The notes below the pieces were generated by a model. The model was not told the origin of the DNA, did no database searches, and saw only the letters and a list, made by a program, of their open reading frames with translations. From Shinella zoogloeoides (GTDB lineage: Bacteria; Pseudomonadota; Alphaproteobacteria; Rhizobiales; Rhizobiaceae): a stretch of 64,000 nucleotides of DNA. How positions within the stretch are numbered: the first letter of the stretch is position 1; each line of letters opens with the position of its first letter. The stretch lies in assembly GCF_030733845.1 (NCBI RefSeq), contig NZ_CP132311.1:186001-250000 (forward strand). Reading direction: 5' to 3'. Below, piece after piece: positions 1 through 64,000 of this stretch. The translations under genes and the position numbers were made by a program.

Positions 1-1
1 G

Positions 2-472
2 GACATCAAGGCGCTGGTCGAGGCCGGCGCGGCCGCGGTCGGCCACCAGGTCGCCGAATCGGATGGCGTGATCACCATCGGCGACACCCTGCCGACCGTC
101 ATTTCCGACCGGCTGTCGCTGGAGCAGGTGTTCGGCAACCTCTTCGACAATGCGATCAAGTACCAGGCGCCCGACCGGCCGCTGCGGGTTTCCGTCACCG
201 CCCGCAACAGCGGCCGGGCCGGCTTCGTCATCGAATTCACCGACAACGGCCGCGGTATCGCGCCGGAAGACCATGAACGGGTCTTCGAACTCTTCCGCCG
301 CTCGGGAACGCAGGACAAGCCCGGCGAAGGCATCGGTCTGGCGCATGTGCGTTCACTGATGCGCAATCTCGGCGGTGATATCGTCGTCAGATCCGAATTC
401 GGGCAGGGGACGACCTTCGTGCTTCGTCTGCCGCCCGACCTCAGCAAGGTAGTAAGGAGTATGCAGGCATGA
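2..472 (+). CDS. sensor histidine kinase, C-terminal part (5' end outside window)
   Basis: The reading frame is open from the first bases of the window, so only the C-terminal ~156 residues are present. They form a HATPase_c domain: an N-box with EQVFGNLFDNAIKY, a G1 box DNGRGI and a G2 region GIGLAHVRSLM. This is the ATP-binding domain of an ordinary HisKA-type kinase; the sensor and phosphoacceptor parts lie upstream and cannot be judged. The stop overlaps the ATG of the next gene (ATGA-type), so kinase and receiver are translationally coupled. In rhizobia this arrangement often belongs to CHASE/PAS or phytochrome-type kinases, but that is inference. Confidence 0.85.
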   Translation, partial: DIKALVEAGAAAVGHQVAESDGVITIGDTLPTVISDRLSLEQVFGNLFDNAIKYQAPDRPLRVSVTARNSGRAGFVIEFTDNGRGIAPEDHERVFELFRRSGTQDKPGEGIGLAHVRSLMRNLGGDIVVRSEFGQGTTFVLRLPPDLSKVVRSMQA

Positions 473-915
473 ACGGACTGGGCAAGGAAGTCACCATCGT
501 CATGATCGAGGACGACGAGGGCCATGCGCGCCTCATCGAGAAGAACATCCGCCGCGCCGGCGTGCACAACGAGGTCGTGCCCTTCACCAACGGCACCGAC
601 GCGCTCGATTTCGTGCTCGGCAAGGATCGTTCGGGCCTGGCGAGCGCCGGCCGGTTCCTGCTGATCCTGCTCGATCTCAACCTGCCGGACATGTCGGGCA
701 TCGACATCCTGCAGAAGATCAAGTCCAACTCCCACACCAAGCGCCTGCCGGTCGTCATCCTCACGACGACGGACGACGAGCGGGAAATCCAGCGCTGCTA
801 CGATCTCGGCGCCAACGTCTACATCACCAAGCCTGTCGAATATGAAAGCTTCGCCCATGCGATCCGCCAGCTTGGCCTGTTCTTTTCCGTGATCCAGATT
901 CCCGAGACGCAATAA
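469..915 (+). CDS. single-domain response regulator (Rcp1-like)
   Basis: A 148-residue protein made only of a receiver domain. The acidic pair is in [10 protein letters not shown] near residue 15, the phosphoacceptor is Asp69 in [11 protein letters not shown], and the conserved lysine is in ITKPVE. The insertion between strand 2 and the phosphorylation site and the LLDLNLP motif are typical of Rcp1-type regulators, which work with kinases rather than with DNA. It overlaps the upstream kinase by 4 nt and is followed one base later by a receiver-kinase protein, so the three genes form one signalling operon. There is no output domain, so it probably acts in a phosphorelay or as a phosphate sink. 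Confidence 0.9.
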
Positions 916-916
916 A

Positions 917-1972
917 ATGAAGGAAGGCCCTGTCCGTATCCTCTATATCGACGACGATCCGATCCTCGCGCGGCTCGCCCAGCGCGCGCTCGGCCGTCTC
1001 GGCTACGAGGTGCTGCATGCCGAGGACGTGGAGCAGGGCCGCGAGCGCATCGCCGAGGGCGGCTTCGATGCCGTCGTGCTCGATCATTTCCTGCAGTCGG
1101 GAACGGGGCTTTCCCTGCTCAGGGAACTCGTCGATGCGCCCGGCGCCGTGCCGGTGGTCTATGTGACGGGCTCGAACGACGCGCAGGTCGCCGTCGAGGC
1201 GCTGAAGGCGGGGGCGGCCGACTATGTCATCAAGTCGGTCGGTGACGATTTCATGCCGCTGCTTGCCAATGCCCTTGGCCAGGCGCTGGAAAATGCCGCG
1301 CTGAAGAGGGCCAAGCTCAGGGCGGAGCTCGAAATCCGGCTCGCCAAGGAGCGTGCGGAAATCCTGCTGGCCGAGGTGAACCACCGCGTCGGCAATTCGC
1401 TGGCGCTCGCCGCCGCGCTCATCCGCCTGCAGATGTCGAGCGCCACCGACGACGCGGTCAAGGAGGCCCTGTCCGAAACGCAGGCGCGCATCACCGCCAT
1501 CGCCGGCATCCACCGCCGGCTCTACACCTCGGAAGACGTGCGCCATGTCGACATGGGCGCCTATCTCTCCACGCTCCTGTCCGAACTCGACACCTCGATG
1601 AAGGGGCACGGCCGCAACGTGCGCCTCAACCGCACGCTGGAGCCGCTGCATGTGCCGACCGACCGGGCCGTCTCGCTCGGCGTCATCGTGACGGAACTCG
1701 TCACCAACGCCTTCAAATACGCCTATGGCGAGGCGGGCGGCGAGGTGCGCGTCAGCTTCACCCGGCTCGACGCGGACAATGCCCTTCTCTTCGTCGAGGA
1801 CGATGGCATCGGCTGGCGGGGCGAAGGCCCCGTGCGCGGCACCGGCCTGGGCTCGAAGATCATCGGCGCCATGGCCTCAAGCCTCGGCACGAAGCTCGAC
1901 TATGCCGCCCGTGCCATCGGCACGCGCGCGGAGCTGCTGGTGCGCATGGCGGAGGCCTCGCGGCCGGCGTGA
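917..1972 (+). CDS. receiver - HisKA_2 histidine kinase fusion
   Basis: 351 residues. An N-terminal receiver domain (about 5-120, acidic cluster YIDDDP, phosphoacceptor Asp56, Lys106) is followed by a helical linker and a HisKA_2-type dimerisation domain with the phosphoacceptor His156 in [14 protein letters not shown] HATPase domain ends the protein (N-box [16 protein letters not shown]1 VEDDGIGW). With the receiver in front of the kinase, its activity is probably controlled by phosphorylation from the kinase encoded upstream. It starts 1 nt after the preceding stop. HisKA_2 kinases are common in the rhizobial general stress pathway, but no PhyR or EcfG gene is visible here. Confidence 0.9.
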
Positions 1973-1994
1973 CATTTCCTTCGGAACGGCAAAG

Positions 1995-2022
1995 GACCCG
2001 GATGCAGGGACATCCGGGTCTT
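1995..2022. terminator. shared hairpin terminator
   Basis: A perfect 10-bp stem (GACCCGGATG / CATCCGGGTC) with a 6-nt loop sits between the end of the receiver-kinase gene and the convergent small secreted protein gene. There is only a short TT after the stem, but the symmetry suits a bidirectional terminator. Confidence 0.6.
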
Positions 2023-2044
2023 CGGGGAGGTCAGTCGGGGTGGC

Positions 2045-2221
2045 TTACTTGCAGACCTTGATCTTCTTGATCACGACATTGCCGTAGTAGTCGTAGGACT
2101 TCACCTTCTTGATGAAGCAGTGCGGCTTGTAGCCGTAGCTGTAGTAGCCGGCCTGCGAGGGGGCGGCGAAGGAAATGGCGGCGACGGCGGCGATGGCGGC
2201 GGAAATGATGAACTTGCGCAT
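2045..2221 (-). CDS. small secreted Tyr/Lys-rich protein
   Basis: A 58-codon gene below common ORF length cut-offs. It begins MRKFIISAAIAAVAAISFAA, a classic signal peptide, with likely cleavage after APSQA. The mature peptide is about 34 residues and is rich in Tyr (GYYSYGYK, YDYYG) and Lys. It has two cysteines, one in the middle (PHCFIKK) and one next to the C-terminus (VCK), which could form a disulfide in the periplasm. An AGGAGAG Shine-Dalgarno lies just upstream. I do not recognise a named family. Signal peptide, SD, terminator and a structured leader together make it a real gene. Confidence 0.75.
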   Translation of the reverse strand: MRKFIISAAIAAVAAISFAAPSQAGYYSYGYKPHCFIKKVKSYDYYGNVVIKKIKVCK

Positions 2222-2230
2222 GGGTCTCTC

Positions 2231-2273
2231 CTGATCACTTGGTGGGGACGAGCCTCTCTCGTCCGGTGATCAG
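2231..2273 (-). promoter_or_regulatory. 5' leader hairpin next to the SD of the small secreted protein
   Basis: An outer inverted repeat of 8 bp (CTGATCAC / GTGATCAG) encloses an inner one of 7 bp (GGACGAG / CTCGTCC) around a 5-nt loop. On the minus strand this folds directly upstream of the AGGAGAG Shine-Dalgarno at about 2225-2232, and the outer stem reaches the SD itself. It could control ribosome access; it could also be an operator. Confidence 0.5.
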
Positions 2274-2368
2274 AAAGTCTCACATTGCCCCGTCCACCGC
2301 TGTTCCCGGGGAAACAGGGGCCGGCGTTGACGATCGGCGCGGGTGACCTAGCTAGAGGCTTTCACATT

Positions 2369-2812
2369 ATGGGAGCCTCAGACATGGAAACGCAGGAACT
2401 CCATCGCGGCCGTCTCATCGACCATATCCAGCTCGTCGTGCGCGATCTTTCGGCAAGCCGCCGGTTCTACGAGGCGATCTTCGACGCGCTGAAGATCCCC
2501 ATCGGCGGCACCGGGGAGAATTATTTCTGGGTGGACGAATTGTTCGTCTCGAGCATCGACAGCGAGGCGGCCCTGGGCAAGCTGACCGGGCGGCATCACC
2601 TCGCCTTCCAGGCGGCCGACCATGGCATGGTCGAGGCGTTTCACGCGGCGGGACTTGCCGCCGGCGGCAAGGACAATGGCGGGCCGGGCGAACGACCCTA
2701 TCATCCCGGCTATTTCGCGGCCTTCCTGCTCGATCCCGACGGCAACAATATCGAGGCGGTCCATCACGGTGCGGCTGAGCGCAGCGCGCCGTCGGTGAAG
2801 ATCACCTTCTAG
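2369..2812 (+). CDS. VOC (glyoxalase/bleomycin resistance) family protein
   Basis: 147 residues from the chosen ATG. ATG 2384 is almost as good; both have weak purine-rich upstream sequence, and the family N-terminus (IDHIQLVVRDLSASRRFYE) fits either. The vicinal oxygen chelate fold is shown by the opening His in DHIQLVV, the HHLAFQA strand and the ending FLLDPDGNNIEAVHH, with metal-ligand positions His and Glu. Substrate is unknown. The TAG stop lies inside the left end of a RIME-like repeat, so the natural C-terminus may have been altered by that insertion. Confidence 0.85.
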   Translation: MGASDMETQELHRGRLIDHIQLVVRDLSASRRFYEAIFDALKIPIGGTGENYFWVDELFVSSIDSEAALGKLTGRHHLAFQAADHGMVEAFHAAGLAAGGKDNGGPGERPYHPGYFAAFLLDPDGNNIEAVHHGAAERSAPSVKITF

Positions 2813-2913
2813 AGTTTGTCAGGGAAAAGTGGGAACCGGTTTTCCCGAAAAGACAAACGAAAACAAAAGAATTTAGAGCGTGTCTGGTTCAATCTGAACC
2901 TGATACGCTCTAG
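2808..2913. repeat. RIME-like rhizobial intergenic repeat, copy 1
   Basis: A 106-bp element that recurs at 32813-32918 with about four differences. It holds two imperfect palindromes: one around GGGAACCGGTTTTCCC and one of about 15-bp arms closing on AATCT (GAGCGTGTCTGGTTC ... GAACCTGATACGCTC). Layout and size match what I know of RIME1 elements of Rhizobium. It sits exactly between convergent genes, and its two ends carry both of their TAG stops. Confidence 0.8.
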
Positions 2914-3344
2914 GCGTCGTCCAGCGGAACGATTCTCAGCGGATCGCCGCCATCGATGAAAAGCAGGCCGCCGGGCACGAGCGCGCCGGCGATGCAGGCG
3001 CGCGCCTTGCGCCCGGCCTCGGGGTGGCGGCCATCGAGCGCGCCGACGCGGATGGCGACGGCAAGGTCATAAGGTGCCTCGCCGGGCTCGAGCGTGAAAT
3101 CCTCGGCTGCGGTGCAGCGGAAGGCGAGGCGGCCGGCGGCGATTTCGGCGGCGGATCCGGCAATGGCCTGCCGGATCGCGGTGTCGGACCGGTCGATGGC
3201 CAGCACATGGCCGTCACCGATGCGGCGGGCGATCTCGCGGGCCATGGCGCCTGGGCCGCAGCCGATTTCGAGGATGCGCTGCCCCGGCTTGAGGGGCAGC
3301 GCCTCGACGATCTCGAGCAGCCGGGGCGAGAGGTCGCGCGCCAT
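2910..3344 (-). CDS. class I SAM-dependent methyltransferase
   Basis: 144 residues starting at MARDLSPRLLEIVEAL. The SAM-binding motif I is ILEIGCGPGAMAREIA, followed by an acidic residue at the end of strand 2 (LAIDRSD). The C-terminal strand GGLLFIDGG is typical of Methyltransf_25/11 proteins, but this one is short for the class. The substrate is unknown. It starts 17 nt after the stop of the hydratase/dehydrogenase gene and may be the last gene of the beta-oxidation operon. Longer in-frame extension upstream is only the shadow of that gene. The TAG stop comes from the end of the RIME-like repeat, so the protein may have been shortened or lengthened by it. Confidence 0.8.
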   Translation of the reverse strand: MARDLSPRLLEIVEALPLKPGQRILEIGCGPGAMAREIARRIGDGHVLAIDRSDTAIRQAIAGSAAEIAAGRLAFRCTAAEDFTLEPGEAPYDLAVAIRVGALDGRHPEAGRKARACIAGALVPGGLLFIDGGDPLRIVPLDDA

Positions 3345-3361
3345 GGCGACAGGAAGGCGGC

Positions 3362-5572
3362 TCAGGCCGCCTTCTTCGCCTCCGGCGCGAAGCGGCCGTA
3401 GAAGGTCTCGCCCTTGGCGGCCATGTCCTTCAAGAGCGGCGTCGGCTGGAAGTGGCTGCCATATTTGGCGGCGAGCTTTTCGCAGAGCGCGACGAAATTC
3501 TTCACGCCCATGCCGTCGATGTAGGACAGCGTGCCGCCGGTATAGGGCGCGAAACCGAAGCCGAGGATGGAGCCGACATCGGCCTCGCGCGGATCGGTGA
3601 CGATGCCTTCTTCCATGGTGCGGGCCGCTTCCAGCGCGATGGTGACGAGCAGGCGCTCCTTGATCACCTTGATGTCGACATCGTCGGGCTTCTGCTGCGG
3701 ATAGAGGTCCTTCAGGCCCGGCCACAGCTTCTTCTTGGCCGGCTTCGGCGGGTAGTCGTAGAAGCCCTTGCCAGCCTTGCGGCCGAGGCGGCCTTCGCCT
3801 TCCACCAGCTTCGTGACCAGTTCCATGTGGCGCGGGTCGACGGACTGGGGCCCTAGATCCGCGATGGAGGCCTTGAAGATCTTGTAGGAAAGATCGACGG
3901 CGACCTCGTCGTTGAGCGAGAGCGGCCCGACCGGCATGCCGGCCATCTTGGCGGCATTCTCGATCATCGCCGCCGGCACGCCTTCGATCAGCATGTCATA
4001 GGCTTCGGCCATGTAGCGGAAGACGCAGCGGTTGACGTAGAAGCCGCGCGTGTCGTTGACGACGATCGGCGTCTTCTTGATGGCCGCGACATAGTCGAGC
4101 GCGGTGGCGAGCGCCTTGTCGCCCGTTTCCTTGCCGAGGATGACTTCCACCAGCATCATCTTGTCGACCGGCGAGAAGAAGTGGATGCCGATGAACTGGT
4201 TCGGGCGCTTGGAGTTCTTCGCAAGGCCGGTGATCGGGAGGGTCGAGGTGTTGGAGGCGAAGATCGCGTCCTCGCGCAGCACGGCCTCGATCTTCTCCGT
4301 GACTTCCTTCTTGACGTTGCGGTCCTCGAAGACGGCCTCGATGACGAGGTCGGCATCGGCGAGCGCGGCGTAGTCGGGCGTCGGGGTGATGAGGGAAAGC
4401 AGCTTTTCGCCGTCCTCCTTTGCCATGCGGCCCTTGCCGATGGCGCCGGTGACGAGACCCTCGGAGTGCGCCTTGCCCTTGTCGGCAGCCTCCTGGTCGC
4501 GGTCGATGAGGACGACCGGAATGCCGGCGGCGGCGGTGACATAGGCGATGGAGGCGCCCATGAAGCCGGCGCCGACGACGGCGACCTTCCTGATCTTCGA
4601 CTTCGGCACGCCGGCCGGGCGGCGCGCACCCTTGCCGAGTTCCTGCATGGAGATGAACAGCGACCGGATCATCGAGAAGGCTTCGGTCGTCTGGAGGATG
4701 TGCGTGAAGTAGCGCTGCTCGATCTTCAGGCCCGTCTCGAAGGGCACCTGCAGGCCTTCATAGACGCATTTGAGGATGGCGAGCGCGCCCGGATAGTTGC
4801 CGGCGGTCTCGCGGCGCAGGATCGCCGGTGCGGCGGGCCATAGCTGGGCGGAGGCGGGCGTCCAGATGCCGCCGCCGGGGGCCTTGAAGCCCTTCTCGTC
4901 CCACGGCTGGACGGGCTTGAGGCCGTCCTTGATCATCTGCTTGGCGGCCGGGACCAGCTGGTCGGGCTCGACGACCTGATGGACGAGGTTCATCGCCTTG
5001 GCGCGCGCGGCCGTCAGCGAGGAGCCGGTGGTCATCATCTGGAGGGCGTCCTGCGCATTGGCAAGGCGCGGCACGCGCTGGGTGCCGCCGGCGCCGGGGA
5101 AGATGCCGACCTTGACTTCAGGCAGCGCGATCTTGACCGACTTGGCATTCGAGGCGACGCGGCCGTGGCAGGCAAGCGACATCTCGAAGGCGCCGCCCAT
5201 GCAGGTGCCGTTGATGGCGGAAACCCACGGCTTGCCGCAGGTCTCCAGCTTGCGGAACAGCCAGGTCATGCGGCCGGTGGCTTCGAAGAGTTTTTGCACG
5301 GCGGTGGCCGGGTCGGTCGCCTGCGCGTCCTTCAGGAGATCGAAGCTCGCCTTGATCATGGAAAGATCGGCGCCGCCCGAGAAGGAGGACTTGCCGGAGG
5401 TGATGACAACGCCCTTGACGGCGGCGTCGGCGACGACCTGGTCGATGATCTTGTCGAGTTCGTCCATCACCTCGACGGTGAAGACATTCATCGACTTTTC
5501 AGGCATGTCCCAGGTGACCAGCGCAATGCCGTCGGCGTCGGTCTCGATGGTGAAGTTCTTGTATGCGCTCAT
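3362..5572 (-). CDS. bifunctional enoyl-CoA hydratase / 3-hydroxyacyl-CoA dehydrogenase
   Basis: 736 residues, the usual length of FadB/FadJ-type alpha subunits. The crotonase domain (about 1-190) shows the oxyanion-hole stretch SSFSGGADLSMI, NGTCMGGAFE and the catalytic region PEVKVGIFPGAGGTQ. A Rossmann domain starts near residue 340 (VAVVGAGFMGASIA), with the dehydrogenase His in GIHFFSPVDKM and two C-terminal helical domains. It hydrates trans-2-enoyl-CoA and oxidises the 3-hydroxy product with NAD+. The start MSAYKNF has a strong GAGGGGGAG SD; the longer frame upstream lacks support. It is the third gene after the dehydrogenase and thiolase, so the operon encodes a full fatty-acid spiral apart from the acyl-CoA ligase. 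Confidence 0.95.
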   Translation of the reverse strand: MSAYKNFTIETDADGIALVTWDMPEKSMNVFTVEVMDELDKIIDQVVADAAVKGVVITSGKSSFSGGADLSMIKASFDLLKDAQATDPATAVQKLFEATGRMTWLFRKLETCGKPWVSAINGTCMGGAFEMSLACHGRVASNAKSVKIALPEVKVGIFPGAGGTQRVPRLANAQDALQMMTTGSSLTAARAKAMNLVHQVVEPDQLVPAAKQMIKDGLKPVQPWDEKGFKAPGGGIWTPASAQLWPAAPAILRRETAGNYPGALAILKCVYEGLQVPFETGLKIEQRYFTHILQTTEAFSMIRSLFISMQELGKGARRPAGVPKSKIRKVAVVGAGFMGASIAYVTAAAGIPVVLIDRDQEAADKGKAHSEGLVTGAIGKGRMAKEDGEKLLSLITPTPDYAALADADLVIEAVFEDRNVKKEVTEKIEAVLREDAIFASNTSTLPITGLAKNSKRPNQFIGIHFFSPVDKMMLVEVILGKETGDKALATALDYVAAIKKTPIVVNDTRGFYVNRCVFRYMAEAYDMLIEGVPAAMIENAAKMAGMPVGPLSLNDEVAVDLSYKIFKASIADLGPQSVDPRHMELVTKLVEGEGRLGRKAGKGFYDYPPKPAKKKLWPGLKDLYPQQKPDDVDIKVIKERLLVTIALEAARTMEEGIVTDPREADVGSILGFGFAPYTGGTLSYIDGMGVKNFVALCEKLAAKYGSHFQPTPLLKDMAAKGETFYGRFAPEAKKAA

Positions 5573-5585
5573 GGTTTTCTCCCCC

Positions 5586-5984
5586 TCAGTAGAGAATGGG
5601 TTCGATCTGCAGCGAGACCTTGCCTCGGCCGCTATATCCCTGTTTCGTCGTGTTGGTGGCAATGAGGCGACCATCGCGCTCGAGGCGAATGGTGAAGCCC
5701 GGGTCGATCGCCTTGCGCAGCGCCGAACGCTTCACCCGCATCGAAAAGCGGATGGAATGCCGGTTGCCCTTGCTGACGACCGTGGTTTCGGCGATGCGCT
5801 CGGCGGCGACATCCATGATGCCCTGTTCCTCCAGCCGGATCATCAGCCGGCCGACAGGCACGGGGCCGCTCGCCACATTGGTGACGGTGCCCGACAGCAC
5901 GATGCTGTCGCCCGCCTCGGCGGACGAGGCGACAAGGCCGGTCCCGACGAAGGCGAGGAAGCTGCGGCGTGTCGGGTTGGTCAT
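5586..5984 (-). CDS. Tat-exported YbaY/YscW-like protein
   Basis: 132 residues. The N-terminus MTNPTRRSFLAFVGTGLVAS is a twin-arginine signal with cleavage likely after SSAEA. The mature part of about 110 residues looks all-beta: SGTVTNVASGPVPVGRLMIRL, an IAETTV strand, then FTIRLERDGRLIATN. That pattern resembles the YbaY/YscW-type lipoprotein domain, although there is no lipobox cysteine. The match is from memory and moderate. The gene lies 2 nt from the thiolase stop and 13 nt from the hydratase start, so it is co-transcribed with beta-oxidation enzymes although its product leaves the cytoplasm. Confidence 0.65.
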   Translation of the reverse strand: MTNPTRRSFLAFVGTGLVASSAEAGDSIVLSGTVTNVASGPVPVGRLMIRLEEQGIMDVAAERIAETTVVSKGNRHSIRFSMRVKRSALRKAIDPGFTIRLERDGRLIATNTTKQGYSGRGKVSLQIEPILY

Positions 5985-5986
5985 GG

Positions 5987-7195
<1,209 letters not shown>

Positions 7196-7258
7196 TGTTT
7201 TCTCTCCCTGGCGGCGCGTTTGCGCCCTAGAATTTTTGGCTCGCGGCCTGCGACTGTA

Positions 7259-7287
7259 GCCCCTCGCCCCGCTTGCGGGGAGAGAGG
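7259..7287. repeat. small GC palindrome in the thiolase / acyl-CoA dehydrogenase gap
   Basis: The sequence around CCCCGCTTGCGGGG with flanking CCCTC and GAGAGG forms a short hairpin between two operon genes. The wording resembles dispersed palindromic units common in rhizobial intergenic regions; a related one is at 39225-39275. It may act as an RNA processing or attenuation hairpin. Confidence 0.45.
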
Positions 7288-7300
7288 ATGAGGCGAAGCG

Positions 7301-9097
7301 TCAGAATGCCTCTGCGGCGAGTTCCATCATCGTGTCCGCGCCGGCCTCGATGCGGGTCTTGCGCAGGGCCGTTTCCGGCATCAGTCGTTCCATGAAGAAC
7401 TTCGCCGTCACCAGCTTGTTCTTCAGGAAGTCTTCCCGCTCGTCCGCGCCGTTTGCAAGGCCTTCCTCGGCGGCTTTCGCGATCTTCGCCCACATGTAGC
7501 CGACGACGACGAGGCCGAAGAGGTGCATGTAGTCGGTCGAGCCGGCGCCGGCATTGTCGGGCTTGGCCATGGCATTCTGCATGAACCACATGGTTCCGGC
7601 CTGCAGGTCGTTCAAGCCCTTCTTGAGGCCCTTGGTGAAGGGGGCGAGCTTTTCGTCGGCGCGGTTCTCCTCGCAGAAATCGCCGATTTCCTTGAAGAGG
7701 GCCATGACGGCGCGCCCGCCGTTCATGCCGAGCTTGCGGCCGACGAGGTCGAGCGCCTGGATGCCGTTGGCGCCTTCGTAGATCATGGCGATGCGCGCGT
7801 CGCGCACATACTGGCTCATGCCGTGCTCTTCGATATAGCCGTGGCCGCCGAAGACCTGCTGGGCCATGACGGCATGGTCGAAGCCCTTGTCGGTCAAGAC
7901 GCCCTTGAGGATCGGCGTCATCAGGCCGAGGATGTCGTCGGCGGACTGGCGTTCGGCCGCATCGGCCGAGCGGTGGGCGATATCGGATTTCAGCGCGGTC
8001 CAGAGCGTGAAGGCGCGGCCGCCCTCCGTCCAGGCCTTGATGGTCATCAGCGTGCGGCGGATGTCCGGGTGGACGATCAGCGGGTCGGCCTTGCCATCCG
8101 GGTTCTTGACGCCGGAGAGCGAGCGGCCCTGCAGGCGCTCGCGGGCATAGTTGGCGGCGTTCTGGTAGGCGATCTCGGCGATGGAGAGGCCTTGCAGGCC
8201 GACGCCGAGGCGCGCCTCGTTCATCATCACGAACATGGCGTTGAGGCCCTTGTTCTCCGCGCCGATGAGGAAGCCGGTCGCCTCGTCGTAGTTCATGACG
8301 CAGGTGGCGTTGCCGTGGATGCCCATCTTGTGCTCGATGGCGCCGCAGGAGACGCCGTTCTTCTCGCCCGGGGTGCCGTCGTCCTTGAGCATGAACTTCG
8401 GCACGATGAAGAGCGAGATGCCCTTGGTGCCCTCGGGCGCGCCCTCGATGCGGGCGAGCACCAGATGCACGATGTTCTCAGACATGTCGTGGTCGCCGGC
8501 GGAAATGAAGATCTTCTGGCCGGAAATCTTGTAGGAACCGTCGGCCTGCGGCACGGCCTTGGTGCGCAGGAGGCCGAGGTCGGTGCCGCAATGGGGCTCC
8601 GTCAAGTTCATCGTGCCGGTCCAGGTGCCATCCACCATCTTCGGCAGGTAGGCGGCCTTCTGTTCGTCGGAGCCGTGCACCAGGATCGCGGCGATCGCGC
8701 CCTGCGTCAGGCCGGGATACATGATCAGCGCCATGTTGGCGGACGACATGTATTCGCCGACGGCGGTGTGCAGCACGTAGGGAAGGCCCTGGCCGCCGAA
8801 TTCTTCCGGCACGGCAAGGCCGATCCAACCGCCCTGGCGATAGAGGTCATAGGCCTGCTTGAAACCCTTCGGCGTCGTCACGGCCGCGTCGTCGCTGCGC
8901 TTGCAGCCTTCCTGGTCGCCCGAGAGGTTGACCGGGAACAGCACCTCCTCGGCAAGCCTTGCGGCCTCGCCGGCAATGGCTTCGACCATGTCTCCAGTCG
9001 CATCGGCAAAACCGGGCAGGTTGTTGTAGCGCTCGAGCGACAGGACGTCGTTCAGGATGAAAAGCGTGTCATTCACGGGGGCCTTGTAGATCGGCAT
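7301..9097 (-). CDS. acyl-CoA dehydrogenase (long, about 600 aa type)
   Basis: 598 residues with an N-terminal helical extension ([19 protein letters not shown]). The acyl-CoA dehydrogenase core follows ([20 protein letters not shown] for FAD/substrate binding, RMNEA-type stretch [10 protein letters not shown]), and the catalytic Glu is in [19 protein letters not shown]. The extra C-terminal helical domain is typical of the long subgroup that includes DmdC-type enzymes and many rhizobial FadE-like proteins. It oxidises acyl-CoA to enoyl-CoA, passing electrons to ETF. It is the first gene of the beta-oxidation operon and has a palindromic operator 65 nt upstream of its ATG. Confidence 0.92.
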
Positions 9098-9610
9098 TTC
9101 TCGCGTTCCTCACCTATGCCACGGACAGGAGTCCGGTCCTTGGGGAGGGAGTGTATAAAACTTTGACGTTTGCGTAAACGTCAAAACGTGAGAAGCGACG
9201 AAATTTTCATCAGAGAGGCGAGGAAGGCGGCGACCCAGAACGCTGGGAGGCGCCTTCTTGTTCTTCAGGCAAGCCGACCGGGCCCGTATCCAACTGTCCC
9301 GCAATCATCCGCTTTCTTCCTTCAATCCAGTCTATGAGCAAATCGTTAAAAAAATTCGGGCCAGGTTAACTGCTTGTTTACCACGTTCCATGAATTGTGG
9401 CGCTTGAGGGCGTGGGATCGGGAATCATTTCGGCTTCCCTCTGTGACGCCGGGACGGACAGCCCGGATGGGACAGGGACGATACGGATTCCCCCGCATGC
9501 AGCGATGACGGCGAGAGAGGTTTCGCCGGATGCAACAGGGCGCAGCCGGGCGGCAGCGCCGTCAAGGGTATCTCCCGGCAGGCCGTGAGGCCGCCAAAGC
9601 GAGGCGAAAG
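9098..9610. other. divergent regulatory region between fad operon and podJ
   Basis: 513 bp with no convincing gene; short frames here lack an SD and family-like sequence. It holds the operator at 9162-9185. Towards podJ there is a CtrA-like box TTAA-N7-TTTA at 9366-9380 (one mismatch from TTAA-N7-TTAA) and two GANTC methylation sites at 9422-9426 and 9486-9490. Podj genes in relatives are cell-cycle controlled, so these are plausible inputs. No promoter could be defined with confidence. Confidence 0.5.
9162..9185. promoter_or_regulatory. palindromic operator upstream of the beta-oxidation operon
   Basis: Two perfect 10-bp arms (TTTGACGTTT / AAACGTCAAA) flank GCGT. The centre is 76 bp upstream of the acyl-CoA dehydrogenase ATG. 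Such TTGACGTTnACGTnAACGTCAA-like palindromes are, as I recall, bound by LiuR-type MerR or TetR regulators of acyl-CoA catabolism. No such regulator gene is adjacent. Confidence 0.65.
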
Positions 9611-12600
9611 ATGAACGGATCGCGAAACCCGCAACGTCATGGCGAACGGTCTTCGCTCGACGCGCTCAATCGCACCATCGAGGGGCTGGAAGCCCGCATC
9701 GAAGGCCTGATGGCGAACGGCCGGGACGCGCGCGGGCGCGGCGAGGAGCGGTTTGCCCCGCGCACCGAGCAGCCGGCCCGCTACGAGCATTCGCGCAACA
9801 TTCCGTTGCGCGACGATCCGGTCTCCGAGATCATGCAGCGCCAGCGCGCCATCGAGGGCGGCCGCGAGCGCGTTGCCCCGCGCGCGGAACGCCGCCCGCT
9901 CTCCGGCGATCACCATACAGCCGCCCAGCAGGCCCACGCCGCCTACGGCACGGCCGCGCCCGCCCGCACGGAAGGCTCCGTCGAGGACATCGCCAAGGCG
10001 CTCGTTTCGCTGCGCCAGGACCTCAAGAAGGATATCGCCGACGGGCTGGAACGCGAAATGCAGTCGCTGCGCTCGGAAATCCGCGGCATCCGCCAGATGG
10101 CCGAAGGTCGCGGCAACGGTGACGACCTGCGCGAGGAGCTGCTGCGGCTTTCCACCGGCATCAACCAGCTCGGCCGCCAATCGGGCCATGCCGAAGGCCT
10201 GCGCGTCGAGTTCGACGAGCTGCGCTCGGTGCTCGACGGCCTTGCCCGCGAAGATTCCGTGCGCCGCATGGAGGACCGCTGGAACGGCGTCGAGCAGAAG
10301 CTCTCCGTCTTCGACCAGACCCGCGACGACGAGCTGGTGGCGCTCGCCTACCGGCTCGACGAGCTGAAGAACCAGATCAACACGATGAGCGCGACGCCGG
10401 CGATCCGCGCGCTGGAAAGCAAGATCGAGACGATCGCGCAGTCGGTCGACATGCTCGGCCGCCGCAGCGAGCCGGACAACGGCCGTTTCGTCTCCGCCGT
10501 CACCTCGCAGTTCGAGGGGCTGGACACGCGCCTCGACGAGATCAGTCGCGCCATCGCGGCGGCCGGCCGCATGCAGCAGTCGCCGTCCGCCGACCACGGC
10601 ATGATGCAGCGCCTCGAAGGCCGCATCGCCGATCTCGCCGGCCAGCTCGACCTCATCGCCCGCCGCCCGGCGCCCGCGCACGACCAGGGGCTCGGCCTGC
10701 GCATCGAGGCGCTGGCGAGCCGCATCGAGGAAATGTCGAACGAGCGCGCCGCGTTGCGTCTCGAAGAGCGCATCGAGCAGCTTTCGCAGATGCTTGAGCA
10801 GAGCCAGAACCAGCAGGCCGCGCCCGTCATGGCCGGCAGCGACGAGCTTGCCTATTATCTCTCCGATATTTCCCGCAAGATCGACGCGCTCGACCAGGGC
10901 AGCGTCAACGGCGAACTGGCCGACCGGCTGGACGCGCTCGCCCGCCGCATCGACGGTCTCGACGCGCCCGTCGGCAGCCCGTTCCAGGACGATCGCTTCT
11001 CGCATATCGAAGGCCGCCTCTCGGCGATCGCCGACCGGCTCGACGCGACCCGGGCAGCGCCCGTCGGCGACCAGGAGGCCCTGCGCGGCCTCGAAGCGCA
11101 GATCGCGCATCTCTCCACGCTGATCAGCACGCCGTCTTCCTCGTCCCCCGCGATGTCGCCGGACGTCGAGAACCGGCTCGCGACGATCGAAGACTACATG
11201 GCGACCAATGACGAATATATCGTCGAGGCCGCCCGCCAGGCGGCGGAAGCCGTGATGGAAGCCTATCGCCACGCCGGCCCGGCCGCTGCCGCCAACACCG
11301 ACATGGACGCGATCGCCGGTCTTGCCGGCGACCTGCGCGCGCTGGAGGAGCTGACCCGCTCCAGCGAGGACCGCACGGCGCGCACCTTCGATGCCCTGCA
11401 CGACACGCTGGTGCAGATCGCCGGCCGCCTGGAACAGCTCGACGCCCCGCGCGAGACCTTCGGCCGCCGGGAAGCGGCGATGCCGCGCGCCGACATGCCG
11501 GCCATGGATTTCGCCCGCAATGCCGAGCCCGCCGCAGGCCTTGGCGGCAATGACTACCCTTTTGACGACGACGGCTTCGGCGCGGCGGACCTGCGCCAGG
11601 CTGAGCCGGCGCCGCACGAGGAAAGCCGTTTCGCCGAGATCGAGGTCGAGCATATCGATGTCCCCGAACGTCCCGCGCCGCTGGAAGAACTGGCAGACGA
11701 GGCCGTGGCCTTTGCCGGCGAAGAGGCGGAAGACCGGTCGAAGGGCGGCCTGCTGGCCGGCCTGAAGCGCCGCTTCAAGCCCGCCCGCAAGGAAGCCGCC
11801 CCGCAGGCCGAACGCCGCCAGATCGACCCGACGCCCTCCATCGACCCCGCCGACGAACTGGCGCCGGAAGAGGCGAACCAGCTTCTGGAGCCGGGCTCCG
11901 GCGTGCCGGATGTCCGCCGCATCCTCGAGCGCGTGCGTGCCGGTCAGGCCTCGGGCAACCGGGCGGGCACCGGTGGCGAGGGCGAGAAGGCGGACTTCAT
12001 TGCCGCCGCGCGCCGCGCCGCAAAGCTCGCCGCCGAGGAAGCCGACACGATCTCCCGCGTCGCTCCGACGAAGAAGGCCGACAAGCCGGCGAAGGGCGAG
12101 AAGCCCGCCTCCGCTCTCGCGCGCCACCGCCGGCCGATCCTGCTTGCCGTCGGTGCGGTGCTGCTCGCCGTCATGTCCTATCCGCTGGTCAGCACGCTGC
12201 TGAACGGCGACGAGGCACCGGTGCTCGTCGAGCAGACGGCCCTGACCCGTGAGGAAACAAAGCCCGCCGCAACGACGGCAGGCGCCGGCGAGAGCGTGAC
12301 AGCCAACACCGCCGCCACGCCCGTTGTTGAGGAAAAGACGGTCACCGACCCGGTACCGGCCGAAACCGGAAGCGAACGCAGCCTTGCCGGCGCGGACGGC
12401 AATGCGGCGGCCGTCGAGGCGACGCCGACCCGGTCCTTGGGGGATGATACGAACGTCATCACCGCTCCGGCGATGACGGACGACAATGCGACAGCCGGCT
12501 TCGAGCCGGTGACGACGCCGGAAGCAGAGCCGCTGGCCGACAAGGACACCAAGGCGGCCGCGGAAACGGCGCCGATCGATGCGACGCAGACGGCGGCGAT

Positions 12601-13465
12601 CGTCGTTCCCGATGCCATCACGCCGGCCTCGCTGTCCAAGGCGGCCGGTGAGGGCGATCCGCTGGCGCTGTTCGAAATCGGCGCGCGCTATACCGAAGGG
12701 CGCGGCGTTGCGACCGACCTCAAGGAAGCCGCCCGCTGGTACGGGCTTGCGGCGGACCGCGGCTTTGCGCCGGCGGAATACCGTCTCGCCAACCTCTACG
12801 AGAAGGGCCAGGGCGTCGAGCGCGACCTGAACCGCGCCCGCGGCCTCTACGAGGTGGCGGCCGGCAAGGGCAATGCCAGCGCCATGCACAACCTCGCCGT
12901 CCTGCTCGCGACCGGTATCGGTGACAAGGCGCCGGACTTCAACGCGGCGGCGAAGTGGTTTCAGAAGGCCTCGGAACTCGGGGTGCGCGACAGCCAGTTC
13001 AACCTCGCCATCCTCTATGCGCGCGGCAACGGCGTGAAGCAGGATCTCGAAGAATCCTACAAGTGGTTTGCCATCGCAGCCCGCGACGGCGACAAGGATG
13101 CGGCGGAAAAGCGCGACGAAGTGGCCAACGCCATGCGTCCGGAACAGCTTTCCAGCGCCAAGGCGAAGATGGAGCTGTGGAAGCCGCAGGCGCTCGACGA
13201 GAAGTCGAACGCGGCGGACCTGCCCGACGAATGGGTCGGCAAGCCGACCAAGACGGCCAGCGTCGACATGAAGAAGGCGATCCGTAACATCCAGGCCATC
13301 CTCAACAACAACGGCTTCAACGCCGGCACGCCGGACGGCGAGATGGGCAAGAAGACGACTGCCGCCATCAAGGCCTTCCAGAAGTCGGTTGGCCAGAAGG
13401 AGACCGGCGAGATCGACGACGCGCTCGTCACCGAGCTACTGAAGCGCAACAAGCAGCCGAGCTGA
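9611..13465 (+). CDS. podJ: PodJ-like polar localisation factor
   Basis: 1284 residues from ATG 9611, which follows a GAGGCGAAAG SD; the in-frame extension upstream is not supported. A long cytoplasmic part (about 1-835) is mostly coiled-coil heptads such as LDALNRTIEGLEARIEGL. A single membrane segment lies near 840-862 (PILLAVGAVLLAVMSYPLV). A low-complexity Ala/Thr/Glu periplasmic stretch is followed by four Sel1/TPR-like repeats (about 1015-1162, e.g. ALFEIGARYTEGRGVATD) and a C-terminal peptidoglycan-binding domain (about 1219-1280). This order is that of PodJ of Caulobacter and Agrobacterium, which organises a cell pole and, in polar-growing rhizobia, the old-pole transition. Confidence 0.88.
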   Translation: MNGSRNPQRHGERSSLDALNRTIEGLEARIEGLMANGRDARGRGEERFAPRTEQPARYEHSRNIPLRDDPVSEIMQRQRAIEGGRERVAPRAERRPLSGDHHTAAQQAHAAYGTAAPARTEGSVEDIAKALVSLRQDLKKDIADGLEREMQSLRSEIRGIRQMAEGRGNGDDLREELLRLSTGINQLGRQSGHAEGLRVEFDELRSVLDGLAREDSVRRMEDRWNGVEQKLSVFDQTRDDELVALAYRLDELKNQINTMSATPAIRALESKIETIAQSVDMLGRRSEPDNGRFVSAVTSQFEGLDTRLDEISRAIAAAGRMQQSPSADHGMMQRLEGRIADLAGQLDLIARRPAPAHDQGLGLRIEALASRIEEMSNERAALRLEERIEQLSQMLEQSQNQQAAPVMAGSDELAYYLSDISRKIDALDQGSVNGELADRLDALARRIDGLDAPVGSPFQDDRFSHIEGRLSAIADRLDATRAAPVGDQEALRGLEAQIAHLSTLISTPSSSSPAMSPDVENRLATIEDYMATNDEYIVEAARQAAEAVMEAYRHAGPAAAANTDMDAIAGLAGDLRALEELTRSSEDRTARTFDALHDTLVQIAGRLEQLDAPRETFGRREAAMPRADMPAMDFARNAEPAAGLGGNDYPFDDDGFGAADLRQAEPAPHEESRFAEIEVEHIDVPERPAPLEELADEAVAFAGEEAEDRSKGGLLAGLKRRFKPARKEAAPQAERRQIDPTPSIDPADELAPEEANQLLEPGSGVPDVRRILERVRAGQASGNRAGTGGEGEKADFIAAARRAAKLAAEEADTISRVAPTKKADKPAKGEKPASALARHRRPILLAVGAVLLAVMSYPLVSTLLNGDEAPVLVEQTALTREETKPAATTAGAGESVTANTAATPVVEEKTVTDPVPAETGSERSLAGADGNAAAVEATPTRSLGDDTNVITAPAMTDDNATAGFEPVTTPEAEPLADKDTKAAAETAPIDATQTAAIVVPDAITPASLSKAAGEGDPLALFEIGARYTEGRGVATDLKEAARWYGLAADRGFAPAEYRLANLYEKGQGVERDLNRARGLYEVAAGKGNASAMHNLAVLLATGIGDKAPDFNAAAKWFQKASELGVRDSQFNLAILYARGNGVKQDLEESYKWFAIAARDGDKDAAEKRDEVANAMRPEQLSSAKAKMELWKPQALDEKSNAADLPDEWVGKPTKTASVDMKKAIRNIQAILNNNGFNAGTPDGEMGKKTTAAIKAFQKSVGQKETGEIDDALVTELLKRNKQPS

Positions 13466-13476
13466 TCGGCGGACCG

Positions 13477-13505
13477 CCGGAGAGGCCGCTGAAAGGCTTC
13501 TCCGG
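13477..13505 (+). terminator. podJ terminator hairpin
   Basis: An 11-bp stem CCGGAGAGGCC / GGCTTCTCCGG (one G-T pair) with a 7-nt loop begins 12 nt after the podJ stop. The following TTGACTTGT is only partly T-rich. Confidence 0.6.
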
Positions 13506-13918
13506 TTGACTTGTCCACGGCCCGCGGGCATGAGGCCCGCAAGGTTGCCGCATGTCGTTCACGATGTGCGACAAGCGCTGCGGCAATGTGTATCCCCCCG
13601 GCATGATTCCATCCTTAAATCGGCCCCGATTTGCGGAATTATGCGATAGAAATTTCATGTCGCTCCAAGATGATAACGCCTTCGACAAACGTCATCATCC
13701 CTAAGGGCGCAGGGGCGCGCCGCAATGGCCGCGCCCCATGACGGATCCTTGCGTGATGCAGGGCGCGACCGGCCGGTGGGAGGGGTCCTTTCCGCGGCGG
13801 GGCGCTTGCCTGCATTCGCTGCCTGCCGAAGAGGAGCCGCGGCGGCACGAACGGGTGAAGCGGCTGCCGGACTTCTAGCCTCCGCGCGAGCGGAAGAACG
13901 ACCGATCGGGGTAACGTT
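13506..13918. other. intergenic region podJ - TSUP transporter
   Basis: About 410 bp. A relatively AT-rich part (13610-13690) is the most likely promoter area. A 65-codon frame (13725-13922) overlaps the GTG start of the transporter but is Ala/Arg-rich, has no SD and looks like a chance frame. Nothing else is supported. Confidence 0.4.
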
Positions 13919-14845
13919 GTGACTGTCTATCTGCCCATCGCAGAGCTCTCGGTGAACATCTTCATCATTCTCGGCATGGGCGCGGCCGTCGGTTTCCTTT
14001 CCGGCATGTTCGGCGTCGGCGGCGGCTTCCTCATCACGCCGCTGCTGATCTTCTACAACATCCCGCCGATCGTCGCCGTGGCGACGGGCGCCAACCAGGT
14101 CGTCGCGTCCTCCATGTCCGGCGCGCTCTCGCACTTCCGGCGCGGCACGCTGGACGTCAAGCTCGGCACGGTGCTGTTGTTCGGCGGCCTTGCCGGCGCC
14201 ACGGTGGGCATCTGGATCTTCGCGCTGCTGCGCAGCATCGGCCAGCTCGACCTCGTCATCTCGCTGCTCTATGTCGTGCTGCTCGGCACCGTCGGCACCC
14301 TGATGCTGCTCGAGAGCATCCGCGCCATGCGCCGGTCGGCCAACAACCAGCCCGTCTCGTTGCGCCGGCCCGGCCAGCATAGCTGGGTGCACCGCCTGCC
14401 GTTGAAGATGCGGTTCAAGAAGTCGAAGATCTATCTTTCGGTCATTCCGGTGATCGGCCTCGGCTTCGGCATCGGCATCCTCACCTCCGTCATGGGCGTC
14501 GGCGGCGGCTTCATCATGGTGCCGGCCATGATCTACCTGCTGCGCATCCCGACGAACGTCGTCGTCGGCACCTCGCTGTTCCAGATCATCTTCGTCACCG
14601 CCTATACGACGGTCGTGCAGGCGACGACCAACTACTCGGTCGATATCGTGCTCGCCTTCATCCTGATGGTGGCCGGCGTGATCGGCGCGCAATATGGCGT
14701 GCGCGTCGGTCAGAAGCTGCGCGGCGAGCAGTTGCGCGCGCTCCTCGCGCTGCTGGTGCTTGCCGTCGGCGCCCGCCTTGCGGTCGATCTCGTCGTCACG
14801 CCCGCCGACGTCTATTCCGTCGTCAGCGAGGGGGTCTATCGATGA
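13919..14845 (+). CDS. TauE/SafE (TSUP) family membrane transporter
   Basis: 308 residues from a GTG start preceded by a GGGG stretch. Two homologous halves each begin with the family glycine motif (GMFGVGGGFLITPLL near 30 and SVMGVGGGFIMVPAM near 195), and about eight hydrophobic segments are visible. TSUP proteins export or import small organosulfur or organic anions; the substrate here is unknown. The stop overlaps the ATG of the next gene by 4 nt, and this pairing with a TIGR02186-type protein is a recurring alphaproteobacterial module, so the two products probably work together in the inner membrane. Confidence 0.9.
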   Translation: MTVYLPIAELSVNIFIILGMGAAVGFLSGMFGVGGGFLITPLLIFYNIPPIVAVATGANQVVASSMSGALSHFRRGTLDVKLGTVLLFGGLAGATVGIWIFALLRSIGQLDLVISLLYVVLLGTVGTLMLLESIRAMRRSANNQPVSLRRPGQHSWVHRLPLKMRFKKSKIYLSVIPVIGLGFGIGILTSVMGVGGGFIMVPAMIYLLRIPTNVVVGTSLFQIIFVTAYTTVVQATTNYSVDIVLAFILMVAGVIGAQYGVRVGQKLRGEQLRALLALLVLAVGARLAVDLVVTPADVYSVVSEGVYR

Positions 14846-15636
14846 AGGCCCTTGCGACGCTTCTCCTGGTCCTCGGCCTCGCCATGCCCGCGGCAGCCCA
14901 GGTGCTGGAAGACCCGCCGGTGGAATTTCCCGAAAAGCTCGAGATCGGCATCTCCACCGACGAGATCGCGATCTCCTCGGATTTTCGCGGCGCGGACCTC
15001 ACGATCTTCGGCGCCATCGAGGGTTACGATCCGGCCCTGCTCGCCCAGCGCAAATACGATATCGTGGTGGCGCTGGAAGGGCCGAAGGACAACAACACGG
15101 TGCGCATCAAGGAGCGCGTCTTCGGCATATGGGTCAACCGTCGCTCGATGACCTTCGAGCTGGTGCCGGAATCCTATTCGCTGTCGAGCACGCGCGATGT
15201 CGAGACCATCGCCGAGCCCGCCATGCTCAACGGCGTCGGCGTCGGCATCCAGCATATCCGGCTTTCGCCCATCGGTTATGTCGGCGACGGCAGCACGATC
15301 GGCGAGTTCCGCGAGGCCTTCCGGCGGCTGAAGGAAAGCGGAAGCTTCTACCAGCGCGATCCGGGCGGGGTGCAGTTCATCAGTGCGAGCCTGTTCAAGG
15401 CGACCGTGAAGCTGCCGGCGAACGTGCCGAACGGCACGCACGTCGTGCGCGCCCATCTCTTCCGTGACGGCGTCTTCATCGCGGAAAAGGCGTTGCCGCT
15501 ACGCGTGATGAAGACCGGTATCGAGCAGATGATCTCCAATGCCGCCTACAACAATTCGCTCGCCTACGGCGCGCTCTCGGTGCTGCTGGCCGTGCTGACG
15601 GGCTGGCTTGCCAGCGTCGTCTTCCGCAGGGACTGA
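14842..15636 (+). CDS. TIGR02186-type membrane-anchored periplasmic protein
   Basis: 264 residues with a signal peptide (MKALATLLLVLGLAMPAAAQ), a mostly beta periplasmic region and a single C-terminal membrane segment (LAYGALSVLLAVLTGWLASVVF) ending in a short RRD tail. Conserved-looking features include FGAIEG, VFGIWVNRRSM and YPGTYVVRAHLFRDG-like NGTHVVRAHLFRDG. The family is known from alphaproteobacteria, usually next to a TauE/SafE transporter as here, but has no proven function. Translation is coupled to the transporter through an ATGA overlap. A role as an accessory periplasmic subunit is inference. Confidence 0.85.
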   Translation: MKALATLLLVLGLAMPAAAQVLEDPPVEFPEKLEIGISTDEIAISSDFRGADLTIFGAIEGYDPALLAQRKYDIVVALEGPKDNNTVRIKERVFGIWVNRRSMTFELVPESYSLSSTRDVETIAEPAMLNGVGVGIQHIRLSPIGYVGDGSTIGEFREAFRRLKESGSFYQRDPGGVQFISASLFKATVKLPANVPNGTHVVRAHLFRDGVFIAEKALPLRVMKTGIEQMISNAAYNNSLAYGALSVLLAVLTGWLASVVFRRD

Positions 15637-16155
15637 TCAGCCGGAGGCCTTGGCGGCGTGCCGGGCGACGGTCGCCTCGTAGGCGGCCCTGAGTTCGTTG
15701 AAGACGGACCGGGGGGGCGGCGGGCTGCCGAGATGAATGGCGCGCAGCTCCTCCATGAAGGCCTGCCACATGGCGGGTCCGCCGTCTTCCAAAAGTTCGG
15801 CGCGGATCGACAGCTCTTCCGTCACCGGCAGGAAACGCCGGCCCCAGGCGCCCATCATGGCGAAGACCGGCACGAGCGCGATGCCCATCTCGGTCAGGCT
15901 GTAGAGGGCCTTCTGCTTGTGGCTCGGATCGTCCGCCTTGCTGATCAGCCCCTCGTCGACGAGGCGGCGCAGGCGATCGGCGAGGATATTCGAGGCGATG
16001 CCTTCCTCCGATTTCGTCAGCAGTTCGCGGAAATGGCGGCGGTTGCCGAACATCATGTCGCGCAGCACGATCAGGCTCCAGCGGTCACCGAGAATTTCGA
16101 GGGTAAGATTGATCGGGCAGCCGGAGCGGCTTGTGTCTCTCATCGGGGTCTCCAA
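15637..16155 (-). CDS. HxlR-family transcriptional regulator
   Basis: 172 residues. The winged-helix core is near the N-terminus: CPINLTLEILGDRWSLIVLRDMMFGNRRHFRELL, then GIASNILADRLRRLVDEGLI and a wing with KALYSLTEMG. The single Cys13 just before the helix is the position used for redox or electrophile sensing in some HxlR/YodB-type proteins. The start could also be Met5. It is divergent from a RibD-like reductase gene, with two palindromes in the 103-bp gap, so it most likely controls that gene and itself. Its stop directly abuts the stop of the convergent TIGR02186-type gene. Confidence 0.9.
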   Translation of the reverse strand: METPMRDTSRSGCPINLTLEILGDRWSLIVLRDMMFGNRRHFRELLTKSEEGIASNILADRLRRLVDEGLISKADDPSHKQKALYSLTEMGIALVPVFAMMGAWGRRFLPVTEELSIRAELLEDGGPAMWQAFMEELRAIHLGSPPPPRSVFNELRAAYEATVARHAAKASG

Positions 16156-16166
16156 AAACTGATTGC

Positions 16167-16176
16167 ATTGTACAAT
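16167..16176. promoter_or_regulatory. candidate HxlR operator 1
   Basis: A perfect palindrome ATTGTACAAT, itself inside GATTG-N7-CAATC (16161-16177), 12 bp upstream of the regulator's ATG. It is well placed for autoregulation. Confidence 0.55.
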
Positions 16177-16193
16177 CGGTTTTGCTATTCATC

Positions 16194-16218
16194 AACCAGT
16201 TGCAAATCGCAACTGGTT
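16194..16218. promoter_or_regulatory. candidate HxlR operator 2
   Basis: Two perfect 10-bp arms, AACCAGTTGC and GCAACTGGTT, around AAATC. It lies midway between the two divergent genes, where it could cover the promoter of the RibD-like gene. Confidence 0.6.
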
Positions 16219-16258
16219 TAAATCGGCGCGGCAAGGCCCGCAAAGGGAGGACAGGACG

Positions 16259-16819
16259 ATGGCAAAGGTAATCATCTGGAATCTCGTGACGCTCGACGGC
16301 TTCTTCGAGGGCGAGAAGAAATGGGATCTCGACTTCCACAACAAGGCCTGGGGGCCGGAGCTGGAAAAGCTCAGCAACGATTTCGGCACCTCCGCCGGCC
16401 TGCTCGTCTTCGGCCGGGTGACCCATGACGGCATGAAGGCCTACTGGACGACGACCGAGGACGAGGGCGAGGTGAAGACCTTCATGAACGCCCTGCCGAA
16501 GCTCGTCGCCTCGCGCACGATCACGTCCTCCGACTGGAACAACACGGAGGTGACGGCGGATATCCTTGGCGAGATTTCCCGCCGCAAGCAGGCGCTGGAC
16601 AAGCCGATCTATGTCTTCGGCAGCGCGGATCTCACGGACTCGCTGCTGAAGGCGGGCCTTGTCGATGAGGTGATGCTGGCCGTCGTGCCGGTGCAGCTTG
16701 GCAAGGGCACCCCCTTCTTCAAGGAGGGCGCGCGGCGGGATTTCGGTCTCGTCGAGGCAAGGCCGCTCTCCAACGGCACGATCATCACGCGCTATGCGCC
16801 GGAAGCGACGGCCGTCTGA
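16259..16819 (+). CDS. RibD C-terminal / dihydrofolate reductase family protein
   Basis: 186 residues from ATG 16259 behind a strong GGGAGGACAG SD; upstream in-frame ATG 16163 lies in the operator region and is rejected. The fold is recognised from VIIWNLVTLDGFFEG, LLVFGRVTHDGM (NADPH-binding region), KPIYVFGSADLTDSLLKAGLVDEVMLAVVPVQLGKGTPFF. These proteins are stand-alone relatives of the RibD reductase domain with unknown physiological substrate. It is divergent from an HxlR regulator that probably represses it, a frequent pairing in proteobacteria. Confidence 0.88.
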   Translation: MAKVIIWNLVTLDGFFEGEKKWDLDFHNKAWGPELEKLSNDFGTSAGLLVFGRVTHDGMKAYWTTTEDEGEVKTFMNALPKLVASRTITSSDWNNTEVTADILGEISRRKQALDKPIYVFGSADLTDSLLKAGLVDEVMLAVVPVQLGKGTPFFKEGARRDFGLVEARPLSNGTIITRYAPEATAV

Positions 16820-16886
16820 GGGCGATAAACATTTCTTGAAGAGATGTGTTGAAACAAATCACGGTGCCGAACCCTTCGGGCGTTAA

Positions 16887-16912
16887 GGTGGATTGCGGAT
16901 ATCGCATCCACC
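16887..16912 (+). terminator. possible hairpin after the RibD-like gene
   Basis: A stem of 10 bp with one bulged T (GGTGGATTGCG / CGCATCCACC) 68 nt after the stop and 35 nt before the sugar dehydrogenase start. It lacks a T-tract, so it could also be part of that gene's leader. Confidence 0.35.
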
Positions 16913-16946
16913 GACGCGTTCACGATCGAACCCCAAGGGAACAGCC

Positions 16947-18167
16947 ATGCGCACCAACTCTCTTCTCACTGGTACCATGCTCGCCGCCACGCTTCTCGCC
17001 GCCCCGGTCTTCGCCCAGACCGCCAGGACGGCGGAGACGCAGGAGGCCAATGCCCCGGATCAGAAGCCGGCCTTCGAGAACCAGACCCGGGCCGCACTTC
17101 CCGATGCGGTGCCTCAGATCGGCGTCGATGTCGTGGCGGAAGACCTGCCGCATCTGTGGGCCATGGAATTCCTGCCTGACGGACGCATGCTGGTGACGAC
17201 CAAGGAGGGTGCCATGCATGTGGTCTCGCAGGAGAACGGCGAAGCGAGCCCGCCGATCGAGGGTGTGCCTGCGGTGATGGCCGAAGGGCAGGGCGGCCTG
17301 CTCGACGTGGCGCTCGCCCCGGACTTCGAAAGCTCGAACCGCATCTATTTTTCCTTCTCCGAGCCGCGCGAAGGCGGCAACGGCACGTCGGTCGCCTCCG
17401 CGCGCCTGACCGAGGAAGACGGCAAGCTGGCGCTCCAGGACGTCAAGGTCATCTTCCAGCAGATGCCGACCTACGATGGCGACAAGCATTTCGGCTCGCG
17501 TCTCGTCTTCGGGCCGGAGGGTCAGCTCTATGTCACGGTCGGCGAGCGCTCGGACGCCGAGACGCGCGTCGGGGCGCAGGACGTCGCCAGCGGCTTCGGC
17601 AAGGTCTTCCGCATCGATGCGGAGGGCAAGGCGCTCTCGGACAATCCCTTCGCCGGCAAGGACGGCGCGCTGCCGGAAATCTGGAGCTACGGCCACCGCA
17701 ACCTGCAGGCCGCCACGTTGGACGGTGAGGGCCGGCTCTGGACGGTGGAACACGGACCGAAGGGCGGCGACGAGCTGAACCGGCCGGAAGCCGGCAAGAA
17801 CTACGGCTGGCCGAAAGTGACCTATGGCATCGAATATAGCGGCGGTCCGGTGGGCGAGGGTATCACGGCGCTCGAAGGCACGGAGCAGCCGGTTTATTAC
17901 TGGGACCCGGTGATCGGCCCCTCCGGCATGGCCTACTACAACGGCGACGCCATTCCCGAATGGAAGGGCGCTTTCCTGATCGGCGGCCTCGTCAGCCAGG
18001 GGCTCGTCGTGCTGCACATGGACGGCGACAAGGTTGCCCGCGAGGAACGCGTGCCGCTCGATGCCCGCATCCGCGACGTGAAGGTCGCGCCCGACGGCAC
18101 CGTCTTCGCCGTGACGGAGCAGCAGGGCGGCCCGTCGACGATCCTTCGGCTGGTGAAGGCGGGCTAG
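16947..18167 (+). CDS. PQQ-dependent (YliI-type) aldose sugar dehydrogenase
   Basis: 406 residues from MRTNSLLTGTMLAATLL, a signal peptide with cleavage near VFAQ, after a weak AAGGGA SD. The beta-propeller features are DLPHLWAMEFLPDGRMLVTTKEG, the catalytic-region histidines in YDGDKHFGSRLVFGPEG, GHRNLQAATLDGEGRLWTVEHGPKGGDELN and NYGWPKVTYG. These soluble periplasmic dehydrogenases oxidise aldoses with pyrroloquinoline quinone. No pqq biosynthesis genes are in the window. Its TAG stop shares the four bases CTAG with the stop of the convergent pdeM gene. Confidence 0.88.
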   Translation: MRTNSLLTGTMLAATLLAAPVFAQTARTAETQEANAPDQKPAFENQTRAALPDAVPQIGVDVVAEDLPHLWAMEFLPDGRMLVTTKEGAMHVVSQENGEASPPIEGVPAVMAEGQGGLLDVALAPDFESSNRIYFSFSEPREGGNGTSVASARLTEEDGKLALQDVKVIFQQMPTYDGDKHFGSRLVFGPEGQLYVTVGERSDAETRVGAQDVASGFGKVFRIDAEGKALSDNPFAGKDGALPEIWSYGHRNLQAATLDGEGRLWTVEHGPKGGDELNRPEAGKNYGWPKVTYGIEYSGGPVGEGITALEGTEQPVYYWDPVIGPSGMAYYNGDAIPEWKGAFLIGGLVSQGLVVLHMDGDKVAREERVPLDARIRDVKVAPDGTVFAVTEQQGGPSTILRLVKAG

Positions 18168-18889
18168 CCTCTCAGATTGGAAAACCGCACCGAATAGATG
18201 CGGTCGCGGCCGAGCATGTGGGCGACGAGGCTCTGACGGTCGAAGAGGCCGGTCATCGCCTTGTGGCGAAGGTCGAGGCCGCCGGTCATGATGCCGAAGG
18301 CAGGCATCAGCAGGCGGCGGCCGTCGGTCGCAAAACACGGGCGGCGCACCGCCTTCTCGCGGCGAATGACCGTTGCGGCCGGATGCAGGTGGCCGGCGAT
18401 CTCGCCGGCGGGGGCAAGAAGCGACGGTTCGTGCCGGAAGACGAGGCCGGCATAATGCAGTTCGTCGGCCGACTGGCCGGGCAGGTCCACCGTGCCGTCG
18501 GGATCGTGGTTGCCGTTGATCCAGATCCAGTCGCGCCCGCGCGCCAGCGCCGCGATCTTCGCGCGAAAAATCTCCGGCAGATGGGCGGAGCCGATGCGGT
18601 CATGGAAATTGTCGCCGAGGCTGACGACGATGGCGGGATCGTGCCTGACGATGACGGCTTCCAGAACCTTGAGCGTCGCCAGCGTATCGTAGGGCGGCAG
18701 CATCATGCCGCGCCGGGCGAAGGCGGCACCCTTTTCGAGGTGCAGGTCCGAGACGACGAGCAGGCGCGTTTCCGGCAGGTAGAGCGCGCCGAGCGGATCG
18801 CACACGGCCTCGACGCCGGCAATGACCGTGCGGGCCGAAACGGCGCCGAAATCCTGAATGTCCATTGCTGCCAGCGCCAGTCTCTGCAT
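18164..18889 (-). CDS. pdeM: ligase-associated metallophosphoesterase PdeM
   Basis: 241 residues. Calcineurin-like phosphoesterase motifs are complete: VVSDLHLEKG, SLGDNFHD, INGNHD and a late AGHLHPAA. PdeM is the nuclease of a four-gene DNA damage response set (DNA ligase, DEXH helicase, MBL-fold exonuclease, PdeM) known from many proteobacteria. Here only the helicase is its neighbour, 16 nt upstream in the same operon. Start Met1 follows a weak GGAATAG; Met9 is possible. Confidence 0.9.
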   Translation of the reverse strand: MQRLALAAMDIQDFGAVSARTVIAGVEAVCDPLGALYLPETRLLVVSDLHLEKGAAFARRGMMLPPYDTLATLKVLEAVIVRHDPAIVVSLGDNFHDRIGSAHLPEIFRAKIAALARGRDWIWINGNHDPDGTVDLPGQSADELHYAGLVFRHEPSLLAPAGEIAGHLHPAATVIRREKAVRRPCFATDGRRLLMPAFGIMTGGLDLRHKAMTGLFDRQSLVAHMLGRDRIYSVRFSNLRG

Positions 18890-18905
18890 GCGCGTCGTCT
18901 ATTCC

Positions 18906-21431
18906 CTAAATGCCGGCCTCGCCCATCGCCTCGGCGATCAGGTCCTCCGCGGCTTCCGCCAGCAGAGAATCCTGCGCCTCGCCCGCCACCGTCTCCTTGC
19001 CGATTTCCAGCATGATCGGCACCGCGAGCGGCGAAATGCGGTCGAGCCGCCGATGGGTGATATGGCCTTTGATTCGCACCAGCATATCGCCCAATCGCTG
19101 AATATCCAAAAGTCCCGCCGCCGCGTCGTTGCGCGTGGCTTCGAGCAGGATGTGGTCCGGCTCGTGGCTTCTCAGCACGTCGTAGATCAGGTCGGCCGAG
19201 ACCGTGACCTGCCGGCCGGTCTTTTCCTTGCCCGGATGGCGCTGCTCGATAAGGCCGGCAATCACGGCGCAATTGCGGAAGGTACGCTTCAGCATGAAGC
19301 TTTCGTCGAGCCACGCCTCGAGATCGTCGCCCAGCATGTCCTCGTCGAAGAGGTCCGCGAGCGATGGGCGCTCGATGGCGAACGAATAGCCGAGGTCGTC
19401 CAGCGCCCAGATGGCGAGCGAATAGTCGGTGGCGACGAAGCCGAGCGGCCGGCGGCCGGCACGCTCCAGCCGGCGGGTGAGCAGCATGCCGAGCGTCTGA
19501 TGCGCCAACCGCCCCTCGAAAGGATAGGCGACCATGTAGTGCCGGCTGCCGCGCGGGAAGGTCTCGATCAGCAGCTCGTCGCGTCTGGGCAAGGCCGAGA
19601 CGTCCCGCTGCAGGGCGAGCCAGTCGCGTACCTGGTCCGGCAGCTCGCCCCAGCGGTGCGGGTCGTCCAGCATGCCCCGCACCTGGTCGGCGAGATAGGT
19701 GGAGAGCGGAAACTTGCCGCCTGCGTAAGCCGGCACTTTCGGATCAAGCGAGAAGGCCTGGGAGACGAGACATTCGTTCTCGCGGATGCCCTCGAAGCGC
19801 AGCACCTTGCCGGAGAACAGGAACGTGTCGCCGGGCGCCAGCATTTCGAGGAAATATTCTTCGACCTTGCCGAGCGAGGCGCCGCCACGCCCGACCGCGC
19901 CCTTGGCGCCGCGCTTGACCATGCGCACGTTGAGCATCGGCATTTCGACGATGGTGCCGAGGTTGAGGCGGTATTGCTGGGCGACCCCCGGATTGGAAAC
20001 GCGCCACAGCCCGTCGACGGTCTTGCGGATGCGGGCATAGCGCTCGTAGGTCTTCAGCGCATAGCCGCCAGTCGCCACGAACTGCACGATGCGGCCGAAT
20101 TTCTCGCGGGAAAGTTCGGTATAGGGCGAGGCGGTGGTGATCTCGGCAAAGAGCGCGTCCTCGTCGAAGGGCGCGGCGCAGGCCATGCCGAGCACATGCT
20201 GGGCGAGCACGTCGAGCGCGCCCGCGCCGACCGGCGGCGTGTCCTGCGCGCCGAGATAGTTGGCGTCGAGCGCGGCCTGGCACTCCATCACCTCGAAGCG
20301 GTTGGCGGGCACGAGGATGGCACGGCTCGGCTCGTCCATGCGGTGGTTGGCGCGGCCGATGCGCTGGGCAAGGCGCGAGGCGCCCTTCGGCGCACCGACA
20401 TGGATGACGAGATCGACGTCGCCCCAGTCGATGCCGAGGTCGAGCGTCGAGGTGGCGACGACGGCGCGCAGGCGGTTTTCCGCCATGGCCTGTTCCACCT
20501 TGCGGCGCTGGCCGACATCGAGCGAGCCGTGGTGCAGTGCAATCGGCAGCGTGTCCTCGTTGATGTTCCAGAGCTCCTGGAAGAGGATTTCCGCCTGGCT
20601 GCGCGTGTTGACGAAGAGCAGCGAGGTCTTGTGCGCCTTGATCGCCGCGTAGACCTCCGGCATGGCGTATTTCGCCTGATGGCCGGACCAGGGGATGCGC
20701 TGCTCGCTCTTCAGGATGGTGATGATGGGCTTGGCCCCGCCCGGCGCGGTGACGAGGCCGGCATGGTGGCCCGCATCCGGCGCCTGGGCGACCAGCCAGC
20801 GGCGAAGATCCATCGGCTCGGCGACGGTGGCGGACAGGCCGATGGTGCGAAGCCCCGGCGCGAGGCGGCGCAGGCGCGCGAGGCCGAGTGAGAGCAGATG
20901 GCCGCGCTTGGAGGTGACGAGCGAATGCAGCTCGTCGAAGATCACGTATCTGAGGTCCTTGAAGAAGCGCTCGGCCTCGCCGTTGGCGATGAGGAGGGCG
21001 ACCTGTTCGGGCGTCGTCAGCAGGATATCGGGCGGGTTGAGGCGCTGGCGCTGGCGCTTTGCCTGCGGCGTGTCGCCGGTGCGCGTCTCGACGGTGATGG
21101 GAAGGCCCATTTCGCTGACGGGCTTCATCAGGTTGCGCTCGATATCCACCGCGAGCGCTTTCAGCGGCGAGATGTAGAGCGTGTGGATGCCGGTGAAGGT
21201 GGAACCGGGCGGGATCTTTCCGCGGCGTGAAATGTCGGTCAGCGCCGGCAGGAAGCCGGCGAGCGTCTTGCCGGCGCCGGTGGGGGCGATCAGCAGCAGG
21301 CTTTCGCCCGCTGTGGCGCGGGCGAGCAGCTCCATCTGGTGGGCGCGCGGCTGCCAGCCCTTGGCCGCGAACCAGCCGGCGAAGGGTTTGGGCAGAAGGG
21401 AAAGGCCGGCGGCGGAATCGAAGGTGCTCAC
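18906..21431 (-). CDS. ligase-associated DEXH-box DNA helicase (Lhr-like)
   Basis: 841 residues. Superfamily 2 helicase motifs: Q-type PRAHQMEL, Walker A IAPTGAGKT, Ia ISPLKALAVD, TTPEQ, DEXH box as FDELH, motif III LSATVAEP, then helicase C with FVNTRSQAEILFQ, ATSTLDLGIDWGDVDLVIHVG and QRIGRANHR. A winged-helix and Lhr-type C-terminal region follow (residues about 450-841). This size and composition are those of the helicase linked to DNA ligase and PdeM, thought to act in DNA repair. Compared with full Lhr (about 1500 aa) it is the short form. It is co-transcribed with pdeM. Confidence 0.92.
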   Translation of the reverse strand: MSTFDSAAGLSLLPKPFAGWFAAKGWQPRAHQMELLARATAGESLLLIAPTGAGKTLAGFLPALTDISRRGKIPPGSTFTGIHTLYISPLKALAVDIERNLMKPVSEMGLPITVETRTGDTPQAKRQRQRLNPPDILLTTPEQVALLIANGEAERFFKDLRYVIFDELHSLVTSKRGHLLSLGLARLRRLAPGLRTIGLSATVAEPMDLRRWLVAQAPDAGHHAGLVTAPGGAKPIITILKSEQRIPWSGHQAKYAMPEVYAAIKAHKTSLLFVNTRSQAEILFQELWNINEDTLPIALHHGSLDVGQRRKVEQAMAENRLRAVVATSTLDLGIDWGDVDLVIHVGAPKGASRLAQRIGRANHRMDEPSRAILVPANRFEVMECQAALDANYLGAQDTPPVGAGALDVLAQHVLGMACAAPFDEDALFAEITTASPYTELSREKFGRIVQFVATGGYALKTYERYARIRKTVDGLWRVSNPGVAQQYRLNLGTIVEMPMLNVRMVKRGAKGAVGRGGASLGKVEEYFLEMLAPGDTFLFSGKVLRFEGIRENECLVSQAFSLDPKVPAYAGGKFPLSTYLADQVRGMLDDPHRWGELPDQVRDWLALQRDVSALPRRDELLIETFPRGSRHYMVAYPFEGRLAHQTLGMLLTRRLERAGRRPLGFVATDYSLAIWALDDLGYSFAIERPSLADLFDEDMLGDDLEAWLDESFMLKRTFRNCAVIAGLIEQRHPGKEKTGRQVTVSADLIYDVLRSHEPDHILLEATRNDAAAGLLDIQRLGDMLVRIKGHITHRRLDRISPLAVPIMLEIGKETVAGEAQDSLLAEAAEDLIAEAMGEAGI

Positions 21432-21486
21432 GGGCTTAAAGCTAGTGATGGGCCGGCGAATGTGAAGTCGCCCCAGGAAAAATAGG

Positions 21487-22122
21487 TCACATCGCGATGT
21501 AGCGGTCGGCGCGGTGGTTGACGGTGAGGAAGAGGTTCAGCACCAGCGCGCCGACGACCGAGCACAGCACGATGAAGGGCGCGGCGACGGAGAAGGCGGC
21601 GACCAGCACCACGAGGTCGAAGGCGAGCTGCACGAGGCCGGCGCGCATGCCGAAGCGCTCCTGCAGGTAGACCGCCAGCACGCCGATGCCGCCGAGACTG
21701 GCGCGGTGGCGGTAGAGCCCGAGCAGGCCGAAGCCGAGCAGGATGCCGGCGAGCACTGCCGTCCACATCGGATCGATGCTCTCGATGTGCACGAAATGCG
21801 GCTGAAGCTCGGTGATGAGCGAGGTGAGGGAAACGGCGATGACGGTCTTGATGGTGAAGGCCCAGCCGAGGCGCTTCAGGGCGAGAATGTAGAACGGGAT
21901 GTTCACGACGGTATAGTAGAGGCCGAAACTGACGCCGGTGAGATAGTGCAGAATGAAGGCGACGCCGGCGGTGCCGCTCGCCACCAGCCCGGCGCTGCTC
22001 ATCAGCGCAAGGCCCAGCGCGGCGATCATGCTGCTGGCAAACAGGCCCTGCGCATCTTCCAGCGGCGTATGGCGGGTGGGGGTGGGGTTCCAGAAGCCGA
22101 AACGCCGTTTGTCGCCGTCCAT
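21487..22122 (-). CDS. YitT-family membrane protein
   Basis: 211 residues beginning MDGDKRRFGFWNP. Five hydrophobic segments (e.g. GLALMSSAGLVASGTAG, FGLYYTVVNIPFYILAL, TAVLAGILLGFGLLGLYRH, FDLVVLVAAFSVAAPFIVLCS) with the GTAGVAF and GGIGVLAVYLQE motifs match the YitT/DUF161 family, here without the C-terminal DUF2179 domain. Function is unknown. The frame is open further upstream through the methyltransferase gene, but that part is only a shadow. Confidence 0.85.
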   Translation of the reverse strand: MDGDKRRFGFWNPTPTRHTPLEDAQGLFASSMIAALGLALMSSAGLVASGTAGVAFILHYLTGVSFGLYYTVVNIPFYILALKRLGWAFTIKTVIAVSLTSLITELQPHFVHIESIDPMWTAVLAGILLGFGLLGLYRHRASLGGIGVLAVYLQERFGMRAGLVQLAFDLVVLVAAFSVAAPFIVLCSVVGALVLNLFLTVNHRADRYIAM

Positions 22123-22181
22123 GCCTGATCTCCGAAGGGTTCTTGTCGTTGTTGTAACGGGCGATATGGCCCGCGCGAGGG

Positions 22182-23123
22182 CTATCCCTGCCGCCGGGCG
22201 AGGAAGAGCAGGCCGTGCACCGGCTGGCCGGCATCGCGCCGGATCACGCTCTTTTCCATGGCGACGAGGTCGAAGCCGTTTTCCGCAAGCCGCCGGCGGA
22301 TGAAGGCCTGCGGATGGGCATAGCGCAACGAGGGGCGCAGCAGCGGCGCATCGCCCTCGCCGCCATCCTCGACGGAGAAGGCGAAGAGGCCGCCGGGCCT
22401 TGCAAGGCGCGCGACGCTCGGGAAAATCGCGGCGAGGTCGCCGAGATACATCAGCACATCCGCCGCGCTGACGAGGTCCGCGCGCGCCTCCGGGCCTTCG
22501 GCAAAAAGGCTGCTCGTCTCTGCCGGAAGCGAAAGGTCGGCCTGGGCGAGATGGTCGTAGACCCCTTTTTCCGCCGCCTTGGCCAGCATGCCGGCGGACA
22601 GGTCGAAGCCTTCCAGCCTTTCGGCCTCGGCGCGGAACTCGACGCCGAAGAGGCCGGTGCCGCAGCCGATGTCGCTGACGAGGCCGAAAGGTGCTGTCCC
22701 GCCCGCGTGCCTGCGCACGAGGCGGGCGAGCGTCTGGGGAACGGTGTAGTCGAGCTTCTGGACGAGCGCGGTGTCGAAGCGGTCGGCATAGTCGTCGAAG
22801 AGCCGCTCGACATAGGGCGTCGGCGGCGCGGCTGGCATGTCGGCGGCGGCGAGCACGGCAAGCTTCAGGCCGGCGCCGAAGATGTCGGTGGGATCGAGGG
22901 CGACGACCTTTTCGAGGGCGGCGGCGGCCGCCTCCTTCCGGCCCGATTTTTCCGCATATTCGGCGAGCCGGAACCAGCCGGCGGCCCACAAGGGCACCTG
23001 TTCGAGCGCCTGTTCCATGATTTCGGCCGCCTCCGCGAACTCCCCCGATTCCGCGAACATGCGGGCATAATCGGCGCGGCGGTCGGCGATGAGATCGCCG
23101 GAAGAGAATTGCGGGCTCGTCAT
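22182..23123 (-). CDS. TPR-containing SAM-dependent methyltransferase
   Basis: 313 residues starting MTSPQFSSGDLIADRRADYAR. Residues about 15-85 form two TPR-like helical pairs (FAEAAEIMEQALEQVPLWAAGW, KEAAAAALEKVVALDPTDIFG). Residues 110-310 are a class I methyltransferase with YVERLFDDYADRFDTALVQKLDY, motif I VSDIGCGTGLFGVEF and LVSAADVLMYLGDL. This matches the predicted methyltransferase-with-TPR group (COG4976-like). Target unknown. It is divergent from the DUF6460 gene. Confidence 0.87.
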   Translation of the reverse strand: MTSPQFSSGDLIADRRADYARMFAESGEFAEAAEIMEQALEQVPLWAAGWFRLAEYAEKSGRKEAAAAALEKVVALDPTDIFGAGLKLAVLAAADMPAAPPTPYVERLFDDYADRFDTALVQKLDYTVPQTLARLVRRHAGGTAPFGLVSDIGCGTGLFGVEFRAEAERLEGFDLSAGMLAKAAEKGVYDHLAQADLSLPAETSSLFAEGPEARADLVSAADVLMYLGDLAAIFPSVARLARPGGLFAFSVEDGGEGDAPLLRPSLRYAHPQAFIRRRLAENGFDLVAMEKSVIRRDAGQPVHGLLFLARRQG

Positions 23124-23267
23124 GGGGGCTCGAAAATGGGGAACTGGCTGAGCTACATGGCAGGGCCGCCGCAAAAGGCAAGCGAATTCTTGGCCGGCGG
23201 CCCTTGCTTGCGGCGGGACCGGGGACGGCTTATCTGGAACGGACACGAATTTTTGGAGAATCAACCG

Positions 23268-23534
23268 ATGTCGAATGGCGTGAACGGGTTCCTTGGCGAC
23301 ACACCGATCCGCGTGATCATCAAGCTGCTGATCCTGTCGGTGGCCGTCGGCTTCCTGATGTCGATCTTCGGGCTCTATCCGGACGATATTCTCTTCGCGG
23401 TGCGCGATTTCGTCATCGACCTGTGGAACACCGGCTTCAAGACGCTCGGCCGCCTCGGCGACTACCTGCTGCTCGGCGCCGTCATCGTCGTGCCGGCCTT
23501 CATCCTCATCCGCCTCCTGAGCCATCGCCGGTGA
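23268..23534 (+). CDS. DUF6460 small membrane protein
   Basis: 88 residues after a TTTTGGAGAA SD. Two hydrophobic segments (IKLLILSVAVGFLMSIFGL and YLLLGAVIVVPAFILIRLL) with NTGFKTLGRLGDY between them are typical of this small family, which is widespread in Rhizobiales and has no assigned function. It ends 2 nt before the CAP-domain lipoprotein gene and so is probably co-transcribed with it and with the MATE pump. Confidence 0.8.
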   Translation: MSNGVNGFLGDTPIRVIIKLLILSVAVGFLMSIFGLYPDDILFAVRDFVIDLWNTGFKTLGRLGDYLLLGAVIVVPAFILIRLLSHRR

Positions 23535-23536
23535 CC

Positions 23537-24022
23537 ATGCTTTCACGCCGAACCTTCCTTGCCACCTCCGCGGCGGCCGTGGCAGCGCTCGCCGCCGGCT
23601 GTTCCACCACGAGCCTGCTAAGCCCCTCGGCCGGCACCGGCAGCGACCAGACGCCGGCCTCGCTCGCCCTCGTCAACAAGCTGAGGGCCGGGCGCGGCCT
23701 GCCGGCGCTTGCCGTCGACAAGGCGGCGCAGCGCGCGGCGATGGACCAGGCAAGCCGCATGGCATCGGCCGGCAAGATGCAGCACAATATCGGCTTCGGC
23801 GCGAGTTTCATGAAGCGTATGAAGGGCATGGACGTCGCATTGCCGGCGGCCGAGAACATCGCGGCCGGGCAGGACGGCGCGGCCGAGGCCTTCGACGCCT
23901 GGTACCGCTCGCCCAAGCATCTGGAAAACATGCTGGGCGCCTATCGCGGGCTCGGCGTCGCGGTCGTCTCCAATCCGGCGACGGGCAACCGGCCGTACTG
24001 GGCGATGGTGTTGTCGGGCTGA
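23537..24022 (+). CDS. CAP/SCP-domain Tat lipoprotein
   Basis: 161 residues. The N-terminus LSRRTFLATSAAAVAALAAGC combines a twin-arginine motif with a lipobox (LAAGC), so it is a lipid-anchored protein exported by Tat. The CAP domain covers about 40-160: LVNKLRAGRGLPALAVDKAAQRAAMDQASRMA, ENIAAGQDGAAEAFDAWYRSPKHLENML and NPATGNRPYWAMVL. Bacterial CAP proteins are extracytoplasmic; their roles are mostly unknown. The upstream open frame is not used, because the ATG two bases after the DUF6460 stop fits the signal sequence. Confidence 0.88.
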   Translation: MLSRRTFLATSAAAVAALAAGCSTTSLLSPSAGTGSDQTPASLALVNKLRAGRGLPALAVDKAAQRAAMDQASRMASAGKMQHNIGFGASFMKRMKGMDVALPAAENIAAGQDGAAEAFDAWYRSPKHLENMLGAYRGLGVAVVSNPATGNRPYWAMVLSG

Positions 24023-24047
24023 GGCCGGGGAAGGCGGAGGGGGAGAG

Positions 24048-25394
24048 ATGAGCGCGACAACGGCGGGCGAGAATGAAGGAGCAGGCGCCTTCGAGGTGAC
24101 GCATCGGCTGGTGCTGTCGATCGCCATTCCCATGACGCTCGGTTTCCTGACGACGCCGCTGATCGGGCTCACGGACACGGCGGTCGCCGGGCGGCTCGGC
24201 TCGGCGGATGCGCTGGCCGGCTTGGCTGTCGGCGCGGTGATCTTCGACCTGCTGCTCGGCAGCTTCAATTTTTTGCGCGCCTCCACGACAGGGTTGGTGG
24301 CGCAGGCCTTCGGCCGCGGCGACCGGCGCGAGGAGCAGGCGGTCTACTGGCGCTCGCTGATGATTGCGCTCTGTTGCGGCCTGGCGATCGCGCTGCTCTC
24401 GCCGCTGCTGCTGTCCGCTGGCCTTTTCCTGATGGCGCCCACCCCGGGCGTGGCGGCGGTGACGTCGACCTATTTCACGATCCGCGTGCTGTCGGCGCCG
24501 ATGGCGCTGGCCAATTACACCCTGCTCGGCTTCGTGCTCGGCCGCGGGCAGGGCATGACGGGGCTGCTGCTGCAGGCGATCATCAACGGCATCAACATCG
24601 TGCTGTCGATCACGCTCGGCCTGTGGCTCGGCTGGGGCATTGCCGGCATCGCCTGGGGCACCTTCGCCGGCGAGACGATCGGCATGCTGGCGGGCCTCTT
24701 CATCGTCGTGACCCGCTTCGACCGCGTGCACCGGCCCACCCGGGCGGAAATCTTCGCGCGGGCGCGCCTGCGGGCGCTGTTCTCGCTCAACCGCGACATC
24801 ATGATCCGCACCTTCGTGCTGATCGGCGCCTTCGCCATCATGACGCGCATCGGCTCGTCGATGGGGCCGCTGGTCCTGGCGGCCAATGCGGTGCTGATGA
24901 ACATCTTCCTTGTCGCCGGCTACTATCTCGACGGCCTCGCCAATGCGGCCGAACAGCTTGTCGGCCGGGCATTCGGCGCCCGCTTCCGGCCGGCCTTCGA
25001 CCGGGCGGTGAAGCTCACCATGCTCTGGTCCTTCGGTCTCGGCCTCGTCACGACGCTGCTCTTCCTGGTCTTCGGGGGGGATGTGGTCGGCCTGCTGACG
25101 ACGACGGAAAGCGTGCGGGCGGAGGCGGCTAAATATCTGCCCTGGGCCGCGTTGACGGCGATTACCGGCGCGCTCGCCTTCCAGATGGATGGGGTGTACA
25201 TCGGTGCGACCTGGTCGTCCGCCATGCGCAACATGATGCTGGCGGCCTTCGTCGGCTATCTTGCCGCGCTCGCCCTCTTCGTGCCGCTTCTCGGCAATCA
25301 CGGCCTCTGGCTGTCGCTCAATCTGTTCCTGGCATTCCGGGGTGTTTTCCTGGCACTGCGCCTCCCGCAACTTGCCGGACGGCAGTTCGCCTGA
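24048..25394 (+). CDS. MATE-family efflux protein (DinF-like)
   Basis: 448 residues after a GGGGGAG SD, with about twelve membrane segments. The family start is seen in IAIPMTLGFLTTPLIGLTDTAVAGRLGSADALAGLAVG, and the second half repeats the fold (FVLIGAFAIMTRIGSSMGPLVLAANAVLMN, DGLANAAEQLVGRAFGA, FQMDGVYIGATWSSAMRNMM). The acidic residue in TDTAVAG and the DG in FQMDGVYIGA are typical of the DinF branch. It exports cationic or other small molecules in exchange for H+ or Na+. It follows DUF6460 and the CAP lipoprotein in one direction. Confidence 0.92.
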   Translation: MSATTAGENEGAGAFEVTHRLVLSIAIPMTLGFLTTPLIGLTDTAVAGRLGSADALAGLAVGAVIFDLLLGSFNFLRASTTGLVAQAFGRGDRREEQAVYWRSLMIALCCGLAIALLSPLLLSAGLFLMAPTPGVAAVTSTYFTIRVLSAPMALANYTLLGFVLGRGQGMTGLLLQAIINGINIVLSITLGLWLGWGIAGIAWGTFAGETIGMLAGLFIVVTRFDRVHRPTRAEIFARARLRALFSLNRDIMIRTFVLIGAFAIMTRIGSSMGPLVLAANAVLMNIFLVAGYYLDGLANAAEQLVGRAFGARFRPAFDRAVKLTMLWSFGLGLVTTLLFLVFGGDVVGLLTTTESVRAEAAKYLPWAALTAITGALAFQMDGVYIGATWSSAMRNMMLAAFVGYLAALALFVPLLGNHGLWLSLNLFLAFRGVFLALRLPQLAGRQFA

Positions 25395-25402
25395 TCGTCG
25401 CC

Positions 25403-25425
25403 GGGCCGGAGTTCATATCCGGCCC
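25403..25425. terminator. shared hairpin terminator MATE / DUF2934
   Basis: A perfect 8-bp stem GGGCCGGA / TCCGGCCC with a 7-nt loop lies 8 nt after the MATE stop and 14 nt from the end of the convergent DUF2934 gene. Confidence 0.6.
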
Positions 25426-25438
25426 CGCGGTGCCAGTG

Positions 25439-25798
25439 CTAAAATGGCTGGTCGAGTTGGGTGTCGATGTCCCGGGCATCGAGCGGTTTCCTGGGCGCCG
25501 TCGGCTTCAGCCGGGTGATGCGATCGGGATTTTCCGCCGTCGGGTTCTCCGGCACGGTGCCCGGCGGCAGGGTGCTGCGGGCGATATCGGCCTTGCTGGT
25601 CCGCTCTAGCCTTTCCGCCGGATGCAGGTCCGGGCGCAGGATGAAGCCGTTTCCGGCACGTTGCGACGCTTCAACGTCCGCCTCGTTCACATCCGCCCTG
25701 GCGCGCAGCCAGTGCGAATATTCGCGACCTTCCGGGCGGCCTTCTTCTTCCCATATCTCGTGGGCCCTTTTCCGGATCCGTTCGTCGTGATCGTCCAT
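25439..25798 (-). CDS. DUF2934 domain protein
   Basis: 119 residues. The N-terminal ~40 residues carry the DUF2934 signature (ERIRKRAHEIWEEEGRPEGREYSHWLRA). The remainder is hydrophilic, charged and Pro-rich (LPPGTVPENPTAENPDRITRLKPT) and probably disordered. Such proteins are frequent in Rhizobiales and have no known function. The gene follows pyrD by 136 nt and may be transcribed separately. Confidence 0.85.
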   Translation of the reverse strand: MDDHDERIRKRAHEIWEEEGRPEGREYSHWLRARADVNEADVEASQRAGNGFILRPDLHPAERLERTSKADIARSTLPPGTVPENPTAENPDRITRLKPTAPRKPLDARDIDTQLDQPF

Positions 25799-25934
25799 GG
25801 TACGTCCCTTCCTGGCCGTTTTGGCCGTTAATGGCGGGATCGGTGCAGGCTACCGTCGATGTGAACCGGCTTTTGCCGAACACTCCACCCGCATGGAAGA
25901 AACCCTATCGGGCGGCTTTGGTTCCCTTGGACGT

Positions 25935-27020
25935 TCAGAGCGGCCGGTCGGCCCAATGGGCAAGGCGGGTGCCGCGCAGCGCGCGGATCGAGGTGATCTG
26001 CTCGCGGTCGCAGAGGCGCGAGAGCCCGCTGACGATCTCGCCGGGCAGTGTCGGGCCGGCATAGACCATGCAGGAATAGAGCTGCACGAGGTCCGCGCCG
26101 GCGCGGATCTTCTCGGCCGCTGTTTCCGCCGAGGAAACGCCGCCGACGCCGATGATCGGCAGGCCCTCGCCGACGCGCCTGCGCATCTTGGCGAGCACGG
26201 TGGTCGATTTCTCGAAGAGCGGTTTTCCCGAGAGACCGCCGGCTTCCTTCGCCTGGCGCGCGTCGCGCAGGCCTTGGCGGGAGAGGGTTGTGTTGGAGAC
26301 GATGAGGCCGTCGAGTGGATGGGCGAGGGCCACCTCGGCGATGTCGTCGAGGCCTTCCTCGGTGAGGTCGGGCGCGATCTTCAGGAAGACCGGCACCGTC
26401 CGGCCGCGCTGCGCCTGCATCTCGGCGCGGGCGGCAAGCACGGTGGAGAGCAGCGCGGAGAGGCTTTCCTTCGCCTGCAGGTCGCGCAGACCCGGCGTGT
26501 TGGGCGAGGAGATGTTGGCGGTGAAATACCGCGCGACGTCGTAGAAGGTGCGGATGCCGGCGACGTAATCGGCGATGCGGTCCTCGCTGTCCTTGTTGGC
26601 GCCGATATTGACACCGATCAGCCCGTCGCGGCCGCACGTCTTCAGGCGTTCCAGAGCGGCCGCGTGGCCGGCATTGTTGAAGCCGAGGCGGTTGATGACG
26701 GCGTCGTCCTCGACGAGGCGGAAGATGCGCGGCTTGGGATTGCCCTCCTGCGCGCGGGGCGTAACGGTGCCGATCTCGGTGAAGCCGAAGCCGAGGCGCA
26801 GCAGCGCCTCCGGCACCTCGGCATTCTTGTCATAGCCCGCGGCCATGCCGAGCGGGTTGGGGAAGGCAAGGCCCGCGACGGTCTGGGCAAGGCGGGGATC
26901 GGCCTTCGCCTGGCAGGCTGGCACGATACCGGCCTTCAACGCGGCGATCGACATTCCGTGCGCGGTTTCCGGATCGAAGAGGAAGAGGCCCTTGCGGCCG
27001 AGCGAGGAAAGCAGCGACAT
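25935..27020 (-). CDS. pyrD: quinone-dependent dihydroorotate dehydrogenase (class 2)
   Basis: 361 residues, normal for membrane-associated class 2 PyrD. An N-terminal helical part (LSSLGRKGLFLFDPETAHGMS) is followed by the FMN barrel: PNPLGMAAGYDKNAE, EIGTVTPRAQEGNPKPR, GFNNAG, the catalytic Ser loop NISSPNTPGLR, FLKIAPDL, VSNTTL and PIIGVGGVSS. It oxidises dihydroorotate to orotate in pyrimidine synthesis with electrons to the quinone pool. The start codon overlaps the stop of the DUF952 gene by one base (TGATG), a well-known rhizobial pairing. Confidence 0.97.
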   Translation of the reverse strand: MSLLSSLGRKGLFLFDPETAHGMSIAALKAGIVPACQAKADPRLAQTVAGLAFPNPLGMAAGYDKNAEVPEALLRLGFGFTEIGTVTPRAQEGNPKPRIFRLVEDDAVINRLGFNNAGHAAALERLKTCGRDGLIGVNIGANKDSEDRIADYVAGIRTFYDVARYFTANISSPNTPGLRDLQAKESLSALLSTVLAARAEMQAQRGRTVPVFLKIAPDLTEEGLDDIAEVALAHPLDGLIVSNTTLSRQGLRDARQAKEAGGLSGKPLFEKSTTVLAKMRRRVGEGLPIIGVGGVSSAETAAEKIRAGADLVQLYSCMVYAGPTLPGEIVSGLSRLCDREQITSIRALRGTRLAHWADRPL

Positions 27021-27367
27021 CACAGGGGCATCTCCGGAAACTGGTGGGCGCCGTCGGCGCCGCGCGGCAGGGGTTTCTCCCAGAGCACGGCGGATAGCGG
27101 GAGGGCGGCATAGAGGTGCGGGAAAAGGTCGCCGCCGCGCGACGGCTCGAAGACAAGCTTTTCGCCGAGCGCGTCGCCGTCGACGGCGACCAGCAGGAGG
27201 TCGTCCTGGCCGGCGAAGTGGCGCACGGCGGTCTCCCTGGCCTGGCTTGCGGTGGAGAAGTGGATGTAGCCGTCTGAAAGGTCGATGACGGCGCCCTTGA
27301 AAATCCCGGCCTCCCGCGCATTTTGCCACAGACTTGCCGGAACGATCTTGTAGATTGTTTTGGCCAT
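27020..27367 (-). CDS. DUF952 family protein
   Basis: 115 residues. Sequence features of the family: IYKIVPASLWQNAREAGIFKGAVIDLSDGYIHFSTASQARETA, DDLLLVAVDGDALGEKLVFEPSRGGDLFPHLYAALPLSAV and a C-terminal W. The fold resembles an ADP-ribosyltransferase-like barrel according to family knowledge, but activity is unproven. It is the promoter-proximal gene of a two-gene operon with pyrD and is translationally coupled to it. Confidence 0.87.
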   Translation of the reverse strand: MAKTIYKIVPASLWQNAREAGIFKGAVIDLSDGYIHFSTASQARETAVRHFAGQDDLLLVAVDGDALGEKLVFEPSRGGDLFPHLYAALPLSAVLWEKPLPRGADGAHQFPEMPL

Positions 27368-27475
27368 CTCGCCCGTTACTCCCTTGCCTGCCGTCGATAA
27401 CGGTAGCGCTTGCCGCAAAGAACGGCGAATGTCCACCGGCGACAGGCCCGCAAACCGGCTCTTGGAGGATTTTGC

Positions 27476-27904
27476 ATGCGAATCTGTGCTCTGCCCCTGA
27501 TCTTCGTCGCGACCCTCCTGGCGGGCTCCGCCCATGCGGAAGGCGAAGGCCGCTACCGCATGGAGAAGACGGAGACCGGTTTCATTCGGCTCGACACGGC
27601 CTCGGGCGACGTTTCGCTCTGCCGCGAACAGGACGGGCAGATCGTCTGCCGCATGGCGGCCGACGAGCGCGCGGCCTTCGAGAAGGAGCTCGATCTCCTC
27701 GCCAAGCGTGTCGAAGCGCTGGAAAAAGGCGGGGTGAGCGGTCAGACGGGTGCAAAACCCGCTCTGCCGACGGATGAAGAGATTGACCGGACCATGACCA
27801 TCATGGAAAAGATGATGCAAAGGTTCATGGGCATCGTGAAAAACCTGGAGGACGGCGAGGAGGAAACCGCCCCCGGGAAAGACGCGGACCCGCAGAAGAC
27901 CTGA
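27476..27904 (+). CDS. secreted small protein of unknown function
   Basis: 142 residues from ATG 27476 behind a TTGGAGGAT SD. A signal peptide (ICALPLIFVATLLAGSAHAEG) leads into a region with one Cys pair, SLCREQDGQIVCRMAADERAAFEKELDLLAKRVEALEK, which ends in a coiled coil. A second helical part, DRTMTIMEKMMQRFMGIVKNLED, and an acidic tail follow. It looks like a periplasmic protein of a type common in Rhizobiales. No function can be assigned. It lies 70 nt upstream of a CrbR-like regulator gene on the same strand. Confidence 0.75.
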   Translation: MRICALPLIFVATLLAGSAHAEGEGRYRMEKTETGFIRLDTASGDVSLCREQDGQIVCRMAADERAAFEKELDLLAKRVEALEKGGVSGQTGAKPALPTDEEIDRTMTIMEKMMQRFMGIVKNLEDGEEETAPGKDADPQKT

Positions 27905-27974
27905 CGGACCGTCCTGCGCCGGCAATGCCGTGCTGCATCCGTCACGAGGTCTTTGTACTCCGGGGAGGGAGCGC

Positions 27975-28628
27975 ATGGCATCGGCACTCACGATCATCAT
28001 CGCGGATGACCATCCGCTGTTCCGCGGCGCGCTCAAGCAGGCGCTGACCGGAATGGCGGGCAGTCCCGATATCGTCGAGGCGGGCGATTTCGAGGCGGCG
28101 CGCAAGGCGGCCGCTGCCAATTCGAACGCCGATCTGCTGCTGCTCGACCTCGCCATGCCTGGTGTCAGCGGCCTCTCGGGCCTCATTTCACTGCGCGCCG
28201 AATTCCAGAGCCTTCCCGTCGTCATCGTTTCGGCCAGCGACGACCCGGCCACTATCCGCCGCGCGCTCGATCTCGGCGCGTCCGGCTTCATCTCCAAATC
28301 CGCCTCCATCGAGGAAATCCGCGAGGGGATAGGCTCGGTGCTCGACGGCAATGTCTACACGCCGGGTGGCTATGTGCGCGGGCCGGAGCAGGACAGCGAG
28401 GTGGCGGATCTCATCGCGCGGCTGCGCACGCTGACGCCGCAACAGTCGCGCGTGCTGGCCATGCTCGCCGAGGGCCTGCTCAACAAGCAGATCGCCTACG
28501 AGCTCGGCGTCTCCGAGGCCACCATCAAGGCGCACGTCTCGGCGATCCTCCTGAAACTCAATGTCGACAGCCGCACCCAGGCGGTCATCCAGCTCGGCAA
28601 GATCGGCAACGCGCAAGCTGCTGCTTAA
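27975..28628 (+). CDS. NarL/FixJ-type response regulator, CrbR/ErdR-like
   Basis: 217 residues after a GGGGAGGGAG SD. Receiver domain (Asp11/12, phosphoacceptor Asp58 in LLLDLAMPGVSG) and a C-terminal LuxR-type helix-turn-helix (LTPQQSRVLAMLAEGLLNKQIAYELGVSEATIKAHVSAILLKLNV). The stop is 2 nt from that of a convergent SSF-domain hybrid kinase. In Vibrio and Pseudomonas an SLC5-domain kinase (CrbS/MxtR) and a LuxR-type regulator (CrbR/ErdR) control acetyl-CoA synthetase and acetate use. The same combination here suggests a similar job, but acs is not in the window. Confidence 0.85.
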   Translation: MASALTIIIADDHPLFRGALKQALTGMAGSPDIVEAGDFEAARKAAAANSNADLLLLDLAMPGVSGLSGLISLRAEFQSLPVVIVSASDDPATIRRALDLGASGFISKSASIEEIREGIGSVLDGNVYTPGGYVRGPEQDSEVADLIARLRTLTPQQSRVLAMLAEGLLNKQIAYELGVSEATIKAHVSAILLKLNVDSRTQAVIQLGKIGNAQAAA

Positions 28629-28630
28629 AT

Positions 28631-31600
28631 TTATTCCGCCGCCTCGCGCTGCAGCGCGGAGAACTGCGTCAGCCAGGCCCGCATGGACGCGGGGCGGACG
28701 GGCTTGTTCTGTACGAGGATCGTGTCGCGCTCGGCCTCGGCGCGCACGTCCGGCGTGCGGTCGGCGGTCACCAGCAGGGCCGGCACGTCGCGGCCGAGAG
28801 CGGCGCGCAGCTCGCCGATGGCGGCGATGCCGGTGCCGTCGTCGAGATGGTAGTCGGCAATAACGGCATCGATGGCCGGCGGCCCGCCCGCGACCAGCGC
28901 CTCGACCGCCGCCACGGATTCGGCGAGCGTCACCGTGCAGCCCCAGCCGGACAGGAGCAGCCGCATGCCGTCGAGAATCTTCGGCTCGTTGTCGATGCAC
29001 AGCACCCTGAGGCCCTTCAGCGGCTCGTCGCTCGCCGGCACGACGGCGGGCTTGTCGGCGACGTGGCGGCTGGCGGCGATGTCGACCGGCACGCGTACCT
29101 TGAAGCTGGTGCCGCGGCCCGGCGTCGATTGCAGCTCGACCGGATGGGAAAGCACGCGCGAGATGCGGTCGACGATGGAAAGGCCGAGCCCAAGGCCCGG
29201 CGCCGTGCGCGCGCCCTCGTCGAGGCGGGCGAACTCCTTGAAGACGGTGCGGAATTTCGAGGCGGGAATGCCGATGCCGGAATCGAGCACCTGGATATAG
29301 GCATGTCCGCCCTTGCGCCGGACGCCGACGAGGACTTTTCCCGAATTGGTATACTTGATGGCGTTCGAGACGAGGTTCTGCACGACACGGCGCAGCAGGT
29401 TCGGATCAGTGCGGATGGCAAGCGAAGAGGAAAGCACGGTGAACTTCAGGTTCTTCGCCCGCGCCATCGGCGCGAAGTCGGTCTCGATGCGCTTCAACAG
29501 GTCCTTCAGCGGCACCGTCTGTACGCGCGGCTTCATCGCGCCGGTATCGAGGCGGGAAATGTCGAGCACGGCGCCGAGGATCGCCTCCACCGATTCCAGC
29601 GAGGAATCGATGTTGTGGATCATCTCGCGGTTCTCCGTCTCGCCCAGTCGCTCGACGAGCGAGGAGGAGTAGAGGCGCGCGGCGTTCAGCGGCTGGAGGA
29701 TGTCGTGGCCTGCGGCCGCGAAGAAGCGCGTCTTGCTGATATTGGCCTCCTCGGCGGCGGCGCGGGCCTCGGCAAGTTCCGTGTTGACGCGGGTGAGCTC
29801 GGCGGTTCGCTCGGCGACGCGCTGCTCCAGCGTCTCGTTGACCTGTTTCAGCGCCCGGTCGGAGGCGACGCGGTCGGTGATGTCGGTATAGGTGGAGACG
29901 AAACCCTTCTCGGGCATGGCATTGGTGCGCACCTCGACGATGCGCTCGCCGCCTGAAAGCACCAGCGCGAAGGGTTCGTCGAAGGTCATGGTCCGGGTGA
30001 TCGCCGTCTCCCGGTCGGCCTCTGCGATGTCGCCGCGCTCGGCGAGGATTTCCACAATGTCGGCGAGCGGGAAGCCGACCTGGCCGACATATTCCGGCAG
30101 GTCGAGCAACTGGCGGAAGCGGCGGTTCCAGACGGTGAGGTTGCCTTCGCTGTCGAAGACGGCGATGCCCTGGTCCATCTGGCCGAGCGCCGTCTGCAGC
30201 ATGTCCTGATTGTATTGCAGGGCCTCGCTGGCCTGGTCGAGCAGCCAGTCCGTATCCGTCGGCGTGTCGTCGATGCGCTGGAGCACCAGGGACAGCACGA
30301 GGCGGGCGGAGGAGGAGCCGATGGCGCTGCCGAGCAGCTGTTCCGAGAAGTGCACGATGGCGGCATCGGCCGGCGCATTGTCCTCCAGCCAGCGGCCGAC
30401 CTGTCGCTCATAGGTGTGGAAGGAGCGCTGCATGCGCTCCTCGCCGAGATATTTGGCGATGGTGGTCTTGAGGTCCCGCACCGTCACCTTCGTCCGCCGG
30501 CCGCGGAAGGCGCGTTCGAGGCGCGGCTTGGCGCGGATGAAGGTGCCGGCCTGCAGGCGCTCCAGCGAGGTCGGGTTGCGGGTGAGCGAGCCGATCACAT
30601 AGGCACCGACATTGACCATCATGGAAAGCAGGGTCGCGTTGACCAGCGGATCGGCGTTCTCGCCGGTGAAGATGGTGGCACCGGGGAAGAGGAAGCCGAG
30701 CACGGTTTCGGCGACATAGGCATTGTCGGCGACGCCGATGCTCGGCAGGAAGAGCAGGTACGCCCAGACCACCAGGCCGCAGATCATGCCCGCCATCGCG
30801 CCGCGCGCATTCGCGTTGCGCCAGAAAAGGCCGCCGAGCAGGGTGGGTGCGACCTGCGCCGCCGCGGCAAAGGCGAGGAGGCCCATCGAGGCGAGGCCCG
30901 CATTGGCCGTCGCCGCGCGATAATAGGCATAGCCGAGCAGGAGCACGAAGAAGATCGCCAGCCGGCGGATGCGCAGCAGCATGCGCGACAGGTCGTCCTG
31001 CTGCTCGACGCCGCCGATGAGGTTGCGGCGCAGCACGACGGGGATGACGATATCGTTCGACACCATGATGGACAGCGCCACCGAGGCGACGATGACCATG
31101 GCGGTGGCGGCGGAAAAGCCACCGATGAAGGCGACGAGCGTCAGGACCGGCTGGTCGAGCGCGAAGGGCAGGGTCAGCACGTAGAGGTCGGCGTCGCCCT
31201 GGCCGTTGAAGGTCATGACGCCGCCGATGGCGACCGGCAGCACGAAGAGGTTGATGGCGATGAGGTAGAGCGGGAAGAGGAAACCCGCCATGCGCAGCTC
31301 GCCCGCCGTGCGGTTCTCCACGACCGTGACGTGGAACTGGCGCGGCAGCATCACGATGGCGAAGGCGGAGAGCACGATGAGCAGGATCCAGCGTGCGACC
31401 GGCGTCTCGTAGCTCAGCGACTGCATGACGCGCTCGTTCTCCGAGGCGCGCTGCCAGAGGTCGCCGGGCCCGTCGAACATGAAATAGATCACGTAGATGC
31501 CGACCGAGGCGATGGCGACGAGCTTGACCAGCGATTCCATCGAGATGGCGAGAATCAGGCCATCCTGGTGCTCGGTGGCGTCAGTGTGCCGCGTGCCGAA

Positions 31601-32131
31601 GACGATGGCGAAGCAGGCGAGGAAGAGCGTGACGACCAGCGGCAGGTCGATGAGGCCGCCCGAGGCGGCGATGCCGAAGCCGGTCGTGTCGACCATGGCC
31701 GCGACGGAGCTCGACACGGCCTTCAGCTGCAGCGCGATATAGGGGATGTAGCCGATCAGCGAGATGAGCGCGACGACGGCGGCGACGCCCGGATTCTTGC
31801 CGTAGCGGGCGGCGACGAAGTCGGCGATCGAGGTGAGACGCTCGGATTTCGCCAGCGTCACGATGCGGCGCAGGAGCGGCATGCCGAGCGTGAACATCAG
31901 GATCGGCCCGATATAGATGCCGGCGAATTCCAGCCCGTGGCTGGTGGCAAGGCCGACACCGCCGAAATAGGTCCACGAAGTGCAGTAGATGGCAAGGCTG
32001 AGCGCATAGACGAGCGGCCGGCCCCTGGAGGCGCGCTCGGAGCGTCTGGCTTTGCGGTCGCCGTAACTTGCGACCGCGAAGAGCAGGAGCAGATAGGCGA
32101 GCGCCAAGGCGAATATCAGCGAGCCCGGCAT
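28631..32131 (-). CDS. SLC5 (sodium:solute symporter)-domain hybrid histidine kinase, CrbS/MxtR-like
   Basis: 1166 residues from the ATG with a GGGAGGAAGC SD. Residues about 1-500 form a sodium:solute symporter-like domain with some thirteen membrane segments (YALSLAIYCTSWTYFGGVGLA, IALQLKAVSSSVAAM). A STAC-like linker (about 530-640) is followed by a PAS domain (ALGQMDQGIAVFDSEGNLTVWN), a coiled coil, HisKA with His near 809 (FFAAAGHDILQPLNAARLY), HATPase (NLVSNAIKYT, DSGIGIP, GLGLGLSIV) and a C-terminal receiver (IDNEP, phosphoacceptor in AVIADYHLDDG). It probably senses or takes up a small carboxylate or amino acid and signals to the convergent LuxR-type regulator. The extra receiver makes it a hybrid relay kinase. 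Confidence 0.9.
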   Translation of the reverse strand: MPGSLIFALALAYLLLLFAVASYGDRKARRSERASRGRPLVYALSLAIYCTSWTYFGGVGLATSHGLEFAGIYIGPILMFTLGMPLLRRIVTLAKSERLTSIADFVAARYGKNPGVAAVVALISLIGYIPYIALQLKAVSSSVAAMVDTTGFGIAASGGLIDLPLVVTLFLACFAIVFGTRHTDATEHQDGLILAISMESLVKLVAIASVGIYVIYFMFDGPGDLWQRASENERVMQSLSYETPVARWILLIVLSAFAIVMLPRQFHVTVVENRTAGELRMAGFLFPLYLIAINLFVLPVAIGGVMTFNGQGDADLYVLTLPFALDQPVLTLVAFIGGFSAATAMVIVASVALSIMVSNDIVIPVVLRRNLIGGVEQQDDLSRMLLRIRRLAIFFVLLLGYAYYRAATANAGLASMGLLAFAAAAQVAPTLLGGLFWRNANARGAMAGMICGLVVWAYLLFLPSIGVADNAYVAETVLGFLFPGATIFTGENADPLVNATLLSMMVNVGAYVIGSLTRNPTSLERLQAGTFIRAKPRLERAFRGRRTKVTVRDLKTTIAKYLGEERMQRSFHTYERQVGRWLEDNAPADAAIVHFSEQLLGSAIGSSSARLVLSLVLQRIDDTPTDTDWLLDQASEALQYNQDMLQTALGQMDQGIAVFDSEGNLTVWNRRFRQLLDLPEYVGQVGFPLADIVEILAERGDIAEADRETAITRTMTFDEPFALVLSGGERIVEVRTNAMPEKGFVSTYTDITDRVASDRALKQVNETLEQRVAERTAELTRVNTELAEARAAAEEANISKTRFFAAAGHDILQPLNAARLYSSSLVERLGETENREMIHNIDSSLESVEAILGAVLDISRLDTGAMKPRVQTVPLKDLLKRIETDFAPMARAKNLKFTVLSSSLAIRTDPNLLRRVVQNLVSNAIKYTNSGKVLVGVRRKGGHAYIQVLDSGIGIPASKFRTVFKEFARLDEGARTAPGLGLGLSIVDRISRVLSHPVELQSTPGRGTSFKVRVPVDIAASRHVADKPAVVPASDEPLKGLRVLCIDNEPKILDGMRLLLSGWGCTVTLAESVAAVEALVAGGPPAIDAVIADYHLDDGTGIAAIGELRAALGRDVPALLVTADRTPDVRAEAERDTILVQNKPVRPASMRAWLTQFSALQREAAE

Positions 32132-32316
32132 GCTTCCTCCCGCAGTCCTTCGGCCTTTTCGGGCAGTGTAGGCCAAAGCGTTGCGGAAGCAAATCGCGCC
32201 GGAAGTCGGGGTTGGAGAAGACCCGTGTGCAAACCCCTGAATATTGATGGAGCGCAGTTTCCTCGCAACAAAAACTGCACTAGGTTGCTTTCGCGTCGCA
32301 GCAAAAGGAGACCCGT

Positions 32317-32757
32317 ATGCTCAATGAGTTCAAGGAATTTATCGCCCGCGGCAATGTCATGGACCTCGCCGTGGGTGTCATCATTGGTGCAGCCTTCAAC
32401 AAGATCGTCGAATCCGTCGTCAATGACCTCGTCATGCCGATCATCGGCGCCTTGACCGGGGGTGGTTTCGACTTTTCCAACTACTTCATCGCGCTGTCGA
32501 GCAATGTGACGGCCAGTTCGCTCGCCGCCGCCCGCGAACAGGGCGCGGTCTTCGCATACGGCAATTTCATCACCGTTCTCATCAACTTCCTCATCCTTGC
32601 CTGGATCATCTTCCTGATGATCAAGGGCGTGAACCGCATGCGCGCTTCGCTGGAGAGGGAAAAGGCAGCGGGCGTTCCCGAAGCTGCGCCGCCGCCGGAA
32701 GACGTGCTCCTCCTCACGGAGATCCGCGACCTGCTCAAGAGCCGCCCGGCAATCTGA
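32317..32757 (+). CDS. mscL: large-conductance mechanosensitive channel
   Basis: 146 residues after an AAAGGAGAC SD. MscL signature: [44 protein letters not shown] (TM1 with the pore glycines), a periplasmic loop, TM2 ([25 protein letters not shown]) and a charged cytoplasmic helix ending [13 protein letters not shown]. It opens under hypo-osmotic membrane tension to release solutes. It is a stand-alone gene with its own terminator, followed by a RIME-like repeat. Confidence 0.97.
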
Positions 32758-32775
32758 TCATGACGCTTTTAATGG

Positions 32776-32806
32776 AAAAGGCCCGGGAAACCGGGCCTTT
32801 TGCTTT
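32776..32806 (+). terminator. mscL rho-independent terminator
   Basis: A perfect 11-bp stem AAAAGGCCCGG / CCGGGCCTTTT with a GAAA tetraloop, followed by GCTTT, 18 nt after the mscL stop. Confidence 0.9.
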
Positions 32807-32812
32807 GCGTTG

Positions 32813-32918
32813 TCTAGAGTTTGTCAGGGAAAAGTGGGAACCGGTTTTCCCGAAAAGACAAACGAAAACAAAAGAATTCAGAGCATGTCTGGTTCAATCT
32901 GAACCTGACATGCTCTAG
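32813..32918. repeat. RIME-like rhizobial intergenic repeat, copy 2
   Basis: The same 106-bp element as at 2808-2913. In the second palindrome the fifth base pair is A-T here and G-C in copy 1, a compensated change, and the seventh pair is G-C here and G-T there. The right end is 1 nt from the stop of the AruI-like gene; the left end is 55 nt after mscL. Confidence 0.8.
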
Positions 32919-32919
32919 A

Positions 32920-34527
32920 TCAGGCCGTCGCGCCGGCCGTCTTCGTCTGGTGGATTTCGAGGAGGCTCGGGCCGTTGCGCGCGCCGGCGCGCTCCAGGGC
33001 GGCCGGAAGGTCGCGTATGTCGGCGAGCCGTTCGGACGGCACGCCATAGGCGGTACCGATGGCGATGAAATCGGGCGCGGACGGTTTGACGCCTTCCGGC
33101 GTGATGCCCGCCTCGACCATGAAGTTCTCGATTTCCTGGTAGCCGTCATTGTTCCAGACGAGGAAGACGACGCGGGCGTCCGCATCGGCCGCCGAGCCGA
33201 TTTCGGACAGCGAGAATTGCAGGCCGCCGTCACCGACAAGGCAGATGATCGGTGCGTCCGGCTCGGCAAGCGCCGCGCCGATGGCGGCGGGTGGGGCGAA
33301 GCCGAGCGCGCCGTAGCCCGTCGCGGCGTTGAACCAACTGCGCGGGCGCGGCGCGGCGCAATAGTAGTTGCCGGCATAGACTGCCTGGGTCGAGTCGCCG
33401 ACGATGATCGCCTTGGGTAGGGTGCGCCAGATCGTGTCGATGATGCCGACCTCCGCCTGCATCTTCGGCGTCAGCTCGCTCCAGGCGCCCTTGCGCGCGG
33501 TCTCGGCGCGTGGGCCCCCGTTGCCGATCGGCTTGTGGCCTTCGAGGAAGCCGAGCATGCCGGCGGCGGCCGTCTTGGCGCTGGAGAAGATCGACAGGCC
33601 CGATTGCGGCGTGCGGGCGAGTTGGGCGGCATCGATGTCGATGCGGATCAGCGTCTTCAGCCGCGGGAAGCCGCCGTCGACATTGATGTCGTAGTCGGTC
33701 GGGCCGAATTCCGTGCCGAAGGCGACGACGAGGTCGGCATCGGCAAGCAGGCGCCGCACCGATTTCATGCTCGGGCTGGCCGGTACGCAGAGCGGGCTGC
33801 CGGCGAGCATGCCGCGTGCATTAACGGTGGTGACGACCGGCGCGCCGATGCGTTCGGCAAGCGCGCGGATTTCCTCCTCCGCCGTGATCGCGCCGCCGCC
33901 GGCAAGGATGACGGGGCGCGACGCGTTGGTGCAGAGGATCGCGGCGCGCTGCAGGGTTTCCGCGTCGGCGCGCGGGCGGGTGGCGACGGCGGCCGGGAAG
34001 CTGCCGGTCTCGATGGGTTTGGCCATCACGTCGGTCGGGATTTCGATATGCACCGGGCCGGGGCGGCCGGAGAGCAGCACCGCGAAGGCGCGCTCGACGA
34101 CGAGCGGCAGGTCGGCGGGGTTGAGCAGCGTATGCGAATAGAGCGCCAGCGTCTTCATCATGCCCTGCTGGTCCGGCAGTTCATGCAGCAGGCCGCGGCC
34201 ATGGCCGAGCGAATCGCGCCGGTTGACGCCCGAGATCACCAGCATTGGCACGGAATCCTGCCGGGCCTGCGCCATCGCGGTGATGGTGTTGGTGAGGCCC
34301 GGGCCGGTGATGACCAGCGCGATGCCCGGCTTGCCCGAGACGCGGGCATAGCCGTCCGCCATGAAGCCGGCGCCCTGTTCGTGGCGCGGCGTGATGTGGC
34401 GGATCTTCGAGGCTGCAAGGCCGCGATAGAGCTCGACCGTGTGCACGCCCGGAATGCCGAACACGACTTCGACGCCGTTGGCTTCCAGCAGGTCAACGAG
34501 AACTTCCCCGACGGTCTTGGTGGTCAT
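32920..34527 (-). CDS. TPP-dependent 2-oxo acid decarboxylase, AruI-like (5-guanidino-2-oxopentanoate decarboxylase)
   Basis: 535 residues with the three-domain acetolactate-synthase fold. TPP-activating Glu50 is in ITPRHEQGAGFMADGYAR, and the diphosphate motif is GDGGLQFSLSEIGSAADAD...WNNDGY. AruI of Pseudomonas decarboxylates 2-ketoarginine to 4-guanidinobutyraldehyde in the arginine transaminase pathway. The assignment rests on the family resemblance plus an AruH-like aminotransferase immediately upstream (ATGA overlap) and an amidinohydrolase and polar amino acid importer nearby. Related acetolactate synthase-like enzymes of other function cannot be excluded. Confidence 0.8.
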   Translation of the reverse strand: MTTKTVGEVLVDLLEANGVEVVFGIPGVHTVELYRGLAASKIRHITPRHEQGAGFMADGYARVSGKPGIALVITGPGLTNTITAMAQARQDSVPMLVISGVNRRDSLGHGRGLLHELPDQQGMMKTLALYSHTLLNPADLPLVVERAFAVLLSGRPGPVHIEIPTDVMAKPIETGSFPAAVATRPRADAETLQRAAILCTNASRPVILAGGGAITAEEEIRALAERIGAPVVTTVNARGMLAGSPLCVPASPSMKSVRRLLADADLVVAFGTEFGPTDYDINVDGGFPRLKTLIRIDIDAAQLARTPQSGLSIFSSAKTAAAGMLGFLEGHKPIGNGGPRAETARKGAWSELTPKMQAEVGIIDTIWRTLPKAIIVGDSTQAVYAGNYYCAAPRPRSWFNAATGYGALGFAPPAAIGAALAEPDAPIICLVGDGGLQFSLSEIGSAADADARVVFLVWNNDGYQEIENFMVEAGITPEGVKPSAPDFIAIGTAYGVPSERLADIRDLPAALERAGARNGPSLLEIHQTKTAGATA

Positions 34528-35714
34528 GCGCGGCGCTCCCTCGGGCTGGCGGATCGGGCGGCGAGCGCAGCGATGCGCCGGCAGGCCTCGTCGATATGGG
34601 TATCGGGCACGGTCAAACTCAGGCGGATATAGCCTTCCGCCTCCTCGCCGAAGGACGAGCCCGGCATGACGGCGACCAGTTCCTCGCGCAAGAGCGCCCA
34701 GGCGAATTCCTCGCCGCTCATGCCGGTCTCGGACACGTCGACGACGATGAACATGCCGGCCTCCGGCGGCAGCGGTACGAGGCCCGGCGCACGGGAAAGG
34801 GCGGAGGCGAAGCGCGCGGCGCGCGCCCTGTAGCTCTGGCGCATGGTGGCGGCGGTCGAAATCGGGTTGTCGAGCGCATAGGCCGTCATGTCGGCGATGA
34901 AGGGCTGGCCGCCGAAGAGCATGGTCTCGGAGACCGAGAGCAGCCGCGTGCAGAAGTCCGCCGGGCCGATGGCCCAGCCGCTGCGGAAGCCCGGCGCGGC
35001 GTGGGATTTCGAGATGGAGGAGACGACGATGGTGCGCTCGGCAAGATCGGGATTGTCGAAGGGCGAGGCGAAGGTCGCGCCGAAGACGAGCTGTTCATAG
35101 ACCTCGTCGCAGACGATCCAGAGGTCGTGCCTGCGGCAGACGGCGCCGATCTCGGCGATCTCCTGCGCGGTCAGCACGGCGCCGGTCGGGTTGTGCGGCG
35201 TGTTGAGCAGCAGCACACGGCATTCCGGCGTGATGGCGGCCTCGAGGTCGGCGGCCTTCATGTGGAAGCCGTTTTCCGGGCGCAGCGGCACGGCGATGCG
35301 CTCGGCCCCGGTCGAGCGGATGACGCCCTCATAGGTCGCGTAGAGCGGATCGCCGACCAGCACGGCGTCGCCCGTCTCGACGAGGCCGAGCATGACGGCG
35401 AAGAGCGCGGTCTGGGTGCCTGGAAAGCAGAGCACGTTCTCGACGGTCACGTCGCTGCGGCGCTTCTTGTACTTGCGCACCAGCGCCTCGACGATCGGCG
35501 GCTCGCCGCGGCCGTTGGAATAGCGGTAGCGGCCGGCATGCATGGAGCGCACGGCTTCGGCCAGCAGCGCCGGGTCCGGCGGCACGTCCGGCTCGCCGAT
35601 GGTGAGCTCGATGATGGCCTGGCCTTCGGCCTTCATGCGCCGGGCCGCGGCATGGATGGCCCATTTCTCCGAGCCGAGATTTTGAAGTCGGTCTGTGATG
35701 GACGCGTAGCGCAT
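34524..35714 (-). CDS. PLP aminotransferase, AruH-like (arginine:pyruvate transaminase)
   Basis: 396 residues from MRYASITDRLQ, chosen for its GGAGAAC SD and its match to the AruH-type N-terminus. Class I fold type I: LTIGEPDVPPDP, GTQTALFAVM, NTPHNPTGAVL, CDEVYEQLVFG, PLP lysine at 236 in VSSISKSHAAPGFRSGW and the final Arg in GYIRLSL. AruH moves the amino group of L-arginine to pyruvate, giving 2-ketoarginine for the decarboxylase encoded by the next gene, with which it overlaps by 4 nt. Other substrates remain possible. Confidence 0.82.
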   Translation of the reverse strand: MRYASITDRLQNLGSEKWAIHAAARRMKAEGQAIIELTIGEPDVPPDPALLAEAVRSMHAGRYRYSNGRGEPPIVEALVRKYKKRRSDVTVENVLCFPGTQTALFAVMLGLVETGDAVLVGDPLYATYEGVIRSTGAERIAVPLRPENGFHMKAADLEAAITPECRVLLLNTPHNPTGAVLTAQEIAEIGAVCRRHDLWIVCDEVYEQLVFGATFASPFDNPDLAERTIVVSSISKSHAAPGFRSGWAIGPADFCTRLLSVSETMLFGGQPFIADMTAYALDNPISTAATMRQSYRARAARFASALSRAPGLVPLPPEAGMFIVVDVSETGMSGEEFAWALLREELVAVMPGSSFGEEAEGYIRLSLTVPDTHIDEACRRIAALAARSASPRERRA

Positions 35715-35747
35715 GGCCGTTCTCCGCATTTCGATTGGGGTATGGTT

Positions 35748-36386
35748 TTAGGGGTCGGCGCGCGCGGCGTCGACCGGTCCGAGGGGTAATCCCAGCAACG
35801 TTTCGATCGAGGTCAGCGCGATGCCGACCAGTTCGCTCTCGCCGAAGAGCTCGCCCGCAAGGCAGCCTTCGAGCCAGAGGCCGTCGAGCAGGCCGTTGAT
35901 GGCGATGGCGAGCCGGCGGCAGCGCTCGGGCGAGGCGTCCGCGCCGCGGGCGGTCAGGAAATCGGCAAGCAGGCTTTCCAGCGCGTTGCGAAAGCTGAGA
36001 TAGCCCTCGCGATGGATCGCGGCGAGTTCAGGATCGACGCTGACGCGGCTGATGAACGAGGCCCAGAGTGACAGGCTGCGGCTGTTGGCGACCGGCTCCG
36101 TCAGGTTGATGACGATGAAGTCGCGCAGCCGCGTTTGCGGATCGCCCGTCACCCGCTCGGCCTTCTCGGTGAGCCGGGCGATGACGACTCGGTAGGCCTC
36201 CTGGAGGATATGCTCCTTGGACTGGAAATAGTGCCGGATGAGGCCCGCCGTCACGCCCGCCTTGATGGCGATCTGCCGGACCGTCGCACCCTCGAGGCCG
36301 TATTCGGCGATGCAGTCGAGCGTCGCCTCGATCAGGTCGTGGCGGCGTTCGGCCTCGGGGGCGCGATGGAAGGTCCGGCGGGCCAT
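35748..36386 (-). CDS. TetR/BetI-type transcriptional regulator
   Basis: 212 residues. The helix-turn-helix is at about 18-62 (LIEATLDCIAEYGLEGATVRQIAIKAGVTAGLIRHYFQSKEHIL), followed by a helical ligand-binding domain of the BetI/TetR_C_6 type (LSLWASFISRVSVDPELAAIHREGY, AINGLLDGLWLEG). It lies in the same direction between the dimethylargininase-like gene and the aminotransferase gene, 33 nt before the latter. It probably represses the arginine-type island in the absence of substrate. An inverted repeat at 36409-36451 in front of it is a candidate operator. Confidence 0.88.
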   Translation of the reverse strand: MARRTFHRAPEAERRHDLIEATLDCIAEYGLEGATVRQIAIKAGVTAGLIRHYFQSKEHILQEAYRVVIARLTEKAERVTGDPQTRLRDFIVINLTEPVANSRSLSLWASFISRVSVDPELAAIHREGYLSFRNALESLLADFLTARGADASPERCRRLAIAINGLLDGLWLEGCLAGELFGESELVGIALTSIETLLGLPLGPVDAARADP

Positions 36387-36408
36387 CTTGTCCTCTTCTA
36401 GTTTCTAC

Positions 36409-36451
36409 GCAATTCCGGACGCAAAACCGCTACACACTTTGCTGGAATTGC
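36409..36451. promoter_or_regulatory. inverted repeat in front of the TetR gene
   Basis: Perfect 8-bp arms GCAATTCC and GGAATTGC separated by 27 bp, filling the 66-bp gap between the dimethylargininase-like gene and the tetR gene. It could be a paired operator or a terminator hairpin. Confidence 0.4.
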
Positions 36452-36452
36452 T

Positions 36453-37331
36453 TTAAGCCGCGCGGCGCAGCACCGGCCGCGTCAGGCAGGTCGGGCCGCC
36501 CTCGCAGGCGATGCACAGTGCGTCGGCCTCGAACGTCTCTACGGTGCAGCCGGCCGCTTCCATGGCCGCCTTGGTGGCCGGGAAGCCTTCCACCATGATG
36601 ACCTGGTTGGGGCGAGTGGGCAGCACGTTGAGCGACAGGCCGTTGCTGGCGTGGAATTCGTCGGCCGGCGCCTCGATGAGGCGGACGCCGCGCTTCTTGA
36701 GCAACTGGTAGAAGGCAGCGGGCAGGAGCGGCGCGAAGACAAGCGCGAGATCGTCGGCAAGCGGGCTCATCACGCTCATCAGGTGAAGGCAGGCCTCCTC
36801 GCCATGCCAGAGCGGCAGGTCGTAGGCGAGCACGGTGACGCCGTGGGGCGCGAGGATTGCCGAGATCTGGTCGATGCCTTCCTGGTTGGTGCGCACGCCG
36901 CGGCCGATGACGAGTGTCTTCGCGTCGAGCCAGATGCAGTCGCCGCCCTCGACGGTGCCCTCGCCGGTGATACGGCCGAGAATGGGGATCTGGCGCTCGG
37001 CATAGGCCTTCTCGTGCAGGGCGGTTTCGGCGACGCGCAGCGGCTTGCCCATGCGCAGGAGGATCGCGCCGTGGTCGGACATCAGCGACGGGTCGTGGGT
37101 GAACATCGCGTCGGCAAGGCCGTCGCCCTCGTCCTCCAGCCAGATGATCTCGGTGCCGGACTTTTCGACGAGGTCGGCGAAGGCCTTGTACTGGTGAACC
37201 GCGCGGGCGCCATCGAAGGTCGGGCCGTAATGCCACTTGGCCGGATCGGCGCCCTTCAGGCTGGCGCCGGGACGACGCATCAGAACGCGCAACAGGGGGG
37301 CCGACATTTCCTGCGAACCGTAGGCGGTCAT
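36453..37331 (-). CDS. dimethylargininase / arginine deiminase-like hydrolase
   Basis: 292 residues after a TTGAGGAGC SD. Guanidino-modifying fold with all expected residues: FTHDPSLM, GTVEGGD (Glu128/Asp131), RTNQEGIDQI, His183 in CLHLMSVMSPL and nucleophile Cys282 in EGGPTCLTRPVLR. These enzymes hydrolyse arginine, methylarginines or agmatine-like guanidines through a Cys thiouronium intermediate; dimethylargininase releases citrulline and dimethylamine. It is divergent from the ABC importer and stands at the head of the tetR-aruH-aruI strand. The exact substrate cannot be read from sequence. Confidence 0.85.
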   Translation of the reverse strand: MTAYGSQEMSAPLLRVLMRRPGASLKGADPAKWHYGPTFDGARAVHQYKAFADLVEKSGTEIIWLEDEGDGLADAMFTHDPSLMSDHGAILLRMGKPLRVAETALHEKAYAERQIPILGRITGEGTVEGGDCIWLDAKTLVIGRGVRTNQEGIDQISAILAPHGVTVLAYDLPLWHGEEACLHLMSVMSPLADDLALVFAPLLPAAFYQLLKKRGVRLIEAPADEFHASNGLSLNVLPTRPNQVIMVEGFPATKAAMEAAGCTVETFEADALCIACEGGPTCLTRPVLRRAA

Positions 37332-37544
37332 TCAATGCTCCTCAAGGAATTGGATCGTGGGCGGGCGCTGGCGGAAAAGTCAGCGATGCACCTATTATAC
37401 GCTTGAATAATTTCTTAACAAGTGCCACGATGCTTTCCACAAGACGACACGACGGGCCGAAGATGCCCGCGGGAGCGCTGAAAAACAGGGGAAGTTTGGC
37501 ATGATGCATGCATCGATTTTCCGTGCGCCGGAGACTGCTCCGCG
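37332..37544. promoter_or_regulatory. divergent promoter region of the arginine-type island
   Basis: 213 bp between the dimethylargininase-like gene and the ABC transporter operon. It is AT-richer around 37390-37425, with ATTAT-N8-ATAAT as an imperfect inverted repeat, and contains ATGCATGCAT at about 37504-37513. It must contain both divergent promoters; no consensus -35/-10 pair is clear. Confidence 0.45.
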
Positions 37545-38318
37545 ATGACGGAACGCGCCGAGGCAATCGCGGTCAAGGACCTGCACAAGCGCTTCGGACC
37601 GCTCGAGGTTCTCAAAGGCGTATCGCTCACCGCGCATGAGGGCGACGTCATCGCCATCATCGGCGGTTCCGGCTCGGGCAAGTCGACATTCCTTCGCTGC
37701 ATAAACATGCTGGAGCTGCCGAGCGCCGGTTCCGTAACGATCCACGGCGAGACCATCGCCATGAAGAACGACGGTCACGGCGGCATGATGCCGTCGGACC
37801 GCCGCCAGGTGCAGCGCATCCGCTCCCGCCTCGGCATGGTGTTCCAGAGCTTCAATCTCTGGCAGCACATGACCATTCTCGAAAACGTCATCGAGGCGCC
37901 GGTGCATGTGCTGGGCGTGAAGAAGGACGAGGCTGTCGAGCGGGCCGAGGCGCTGCTGCGCCGCGTCGGCCTCCACGAGAAGCGCGACGCCTATCCCGCC
38001 TTCCTTTCCGGCGGCCAGCAGCAGCGCGCGGCCATCGCCCGGGCGCTCGCCATCCAGCCCCATGTCATGCTCTTCGACGAACCGACCTCCGCGCTCGACC
38101 CGGAACTGGTCGGCGAGGTGCTCTCCGTCATCGGCGATCTCGCCAAGGAGAAGCGCACGATGATCCTCGTCACCCACGAGATGAAGTTCGCACGCAACGT
38201 CGCGAGCCATGTCGTGTTCCTGGCGGGCGGCCTCATCGAGGAACAGGGCCCGCCGGAGGAGATTTTCGGATCACCGAAATCGGAGCGGCTGAAGAAGTTC
38301 ATCAGCTCCATTCATTGA
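37545..38318 (+). CDS. polar amino acid ABC transporter, ATP-binding protein
   Basis: 257 residues. Walker A IIGGSGSGKSTFLRC near 40-53, the Q-loop MVFQSFNLWQHMT, signature LSGGQQQR, Walker B HVMLFDEPTSALDP and the switch His in LVTHEM. The GGMMPSDRRQVQRIRSRLG insertion after the second strand is typical of HisP/OccP/NocP/ArtP-type ATPases that serve arginine, octopine, nopaline or histidine uptake. It is the first gene of the operon with the binding protein and both permeases. Confidence 0.92.
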   Translation: MTERAEAIAVKDLHKRFGPLEVLKGVSLTAHEGDVIAIIGGSGSGKSTFLRCINMLELPSAGSVTIHGETIAMKNDGHGGMMPSDRRQVQRIRSRLGMVFQSFNLWQHMTILENVIEAPVHVLGVKKDEAVERAEALLRRVGLHEKRDAYPAFLSGGQQQRAAIARALAIQPHVMLFDEPTSALDPELVGEVLSVIGDLAKEKRTMILVTHEMKFARNVASHVVFLAGGLIEEQGPPEEIFGSPKSERLKKFISSIH

Positions 38319-38346
38319 GAACCATAAGACCAACAGAGGGAAGATC

Positions 38347-39129
38347 ATGAAGAGTGCCTTGAAGACCATCGCCCTTGCCGCCGCCATCGGCCTTGCGGCC
38401 ATCTCCGGCGCGGCCGCCCAGCAGGTCCGCGTCGGCTTCGCCGCCGAGCCTTATCCGCCCTTCACCTCGCCGGACGCCTCGGGCAACTGGGAAGGCTGGG
38501 AAGTGGACTTCATGAAGGCGATCTGTGCCGAAGCCAAGCTCGATTGCGTCGTCACGCCGGTCGCCTGGGACGGCATCATCCCGGCGCTGACCACCAACAA
38601 GATCGACATGATCATCGGCTCCATGTCGATCACGCCCGAGCGCCAGCAGACCATCGACTTCTCCGACAAGTACTACAACTCGCTGCCGGGCATCATCGGC
38701 CCGAAGGACGTCAAGTTCGAGCCGACGCCGGAAGGCCTCAACGGCAAGACGCTCGGCGTGCAGGTCGCGACCATCCACCAGGTCTACGCCAACAAGTATT
38801 TCGCCCCGGCCGGCGTGACGGTGAAGGAATACCAGACGCAGGACGAGGCCAACAACGACCTCGCCGCCGGCCGCATCGACGCGGTGCAGGCCGATTCCGT
38901 CGCGATGCTGGAATTCGTCAAGTCCGAGCAGGGTTCTGCCTGCTGCGACATGAAGGGCATGGTGAAGGACGATCCCGAAGTCCTCGGCCTCGGCGTCGGC
39001 GTCGGCTTGCGCAAGGGCGAGACGGAGCTGAAGGACAAGATCAACGCCGCGATCAAGGCGATCCGCGAGAACGGCACCTATGACACCTTCTCGAAGAAGT
39101 ATTTCGACTTCGACATCTACGGCGGCTGA
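38347..39129 (+). CDS. polar amino acid ABC transporter, periplasmic binding protein
   Basis: 260 residues after an AGAGGGAAG SD. Signal peptide MKSALKTIALAAAIGLAAIS cleaved near GAAAQ, then an SBP_bac_3 domain: VRVGFAAEPYPPFTSPDASGNWEGWEVDFMKAIC, WDGIIPALTTNKIDMIIGSMSITPERQQTIDFSD and LNGKTLGVQVATIHQ. The binding-site aromatic and Asp/Arg positions are of the lysine/arginine/histidine/octopine class. A strong hairpin directly after the gene probably stabilises its mRNA so that it outnumbers the permeases. Confidence 0.92.
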   Translation: MKSALKTIALAAAIGLAAISGAAAQQVRVGFAAEPYPPFTSPDASGNWEGWEVDFMKAICAEAKLDCVVTPVAWDGIIPALTTNKIDMIIGSMSITPERQQTIDFSDKYYNSLPGIIGPKDVKFEPTPEGLNGKTLGVQVATIHQVYANKYFAPAGVTVKEYQTQDEANNDLAAGRIDAVQADSVAMLEFVKSEQGSACCDMKGMVKDDPEVLGLGVGVGLRKGETELKDKINAAIKAIRENGTYDTFSKKYFDFDIYGG

Positions 39130-39151
39130 TCGGGGGAAAACCCCTCCCCAA

Positions 39152-39179
39152 CCCCTCCCCACAAGGGGGAGGGGCTTTT
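39152..39179 (+). terminator. intercistronic hairpin after the binding-protein gene
   Basis: A perfect 9-bp stem CCCCTCCCC / GGGGAGGGG with a 5-nt loop, followed by CTTTTC, 22 nt after the stop. It is likely a partial terminator or 3'-stabilising hairpin inside the operon. Confidence 0.6.
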
Positions 39180-39224
39180 CTGCCCCGCTCGGTGTTTGGG
39201 GTGGGGCAGGTCCTTGCCGCATCT

Positions 39225-39275
39225 TTTCTCCCCCCTTGTGGGGGAGATGGCCGGCAGGCCAGAGGGGGAAAGGCA
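39225..39275. repeat. rhizobial dispersed palindromic unit
   Basis: CTCCCCC-TTGT-GGGGGAG followed by GGCCGGCAGGCC and AGAGGGGG. Read on the minus strand it resembles the dispersed palindromic repeats common between rhizobial genes (…GGCCTGCCGGCC… followed by a G/C-rich stem). It lies in the 193-bp gap between binding protein and permease. Confidence 0.5.
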
Positions 39276-39322
39276 AGCGCCGGCTTTCAGGATTTGTCTG
39301 CACGGAAGGAAACTGAGACCCC

Positions 39323-40051
39323 ATGGCCGATGCCGGATCGCTGATCAACTGGAGCCTGCTGGCTCTCGAGCCGCCTGGCTGGGGCGGGGTTCTCCTGGCG
39401 GGGCTGTGGAATTCCATCCAGATCGCCGTCGGTGGCTATGGGCTCGGCCTCATCCTCGGCACCGGCGGCGCGATGGGCAAGCTCTACGGCGGCCCGGTCA
39501 CCAGGGACCTGCTGGAGGTCTATACGACGCTGGTGCGGGCGGTGCCGGAACTCGTGCTTATCCTCATTCTCTACTATGCCGGCACGGACGTGCTGAACCA
39601 GATCTCCGCCGCCCTCGGCTGGGGCGCGGTCGACATCAGCGGCCTTGCGGCGGGCATCTTCGTCATTGGCGTGGTGCAGGGCGCCTATTCCACCGAGGTT
39701 ATCCGCGGAGCGATCAAGGCGGTACCGGCCGGGCAGATCGAGGCGGCGCGCGCCTACGGCATGTCGCCGATGAAGATCATGCGCCGCATCACGCTGCCGG
39801 CCATGCTGCCGCACGCCATTCCCGGCCTCTCCAATCTCTGGCTGATTGCCACCAAGGATACCGCGCTGCTCGCGGTGGTGGGCTTCAGCGAACTGACGCT
39901 CGTCACGCGGCAGGCGGCGGGCAGCACCAAGGCCTATCTTCTCTTCTTCTGCGCCGCGGGCGTGCTTTATCTCGCGATCACGCTCATCTCGAATGTGCTG
40001 ATCGGCTTCATCGAGCGCCATTACCGGCGCGGCATGGTGAGGCCGGCGTGA
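39323..40051 (+). CDS. polar amino acid ABC transporter permease (HisQ-like)
   Basis: 242 residues, about five membrane segments. The ABC permease EAA loop is at about 148-170 (IEAARAYGMSPMKIMRRITLPAMLPHAIPGLSN). N-terminal WGGVLLAGLWNSIQIAVGGY and TTLVRAVPELVLILILYYAG are typical of HisQ/OccQ-type subunits. It ends with a one-base stop/start overlap (TGATG) with the second permease, so the two are made together. Confidence 0.92.
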   Translation: MADAGSLINWSLLALEPPGWGGVLLAGLWNSIQIAVGGYGLGLILGTGGAMGKLYGGPVTRDLLEVYTTLVRAVPELVLILILYYAGTDVLNQISAALGWGAVDISGLAAGIFVIGVVQGAYSTEVIRGAIKAVPAGQIEAARAYGMSPMKIMRRITLPAMLPHAIPGLSNLWLIATKDTALLAVVGFSELTLVTRQAAGSTKAYLLFFCAAGVLYLAITLISNVLIGFIERHYRRGMVRPA

Positions 40052-40869
40052 TGAGCGAGCAGACCGTTTCCGCCCTGGCGCTCACCGAGCTGCCGTCGAA
40101 GAAGAGCTTCTTCAAGCCGCACCGCATCGTGCTGATGGCGATCGCCGCCATCCTCGTCTTCTGCGTCGTCTGGTTCATGCGCTGGGATTGGGTGCCGAAA
40201 TATTCCGGCCGCCTTGCCCATGGAGTCGGCGTCACGCTGCTGATGTTGTTCAGCACCGCGTTCATCGGCTTCCTCCTCGCGGTGCCCATCGGCCTCGTGC
40301 AGGTGACGGGGCCGTGGCCGCTGAAGATGCTGGCAAAGATCTTCTGCACCGTCATCCGCGGCACGCCGCTCCTGCTGCAGCTCTGGCTGCTCTATTACGG
40401 GCTCGGCTCGCTCTTCCCGCAGTTTCCGGGTATCCGCAGCTCCTTCCTCTGGCCCTATCTGCGCGAGGCCTGGCCCTATGGCGTGGCGGCGCTGACCATT
40501 TCCTTCGCCGCCTATGAGGGCGAGGTGATGCGCGGGGCGTTCGCCGGTGTGCCGTCGGGAGAGCTCGAGGCCGCGCGGGCCTACGGCATGGGCCGGTTCA
40601 CGATGTTCCGCCGCATCTGGTTGCCGCGCGCCGTGCACCGGGCGCTGCCGACGCTGAACGGCGAGACCGTGCTGCAGCTCAAATCGACCCCGCTCGTGGC
40701 GACGATCACCGTGATCGACGTCTACGCCGTCATCTCCAAGGTGCGGCAGGAAACCTACATCACCTATGAGCCGCTTCTGCTGCTGGCGCTCATCTATCTT
40801 TGCCTGACTGCCATCCTGGTGGTCGCCTTCCGCTATTTTGAAAGCAAGATTCCAACGCGCGGCGCGTGA
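40051..40869 (+). CDS. polar amino acid ABC transporter permease (HisM-like)
   Basis: 272 residues from the ATG overlapping the stop of the first permease. A cytoplasmic N-terminus of about 30 residues precedes membrane segment 1 (IVLMAIAAILVFCVVWFMRW). The core shows VIRGTPLLLQLWLLYYGLGSLF and the EAA loop LEAARAYGMGRFTMFRRIWLPRAVHRALP. Together with the HisQ-like subunit, the ATPase and the binding protein it completes an importer of the octopine/arginine/histidine class. The longer open frame upstream is not coding. Confidence 0.92.
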   Translation: MSEQTVSALALTELPSKKSFFKPHRIVLMAIAAILVFCVVWFMRWDWVPKYSGRLAHGVGVTLLMLFSTAFIGFLLAVPIGLVQVTGPWPLKMLAKIFCTVIRGTPLLLQLWLLYYGLGSLFPQFPGIRSSFLWPYLREAWPYGVAALTISFAAYEGEVMRGAFAGVPSGELEAARAYGMGRFTMFRRIWLPRAVHRALPTLNGETVLQLKSTPLVATITVIDVYAVISKVRQETYITYEPLLLLALIYLCLTAILVVAFRYFESKIPTRGA

Positions 40870-40883
40870 AAAGGGATAATGAC

Positions 40884-42053
40884 ATGACGATCCATTCGAC
40901 CCTCCTCAATTCCATGCCCGAAATGGTGGCGATCCGCCGCGACCTGCACGAGCATCCGGAACTTGGCCTCGAGGAAGTCCGGACGTCTGATGTCATCACC
41001 CGTCATCTTGAAAGCTATGGCTACAAGGTCACGCGCGGCCTTGCGAAAACCGGCCTTGTTGCGACGCTGACCAACGGCACCGGCCGCAAGTCGATCGGCA
41101 TCCGCGCCGATATCGATGCGCTGCCCATCCATGAGGAGACCGGCCTTGCCTATGCCAGCAAGACGCCCGGCAAGATGCATGCCTGCGGCCATGACGGCCA
41201 CACGACCATGCTGCTCGGCGCGGCGAAGGCGATTGCCGAGCGGCGCAATTTCGACGGCACCGTGCACCTGATCTTCCAGCCGGCCGAAGAGAATTTCGGC
41301 GGGGCGAAGATCATGGTGGAGGAGGGGCTGTTCGACAGGTTCCCCTGCGATGCCGTTTTCGCGCTCCATAACGAGCCGGGCCTGCCGTTCGGCCAGTTCG
41401 CGCTGCGCGAAGGTCCGATCATGGCGGCGGTCGATGAGGCGCGCATCACCGTCAACGGCGTCGGCGGCCATGGCGCGGAGCCGCAGGAGACCCTGGACCC
41501 CATCGTCTGCGGCGCTTCGATCGTCATGGCGCTACAGACCATCGTCTCGCGCAACATCCACCCGCTCGATCCGACGGTGGTCACGGTCGGCTCGTTCCAT
41601 TCGGGCTCGGCGAGCAACATCATCCCGTCCCGCGCAGAAATCGTCGTCGGCATCCGCTCCTTCGATGCGGCCGTGCGCGACGAATTGGAGCGCCGCATCC
41701 GCCTCATCGCCGAGCGCCAGGCGGAAAGCTACGGCATGAGCGCGAGCGTGAACTACCAGCGCTTCTACGACGCGACGGTCAACCACAAGGCCGAGACGGA
41801 TCTGGTGCGCGACCTTGCCGTCCGCTTTGCCGGCGCGGACAAGGTCGTCGATCTCGCCCGGCCCTTCATGGGCAGCGAGGACTTCGCCTATATGCTGAAG
41901 GAGCGGCCGGGCACCTATTTCTTCCTCGGCGGTAGGAGCGGCGAGAACGACAGGTCGCTGCATCACCCCGCCTACAACTTCAACGACGATCTTCTGCCGG
42001 TCGGCGCCGCCTTCTGGACGGAACTGACGGAACATTATCTCCGCTCGGCCTGA
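40884..42053 (+). CDS. M20-family amidohydrolase (hippurate hydrolase-like)
   Basis: 389 residues from ATG 40884 with an AAAGGGA SD; a GTG at 40866 overlapping the permease stop is an alternative. Metal-binding motifs of M20D enzymes: GIRADIDALPI, MHACGHDGHT, FQPAEENFGGA, GHGAEPQ and the C-terminal MGSEDFAYML. Members remove acyl groups from N-acyl amino acids or hydrolyse amide bonds of hippurate, IAA-amino acid and similar compounds. As the last gene of the importer operon it probably processes the imported molecule, which suggests an N-acylated or conjugated amino acid such as an acyl-arginine. Confidence 0.88.
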   Translation: MTIHSTLLNSMPEMVAIRRDLHEHPELGLEEVRTSDVITRHLESYGYKVTRGLAKTGLVATLTNGTGRKSIGIRADIDALPIHEETGLAYASKTPGKMHACGHDGHTTMLLGAAKAIAERRNFDGTVHLIFQPAEENFGGAKIMVEEGLFDRFPCDAVFALHNEPGLPFGQFALREGPIMAAVDEARITVNGVGGHGAEPQETLDPIVCGASIVMALQTIVSRNIHPLDPTVVTVGSFHSGSASNIIPSRAEIVVGIRSFDAAVRDELERRIRLIAERQAESYGMSASVNYQRFYDATVNHKAETDLVRDLAVRFAGADKVVDLARPFMGSEDFAYMLKERPGTYFFLGGRSGENDRSLHHPAYNFNDDLLPVGAAFWTELTEHYLRSA

Positions 42054-42675
42054 AAAGGGCTGGATAGGGGGAATCATCTGCGCCGGATGGGCGATGAGGG
42101 GCGGGTCGTGACCCGCCTCGCGCGGCTGCTTTCGTCACGATTTCGTCACAATTGAAATCACGCCACAAGACGTTTTGTGACTGTTTTTTTACATGTCACA
42201 CATTCGTGAAACTCTTGAAATCGGCATTCGTTCATATACCGCCACATTTCTTGATATGGCGCGTCGGTGCCGCATTTTTTGCGTGCATTAGCGACTTGGC
42301 TTTTATCAAAAAAATCTAAATTGGTTGGTAAAACAATTATTTAAAGGAACTTTTCTGCAAAACAATAAACCGTCTGCATGGACGGTTCTTGTGCTTCGGA
42401 CCGGTTTTGGTTGCAGCGCAAAATGCCGATTTTCACTGTTCAAAAAACGTTGACAGTTGTTTCCAAAAGCAGACCCTTGCGTCCCACAAATTGAGGGACC
42501 ATCTTTAATTCACGAAAGCGGCACACCCCGCTTCCGGAAGTCAACCGAAGGGAATGACGATGTCGGAACTGTTGAAGCAAAGAGAGCTGTGAGCGCCCCG
42601 CACTGGCCCGCCCCGGCAATCGAGCAAGACCACACCGCCGCTTCCACCCACACATATATGGAAAGAGATACGACC
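42054..42675. other. long AT-rich regulatory region upstream of the tandem small-protein genes
   Basis: 622 bp with clearly lower GC than the flanks (42130-42480). It has direct repeats TTTCGTCAC at 42130-42138 and 42141-42149, a near-palindrome CACAAGACGTTTTGTG at about 42164-42179, an oligo-T run, a hairpin AACCGTC-TGCATG-GACGGTT at 42368-42387 and TTGACA at 42450-42455 as a possible -35. A 12-codon frame at 42554-42592 (ATGACGATG...) has an AAGGGA SD and could be a leader peptide. No larger gene is supported. Confidence 0.5.
42368..42387 (+). terminator. short hairpin in the AT-rich region
   Basis: A perfect 7-bp stem AACCGTC / GACGGTT with loop TGCATG, followed by CTTGTGCTT. It could terminate a short upstream transcript or be part of a leader RNA. 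Confidence 0.35.
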
Positions 42676-42927
42676 ATGACCAAGACCCTCAACACCACTT
42701 TCGCCGCTGCTCTCGTCGCCGCTTCCGTTTTCGGCGCATCCGCCGCTATCGCCGGTGACGACTATTACCAGGGCGTCTCGCCGCAACAGGTCCAGAACCA
42801 CCAGATCGACCGCTTCACCACGCAGAGCATCCGCAACGACAATGGCGCCGTGAAGGCCGCTCCGACGAGCGCTGAAGTCGGTGCCGCCCAGGGCGACTAC
42901 TACCAGGGCGTTTCCAAGCACCAGTAA
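42676..42927 (+). CDS. tandem small exported protein, copy 1 (GDYYQGV family)
   Basis: 83 residues. Signal peptide MTKTLNTTFAAALVAASVFG with cleavage after SAAIA, then a mature peptide of about 57 residues that begins GDDYYQGVSPQQVQNHQIDR and ends GDYYQGVSKHQ. The same GDYYQGV motif therefore brackets the mature protein. This copy differs from copies 2 and 3 by RFTTQSIRNDNG in the middle. SD-like GGAAAGAGAT. There is no cysteine and no membrane segment beyond the signal, so it is probably a soluble periplasmic or secreted peptide. I do not recognise a characterised family; small rhizobial secreted families such as DUF680 are a possible distant comparison. Confidence 0.8.
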   Translation: MTKTLNTTFAAALVAASVFGASAAIAGDDYYQGVSPQQVQNHQIDRFTTQSIRNDNGAVKAAPTSAEVGAAQGDYYQGVSKHQ

Positions 42928-42983
42928 GCTGCCGCACGCCTGAACAACCTCCCAAGACTGACCTCCATTCAAGGATTACGACC

Positions 42984-43229
42984 ATGACCAAGACCCTCAA
43001 CACCACCTTCGCTGCCGCTCTTCTTGCCGCCTCCGTCTTCGGCGCTTCCGCCGCTCTCGCCGGTGACGACTACTACCAGGGCGTCTCGCCGCAGCAGGTC
43101 CAGAACCACCAGATCGACCGCACGACGACGCAGAGCATCGGCAACGGTGCCGTCAAGGCTGCTCCGACGAGCGCCGAAGTCGGCGCTGCACAGGGCGACT
43201 ACTACCAGGGCGTTTCCAAGCACCAGTAA
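42984..43229 (+). CDS. tandem small exported protein, copy 2
   Basis: 81 residues. Identical to copy 3 except Leu/Val at residue 14 of the signal peptide. The mature sequence is GDDYYQGV...TTTQSIGNGAVKAAPTSAEV...GDYYQGVSKHQ. It is preceded by a 5' leader almost identical in copies 2-4 (ACTGACTNNCATTCAAGGATTACGACC) with an AAGGATTACG SD, so each gene has its own ribosome site. It lies 56 nt after copy 1. Confidence 0.82.
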   Translation: MTKTLNTTFAAALLAASVFGASAALAGDDYYQGVSPQQVQNHQIDRTTTQSIGNGAVKAAPTSAEVGAAQGDYYQGVSKHQ

Positions 43230-43285
43230 GCCGCCGCCACGCCTGAACAACCTCCAAGACTGACCTCCATTCAAGGATTACGACC

Positions 43286-43531
43286 ATGACCAAGACCCTC
43301 AACACCACCTTCGCCGCCGCTCTCGTTGCCGCCTCCGTCTTCGGCGCTTCCGCCGCTCTCGCCGGTGACGACTACTACCAGGGCGTCTCGCCGCAGCAGG
43401 TCCAGAACCACCAGATCGACCGCACGACGACGCAGAGCATCGGCAACGGTGCCGTCAAGGCCGCTCCGACGAGCGCCGAAGTCGGCGCCGCGCAGGGCGA
43501 CTACTACCAGGGCGTTTCCAAGCACCAGTAA
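43286..43531 (+). CDS. tandem small exported protein, copy 3
   Basis: 81 residues with the same mature peptide as copy 2 and nearly the same DNA over about 302 bp including the leader, which indicates a recent tandem duplication or gene conversion. It keeps both GDYYQGV-type ends and the central TQSIGNGAV stretch. It is 56 nt downstream of copy 2. Confidence 0.82.
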   Translation: MTKTLNTTFAAALVAASVFGASAALAGDDYYQGVSPQQVQNHQIDRTTTQSIGNGAVKAAPTSAEVGAAQGDYYQGVSKHQ

Positions 43532-43588
43532 GCTGTGGCTACGCCTGAACAACCTCCCAAGACTGACTAGCATTCAAGGATTACGACC

Positions 43589-43843
43589 ATGACCAAGACC
43601 CTCAACACCACCTTCGCCGCCGCTCTCGTTGCTGCGTCCGTCTTCGGCGGTTCGGCCGCTCTCGCCGCCGGCAAGGGCGACTACTATCCGGGCGTTGCCA
43701 ACGAACAGGCCCAGAGCCAGTCCGTCGACACGATCCGCACGCACAGCATCGGCAACCGCGTCGTCATCGCCAATGAAACGGCGTCCAATGTCGGCCCGGC
43801 CAACGGCGACTACTACCAGGGCGTCAACCGCGACGCCCGCTAA
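43589..43843 (+). CDS. tandem small exported protein, copy 4 (diverged)
   Basis: 84 residues. The signal peptide is conserved (MTKTLNTTFAAALVAASVFG), but the mature part has diverged: GKGDYYPGVANEQAQSQSVD, TIRTHSIGNRVVIANETASN and a C-terminal GDYYQGVNRDAR. The retained positions (GDYY-GV at both ends, D..T.SIGN..V in the middle) show what is probably under selection in the family. It is the last gene of the array, followed by a strong hairpin. Confidence 0.82.
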   Translation: MTKTLNTTFAAALVAASVFGGSAALAAGKGDYYPGVANEQAQSQSVDTIRTHSIGNRVVIANETASNVGPANGDYYQGVNRDAR

Positions 43844-43870
43844 CAGGCGGCGCCACTGCGGCATGTCCTC

Positions 43871-43900
43871 GAAGCCCCCGGTGGAAGCACCGGGGGCTTC
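43871..43900 (+). terminator. terminator of the small-protein array
   Basis: A perfect 13-bp stem GAAGCCCCCGGTG / CACCGGGGGCTTC with a GAAG loop, 27 nt after the last stop. No T-tract follows, but the stem is very stable. Confidence 0.75.
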
Positions 43901-44066
43901 GCTCGTTGTGGCGAGCCATAGCGGGACGCGAAATGCCGCACGCGGGCGATTGTCGCGGTGCGGCAACGTGGGCGGGCGGGCGGAATTGACCTTTGCCTAT
44001 TCCGGACCACATTCTTCGTCGCGGCCACGGGGCAAAATCCGCGGCGCTTCAGAAAGGATGTGGCCA

Positions 44067-45485
44067 ATGTTCGAACAGTTGGACGCAACGCTGCTCGCCC
44101 GGTTCCAGTTCGCCTTCACGGTCTCCTTCCACATCGTCTTCCCGGCCTTCTCGATCGGCCTTGCGAGCTACCTCGCCGTCTTGGAAGGGCTGTGGCTCTG
44201 GACCAAGGACGAGGTCTACTTCGCCCTCTTCAATTTCTGGAAGACGATCTTCGCGCTCGCCTTCGGCATGGGCGTCGTCTCGGGCATCGTCATGTCCTAC
44301 CAGTTCGGCACGAACTGGAGCGTGTTCTCCGACAAGGCCGGGCCGGTCATCGGGCCGCTGATGGGCTACGAGGTGCTGACCGCTTTCTTCCTCGAAGCGG
44401 GCTTCCTCGGCGTCATGCTGTTCGGCCTCAACCGCGTCGGCCCGAAGCTGCATTTCTTCGCCACCCTCATGGTCGCCGTCGGCACCCTGATCTCGGCCAC
44501 CTGGATCCTTGCCGCCAATTCCTGGATGCAGACGCCCGCCGGCTTTTCCGTCAACGAGGCGGGCCAGTTCGTGCCCACTGACTGGTGGGCGGTGATCTTC
44601 AATCCCTCCTTTCCCTACCGGCTCGTGCACATGGTGCTTGCCGCCTACCTGACGACCGCCCTCGTCGTCGGTGCTGTCGGCGCCTATCACCTCTTGCGCG
44701 GCGATGCGCCGAAGCGCGCGAGGAAGATGTTCTCCATGGCCATGTGGATGGCGGCCATCGTCGCGCCGATCCAGATTTTCGTGGGCGATCTGCACGGCCT
44801 CAACACGCTGGAGCACCAGCCGGTCAAGGTCATGGCGATGGAGGGGCATTATGAGAGCCATCCGGACGGCGCGCCGCTCATCCTCTTCGGCATTCCGAAC
44901 GCGGCCGAGCAGCGTATCGACTACGCCATCGAGATTCCGAAACTGTCGAGCCTCATCCTGAAGCACGATCTCAACGCCCCGCTCGCCGGCCTCGACACGG
45001 TGCCGAGGGAATTGCAGCCGCCGGTCGCCGTCGTCTTCTGGTCCTTTCGCATCATGGTCGCCATCGGGTTCGCCATGCTCGGCCTCGGGCTCTGGTCGCT
45101 GTGGTGTCGCTGGCGCGGCACGCTCGGCCAGAACCGCTGGCTGCACCGCGCCTCGATCCTGATGGGCCCTGCCGGTTTTATCGCCGTGCTGGCCGGCTGG
45201 GTGACGACGGAGGTCGGCCGCCAGCCCTATACGGTCTACGGCCACCTCTTGACGGCAAATTCCGTCGCCCCGATCGATGCGCCGGCCGTCGCGACCTCGC
45301 TGATCGCCTTCATCGTCGTCTATTTCCTCGTCTTCGGCGCCGGTACCTTCTACATCCTGCGCCTGATGGGTCGGCTGCCGCGTGATCCGATGCCCGATCT
45401 TGCCGAAGGCCCGATCCGCTCGGCCGGCATCACGCCTGCCGCCGCCGTCGCCACCAAATCCGGGAGCCACCACCATGGTGCTTGA
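44067..45485 (+). CDS. cydA: cytochrome bd-type (CIO) ubiquinol oxidase subunit I
   Basis: 472 residues from the ATG preceded by AGAAAGGA; an in-frame ATG at 44058 adds three residues. Haem ligands are recognisable: His22 in FTVSFHIVFPAFSIG, His in RLVHMVLAAYLTT and Met in KVMAMEGHYES. The quinol-binding loop after that Met is short, as in the cyanide-insensitive CioA branch. About nine membrane segments. With CydB it reduces O2 to water using quinol under low oxygen or respiratory stress. It overlaps cydB by 11 nt. Confidence 0.95.
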   Translation: MFEQLDATLLARFQFAFTVSFHIVFPAFSIGLASYLAVLEGLWLWTKDEVYFALFNFWKTIFALAFGMGVVSGIVMSYQFGTNWSVFSDKAGPVIGPLMGYEVLTAFFLEAGFLGVMLFGLNRVGPKLHFFATLMVAVGTLISATWILAANSWMQTPAGFSVNEAGQFVPTDWWAVIFNPSFPYRLVHMVLAAYLTTALVVGAVGAYHLLRGDAPKRARKMFSMAMWMAAIVAPIQIFVGDLHGLNTLEHQPVKVMAMEGHYESHPDGAPLILFGIPNAAEQRIDYAIEIPKLSSLILKHDLNAPLAGLDTVPRELQPPVAVVFWSFRIMVAIGFAMLGLGLWSLWCRWRGTLGQNRWLHRASILMGPAGFIAVLAGWVTTEVGRQPYTVYGHLLTANSVAPIDAPAVATSLIAFIVVYFLVFGAGTFYILRLMGRLPRDPMPDLAEGPIRSAGITPAAAVATKSGSHHHGA

Positions 45486-46479
45486 CCTTCCCTTCATCTG
45501 GGCGGCGATCATCGCCTTCGCCGTGCTCGCCTATGTCATCCTCGACGGCTTCGATCTCGGCGTCGGCATTCTCTTCCCCTTCTTCAAGGAAAAGCACGAC
45601 CGCGACGTGATGATGAATTCCGTCGCCCCCGTCTGGGACGGCAACGAGACCTGGCTGGTGCTGGGCGGCGGCGGGCTGATGGCGGTCTTCCCGCTCGCCT
45701 ATGCGACCGTCCTGCCGGCGCTCTACATGCCGCTCGTGCTGATGCTGCTCGGCCTCATCTTCCGCGGCGTGGCCTTCGAATACCGCTGGCGCACGCGGCG
45801 CGGCGAGTTCCTCTGGGATATCGCCTTTGCCGGCGGCTCGATGGTCGCGGCCTTCACCCAGGGCGTGGCGCTCGGCGCGCTTGTACAGGGAATCCCGGTC
45901 GAAAACCGCGCCTATGCCGGCGGCTGGTGGGATTGGCTGACGCCGTTCTCCATCGCGACGGGCCTTGCGCTTCTCATCGGCTATGCTCTGCTCGGCGCCA
46001 CCTGGCTAGTGATGAAGACGAGCGGGCCGCTTGCCGAGCGCGCCCGCGGCTACGCGCTGAAGGCCGGCATCGGCACGCTTGTCGCCATGGGTGTCTTCAG
46101 CCTGTGGACGCCCTTCCTCGAGCCGCTCTATTTCGAGCGCTGGTTCGGCTGGCCGACCGTCGCCTTCTCCCTGCTCGTGCCGCTGCTCGTGCTCGGCTGC
46201 TTCGCGCTTCTCGTCCACGGCCTGCGCACGCAGCACGATTCGCGGCCCTTCCTCGCCGCGCTCGGCCTCTTCGTGCTCGGCTTCGCCGGCATCGGCATCA
46301 GCTTCTATCCCTATATCGTGCCCGCCTCGCTGACGATCTGGCAGGCCGCTGCCCCGGAGGAAAGCCTCGCCTTCCTCCTGGTCGGGGCCGTGGTGCTGGT
46401 GCCGATGATCCTCGGCTACACCGCCTATGCCTATTGGGTCTTCCGCGGCAAGGTCGATCCGGAAGAGGGCTATCATTGA
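45475..46479 (+). CDS. cydB: cytochrome bd-type (CIO) ubiquinol oxidase subunit II
   Basis: 334 residues. Start ATG 45475 inside the cydA C-terminal codons, with a CGGGAG SD. Signature stretches are LDGFDLGVGILFPF, SVAPVWDGNETWLVLGGGGLMAVFPLAYA, IFRGVAFEYR and the C-terminal PYIVPASLTIWQAAAPEESLAFLLVG. Eight or so membrane segments. It carries the second half of the quinol oxidase dimer. Its stop overlaps the ATG of the small subunit gene by one base (TGATG). Confidence 0.95.
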   Translation: MVLDLPFIWAAIIAFAVLAYVILDGFDLGVGILFPFFKEKHDRDVMMNSVAPVWDGNETWLVLGGGGLMAVFPLAYATVLPALYMPLVLMLLGLIFRGVAFEYRWRTRRGEFLWDIAFAGGSMVAAFTQGVALGALVQGIPVENRAYAGGWWDWLTPFSIATGLALLIGYALLGATWLVMKTSGPLAERARGYALKAGIGTLVAMGVFSLWTPFLEPLYFERWFGWPTVAFSLLVPLLVLGCFALLVHGLRTQHDSRPFLAALGLFVLGFAGIGISFYPYIVPASLTIWQAAAPEESLAFLLVGAVVLVPMILGYTAYAYWVFRGKVDPEEGYH

Positions 46480-46592
46480 TGGCGGAGCATTCGACGGCGC
46501 GCAAACTCCTCTGGTTCGCCGGCCTCTGGGCCGGCGGCGTTCTGGCGGTGACGATCCTCGGGTTAGCGATAAAACTCGCCATCGGAACCTGA
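46479..46592 (+). CDS. DUF2474 / CydX-like small subunit of the bd oxidase
   Basis: 37 residues: a short basic N-terminus (AEHSTARKLLWF) and one membrane helix (GLWAGGVLAVTILGLAIKLAI). Single-span peptides of this type follow cydAB in many proteobacteria and stabilise the oxidase (CydX) or are called DUF2474 in the CIO branch. The one-base overlap with cydB shows translational coupling. Confidence 0.85.
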   Translation: MAEHSTARKLLWFAGLWAGGVLAVTILGLAIKLAIGT

Positions 46593-46651
46593 CTTCACGT
46601 TACGTTACCGCTTCCAGCCTCGCGCCAGCTTGCTTGCCTAGGTTCCGCCTC

Positions 46652-46727
46652 GGCCAGCATGCAGGCCCGCAGGCGAAAGACAGGACCGCACCCTCCTTTT
46701 GCCTAACCCCCGGGCCTGCATGTGGCC
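46652..46727 (+). other. strong unassigned RNA/DNA hairpin element
   Basis: Left arm 46652-46669 and right arm 46711-46727 pair over 17 bp with one bulged G (core CATGCAGGCCCG / CGGGCCTGCATG). Inside, AGGCGAAAG (46671-46679) pairs with CTTTTGCCT (46696-46704) with one G-U. The whole lies in the 212-bp gap between the bd oxidase operon and the chorismate mutase gene. It could be a small RNA, a leader element or a terminator for the cyd operon; it matches no riboswitch I know. Confidence 0.5.
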
Positions 46728-46804
46728 TTGTGTCTTGCGACACCTGAGCGCCTTCCCCCAAAAACGTTCCTCTGCTATCCCGTTCCCGACACGAGGAGAC
46801 CGGA

Positions 46805-47104
46805 ATGGCGAAGACTGCGGCAGACTGCACGACGATGGCGGAGATCCGGGAGAACATCGACCGGGTCGACGACGCGCTGATGTCGCTCTTTGCCGAGCGC
46901 TGGAGCTTTATCGGCCGGGCCGCCGAGATCAAGGCCGGCCTCGGCATTCCCGCCGACGTGCCGGAGCGTGTCCGGCAGGTGCGTGACAACGCCCGCCGCA
47001 ATGCCGAGGCGCACGGCCTCGACGGCGATTTCTACGAAGAGATCTGGGCGCGGCTCATCGACCGTGCCATCGCGCATGAGAAGACGCTGCTCGGGGAACC
47101 CTGA
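46805..47104 (+). CDS. chorismate mutase, AroQ type
   Basis: 99 residues after an ACGAGGAGACC SD. All-helical CM_2 domain: MAEIRENIDRVDDALMSLFAERWSFIGRAAEIKAGLGIPADVPERVRQVRDNARRNAEAHGLD...FYEEIWARLIDRAIAHEKTLL. The positively charged active-site residues of the family (first-helix Arg, the second-helix Lys and the Arg pair after PE) are present. It converts chorismate to prephenate for Phe and Tyr. Stand-alone and PchB-like in length; it is convergent with galE (3 nt gap). Confidence 0.88.
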   Translation: MAKTAADCTTMAEIRENIDRVDDALMSLFAERWSFIGRAAEIKAGLGIPADVPERVRQVRDNARRNAEAHGLDGDFYEEIWARLIDRAIAHEKTLLGEP

Positions 47105-47107
47105 AAC

Positions 47108-48100
47108 TCAGCGTTGGTTGCGCTTGCCGAGGTGATCTTCCCAGTCGAGCGCGGTGCGCACGATGAAGGAGAGGTCGTCATGCTGCGGCTTCCAGTCCAG
47201 CTCCTTCATGGCGACGGAGGGATTGGCGACGATGAGCACCGCATCGCCCGGCCGGCGCTCGGCAAAGCGCACGGGAAAATCCCTGCCGGAGACGGCCTTG
47301 ACCTGCTCCAGCACTTCCAGCACGGAGAAACCGCGGCCATAGCCGCAATTGGCGACGATCGAGCCGCCGCCCGCCCGCATGCGCTGCAGGGCTTTGAGAT
47401 GCGCATTGGCAAGGTCGCTGACATGGATATAGTCGCGGATGCAGGTGCCGTCGGGCGTTGGATAGTCGAGGCCGTAGACATCCATGCCGTCCCGCTTGCC
47501 GAGCGCCGCCTCGCTCGCCACCTTGATGAGGTGCGTGGCGCCCTTGGTGGATTGGCCGGTGCGGCCGCGCGGGTCGGCACCCGCCACGTTGAAATAGCGC
47601 AGCGCCGTATAGGTGAAGTCATGCGCGGCGGCGGTGTCGCGCAGCATGATCTCGGTCATCAGCTTGGAGGAGCCATAGGGCGATTCCGGCCGGAGCGCCG
47701 CGGTCTCGAGCACAGGTTCCGTTCCATCCGGCGTGCCGTAGACGGCGGCGGTGGAGGAGAAGACGAAATGCGGCACCTTGGCCGCGACGGCGGCGGCGAT
47801 CAGCGCGCGTGACTTAACCGTGTTGTTCTCGTAGTAGGAGAGGGGATCACTCACCGATTCCGGCACGATGATCGATCCGGCGAAGTGGATGATCGCATCG
47901 ATGCGGTTTTCCGCGAAGATCTTCGCCAGCAGCGCAGCATCGGCGATATCGCCCTCGTAGAAGCGCGCCTCGGGCGCCACCGCCCAGCGGAAGCCTGTGG
48001 AAAGCCGGTCGAGCACCACGACCTCCTCGCCGGCATCGACGAGCGCCCACACCATATGGCTGCCGATATAGCCCGCGCCACCCGTTACCAGAACTGCCAT
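47108..48100 (-). CDS. galE: UDP-glucose 4-epimerase
   Basis: 330 residues after a CGGAGAATGAC SD. Extended SDR: NAD motif VTGGAGYIGSHMV, HFAGSIIVPESVSDPLSYYENN, Ser-Tyr-Lys triad around FSSTAAVYG and SPYGSSKLMTE, then LRYFNVAGAD, GDGTCIRDYIHVSDLA-type stretch and NCGYGRGFSVLEV. It interconverts UDP-glucose and UDP-galactose; in rhizobia the equivalent ExoB supplies galactose for exopolysaccharide and lipopolysaccharide. No exo genes are adjacent. Confidence 0.93.
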   Translation of the reverse strand: MAVLVTGGAGYIGSHMVWALVDAGEEVVVLDRLSTGFRWAVAPEARFYEGDIADAALLAKIFAENRIDAIIHFAGSIIVPESVSDPLSYYENNTVKSRALIAAAVAAKVPHFVFSSTAAVYGTPDGTEPVLETAALRPESPYGSSKLMTEIMLRDTAAAHDFTYTALRYFNVAGADPRGRTGQSTKGATHLIKVASEAALGKRDGMDVYGLDYPTPDGTCIRDYIHVSDLANAHLKALQRMRAGGGSIVANCGYGRGFSVLEVLEQVKAVSGRDFPVRFAERRPGDAVLIVANPSVAMKELDWKPQHDDLSFIVRTALDWEDHLGKRNQR

Positions 48101-48202
48101 GTCATTCTCCGAATCGCCTGAATTGCAGGCATATCACCCCGCTCGCCGGCAAGATGCAACCGGCAGCGGCCGACCCTTCTTCCGTACCGGAAAGGCAACA
48201 TC

Positions 48203-48730
48203 ATGTCCGATCGTTTCATCGTGCTCTCCGGCTGCTCCGGCGGCGGAAAATCGACCCTGCTGGAGGAACTGCTTCGGCGCGGCCATGCCGTCGTGGAAGA
48301 GCCGGGCCGCCGCATCGTGCAGCAGGAGCTGGCGGCGGGCGGCAGCGCCCTGCCATGGCTGGACCTTGAGGCCTTCGCGCGCCGCGCCGTGGCCCTCGCG
48401 CTTGCCGACCGCGCGGCGATGCGCGCCCAGTCCGGCCTCGTCTTCTTCGACCGCGGCCTGATCGACGCCGCATCGGCGCTGGAGGAGGCCGGCGGCGAGC
48501 GGGTCCTCGCCGCTCTTGGCGCGGAACACCGCTACCACAGCCGGGTCTTCCTCACGCCGCCCTGGCCGGAGATCTATGCCGGGGATCCCGAGCGCCGGCA
48601 TGGCTTCGACGCGGCGCGCGCCGAATACGAGCGCCTGGAAAGGGCGTATCCGATGCTCGGCTACGAGACGGTCATCCTGCCGAAAGTGCCGGTGGCCGAG
48701 CGTGCGGATTTCGTGCTCGCCCGGCTCTGA
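48203..48730 (+). CDS. AAA-family P-loop ATPase (AAA_28-like)
   Basis: 175 residues. Walker A is GCSGGGKST (residues 10-18), then EEPGRRIVQQEL, a Walker B-like VFFDRGLIDAA and a lid region with RRHGFDAARAEYERLERAYP. This is the NadR/thymidylate-kinase-like group of small predicted kinases (AAA_28). The phosphoryl acceptor is unknown. Monocistronic, 102 nt from galE start (divergent) and 6 nt from the convergent aminotransferase gene. Confidence 0.83.
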   Translation: MSDRFIVLSGCSGGGKSTLLEELLRRGHAVVEEPGRRIVQQELAAGGSALPWLDLEAFARRAVALALADRAAMRAQSGLVFFDRGLIDAASALEEAGGERVLAALGAEHRYHSRVFLTPPWPEIYAGDPERRHGFDAARAEYERLERAYPMLGYETVILPKVPVAERADFVLARL

Positions 48731-48736
48731 CGCGCC

Positions 48737-49903
48737 TCAGCGCGCAGCGATGTAGCGGGCGAGCCGGCCGGCCGCCTCTTCCACCTGTTTCGGGTCCCGC
48801 AAGAAGCAGGCGCGCATGAACAAATCGCCGCCGGGGCCGAAGGCCGTGCCCGGTGCAAGCCCGACATTGGTGCGGTCGACGATATCGAGCGCGGCCCGCC
48901 GCGAATCCGTCACGCCATCGATCTTCAGGAACGCGTAGAGCGCCCCGTCCGGCTTCAGCGTCTCCACCCGGTTGGTGGCGATCAACGCATCGCAGAACAC
49001 ATCGCGGTTCCTCGCCGCCTTGTCGATATTCGCCTGTACGAAGGCGTCGCCCTCGTCGAGCGCCACGATCGCGCCCTGCTGCAGGAACTGCGGCACGCCG
49101 GACGTGGAGTACTGGATGAGGTTTTCCAGCACTTGGCCGATTTCCGGAGGCGCGACGATCCAGCCGACGCGCCAGCCGGTCATTGACCAGTTCTTCGAGA
49201 AGGAATTGACGAAGATGATCCGGTCGCCCTCCTGCATGACGTCGAGGAAGGAGGGCGCGCGCCCGCCTGCATAGTGATAGAGCGCGTAAATCTCGTCGGC
49301 CATGATCCAGAGGTCATGCCGCCGGGCGATGGCGAGCAGGTTTTCGAGGTCCGCGCGCGTCGCCGTCCAGCCGGTCGGGTTCGACGGCGTGTTGACGAAG
49401 AGTACGCGCGTCTTCGGCGTGATCACCGCCTCGACGCGGTCGAGATCGACCTGCCAGCGCCCGCCGGCAAAATCGAGCGGCACGGCAATGGGATTGGCGC
49501 CGGAAAGCTCGGCCGCTGCCGCGAAGTTCGGCCAGGCCGGTGTCAGGTAGACCATGTCGTCGCCCGGCGAGACGAGCGCCTCGATGGCAAGCTTGATCGC
49601 CTGCATGCCCGAGCCGACCGCATAGAAATGCTCGGCCGGCAGCACCGCGCCGAAGCGCCGCGCATAATAGCGCGACAGCGCCGCCCGAAGCTCGGGAATG
49701 CCGCGCTGCCATGTATAGAAGGTCTCGCCCCGTAGCAGCGCGTCGGACGCCGCGCGCGCAATGAACTCCGGCGTCGGCAGGTCCCCTTCGCCGACCCAGA
49801 GCGGGATCAACCCTTCGCGCCCGCGCGCATAATTGACGACTTCGACGATCCCGCTCTCCGGCGCCCGAAGCGAGCGGGGGCTGAGGCTTTCGACGATGCT
49901 CAT
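48737..49903 (-). CDS. class I/II PLP aminotransferase
   Basis: 388 residues from MSIVESLSPRSLRAPESGI, which has a CCGGAG SD; the longer in-frame start lacks one. Fold type I features: WVGEGDLPTPEFI, GSGMQAIKLAIEAL, NTPSNPTGW, ADEIYALYHY, PLP lysine in VNSFSKNWSMTGWRVGW and MRACFL with the substrate-binding Arg. Related to aspartate/aromatic-type aminotransferases of rhizobia; the substrate cannot be determined. The neighbours give no pathway hint. Confidence 0.87.
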   Translation of the reverse strand: MSIVESLSPRSLRAPESGIVEVVNYARGREGLIPLWVGEGDLPTPEFIARAASDALLRGETFYTWQRGIPELRAALSRYYARRFGAVLPAEHFYAVGSGMQAIKLAIEALVSPGDDMVYLTPAWPNFAAAAELSGANPIAVPLDFAGGRWQVDLDRVEAVITPKTRVLFVNTPSNPTGWTATRADLENLLAIARRHDLWIMADEIYALYHYAGGRAPSFLDVMQEGDRIIFVNSFSKNWSMTGWRVGWIVAPPEIGQVLENLIQYSTSGVPQFLQQGAIVALDEGDAFVQANIDKAARNRDVFCDALIATNRVETLKPDGALYAFLKIDGVTDSRRAALDIVDRTNVGLAPGTAFGPGGDLFMRACFLRDPKQVEEAAGRLARYIAAR

Positions 49904-50094
49904 GAAATTCACTCCGGCAAACCGCAATCCGCCTTCGCCCGGCCGGACGAAGCGGCCAAGGTCTAGCCGGTTTTGCGGCATGGTTCACGCGAGTTTCGCT
50001 GACAGATGCATCGGTTTCGGTGATGGGAGTGGCGCGAGGAACGCGCAGCATCGAGAGATGTTGGGCAGCGGCTGCTTGCATGTGGGGGAAGTGA

Positions 50095-50170
50095 TGGTGC
50101 CCGGAGGCGGATTTGAACCACCGACACGCGGATTTTCAATCCGCTGCTCTACCAACTGAGCTATCCGGGC
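50095..50170 (-). tRNA. tRNA-Phe (GAA)
   Basis: 76 nt including an encoded CCA. On the minus strand the acceptor stem GCCCGGA pairs with TCCGGGC. D-arm GCTC...GAGC, anticodon stem GCGGA/TCCGC with loop TTGAAAA (anticodon GAA), T-arm GTGG-TTCAAAT-CCGC. It is downstream of yacG, an order often seen in rhizobia. Confidence 0.96.
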
Positions 50171-50344
50171 ATCCAGGTGGATTTCGCTTGGAAATCCGTG
50201 GGGCGCTTGGTTTCGCCCCGGAAGCGAGCGGGGTTATAGCATCTTGCAAAAATGTGTCCAGCCCTATCGGCGGTTTTTTGCCGGAAAAATGGGGTGGTTT
50301 GCAAGCTATGGAAAAGATTGCGTTTTTGTCGTGTGACAGGGCTG

Positions 50345-50554
50345 TCACGTCTCGTCGTCTTCGGCCTTTGCCTCGTCGTCGGCAACGGGGATGGCGTAGG
50401 AGCCGGAGAGCCAGCGGTTGAGATCGACGTCGCGGCAGCGGTTCGAGCAGAAGGGGTAGTGCTCGCGCGCCGAGGGGCGCTTGCAGATCGGGCAGGGCAC
50501 GGCCTTGCGCAGCGGCGCCACCTTCGCGGCCGGTTTCGGGGTCTCGTCCGTCAT
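50345..50554 (-). CDS. yacG: DNA gyrase inhibitor / zinc-binding protein YacG
   Basis: 69 residues. The zinc knuckle is formed by Cys21, Cys24, Cys36 and Cys40 (CPICKRPS ... YPFCSNRCRDVDLNRWL), exactly as in YacG, which binds and inhibits GyrB in E. coli. The ends are charged and disordered. It starts 1 nt after the maf stop, so the two are translated from the same mRNA. Confidence 0.93.
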   Translation of the reverse strand: MTDETPKPAAKVAPLRKAVPCPICKRPSAREHYPFCSNRCRDVDLNRWLSGSYAIPVADDEAKAEDDET

Positions 50555-50555
50555 G

Positions 50556-51176
50556 TCAGGCGTCCGCCCAGCCGGCGTGCACGTCGAAGCCTTCGCCCGA
50601 CAGGAGCGTTAGGGTCTCGTAGAGGGGAAGGCCCACGACATTCGTGTAGGAGCCGACGAGCTTGACGACGAAGCTGCCGGCAATGCCCTGGATGGCATAG
50701 CCGCCCGCCTTGCCGCGCCACTGGCCGGAGGCGAGGTAATGCTCGATGTCGGTGGTCGACAGGCGCTTGAAGCGGACCTTGGTGTCGATGACCTTCTGGC
50801 GCACGGTGCGGTCAGGCGTGATGAGGCAGACGCCGGTGAAGACGCGGTGGCTGCGGCCCGACAGGAGGTGCAGCGCGCTCGATGCCTCGTCGATCATCTC
50901 GGTCTTCGGCAGGATGCGCCGGCCGACGGAGACGACCGTGTCGGCGGAAAGGATGTAGCTGCCTGCAAAGGCGGGATCGCCCTTGATGGCGGCCAGCGCC
51001 GCCTGCGCCTTGCCGGTCGACAGGCGCCGCGCCAGCGAGCGCGGATGCTCGGAGCGCTTCGGCGTCTCGTCGATGTCCATCGGCATCAGGCGCACGGGCT
51101 CGATGCCCGCCTGCGCGAGCAGTTCGACGCGGCGCGGCGAGCCGGAGGCGAGGATGAGCTTGTCGGTCTGCGCCAT
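50556..51176 (-). CDS. maf: Maf-family nucleotide pyrophosphatase
   Basis: 206 residues. N-terminal [19 protein letters not shown] contains the Maf SxSPRR signature, with the acidic catalytic region in [20 protein letters not shown] and Q/G-rich [27 protein letters not shown] near the C-terminus. Maf proteins hydrolyse dTTP, UTP or modified nucleotides and are linked to septum formation. It lies 90 nt after infA on the same strand and is coupled to yacG. Confidence 0.93.
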
Positions 51177-51266
51177 GATGTCTCCGGGAAAGCGCGGGAT
51201 GCGCCGCTCTTCGCACGACGGCCGTGGCCGGGCGAGGGTACGGCCCCCGGGCCTGCGAGAAGCGGC

Positions 51267-51485
51267 TTACTTGAAGCGGTAGGTGATGCGACCCTTGGTG
51301 AGGTCGTACGGGGTCATCTCGACCAGCACCTTGTCGCCGGCGAGAACGCGGATGCGGTTCTTGCGCATGCGGCCCGCGGTGTGGGCGATGATCTCGTGCT
51401 CGTTTTCGAGCTTGACGCGGAAGGTGGCGTTCGGGAGCAGTTCCGTCACGACGCCGGGAAATTCGAGGACTTCTTCTTTTGCCAT
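51267..51485 (-). CDS. infA: translation initiation factor IF-1
   Basis: 72 residues, the canonical length. A single S1/OB fold: [69 protein letters not shown]. It binds the A site of the 30S subunit during initiation. SD AAGGAATACC. Conserved rhizobial neighbourhood with maf and yacG downstream and a low-molecular-weight phosphatase upstream. Confidence 0.98.
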
Positions 51486-51630
51486 CTTTGTGCGGTATTC
51501 CTTGAGGGTGGATTCGGGGAGGCTCTATGCCCGCCTCGAAAAAGTTGCCGGAAACTACACAATCCCCAGTGCTTTGTGAACACCGAAGCGCCGGCTTTCT
51601 GCATTTGCCTTGTTTACGGCTATTTGCGGC

Positions 51631-52092
51631 TCAGCCGGGGCCTTTCAGCCGCTTCTCGATGAGGAGCTTCAGGTGCTCGCGGACCTCGCGGTAGGAATGC
51701 ATGATCTGGTCGCGCGTGCCCGTCGCGGCTGCCGGGTCGGGCGTCGGCCAGTACATGACATCGACGGCCATCGAACGGGTGAGTTCCAGCGCGGCATGGT
51801 GCGCCTCGGGGGCCAGCGTCACGATGAGGTCGAAATAATCGTCCTCCAGCTCGTCGAGCGAATGGGGCGCATGCCGGCCGAGCGACAGGCCGACTTCGCC
51901 GAGAACGGCATCTACGAAGGGGTCGCGCTCGCCGGGGCGGATGCCGGCGGAAGCGACATAGGTTCCGGGCAGCAGGCTGCGGGCCAGCGTCTCGGCCATG
52001 GGCGAGCGCACCGCATTCATGCGGCACATGAAGAGGACCGAACCGGGCGTTCGTGACTTGGCTTTGTCAGGCGATGGGAAAACGCCCTCCAT
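51631..52092 (-). CDS. low-molecular-weight protein-tyrosine phosphatase / arsenate reductase-like
   Basis: 153 residues. The P-loop is CRMNAVRS (Cys23, Arg29), a CX5R motif after the strand SVLFM, followed by PMAETLARSLL and a late aspartate in PTPDPAA that fits the general acid. Proteins of this kind in this gene order are annotated as arsenate reductase-like phosphatases; true substrates are unknown. It starts 4 nt after the UPF0262 stop, so it belongs to the hisD operon. Confidence 0.87.
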   Translation of the reverse strand: MEGVFPSPDKAKSRTPGSVLFMCRMNAVRSPMAETLARSLLPGTYVASAGIRPGERDPFVDAVLGEVGLSLGRHAPHSLDELEDDYFDLIVTLAPEAHHAALELTRSMAVDVMYWPTPDPAAATGTRDQIMHSYREVREHLKLLIEKRLKGPG

Positions 52093-52096
52093 CCGC

Positions 52097-52573
52097 TCAC
52101 CCGCGCCAGTAGAGAACGCAGACGAGCGTGAAGAGGCGGCGGGCCGTGTCGAAATCGAACTTGATCTTGCCCGAAAGCCGGTCCAGCAGCGTCTGCGAAC
52201 CCTCGTTGTGGATGCCGCGGCGACCCATGTCGATCGCCTCGATCTGGCTGGGCGTCGCCGAGCGGATCGCCTGGTAGTAGCTCTCGCAGATCAGGAAATA
52301 GTCCTTCACGATGCGCCGGAAGGGTGTCAGCGAGAGGATGTGCGTGGCGACGTCGTCGCCGGCTTCCGTGCGGATGACGAAGACGAGCTTGGAATCGAGA
52401 AGGGACAGGTTCAGGCGATAGGGACCGCCGGCATGGCCGATCGGCTCGAAGGTGTTTTCCTCGATGAGGTCGAAGATGGCAACCGCGCGCTCGTGCTCGA
52501 CATCGGGCGTGGCACGGCCGATCGTATCGTCCAGCACCACGTCGCAGAGGCGGAAGCTGCCCTTCGTGCCCAT
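52097..52573 (-). CDS. UPF0262 family protein
   Basis: 158 residues. The family stretches are [82 protein letters not shown] and a C-terminal [18 protein letters not shown]. The family is confined to alphaproteobacteria and nearly always lies just after hisD, as here (3 nt gap). Function unknown. Confidence 0.93.
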
Positions 52574-52576
52574 GCC

Positions 52577-53875
52577 CTATGTCTCCAGGTTGAGCCGGAT
52601 GGCGACGGAACGGGCATGCGCGCCGAGCCCTTCGGCCTCGGCAAGCGTGATGGCGGCCGGGCCGAGGGCGCGCAGCTGATCGGGCCCGAGGCGCAGGATG
52701 GAGGTGCGCTTCATGTAGTCGAGCACGGAAAGGCCGGAGGAGAAGCGGGCCGAGCGCGCGGTCGGCAGGACGTGGTTCGAGCCGCCGACATAGTCGCCGA
52801 TGACCTCCGGCGTGTGGCGGCCGACGAAGATGGCGCCGGCATTGCGGATGCCGGGCATCAGCGCGTCGGGATCAGCGGTGGCGATCTCCAAGTGCTCGGC
52901 GGCGATGCGGTTTGCCAGCGGCACGGCCTTTTCGAGTTCCGGCACGAGGATGACGGCGCCGAAATCGCGCCAGCTGGCGGCGGCGGTTTCAGAGCGCGCC
53001 AGCGTCTTCAGCTGCCGCTCGACGGCGGCCTCGACAGCATCGGCAAGCGCCACGCTGTCGGTGACGAGGATCGACTGGGCGCCGACATCGTGCTCCGCCT
53101 GGGCGAGAAGGTCGGCAGCGAGCCAGTCCGGATCGTTGTCGCCGTCGGCGATGATAAGTACTTCGGAGGGGCCGGCGATCATGTCGATGCCGACGGTGCC
53201 GAAGACCTGACGCTTGGCGGCGGCCACGAACGCATTGCCGGGGCCGGTGATCTTGGCGACGGGGGCGATCGTCCCGGTGCCGTAGGCGAGCGCGGCGACG
53301 GCCTGCGCGCCGCCGATGCGGTAGATCTCGTCGACGCCGGCAATGCGCGCGGCGGCGAGCACGGCCGGATTGATCGCGCCGTCCTTGGCCGGCACGACCA
53401 TGACGAGGCGCGGCACCCCGGCGACCCGGGCCGGCACGGCGTTCATCAGCACGGAGCTCGGATAGCTCGCAGTGCCGCCGGGCACGTAGAGGCCGACGGC
53501 ATCGATCGCCGTCCAGCGCGAGCCGAGGCCGACGCCGATATCGTCCTGGTAGATGTCGTCCTTCGGCTTCTGGCGGGCGTGGTGCTTCTCGATACGCTGG
53601 GCGGCCAGCTCGAGCGCGGCGATGATCTTCGGATCGACCGCGTCGAAGGCGGCGTCGATCTCCTCCAGCGACACGCGCATGGAGGTGGTGGCGAAATCGA
53701 GGCCGTCGAACTTCCTGGAATAGTCGGCCAGCGCCGCGTCGCCGCGGGCGCGCACATCCTCGATGATGGTGCGCACGACGGCGTTGACGTCTTCGGAGAC
53801 CTCGCGCTTGGTGGTCAGGAAGGCAGCGAACCGGCTTTCGAAATCGCTGCTCTGGTAGTCAAGTCTGATCGCCAA
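52577..53875 (-). CDS. hisD: histidinol dehydrogenase
   Basis: 432 residues from a TTG start (LAIRLDYQSSDFE), which gives the N-terminus and length expected for rhizobial HisD; AGGGA lies 12 nt upstream. The nearest upstream ATG (53962) would overlap the DUF2948 gene by 40 nt and add 29 atypical residues. Motifs: GLYVPGGTASYPSSVLMNAVPA, KITGPGNAFVAAAKR, GPSEVLIIAD, AEHDVGAQS (zinc/active-site His), SNHVLPTARSARFSSGLS. It catalyses the last two oxidations of histidine synthesis. It is followed by UPF0262 and the phosphatase. Confidence 0.95.
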   Translation of the reverse strand: MAIRLDYQSSDFESRFAAFLTTKREVSEDVNAVVRTIIEDVRARGDAALADYSRKFDGLDFATTSMRVSLEEIDAAFDAVDPKIIAALELAAQRIEKHHARQKPKDDIYQDDIGVGLGSRWTAIDAVGLYVPGGTASYPSSVLMNAVPARVAGVPRLVMVVPAKDGAINPAVLAAARIAGVDEIYRIGGAQAVAALAYGTGTIAPVAKITGPGNAFVAAAKRQVFGTVGIDMIAGPSEVLIIADGDNDPDWLAADLLAQAEHDVGAQSILVTDSVALADAVEAAVERQLKTLARSETAAASWRDFGAVILVPELEKAVPLANRIAAEHLEIATADPDALMPGIRNAGAIFVGRHTPEVIGDYVGGSNHVLPTARSARFSSGLSVLDYMKRTSILRLGPDQLRALGPAAITLAEAEGLGAHARSVAIRLNLET

Positions 53876-53922
53876 GTCGTTCAAGTCCCTGTCGTCCACC
53901 GGCGAAAGCGCCGGACCATGCT

Positions 53923-54360
53923 TCAAACCGCCGGATGGCGGGGCTTCAAGCTGGTTTCCCATGCTCCGCCGGTATCTGCAAGCTGAACTTCGACGCATTC
54001 CACATCGAGCGCGATGGAAGCATTGCCGGAGAGCACGAGTTCCAGCGTTCCGTCCGGCCCTTCGCCGTTCTGGGCGAAGTTCACGGCGAGCAGGGAGAAG
54101 ACGGCGTCCTTATCCTTGCGGTCGATGCCGAGCGAGCGCACGGCGTTGACGCGCTTGAAGGCGACGACGGCGCGGCGGCGCTCGAAGCTCTTGCCGCGCG
54201 CGCCCGCCTTTTCCCAGACGAAGCGATTGACGGCGACCGAAAAGACATGGTGGCGGGCGTCATAGGCAAGGCCGTCGGTCTTGAAGACCGCGTCCTGCAG
54301 GTGGGCCGAGACGACGGAAAGGTCTTCCGTGTCGAGGGCAAGCAGTTTCAGGCTGTCCAT
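53923..54360 (-). CDS. DUF2948 family protein
   Basis: 145 residues from MDSLKLLALDTEDLSVVSAHLQDAV, with an AAGGACAC SD; the longer frame is rejected. Typical family text: DGLAYDARHHVFSVAVNRFVWEKA, RRRAVVAFKRVNAVRSLGIDRKDKDAVFSLLAVNFAQ and LELVLSGNASIALDVECVEVQL. Alphaproteobacterial family without known function, usually placed between murA and hisD as here. Confidence 0.92.
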   Translation of the reverse strand: MDSLKLLALDTEDLSVVSAHLQDAVFKTDGLAYDARHHVFSVAVNRFVWEKAGARGKSFERRRAVVAFKRVNAVRSLGIDRKDKDAVFSLLAVNFAQNGEGPDGTLELVLSGNASIALDVECVEVQLADTGGAWETSLKPRHPAV

Positions 54361-54461
54361 TTTGTGTCCTTCCCGGGAGATGCCGCCGTTGCGCGGCATC
54401 CCTATCGTCGTGAACGAGATAGGACGGCGCGCGGCGGTCTGCAACTCCGCCGCGCGAAAGA

Positions 54462-55754
54462 TCAGTCGCTGACGCGCTCGACGACGGCGCCGCAGCGGGT
54501 GAGCTTCTCTTCCAGCCGTTCGAAGCCGCGGTCGAGATGGTAGACGCGCGAGACCATGGTCTCGCCCTCGGCGGCAAGGCCGGCGATGACGAGCGAGACG
54601 GAAGCGCGCAGGTCCGTCGCCATGACCGGTGCGCCGCGCAGCCGCTCGACGCCCTCGATCTTGGCCGTCTGGCCGGAGAGCGAGATCTTTGCGCCGAGGC
54701 GCGCGAGTTCCTGCACATGCATGAAGCGGTTCTCGAAGATCGTCTCGGTGATGTGCGAAATGCCGCTGGACTTGGTCATCAGGCCCATGAACTGCGCCTG
54801 CAGGTCCGTCGGGAAGCCGGGGAAGGGATCGGTCACCACGTCGACCGGCTTGATGCCGCCGCCGTTGCGCACGATGCGGATGCCGCTCTCAGTGGCGGTG
54901 ATCTCGGCGCCCGAGCGGCGGATCGTTTCGAGCGCCGTGTCGAGCAGCGCCGCATCCGTGCCTTCCAGCACGACGTCGCCGCCGGTCATGGCGACAGCCA
55001 TGGCATAGGTGCCGGTCTCGATGCGGTCGGGCAGCACTCGGTGGCGTGCGCCGGAAAGCTGGGTGACGCCCTTGATGGTGATGGTCGCCGTGCCGGCGCC
55101 CGATATCTTCGCGCCCATGGCGTTGAGGCACTTGGCGAGGTCCTGTACTTCAGGCTCGCGGGCGGCGTTGCCGATGACCGTCGTGCCGCGGGCCAGCGTC
55201 GCCGCCATCATCATGACATGCGTCGCGCCGACCGAGACCTTCGGGAAGGTGTAGCGCGCGCCGATCAGGCCGCCTTCGGGCGCCGTCGCCTCGACATAGC
55301 CGAGATCGATCTCGATCTTCGCGCCGAGGGCGGCGAGCGCCTCGATGAAGAGATCGACTGGGCGCGTGCCGATGGCGCAGCCGCCGGGCAGCGAGACGCG
55401 GGCCTTGCCCTCACGGGCGAGCAGCGGTCCGATGACCCAGAACGAGGCGCGCATCTTCGAGACCAGCTCGTAGGGCGCGGTCGTATCGACGATGTTGCGC
55501 GAGGTGAAGTGGACCGTGCGCGAATAGCCCTCGCCCTGGCGCTCGCGGCGGCCGTTGACGGAAATGTCGGCGCCGTGATTGCCGAGGATGCGGATAAGCT
55601 GCTCGACATCGGCGAGGTGCGGCACGTTTTCCAGCGTCAGCGTGTCGTCGGTGAGGAGCGACGCGATCATCAGCGGCAGCGCGGCGTTCTTGGCGCCGGA
55701 GATCGGGATGACGCCCCGGAGCTCGTTGCCGCCTACAATCCTGATACGATCCAT
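54462..55754 (-). CDS. murA: UDP-N-acetylglucosamine 1-carboxyvinyltransferase
   Basis: 430 residues, standard length. Lys22 in SGAKNAALP, the catalytic Cys126 in [15 protein letters not shown] (the fosfomycin target), [14 protein letters not shown] and [12 protein letters not shown] are all present. It transfers enolpyruvate from PEP to UDP-GlcNAc, the first committed step of peptidoglycan synthesis. It is 101 nt upstream of the DUF2948 gene; the 166-nt upstream gap should contain its promoter. Confidence 0.98.
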
Positions 55755-55920
55755 ATATGACTACGGGCCGGGCCCGCCTTTCTCAAAGAATATCGGCTTT
55801 CGGAGATGGCGGCTTCTTTAGAGCATCGCGATCGAAAAATGAAGAGCATGCCGGCCGCGTGGTGAAACGCACGCCGGTCGCGAACCATCCCCGTCGCCTT
55901 CGTGATGAAGACATGTGCGA

Positions 55921-56121
55921 CTAACCGTCCGATTCGTCTTTTTTTGCGGCAGGAAGCCCGCCGGGCAGTCCCGTCGTCTCGTCCGCCGCGCCCGCCCGCC
56001 GGGCGCGCGCCTGCTGCTTGCGGCGCTGGAGATTGTCGCGCAGCGTCTTGGCCAGCCGCTCCGCCCTTATCTCCGCTTCCGTCCTGATCTTCCCGCTTTT
56101 CGTATCGTCCTTGCCGCTCAT
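55921..56121 (-). CDS. small conserved basic protein
   Basis: 66 residues from MSGKDDTKSGKIRTEAEIRAERLAKTLRDNLQRRKQQARARR after a GAAGGAAAGG SD. It is mostly one charged helix with an Arg/Lys-rich segment and a disordered tail. Proteins with the EAEIRAERLAKxLRxNLQRRK pattern are common in Rhizobiales; the function is unknown, and nucleic acid binding is possible from the charge. The further upstream in-frame start is not supported. Confidence 0.75.
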   Translation of the reverse strand: MSGKDDTKSGKIRTEAEIRAERLAKTLRDNLQRRKQQARARRAGAADETTGLPGGLPAAKKDESDG

Positions 56122-56270
56122 GCCTTTCCTTCTAGCGAAACCGGCGCTGTGAAAAAAGCATATGCCGCATCCGATTTGTTGCAATAATCGCAAGCGGCGG
56201 CTTGCACTGCCCGATCACCTGTGGCAATAGGCCCTCGCTCACGCGAAAGCAGCCTTCTGCTTCGCAAGAT

Positions 56271-56345
56271 GCTGCTATAGCTCAGGGGTAGAGCACTCCC
56301 TTGGTAAGGGAGAGGCCGAGAGTTCAAATCTCTCTAGCAGCACCA
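56271..56345 (+). tRNA. tRNA-Thr (GGT)
   Basis: 75 nt with encoded CCA. Acceptor GCTGCTA / TAGCAGC, D-arm GCTC-AGGGGTA-GAGC, anticodon stem CTCCC/GGGAG with loop TTGGTAA (anticodon GGT), T-arm AGAG-TTCAAAT-CTCT. A run of five Ts follows. The 3' 22 nt are antisense to the end of the AraC-type gene. Confidence 0.96.
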
Positions 56346-57346
56346 TTTTTCCTCCCCGTTCTTCCATTCTCTGCCGCACCGGTCGTCGCCTTTCTGCGCG
56401 CTTTTCCCGGCGGTTCGCCGACGATGCGTTTGAAGGCGCGGGCGAAGGCGGCTTGGGAGCCGAAGCCGAGGCGGCGGGCGGCGGTGTCGATCGACAGCTT
56501 GTCGCGGCGGAACCATTGTTCGGCAAGACGCATGCGCAAGACGAGGACATAGCGTTGCGGGGTGACGCCAGTGACCTCGACGAAGCGCTTTGCGAAGACC
56601 GAGCGGGAGCTGCCCATCTCGCGCGCCATCTCGGCGAGCGTCCAGCTGCGGCCGGGCTCGCGGTGGAGGGCGGCGATGACGCGGCCGAGGCGCGGATCGC
56701 GCAGCGCCTCGATCCAGCCGGTCGCATCGCCGCAGCCGCATTCCACCCAGCCGCGCACGATGGAGGCGGCGATGACGTCGGCAAGGCGCGCGAGGATGCC
56801 GGCCGAGCCGACGCGCTCCTCCGCCATTTCCCGCTCCATAGCGTCGAGCAGCGGCATCAGTTCCGGCTGGCGGCCGATCAGCGCGCCGACCGACATGACC
56901 TGCGGCATGAGGCCGACCAGCGGGTGCAGCGTGTCGAGCTCGAACTCCATGCGGCCGGTGAAGATCAGCGTGTCGTTCTCCCGGTTCGTCTCCTTGACGC
57001 AGGCCTCCACCGCCGCGACGTCCGAGCAGAGCGGCTTGCGCGTGTAGCTTTCATAGTCGCGCAGCGAAACGTTCGGGCCGGTGACGATCTCGTGCGGCTC
57101 GCCGCGCGGCAGGAGCACGGCATCGCCGCACCCGAGCTCACGCTGGGCTTCCCCCGGCGAGCGCAGCGTGACCTTGCCGCGTGCGACGAAATGGAAGCGG
57201 GCTTCCGGCCCCGCGGGAAAGCGGACGCCGAAGGGTGGGCTGAGCTGAAGGCGGCCGTAGCTCGCCCCGCGCAGGCGCATGCCCATCAGCAGTTCGCTGA
57301 CGGCGTCATGGGCATTTTTGGAGGCGTCGGACGATGGATCAAACAT
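56324..57346 (-). CDS. AraC-family transcriptional regulator with cupin sensor
   Basis: 340 residues from MFDPSSDASKNAHDAVSEL. The N-terminal half is a cupin-type AraC ligand domain (RFHFVARGKVTLRSPGEAQRELGCGDAVLLPRGEPHEI). The C-terminal half has two helix-turn-helix motifs (WTLAEMAREMGSSRSVFAKRFVEVTGVTPQRYVLVLRM and LSIDTAARRLGFGSQAAFARAFKRIVGEPPGKARR). It is divergent from an MFS pump with about 79 bp between them and very likely controls it. The stop codon lies inside the tRNA-Thr gene on the other strand. Confidence 0.88.
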   Translation of the reverse strand: MFDPSSDASKNAHDAVSELLMGMRLRGASYGRLQLSPPFGVRFPAGPEARFHFVARGKVTLRSPGEAQRELGCGDAVLLPRGEPHEIVTGPNVSLRDYESYTRKPLCSDVAAVEACVKETNRENDTLIFTGRMEFELDTLHPLVGLMPQVMSVGALIGRQPELMPLLDAMEREMAEERVGSAGILARLADVIAASIVRGWVECGCGDATGWIEALRDPRLGRVIAALHREPGRSWTLAEMAREMGSSRSVFAKRFVEVTGVTPQRYVLVLRMRLAEQWFRRDKLSIDTAARRLGFGSQAAFARAFKRIVGEPPGKARRKATTGAAENGRTGRKNGAAREI

Positions 57347-57425
57347 TGCGGATAAAATGACATTGTGCGTCCTGCATTTCAACCCACCTGTTGGGGCACG
57401 CACTGCAACAGGAAAGGGATGGCAG

Positions 57426-58616
57426 ATGACGGATGCAACAATCGTAGCGCCGGAGAGCGAGGCGGATGCCCGCCCGGCCTGGGGGGCGGTTCTGGCGATG
57501 ACGCTCGGCGTGTTCGGGCTGGTGGGGGCGGAATTCCTGCCGGCCAGCCTCCTGACGCCGATGGCGGCGGATCTTCGGATTTCCGAAGGCATGGCCGGCC
57601 AGGCGGTGACGGCGACGGCCGCCGTGGCGCTGGTGACGAGCCTGGTGATCACCGTGATCACGCGAAATCTCGACCGGCGGCTCGTGCTGATCGGTCTTTC
57701 GGTGCTGCTGATCTTTTCCAACCTGCTCGTGGCCATGTCGTCTAACCTCGCCATGCTGCTCGTCGGCCGCGTGCTGCTCGGCATGGCGCTCGGCGGTTTC
57801 TGGACGCTGTCGGCGGCGACCATGATGCGGCTGGTGCCGGAAGCCTATGTGGCAAAGGCGCTGTCGGTGATGTTCCTCGGCGTCTCGGCGGCGACGGTCT
57901 TCGCGGCGCCGGTCGGAAGCTATGTCGGCGACATCGTCGGCTGGCGGAACGTCTTCCTCGGCGCCGCCGTGCTCGGGGCGATCGCCCTCGTCGTGCAGCT
58001 TGCGACGCTGCCCTCGCTGCCGCCGCGCGGCCATTCGCGCTTCGGCACATTGGTCGAGGTGCTGGCGCGGCCGGGTGTCGGCTTCGCCATGTTCGCGATC
58101 CTGCTCGTCTTCACCGGCCATTTCGCCTTCTTCACCTATATCAGGCCCTTCCTCGAAACGGTGACGGGGGTCGGCGTCGAGGGCGTGTCGGCCGTGCTGC
58201 TCGGCTTCGGCATCGCCACCTTCTTCGGCAATTATCTCGGCGCGGTGCTGCTGGAGCGCTCCATGCGCCTCACCCTGTCGATCATGCCGGTGGTGATGGG
58301 CGCGCTTGCGCTCTCGCTCTCGGCCTTCGGCGGCAGCCTTGCCGGCGATGCTGCCATGGTCGCGTTCTGGGGCCTTGCCTTCGGCGCCGTGCCGGTCGCC
58401 TGGTCGACCTGGATCACCCGCGCCGTGCCGGACGAGGCCGAAAGCGCCGGCGGCCTCTTTGTCGCGGCGATCAACTTCGCCATCGCGACGGGCGCCGCCG
58501 CCGGCGGCGCGCTGTTCGATGCGAACGGCGTGACCAGCGTCTTCGTCGCCAGCGGTGTCGTGCTGTTCCTCGCCGCGCTCACCATCGTCTCGGCGGTGCG
58601 CACGCGGCCGGCGTAA
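57426..58616 (+). CDS. MFS transporter, DHA1 type
   Basis: 396 residues from ATG 57426 with an AAAGGGATGG SD. Twelve membrane segments. The family start is AVLAMTLGVFGLVGAEFLPASLLTPMAADL, motif A-like loop VITRNLDRRLVLIG, and GRVLLGMALGGFWTLSAATMMRLVP. Similar to AraJ/PbuE/YdhP-type drug or metabolite exporters. The AraC-type regulator divergent from it suggests substrate-induced expression. The long upstream frame belongs to no gene. Confidence 0.9.
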   Translation: MTDATIVAPESEADARPAWGAVLAMTLGVFGLVGAEFLPASLLTPMAADLRISEGMAGQAVTATAAVALVTSLVITVITRNLDRRLVLIGLSVLLIFSNLLVAMSSNLAMLLVGRVLLGMALGGFWTLSAATMMRLVPEAYVAKALSVMFLGVSAATVFAAPVGSYVGDIVGWRNVFLGAAVLGAIALVVQLATLPSLPPRGHSRFGTLVEVLARPGVGFAMFAILLVFTGHFAFFTYIRPFLETVTGVGVEGVSAVLLGFGIATFFGNYLGAVLLERSMRLTLSIMPVVMGALALSLSAFGGSLAGDAAMVAFWGLAFGAVPVAWSTWITRAVPDEAESAGGLFVAAINFAIATGAAAGGALFDANGVTSVFVASGVVLFLAALTIVSAVRTRPA

Positions 58617-58623
58617 GGTCAGG

Positions 58624-58651
58624 GGGATGGCGGCGCGCCCGCCATCCCTTT
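58624..58651 (+). terminator. terminator of the MFS gene
   Basis: A perfect 10-bp stem GGGATGGCGG / CCGCCATCCC with a 5-nt loop and TTT after it, 8 nt after the stop. Confidence 0.8.
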
Positions 58652-58739
58652 CCGGTTTGCGCAAATCGTGCCTTCGCCCTGTTCGCTCCCCTCCTTTTCG
58701 GTCTAGAACTCCTGACGAGAAATTCGGGAGGAGCGGCGC

Positions 58740-59897
58740 GTGGCGGTGACGGCAGGAGATTTTTCGCGGGGAACCTATGTCGGCCGCGTCTGGCGGCCCG
58801 ATGTACAGGGGCCGGCGGTCGTGGTGCTGCGGGAGGGCAGGCTTTGCGACATCACGTCGAGGGACGTGCCGACCATGCGCGATCTCCTGGAAAAGGACGA
58901 TCCGGCCGCGGCTGCCCGCGCGACGGCGTGCGAATCCCTGGGCACGCTCGATGCCGTGCTGGAGGCCTCCATCGAAGGCGCCGGCAACTTTTCCCGCCTT
59001 CACCTGCTCGCGCCCTGCGATCTTCAGGCGGTGAAGGCGTGCGGCGTCACCTTCGCCCGCTCGATGATCGAACGGGTGATCGAGGAAAAGGCGGCGGGCG
59101 ATCCGGCGCTGGCGGATAAGATGCGCGGTCGCGTCACGGCCATCATCGGCGACAGCCTGCGCGACTTGAAGGCCGGCTCGGAGGCTGCGGCGAAGGTCAA
59201 GGCGGCGCTGATCGAGGAGGGCGTCTGGTCGCAATATCTGGAGGTCGGCATCGGCCCGGATGCGGAGGTCTTCACCAAGGCGCCGGTGCTTGCCTCGGTC
59301 GGCTGGGGTGCTTCGGTCGGGCTGCATCCGGTCTCGCGGTGGAACAATCCCGAGCCGGAGATCGTGCTTGCGGTGGACAGCCAGGGCCGCGTGAAGGGTG
59401 CGACGCTCGGCAACGACGTGAACCTGCGCGACGTCGAGGGCCGCTCGGCGCTGCTGCTCGGCAAGGCGAAGGACAACAATGCCTCCGCCGCCATCGGTCC
59501 GTTCATCCGCCTGTTCGACGAGACCTATTCGATGGACGACGTGCGCACGGCCGATCTCGATCTTCTCATCGAAGGCGAGGACGGCTTCGTGCTAAAGGGC
59601 CGCAGCACGATGCGCGAGATCAGCCGCGATCCGCTCGACCTCGTTTCCCAGACCATCGGCAGGCACCATCAATATCCTGACGGTTTCATGCTGTTCATGG
59701 GCACGCTCTTTGCGCCCGTCGAGGACCGCGACGCGCCGGGGCAGGGGTTCACGCACAAGGAAGGCGACCGGGTCGCGATCTCGAATGCAGCGCTCGGCAG
59801 CCTGGTCAACACCGTGCGTCTTTCCACCGAAGCCCCACCCTGGACCTTCGGCATCGCCGCGCTGATGCGCAACCTTGCCTCACGCGGGCTGCTCTGA
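58740..59897 (+). CDS. FAH-family 2-keto-3-deoxy sugar acid dehydratase-like enzyme (XylX-like)
   Basis: 385 residues from a GTG start behind a GGGAGGAG SD. The C-terminal FAH domain shows ACGVTFARSMIERVIEE, GPDAEVFTKAPVL, WNNPEPEIVLAVDSQG, LGNDVNLRDVEGRSALLLGKAKDNNASAAIGPF and DGFMLFMGTLFAPVEDRDAPGQGFTHKEGD. Length and these stretches resemble Caulobacter XylX (2-keto-3-deoxyxylonate dehydratase) and related rhizobial arabonate-pathway enzymes, recalled rather than aligned. It would make 2,5-dioxopentanoate from a 2-keto-3-deoxy pentonate. An Lrp-type regulator gene begins 1 nt after its stop. Confidence 0.75.
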   Translation: MAVTAGDFSRGTYVGRVWRPDVQGPAVVVLREGRLCDITSRDVPTMRDLLEKDDPAAAARATACESLGTLDAVLEASIEGAGNFSRLHLLAPCDLQAVKACGVTFARSMIERVIEEKAAGDPALADKMRGRVTAIIGDSLRDLKAGSEAAAKVKAALIEEGVWSQYLEVGIGPDAEVFTKAPVLASVGWGASVGLHPVSRWNNPEPEIVLAVDSQGRVKGATLGNDVNLRDVEGRSALLLGKAKDNNASAAIGPFIRLFDETYSMDDVRTADLDLLIEGEDGFVLKGRSTMREISRDPLDLVSQTIGRHHQYPDGFMLFMGTLFAPVEDRDAPGQGFTHKEGDRVAISNAALGSLVNTVRLSTEAPPWTFGIAALMRNLASRGLL

Positions 59898-59898
59898 G

Positions 59899-60366
59899 AT
59901 GGGCGATGGCACGCTGGACGAGACGAGCCGCAAGATCCTTCGGCTTCTGCAGACCGAGCCGGAACTGACGGTCGCCGAGATCGGCGAGCGCGTCGGGCTC
60001 AGCCATACGCCGTGCTGGCGGCGTATCAAGGAGATGGAAAAGCAGGGCATCATCCGCGGCCGCATCGTCACGATCGAGCCGAAGCTCGTCGGTTTCGAGG
60101 TTTCGGTCTTCTGCTTCGTGCGGCTGAAGCAGCACGACGAGGCGACGCTGCTGGAATTCGAGAAGGCGGTGAAGAACATGCCGGAGGTGGTGCAATGCTA
60201 CTCGATGACCGGCGACCACGACTATGTGCTGCGCGTGCTGACGAGCAGCGTGCGCCAGTACGAGGAGATCCTGAAAAAGGCTTTGCTGCGCCTGCCCGGT
60301 GTCGGTTTCGTCAATTCCAGCTTCGCGCTCGACGAGTTGAAGAACACCCATCGGGTCCCGATCTGA
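59899..60366 (+). CDS. Lrp/AsnC-family transcriptional regulator
   Basis: 155 residues from the ATG one base after the preceding stop. The helix-turn-helix is at about 8-55 (LDETSRKILRLLQTEPELTVAEIGERVGLSHTPCWRRIKEMEKQGII), followed by the RAM ligand-binding domain (EVSVFCFVRLKQHD, MPEVVQCYSMTGDHDYVLRVLTSS, LLRLPGVGFVNSSFALDELKNTHRVPI). These regulators usually sense amino acids and control a neighbouring catabolic gene. The indolepyruvate oxidoreductase gene 165 nt downstream, with an inverted repeat in the gap, is the best candidate target. Confidence 0.9.
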   Translation: MGDGTLDETSRKILRLLQTEPELTVAEIGERVGLSHTPCWRRIKEMEKQGIIRGRIVTIEPKLVGFEVSVFCFVRLKQHDEATLLEFEKAVKNMPEVVQCYSMTGDHDYVLRVLTSSVRQYEEILKKALLRLPGVGFVNSSFALDELKNTHRVPI

Positions 60367-60373
60367 CGCGTCC

Positions 60374-60422
60374 TTAGGATGGCGTTGCGAAAAATGGCCC
60401 GCTTTGCGGATGCCATCCCTAA
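60374..60422. promoter_or_regulatory. inverted repeat between lrp-like and oxidoreductase genes
   Basis: TTAGGATGGC (60374-60383) and GCCATCCCTAA (60412-60422) are inverted with one extra base, 28 bp apart. This may be a site for the adjacent Lrp-type regulator or a terminator hairpin of the upstream transcript. Confidence 0.4.
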
Positions 60423-60530
60423 ATCGTGATGCCGCAAGGATAAAATAAGGACACGCTCCTCCCAATCCTTGGCTAAGCTCCTACATATGGAGGATGGCTT
60501 TCGTGGAGGAGGGCCATCGAGGAGGAAGTC

Positions 60531-63500
60531 ATGCTGAAGCAGAGCTTTTCTCTCGAGGACAAGTATACGGCGGAGGAGGGAAGGATCTTCCTTTCCGGCA
60601 TCCAGGCGCTCGTGCGCCTGCCGATCGTTCAGATGCGGCGCGATCGCGCCGCGGGGCTGAACACCGCCGCATTCATCTCGGGTTATCGCGGATCGCCGCT
60701 CGGCGGCTATGACCAGCAGCTTGCGAAAGCCGGAAAGCACCTGGCGGCGCACGACGTCGTGTTCCGGCCCGGTGTGAACGAGGACCTGGCGGCGACCGCT
60801 GTCTGGGGCACGCAGCAACTGCACCTGTCGCCCGGCGCGCGCTACGATGGCGTTTCCGGCTACTGGTACGGCAAGGGGCCGGGCGTCGACCGCTGCGGCG
60901 ACGTGCTGAAGCACGCCAATGCCGCGGGCACCGCGAAACATGGCGGCGTGCTCTGTTTTGCCGGCGACGACCATTCGGCAAAGTCGTCCTCGATCCCGCA
61001 CCAGTCGGACCACGCCTTCATGTCGGCGCTGATCCCGGTGCTCTATCCGTCCTCGATCCACGAATTCGTCGAATACGGCCTGCTCGGCACGGCCATGTCG
61101 CGCTATTCCGGCTGCTGGGTCGGTATGAAGTTCATCTCCGATACCGTGGAGACGACGGCCTCGGTGGACCTTGCGGGCGAGCGCCGCCAGTTCGTGATCC
61201 CCGAAAATTTCGAGTTGCCGCCGGGCGGGCTCAACCTGCGCTGGCCCGATCCGCCGCTGCCGCAGGACGAGCGGCTGCAGACCTACAAGGGTTACGCCGC
61301 CATTGCGTTTGCCCGCGCCAACCGGGTTGACGAGGTGACGCATGACGTGCCGCGCGCCCGCTTCGGCATCATCGCCTCGGGCAAGGCCTATGAGGATGTG
61401 CTGCAGGCGCTGAAGGAGCTTTCGCTCGGACCGGCCGAGATGGCCGAGATCGGCATGCGCATCTACAAGGTCCGCATGCCCTGGCCGCTGGAGCCGGAGG
61501 GCGTGCGCGAATTCTCGCAGGGGCTCGAGGAGGTGCTGGTCGTCGAGGAACGCCGCGAGATCATCGAGAACCAGATCAAGCAGCAGCTCTTCAACTGGCA
61601 TCCCGGCGAACGGCCGCGTATCATCGGCAAGTTCGACCATCAGGATCATGCGTTCCTGCCGCTTTCTCAGGCGCTGACGGTGGGCATGGTGGCGCGGGCG
61701 ATCGCCGCGCGGCTCCTGCAATTCGAGTTCGACGCGGGCCTCAAGAAGGTGATCGCCGACGAGCTTGCCTATCTTCTGGAGCGCGAGAAGGTCCGCAAGA
61801 CCCATGCCGCGCCCATCGAGCGCGTGCCCTATTTCTGCTCGGGCTGTCCGCACAATAGCTCGACGAAAGTGCCGGAAGGCAGCCGGGCGACGGCAGGTAT
61901 CGGCTGTCACTACATGGTGCAGTGGATGGATCGCTCGACCGCCACCTTCACCCATATGGGCGCCGAGGGCGTGCCGTGGTCGGGCATCGCGCCGTTCACC
62001 GACGAGAAGCACATCTTCGTCAATCTCGGCGACGGCACCTACTACCATTCCGGCATCCTGGCGATCCGCCAGTCGGTCGCCGCCGGCGTCAACATCACCT
62101 ACAAGGTGCTCTACAACGACGCGGTGGCGATGACCGGCGGGCAGGCCGTGGACGGGCCGATCAGCCCCGAGGCGGTGACACGCCAGCTCTTCGACGAGGG
62201 CGTCGCGCCGATCTATCTCGTCTCCGACCACCCGGAAGCCTATTCGCCCTCCCTCCTCGCGCCCGGCGTCATCGTGCGCCATCGCGACGAGATGGACCGG
62301 GTGATGCGCGACATCCGCGAGGCGCCCGGCTGCTCGGCCATCGTCTATGTACAGGCCTGCGCGGCGGAAAAGCGCCGCCGGCGTTCGCGCGGCCTGATGG
62401 AGGACCCGCCGGTCCGCCTGATGATCAACCCGGCCGTCTGCGAAGGCTGCGGCGACTGTTCCACCCAGTCGAACTGCGTCTCCGTCGAACCGCTCGACAC
62501 GGAACTCGGCCGCAAGCGAAAGATCAACCAGTCGACCTGCAACAAGGACTATTCCTGCCTCAAGGGCTTCTGTCCGTCCTTCGTGACGGTGGAGGGCGGG
62601 CGGTTGCGCAAGGGCGCGCGCTCCAACCCTGATATGACCGGCGTTCCCGAGCCCGAGATCGTCCGCATCGGCGACCGTTCCTACAACATCGCCATCGCCG
62701 GCATCGGCGGCACGGGCATCCTGACCATCAGCGCCATCCTCGGCATGGCCGCCCATCTCGACGGCAAGTCGCCGATGATCCTGGACATGGCGGGCCTTGC
62801 CCAGAAGGGCGGGGCGGTGATGAGCCACCTGCGCATCGGCCTTCATGACCAGGACGTCTCCTCGCCGCGCATCATCACCGGCGGCGCCGACCTGCTGATC
62901 GCCGCCGACGACGTGGTGGCATCCTCCAAGGATGCGGTGACGCTCTGCGACCACCACCGCACGACGGGCGTCGTCAATACCCGGCTGACGCCGGTCGCCG
63001 ATTTCGTGCGCAACCGCGACTTCGACTTCCGCCGCCGTGATGTGGAAGGCACTGTACGCGCGGCGCTGCGTGAGACCTCGCATCTCTTCGACTTCACGAC
63101 GATCGCCGAGAAGGTCGCCGGCAATGCCATGGCGACGAACATCCTGATGACCGGCTTTGCCTGGCAGAAGGGGCTGATCCCGCTCACCCGCCAGTCCATC
63201 GAACAGGCGATCGTGTTGAACGGCGTCGCCGTGGATGCCACGCTCTCCGCCTTCGGCTGGGGGCGGCTGATCGCCGCCGACCCGGCCCGCGCCGAACGCC
63301 TCCTGCATACGGGCAAGCCCGCCGAGACGCTGGAGACCATGGCAACGGAAGACCTCATCGCCCATCGCATGAAGCACCTCACAGCCTACCAGAACGCCGC
63401 GCTCGCCAGCCGCTACAAGGCGCTGGTCGACCGGGTGCGTGCGGCGGAACGGGTGCTCGGGCCGGACGACCGGCTGACGCGCACTGTAGCGCATGTCTAC

Positions 63501-63974
63501 GCCCAGCTCCTTGCCTACAAGGACGAATATGAGGTGGCGCGGCTCTTCAGCGATCCCTCCTTCAAGGCGGGTCTGGCCGAGCAGTTCGAGGGCCAGTACA
63601 AAATCGCCTTCAACCTCGCGCCGCCCTTCCTCAAGGGGGAGGACGCGAACGGGCGGCCGCGCAAGCGCCGCTTCGGCCGCTGGATGCTGCCGGCCTTCGG
63701 CCTTCTCGCCGGTCTCAAGGGTCTGCGCGGCACCGCCTTCGATCCGTTCGGCCGCACCGCCGAGCGCCGCATGGAGCGCCGGCTCATCGCCGACTACGAG
63801 GCGCAAGTGGCGCATGTGCTGCAGGCCCTTCGCCGCGAAACCCTCGACGCCGCCATTGCGCTTCTTTCGCTTTACGGCGAGATTCGCGGTTATGGTCCGG
63901 TGAAGGAGGCGGCGGCGGAGCGGGCGAAGGCGCGCGAGGCGGAAATGCGCAAGGCATTCGATATGGCAGGATAG
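60531..63974 (+). CDS. indolepyruvate ferredoxin oxidoreductase (fused alpha/beta, IorAB type)
   Basis: 1147 residues after a GGAGGAAGTC SD. In order: pyrimidine-binding domain (FISGYRGSPLGGYDQQL, PGVNEDLAATAVWG), TPP-binding domain with CSGCPHNSSTKVPEG and NLGDGTYYHSG...YNDAVAMTGGQ, a ferredoxin-like cluster segment CEGCGDCSTQSNC and CNKDYSCLKGFCPSF, and a gamma domain (AIAGIGGTGILTISAILGMAAHLDGK). The C-terminus is the DUF6537-type helical extension. It oxidatively decarboxylates aryl pyruvates such as indolepyruvate from Trp, Phe or Tyr breakdown, giving aryl-CoA and reduced ferredoxin. Single-polypeptide versions are typical of aerobic proteobacteria. Confidence 0.93.
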   Translation: MLKQSFSLEDKYTAEEGRIFLSGIQALVRLPIVQMRRDRAAGLNTAAFISGYRGSPLGGYDQQLAKAGKHLAAHDVVFRPGVNEDLAATAVWGTQQLHLSPGARYDGVSGYWYGKGPGVDRCGDVLKHANAAGTAKHGGVLCFAGDDHSAKSSSIPHQSDHAFMSALIPVLYPSSIHEFVEYGLLGTAMSRYSGCWVGMKFISDTVETTASVDLAGERRQFVIPENFELPPGGLNLRWPDPPLPQDERLQTYKGYAAIAFARANRVDEVTHDVPRARFGIIASGKAYEDVLQALKELSLGPAEMAEIGMRIYKVRMPWPLEPEGVREFSQGLEEVLVVEERREIIENQIKQQLFNWHPGERPRIIGKFDHQDHAFLPLSQALTVGMVARAIAARLLQFEFDAGLKKVIADELAYLLEREKVRKTHAAPIERVPYFCSGCPHNSSTKVPEGSRATAGIGCHYMVQWMDRSTATFTHMGAEGVPWSGIAPFTDEKHIFVNLGDGTYYHSGILAIRQSVAAGVNITYKVLYNDAVAMTGGQAVDGPISPEAVTRQLFDEGVAPIYLVSDHPEAYSPSLLAPGVIVRHRDEMDRVMRDIREAPGCSAIVYVQACAAEKRRRRSRGLMEDPPVRLMINPAVCEGCGDCSTQSNCVSVEPLDTELGRKRKINQSTCNKDYSCLKGFCPSFVTVEGGRLRKGARSNPDMTGVPEPEIVRIGDRSYNIAIAGIGGTGILTISAILGMAAHLDGKSPMILDMAGLAQKGGAVMSHLRIGLHDQDVSSPRIITGGADLLIAADDVVASSKDAVTLCDHHRTTGVVNTRLTPVADFVRNRDFDFRRRDVEGTVRAALRETSHLFDFTTIAEKVAGNAMATNILMTGFAWQKGLIPLTRQSIEQAIVLNGVAVDATLSAFGWGRLIAADPARAERLLHTGKPAETLETMATEDLIAHRMKHLTAYQNAALASRYKALVDRVRAAERVLGPDDRLTRTVAHVYAQLLAYKDEYEVARLFSDPSFKAGLAEQFEGQYKIAFNLAPPFLKGEDANGRPRKRRFGRWMLPAFGLLAGLKGLRGTAFDPFGRTAERRMERRLIADYEAQVAHVLQALRRETLDAAIALLSLYGEIRGYGPVKEAAAERAKAREAEMRKAFDMAG

Positions 63975-64000
63975 GAAAAGGCAGTCGCCTGAACGACTGC

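Follow-up and report, generated by a model that had tools for sequence, protein, structure and literature searches.

Hydrophilins are defined by a glycine content over 6% and a hydrophilicity index over 1; water stress induces them, and in vitro they act as protectants. Chaplins and curli-type functional amyloids comprise several paralogous small secreted proteins with short repeated motifs. DUF680 (PF05079), in turn, groups small exported proteins that often occur in several copies per locus and have the centre VDxSxTxS[IV]. The GDYY-type family described here, four tandem members of which are found in a window of 64,000 nucleotides from Shinella zoogloeoides (the whole stretch of DNA that was analysed), resembles each of these systems in part. 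Like hydrophilins, its members are glycine-rich, hydrophilic and probably disordered, and the GDYY-type proteins are free of cysteine; however, in this comparison, which concerns composition alone, only 26 of 85 GDYY-type sequences exceed both numeric thresholds. Like chaplins and curli-type amyloids, the family consists of several small secreted paralogs with short repeated motifs, but it is hydrophilic, matches no such family in Pfam, NCBIfam or the PDB and has no assembly genes seen beside its arrays. It shares with DUF680 the small size, the exported character, the frequent multiplicity at one locus and the type of centre, whereas its GDYYxG ends and a 55-bp upstream block lie outside the DUF680 definition. 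A literature search retrieved no paper on these genes, none containing the motif strings of the family and none linking hydrophilins to rhizobia and the periplasm, and the DUF680 papers concern, by their titles and the beginnings of their abstracts, other genes. Sinorhizobium meliloti genes in the candidate range SMc00588-SMc00592 are named in the accessible parts of PMC2848241 and PMC3687685; those parts, like the corresponding ones of PMC3616915 and PMC6180224, contain no mention of the genes studied here that we could find.

A tandem array of four genes

The array occupies window positions 42676-43843 on the plus strand and encodes proteins of 83, 81, 81 and 84 residues. Copy 1 (42676..42927) starts with a signal peptide that, read by eye, spans residues 1-26 and leaves a mature part of 57 residues; copies 2 (42984..43229) and 3 (43286..43531) have mature parts of 55 residues each, and copy 4 (43589..43843), with a mature part of 58 residues, represents a separate 'last copy' subtype. 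For copy 1, position 42676 is the likelier start, because an in-frame ATG at 42658 overlaps its Shine-Dalgarno (SD) sequence. The starts are 308, 302 and 303 bp apart, with gaps of 56, 56 and 57 bp, and Tandem Repeats Finder reports a single array at 42669-43667 (period 302, 3.3 copies, 92% matches). An SD-like purine stretch precedes every copy (GGAAAGAG at copy 1, AAGGATTACGACC-ATG at copies 2-4), and the signal peptide, as judged by eye, is near-identical in all four. An initial sequence-only reading had described four ORFs of 81-84 codons with a common signal peptide and individual SD sequences, spaced by 302-308 bp, and the ORFs, their spacing and the repeat analysis bear it out. The end motifs also appear in the translations as it had given them: copies 1-3 carry GDDYYQGV right after the AxA site and end in GDYYQGVSKHQ, and copy 4 keeps GDYY-GV at both ends, as GDYYPGV and GDYYQGV. 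Its version of the conserved centre, D..T.SIGN..V, stands in the more precise form D-x3-T-x-S-I, but 'SIGN' does not, since copy 1 reads SIRNDNGAV at this point.

The three intergenic stretches (42928-42983, 43230-43285 and 43532-43588, within 42928..43588 on the plus strand) measure 56-57 bp, and an SD sequence closes each of them. They are 86-95% identical, despite a dS of 0.44 between copies 1 and 2, and may be under a constraint of their own. The 5.18-Mb window genome contains a fifth, distant family copy (G000:C2:1317426; 53% identity). This gene (L005, 1501-1779) adjoins an ORF at about 1956-2390, which we take to resemble an IS200/IS605-type transposase.

Purifying selection between the copies, as expected in the sequence-only reading, is evident among copies 1-3, which show dN/dS ratios of 0.06-0.08 at dS values of up to 0.44. 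Between copies 1 and 2, there are 19.5 synonymous and 5.5 nonsynonymous changes (dN/dS 0.07); the corresponding figures are 15.5 and 4.5 for copies 1 and 3 (0.08), and 5 and 1 for copies 2 and 3 (0.06). When four cross-species pairs of orthologue-like genes are pooled, the ratio is 0.25, with 0.11 for the signal peptide and 0.35 for the mature part. For the mature part alone, it rises to 0.83 between copies 3 and 4 and to 0.79 between the S. lacus and S. yambaruensis first copies, pointing to fast evolution of the linkers between the motifs. Codon usage is strongly biased. Measured against five Shinella translation genes (L230), a small reference set whose rplJ scores only 0.57, the codon adaptation index (CAI) of copies 2, 3 and 4 is 0.79, 0.82 and 0.75, compared with a maximum of 0.74 among the 42 other likely window genes of at least 120 residues, and copy 1, at 0.68, exceeds 39 of these 42. 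Random synonymous recoding with the codon usage of the window reached the observed CAI in 80, 1, 0 and 1 of 2000 cases for copies 1-4, respectively. Purifying selection, the existence of homologs and codon bias together place the array beyond chance, and the four tandem ORFs are real genes. Small proteins with such codon bias and variable copy number are easily overlooked by annotation.

Near-neutral tandem duplication with gene conversion, leaving the products with little function, would be compatible with the patchy occurrence of the family, its absence from 5 of 21 Shinella genomes and the dN/dS values of 0.6-0.8 in some mature parts. Nevertheless, the strong constraint among copies 1-3 at appreciable synonymous divergence, the codon bias and the conservation of the upstream block between genera all speak against this scenario, which we regard as quite improbable.

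The upstream block and the probable array transcript

Upstream of copy 1 lies a conserved, putative promoter/leader block of 55 bp (42450..42504, plus strand; TTGAC...CTTSC...GAGGGACCATCT). An alignment of seven upstream regions from Shinella shows 13-15 invariant sites per 20 window positions across 42430-42509, a level above that of the flanks until the start codons are reached, and a sequence like the block also precedes the S. meliloti gene. A regular expression identified 21 distinct instances, each exactly 55 nt long, in the DNA examined. A script located a family ORF downstream of 20 of them; at the last (L062), it chose the wrong ATG, and the annotated family gene begins 196 nt downstream. 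As the DNA behind this complete association was mostly chosen for holding family genes, the count is biased, and the fair test is a scan of 394 Rhizobiaceae genomes. There, a looser pattern (up to three mismatches) matched 25 sites in 24 genomes, and its reversed control matched nowhere. This pattern was derived from the 21 instances; seven matches in genus g96, with three mismatches each, lie outside them, one g96-like block sequence having been seen before the pattern was written. The script placed a family ORF downstream of 23 of the 25 matches. G013 makes 24, with a profile-found member of divergent centre that begins 225 nt past the block, and the remaining match, in G002, has no family ORF downstream and is probably due to chance. 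The block is present in seven of seven sampled g70 genomes and in seven of seven sampled g96 genomes; no match was found in the four g72 genomes with GDYY arrays (G091, G183, G300, G382), out of 24 GDYY genomes. Its single occurrence in the window genome, with up to three mismatches allowed, makes the block look locus-bound rather than like a regulon motif.

This one block probably drives the whole array, which is probably transcribed as a single unit. Candidate readings of its sequence are TTGAC combined with a weak -10 element or an RpoH-like CTTSC...CCATMT arrangement. A simple scan of the block returned no sigma-70-type site, and the -10 element of S. meliloti sigma-70 promoters is poorly conserved, according to the accessible part of PMC3616915. 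When the leader was folded as a consensus RNA, the covariation term was only -0.07, and a comparison with known RNA elements gave a single Rfam match, far below its cut-off. A terminator-like hairpin upstream of the block (42368..42387, plus strand) probably ends the transcript of the preceding M20 gene, and a GC-rich 14-bp hairpin after copy 4 (43870..43901, plus strand; -31.5 kcal/mol, z -6.5, no T run) probably constitutes the 3' end of the array transcript.

Distribution, turnover and YGD-type arrays

A query with a single copy matched 15 of 61 genomes, one of them (G012) through a weak match (E 0.007) to an array of another type, termed YGD here. At E values of up to 0.001, a profile of the family (A1) had matches in 32 of the 394 Rhizobiaceae genomes, belonging to 11 of 109 genera. 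Clear GDYY-type members (E below 1e-10), often arranged in arrays, occur in 24 genomes from five genera (g1, g4, g70, g72 and g96), in line with the expected homologs in the Rhizobiales; the eight weak matches (E 6e-5 to 8e-4), which include YGD-type/DUF680 proteins and matches mainly to the signal peptide, were not counted. At the order level, 18 of 397 genomes matched the profile, with only weak and likewise uncounted matches outside the Rhizobiaceae, mostly in the signal-peptide part. Copy numbers per genome from both of these profile searches and from the YGD profile search described below are lower bounds, with at least 13 matches, spread over several arrays, in G382. Within Shinella, 13 of 21 genomes have GDYY-type genes, and their main locus holds 1-5 copies in a contiguous run. 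All six relatives from named genomes are Shinella, and a search of the window's own genus recovers the same proteins, in keeping with the assignment of the window to Shinella. On the record searched, S. meliloti Ak57 has three members, one gene on its own and a pair elsewhere. Since the Ak57 protein P0005 is identical to a protein of G380, g70 corresponds to Sinorhizobium; g72, by matching coordinates, looks like Neorhizobium.

The copies within an array have different histories. A protein tree was built from 29 sequences of ten Shinella loci; its bootstrap values are not fully settled. In it, copy 4 of the window and the last copy of G011 group apart from the other copies of both arrays. G002 and G005 have last copies that cluster with each other (98/99), as do those of S. 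lacus, S. yambaruensis, S. granuli and SUS2 (100/100); the last copy of H4-D48 remains with its own array. This grouping suggests that arrays often end in a gene of a distinct, older subtype and that the interior copies turn over.

In the window, the array is preceded by a gene for an M20-family peptidase/amidohydrolase (40884..42053, plus strand) and followed by the genes for cytochrome bd oxidase subunits I and II (cydAB; 44067..46479, plus strand), with the gene names confirmed for the window only. Among the named Shinella loci, cydAB lies downstream in six of six and the M20 gene upstream in five, S. yambaruensis differing. Across genera, the arrays inspected have no constant neighbor, and the family genes of Sinorhizobium and g72 sit among unrelated genes. 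Two g72 arrays (L119, L123) are located near ORFs that by eye resemble AMP nucleosidase and DUF2147. Two of the replicons involved, CP090106.1 (L062; called pSymB, 3.72 Mb), which carries tuf, and NZ_CP069303.1 (L230; called a plasmid, 4.6 Mb), which carries tuf, ribosomal genes and rpoBC, look by this gene content like chromosomes filed as plasmids. Plasmid or phage cargo was set aside as a reading: neither P0003 nor a YGD protein was matched in plasmids, and P0005, the one protein compared with phages, was unmatched there. So was a role as a defence gene; in a search for anti-phage defence systems (PADLOC), P0003 and P0005 had no match and P0004 matched only DpdF, at E 0.016.

Eight of the 21 Shinella genomes are without a GDYY gene. 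Three of these (G012, G014, G015) encode, between this M20 gene and cydAB and preceded by the shared block, five small exported-type proteins each, with the motif order ENPNxG - VDxSxTASI - RYGDGAPYAGR. In G003, G019 and G020, cydA follows soon after the M20 gene with no array, and G006 and G016 (L105, L118) have neither an array nor cydAB between the M20 gene and the chorismate mutase/galE genes, so that five genomes are devoid of any array at this site; weak, partial matches to the YGD profile occur at other places in G006 and G019. These configurations bear on the idea that the array products are accessory to the neighboring oxidase. The presence of cydAB downstream of all six named Shinella loci and of the three YGD-type loci, and the joint lack of array and cydAB in G006 and G016, would fit such a role, but the retention of cydA without an array in three genomes and the unrelated gene neighborhoods in Sinorhizobium and g72 make it extremely unlikely.

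The YGD profile, at E values of up to 1e-4, matched 55 of the 394 Rhizobiaceae genomes in 19 of 109 genera, DUF680-like proteins included, with some of the weakest matches spanning the signal peptide only. Among these 55 genomes, the block was found only in G012, G014, G015 and G135, in addition to the GDYY genomes. In the YGD arrays (L115-L117), the first and last copies are distinct and conserved in all three genomes, and a hairpin-like, GC-rich repeat (CCGACCGG...CCGGTCGG) lies in gaps between copies. With signal peptides left out of the profiles, the two types match reciprocally, with 14 of 16 YGD-type and 49 of 85 GDYY-type sequences above the 99% point of shuffles. The strict centre occurs in 14 of 16 YGD-type/DUF680 and 64 of 85 GDYY-type sequences, compared with 0.01-0.03% of shuffles, and the start contexts are similar (AAGGATTACGACC-ATG and AAAGGTTAAGACC-ATG). 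From sequence comparison, it is likely that both types belong to one superfamily; one array may also have been replaced by another behind a retained block. With DUF680, three of four YGD proteins reach 16-22.5 bits, below the gathering cut-off of 24 bits, and one of ten GDYY proteins scores 26.6 bits, above it. Among the GDYY-type members scanned, 1 of 22 matched DUF680, and the window copies did not, copies 1 and 4 being scanned singly and copies 1-4 within profile A1; the window copies tested reached the cut-off of no Pfam or NCBIfam family, and their sole PDB match, a chain with E 0.14, covered the signal-peptide part. The GDYY type is probably an unregistered branch of what we term here the DUF680-like superfamily.

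Protein character and possible function

In a set of 85 distinct GDYY-type mature parts, 82 contain a YYx[GS]-type motif towards the N-terminus and 77 a G[DEN][YF][YFR] motif towards the C-terminus, counts that lean upward because the set was gathered partly via aromatic motifs. The strict centre [VIL]D-x3-T-x-S-[IV] is found in 64, compared with 0.01% of shuffles. The part shared most widely is the centre D-x3-T-x-S-I/V. The earlier suggestion that both the ends and the centre matter is supported as regards a conserved centre, whereas the exact GDYYQGV ends are not general: one Shinella protein group terminates in GDYR, and the YGD type does without GDYY. Mature GDYY-type parts are hydrophilic (mean GRAVY -0.87), with 14% glycine and 7.7% tyrosine. 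Cysteine is absent from all 85 GDYY-type and all 16 YGD-type sequences, arguing against a lipoprotein or a Cys-bearing peptide precursor. AlphaFold2, run on 17 sequences, gave a mean pLDDT of 51 and a pTM of 0.18, the one helix formed lying in the signal peptide. The proteins are probably exported, judging from a signal peptide read by eye, and probably disordered thereafter, judging from the low AlphaFold2 confidence.

Several functions can be weighed against these properties. The similar motifs at the two ends, the signal peptide and the tandem copies could indicate a precursor whose ends are both released as short signals or ligands. We nonetheless consider a peptide precursor improbable, given that no part is as widely shared as the centre, that the end motifs shift to GDYR and YGD, and that no constant processing or receptor gene lies beside the arrays inspected. 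Tails such as GDYYDGANRPN presumably resemble plant PSY-type peptide hormones and their bacterial mimics; this resemblance was set aside, because the spacing differs and such tails are absent from the window copies. Alternatively, the proteins could be building blocks of a secreted or surface-attached matrix or coat, in which YYxG and T-x-S-I act as stickers, through beta-type assembly or tyrosine cross-linking, and the linkers as spacers. Short conserved motifs between variable polar linkers, the tyrosine content, disorder, codon bias and the presence of several paralogs would suit this function; however, the proteins are hydrophilic, the ORFs inspected beside the arrays (not an exhaustive set) include no export- or assembly-like gene, and no known amyloid family was matched in Pfam or PDB, which leaves a matrix role possible but rather unlikely.

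We tentatively favor, at somewhat less than even chance, an abundant, disordered and dosage-dependent envelope protein with a protective, hydrophilin-like role. A small, strongly expressed Sec-exported protein, unstructured once exported, would act stoichiometrically and in bulk, at the cell surface or within the periplasm. Its variable polar linkers connect three short motifs, namely the central D-x3-T-x-S-I/V and one aromatic-Gly motif close to either end, and these motifs would probably make weak, many-point contacts that, as a guess, protect or coat envelope components under stress in the manner of hydrophilins. The array would set the dose, with interior copies multiplying and being lost. 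The earlier idea that tandem amplification reflects selection on dosage agrees with the 1-5 GDYY copies per Shinella array and their high codon bias. Codon bias, small size, probable disorder, variable dosage, dispensability and the lack of a constant neighbor suit a bulk envelope protein better than part of an enzyme or a signal. We counted in favor of this bulk role the codon bias of copies 2-4, the low dN/dS, the low AlphaFold2 confidence, the hydrophilic, cysteine-free composition, the locus-bound block, the variable copy number and the changing neighbors across genera, and against it the weaker codon bias of copy 1 (80 of 2000 recodings), the nearly unconstrained mature parts of copies 3 and 4, the Shinella genomes without an array and the minority of GDYY-type sequences with both hydrophilin properties. 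Among the YGD type, 5 of 16 sequences combine these properties, and the three types of mature part in the window have hydrophilicity indices of 0.93, 1.03 and 0.80 at 10.5-12.7% glycine, so that one of them exceeds both thresholds.

Collectively, GDYY arrays, YGD arrays, DUF680 and the shared rigid block turn scattered hypothetical proteins into one testable system, for which Shinella and Sinorhizobium meliloti are workable laboratory organisms. It is tempting to speculate, although we think it unlikely, that rhizobia share an unrecognized class of mass-produced, disordered, tyrosine-rich envelope proteins with three motifs, which would form or protect surface material and whose arrays would be tuned in dosage, exchangeable or remodeled in their coding type (GDYY versus YGD) and controlled through one block by a dedicated regulator.
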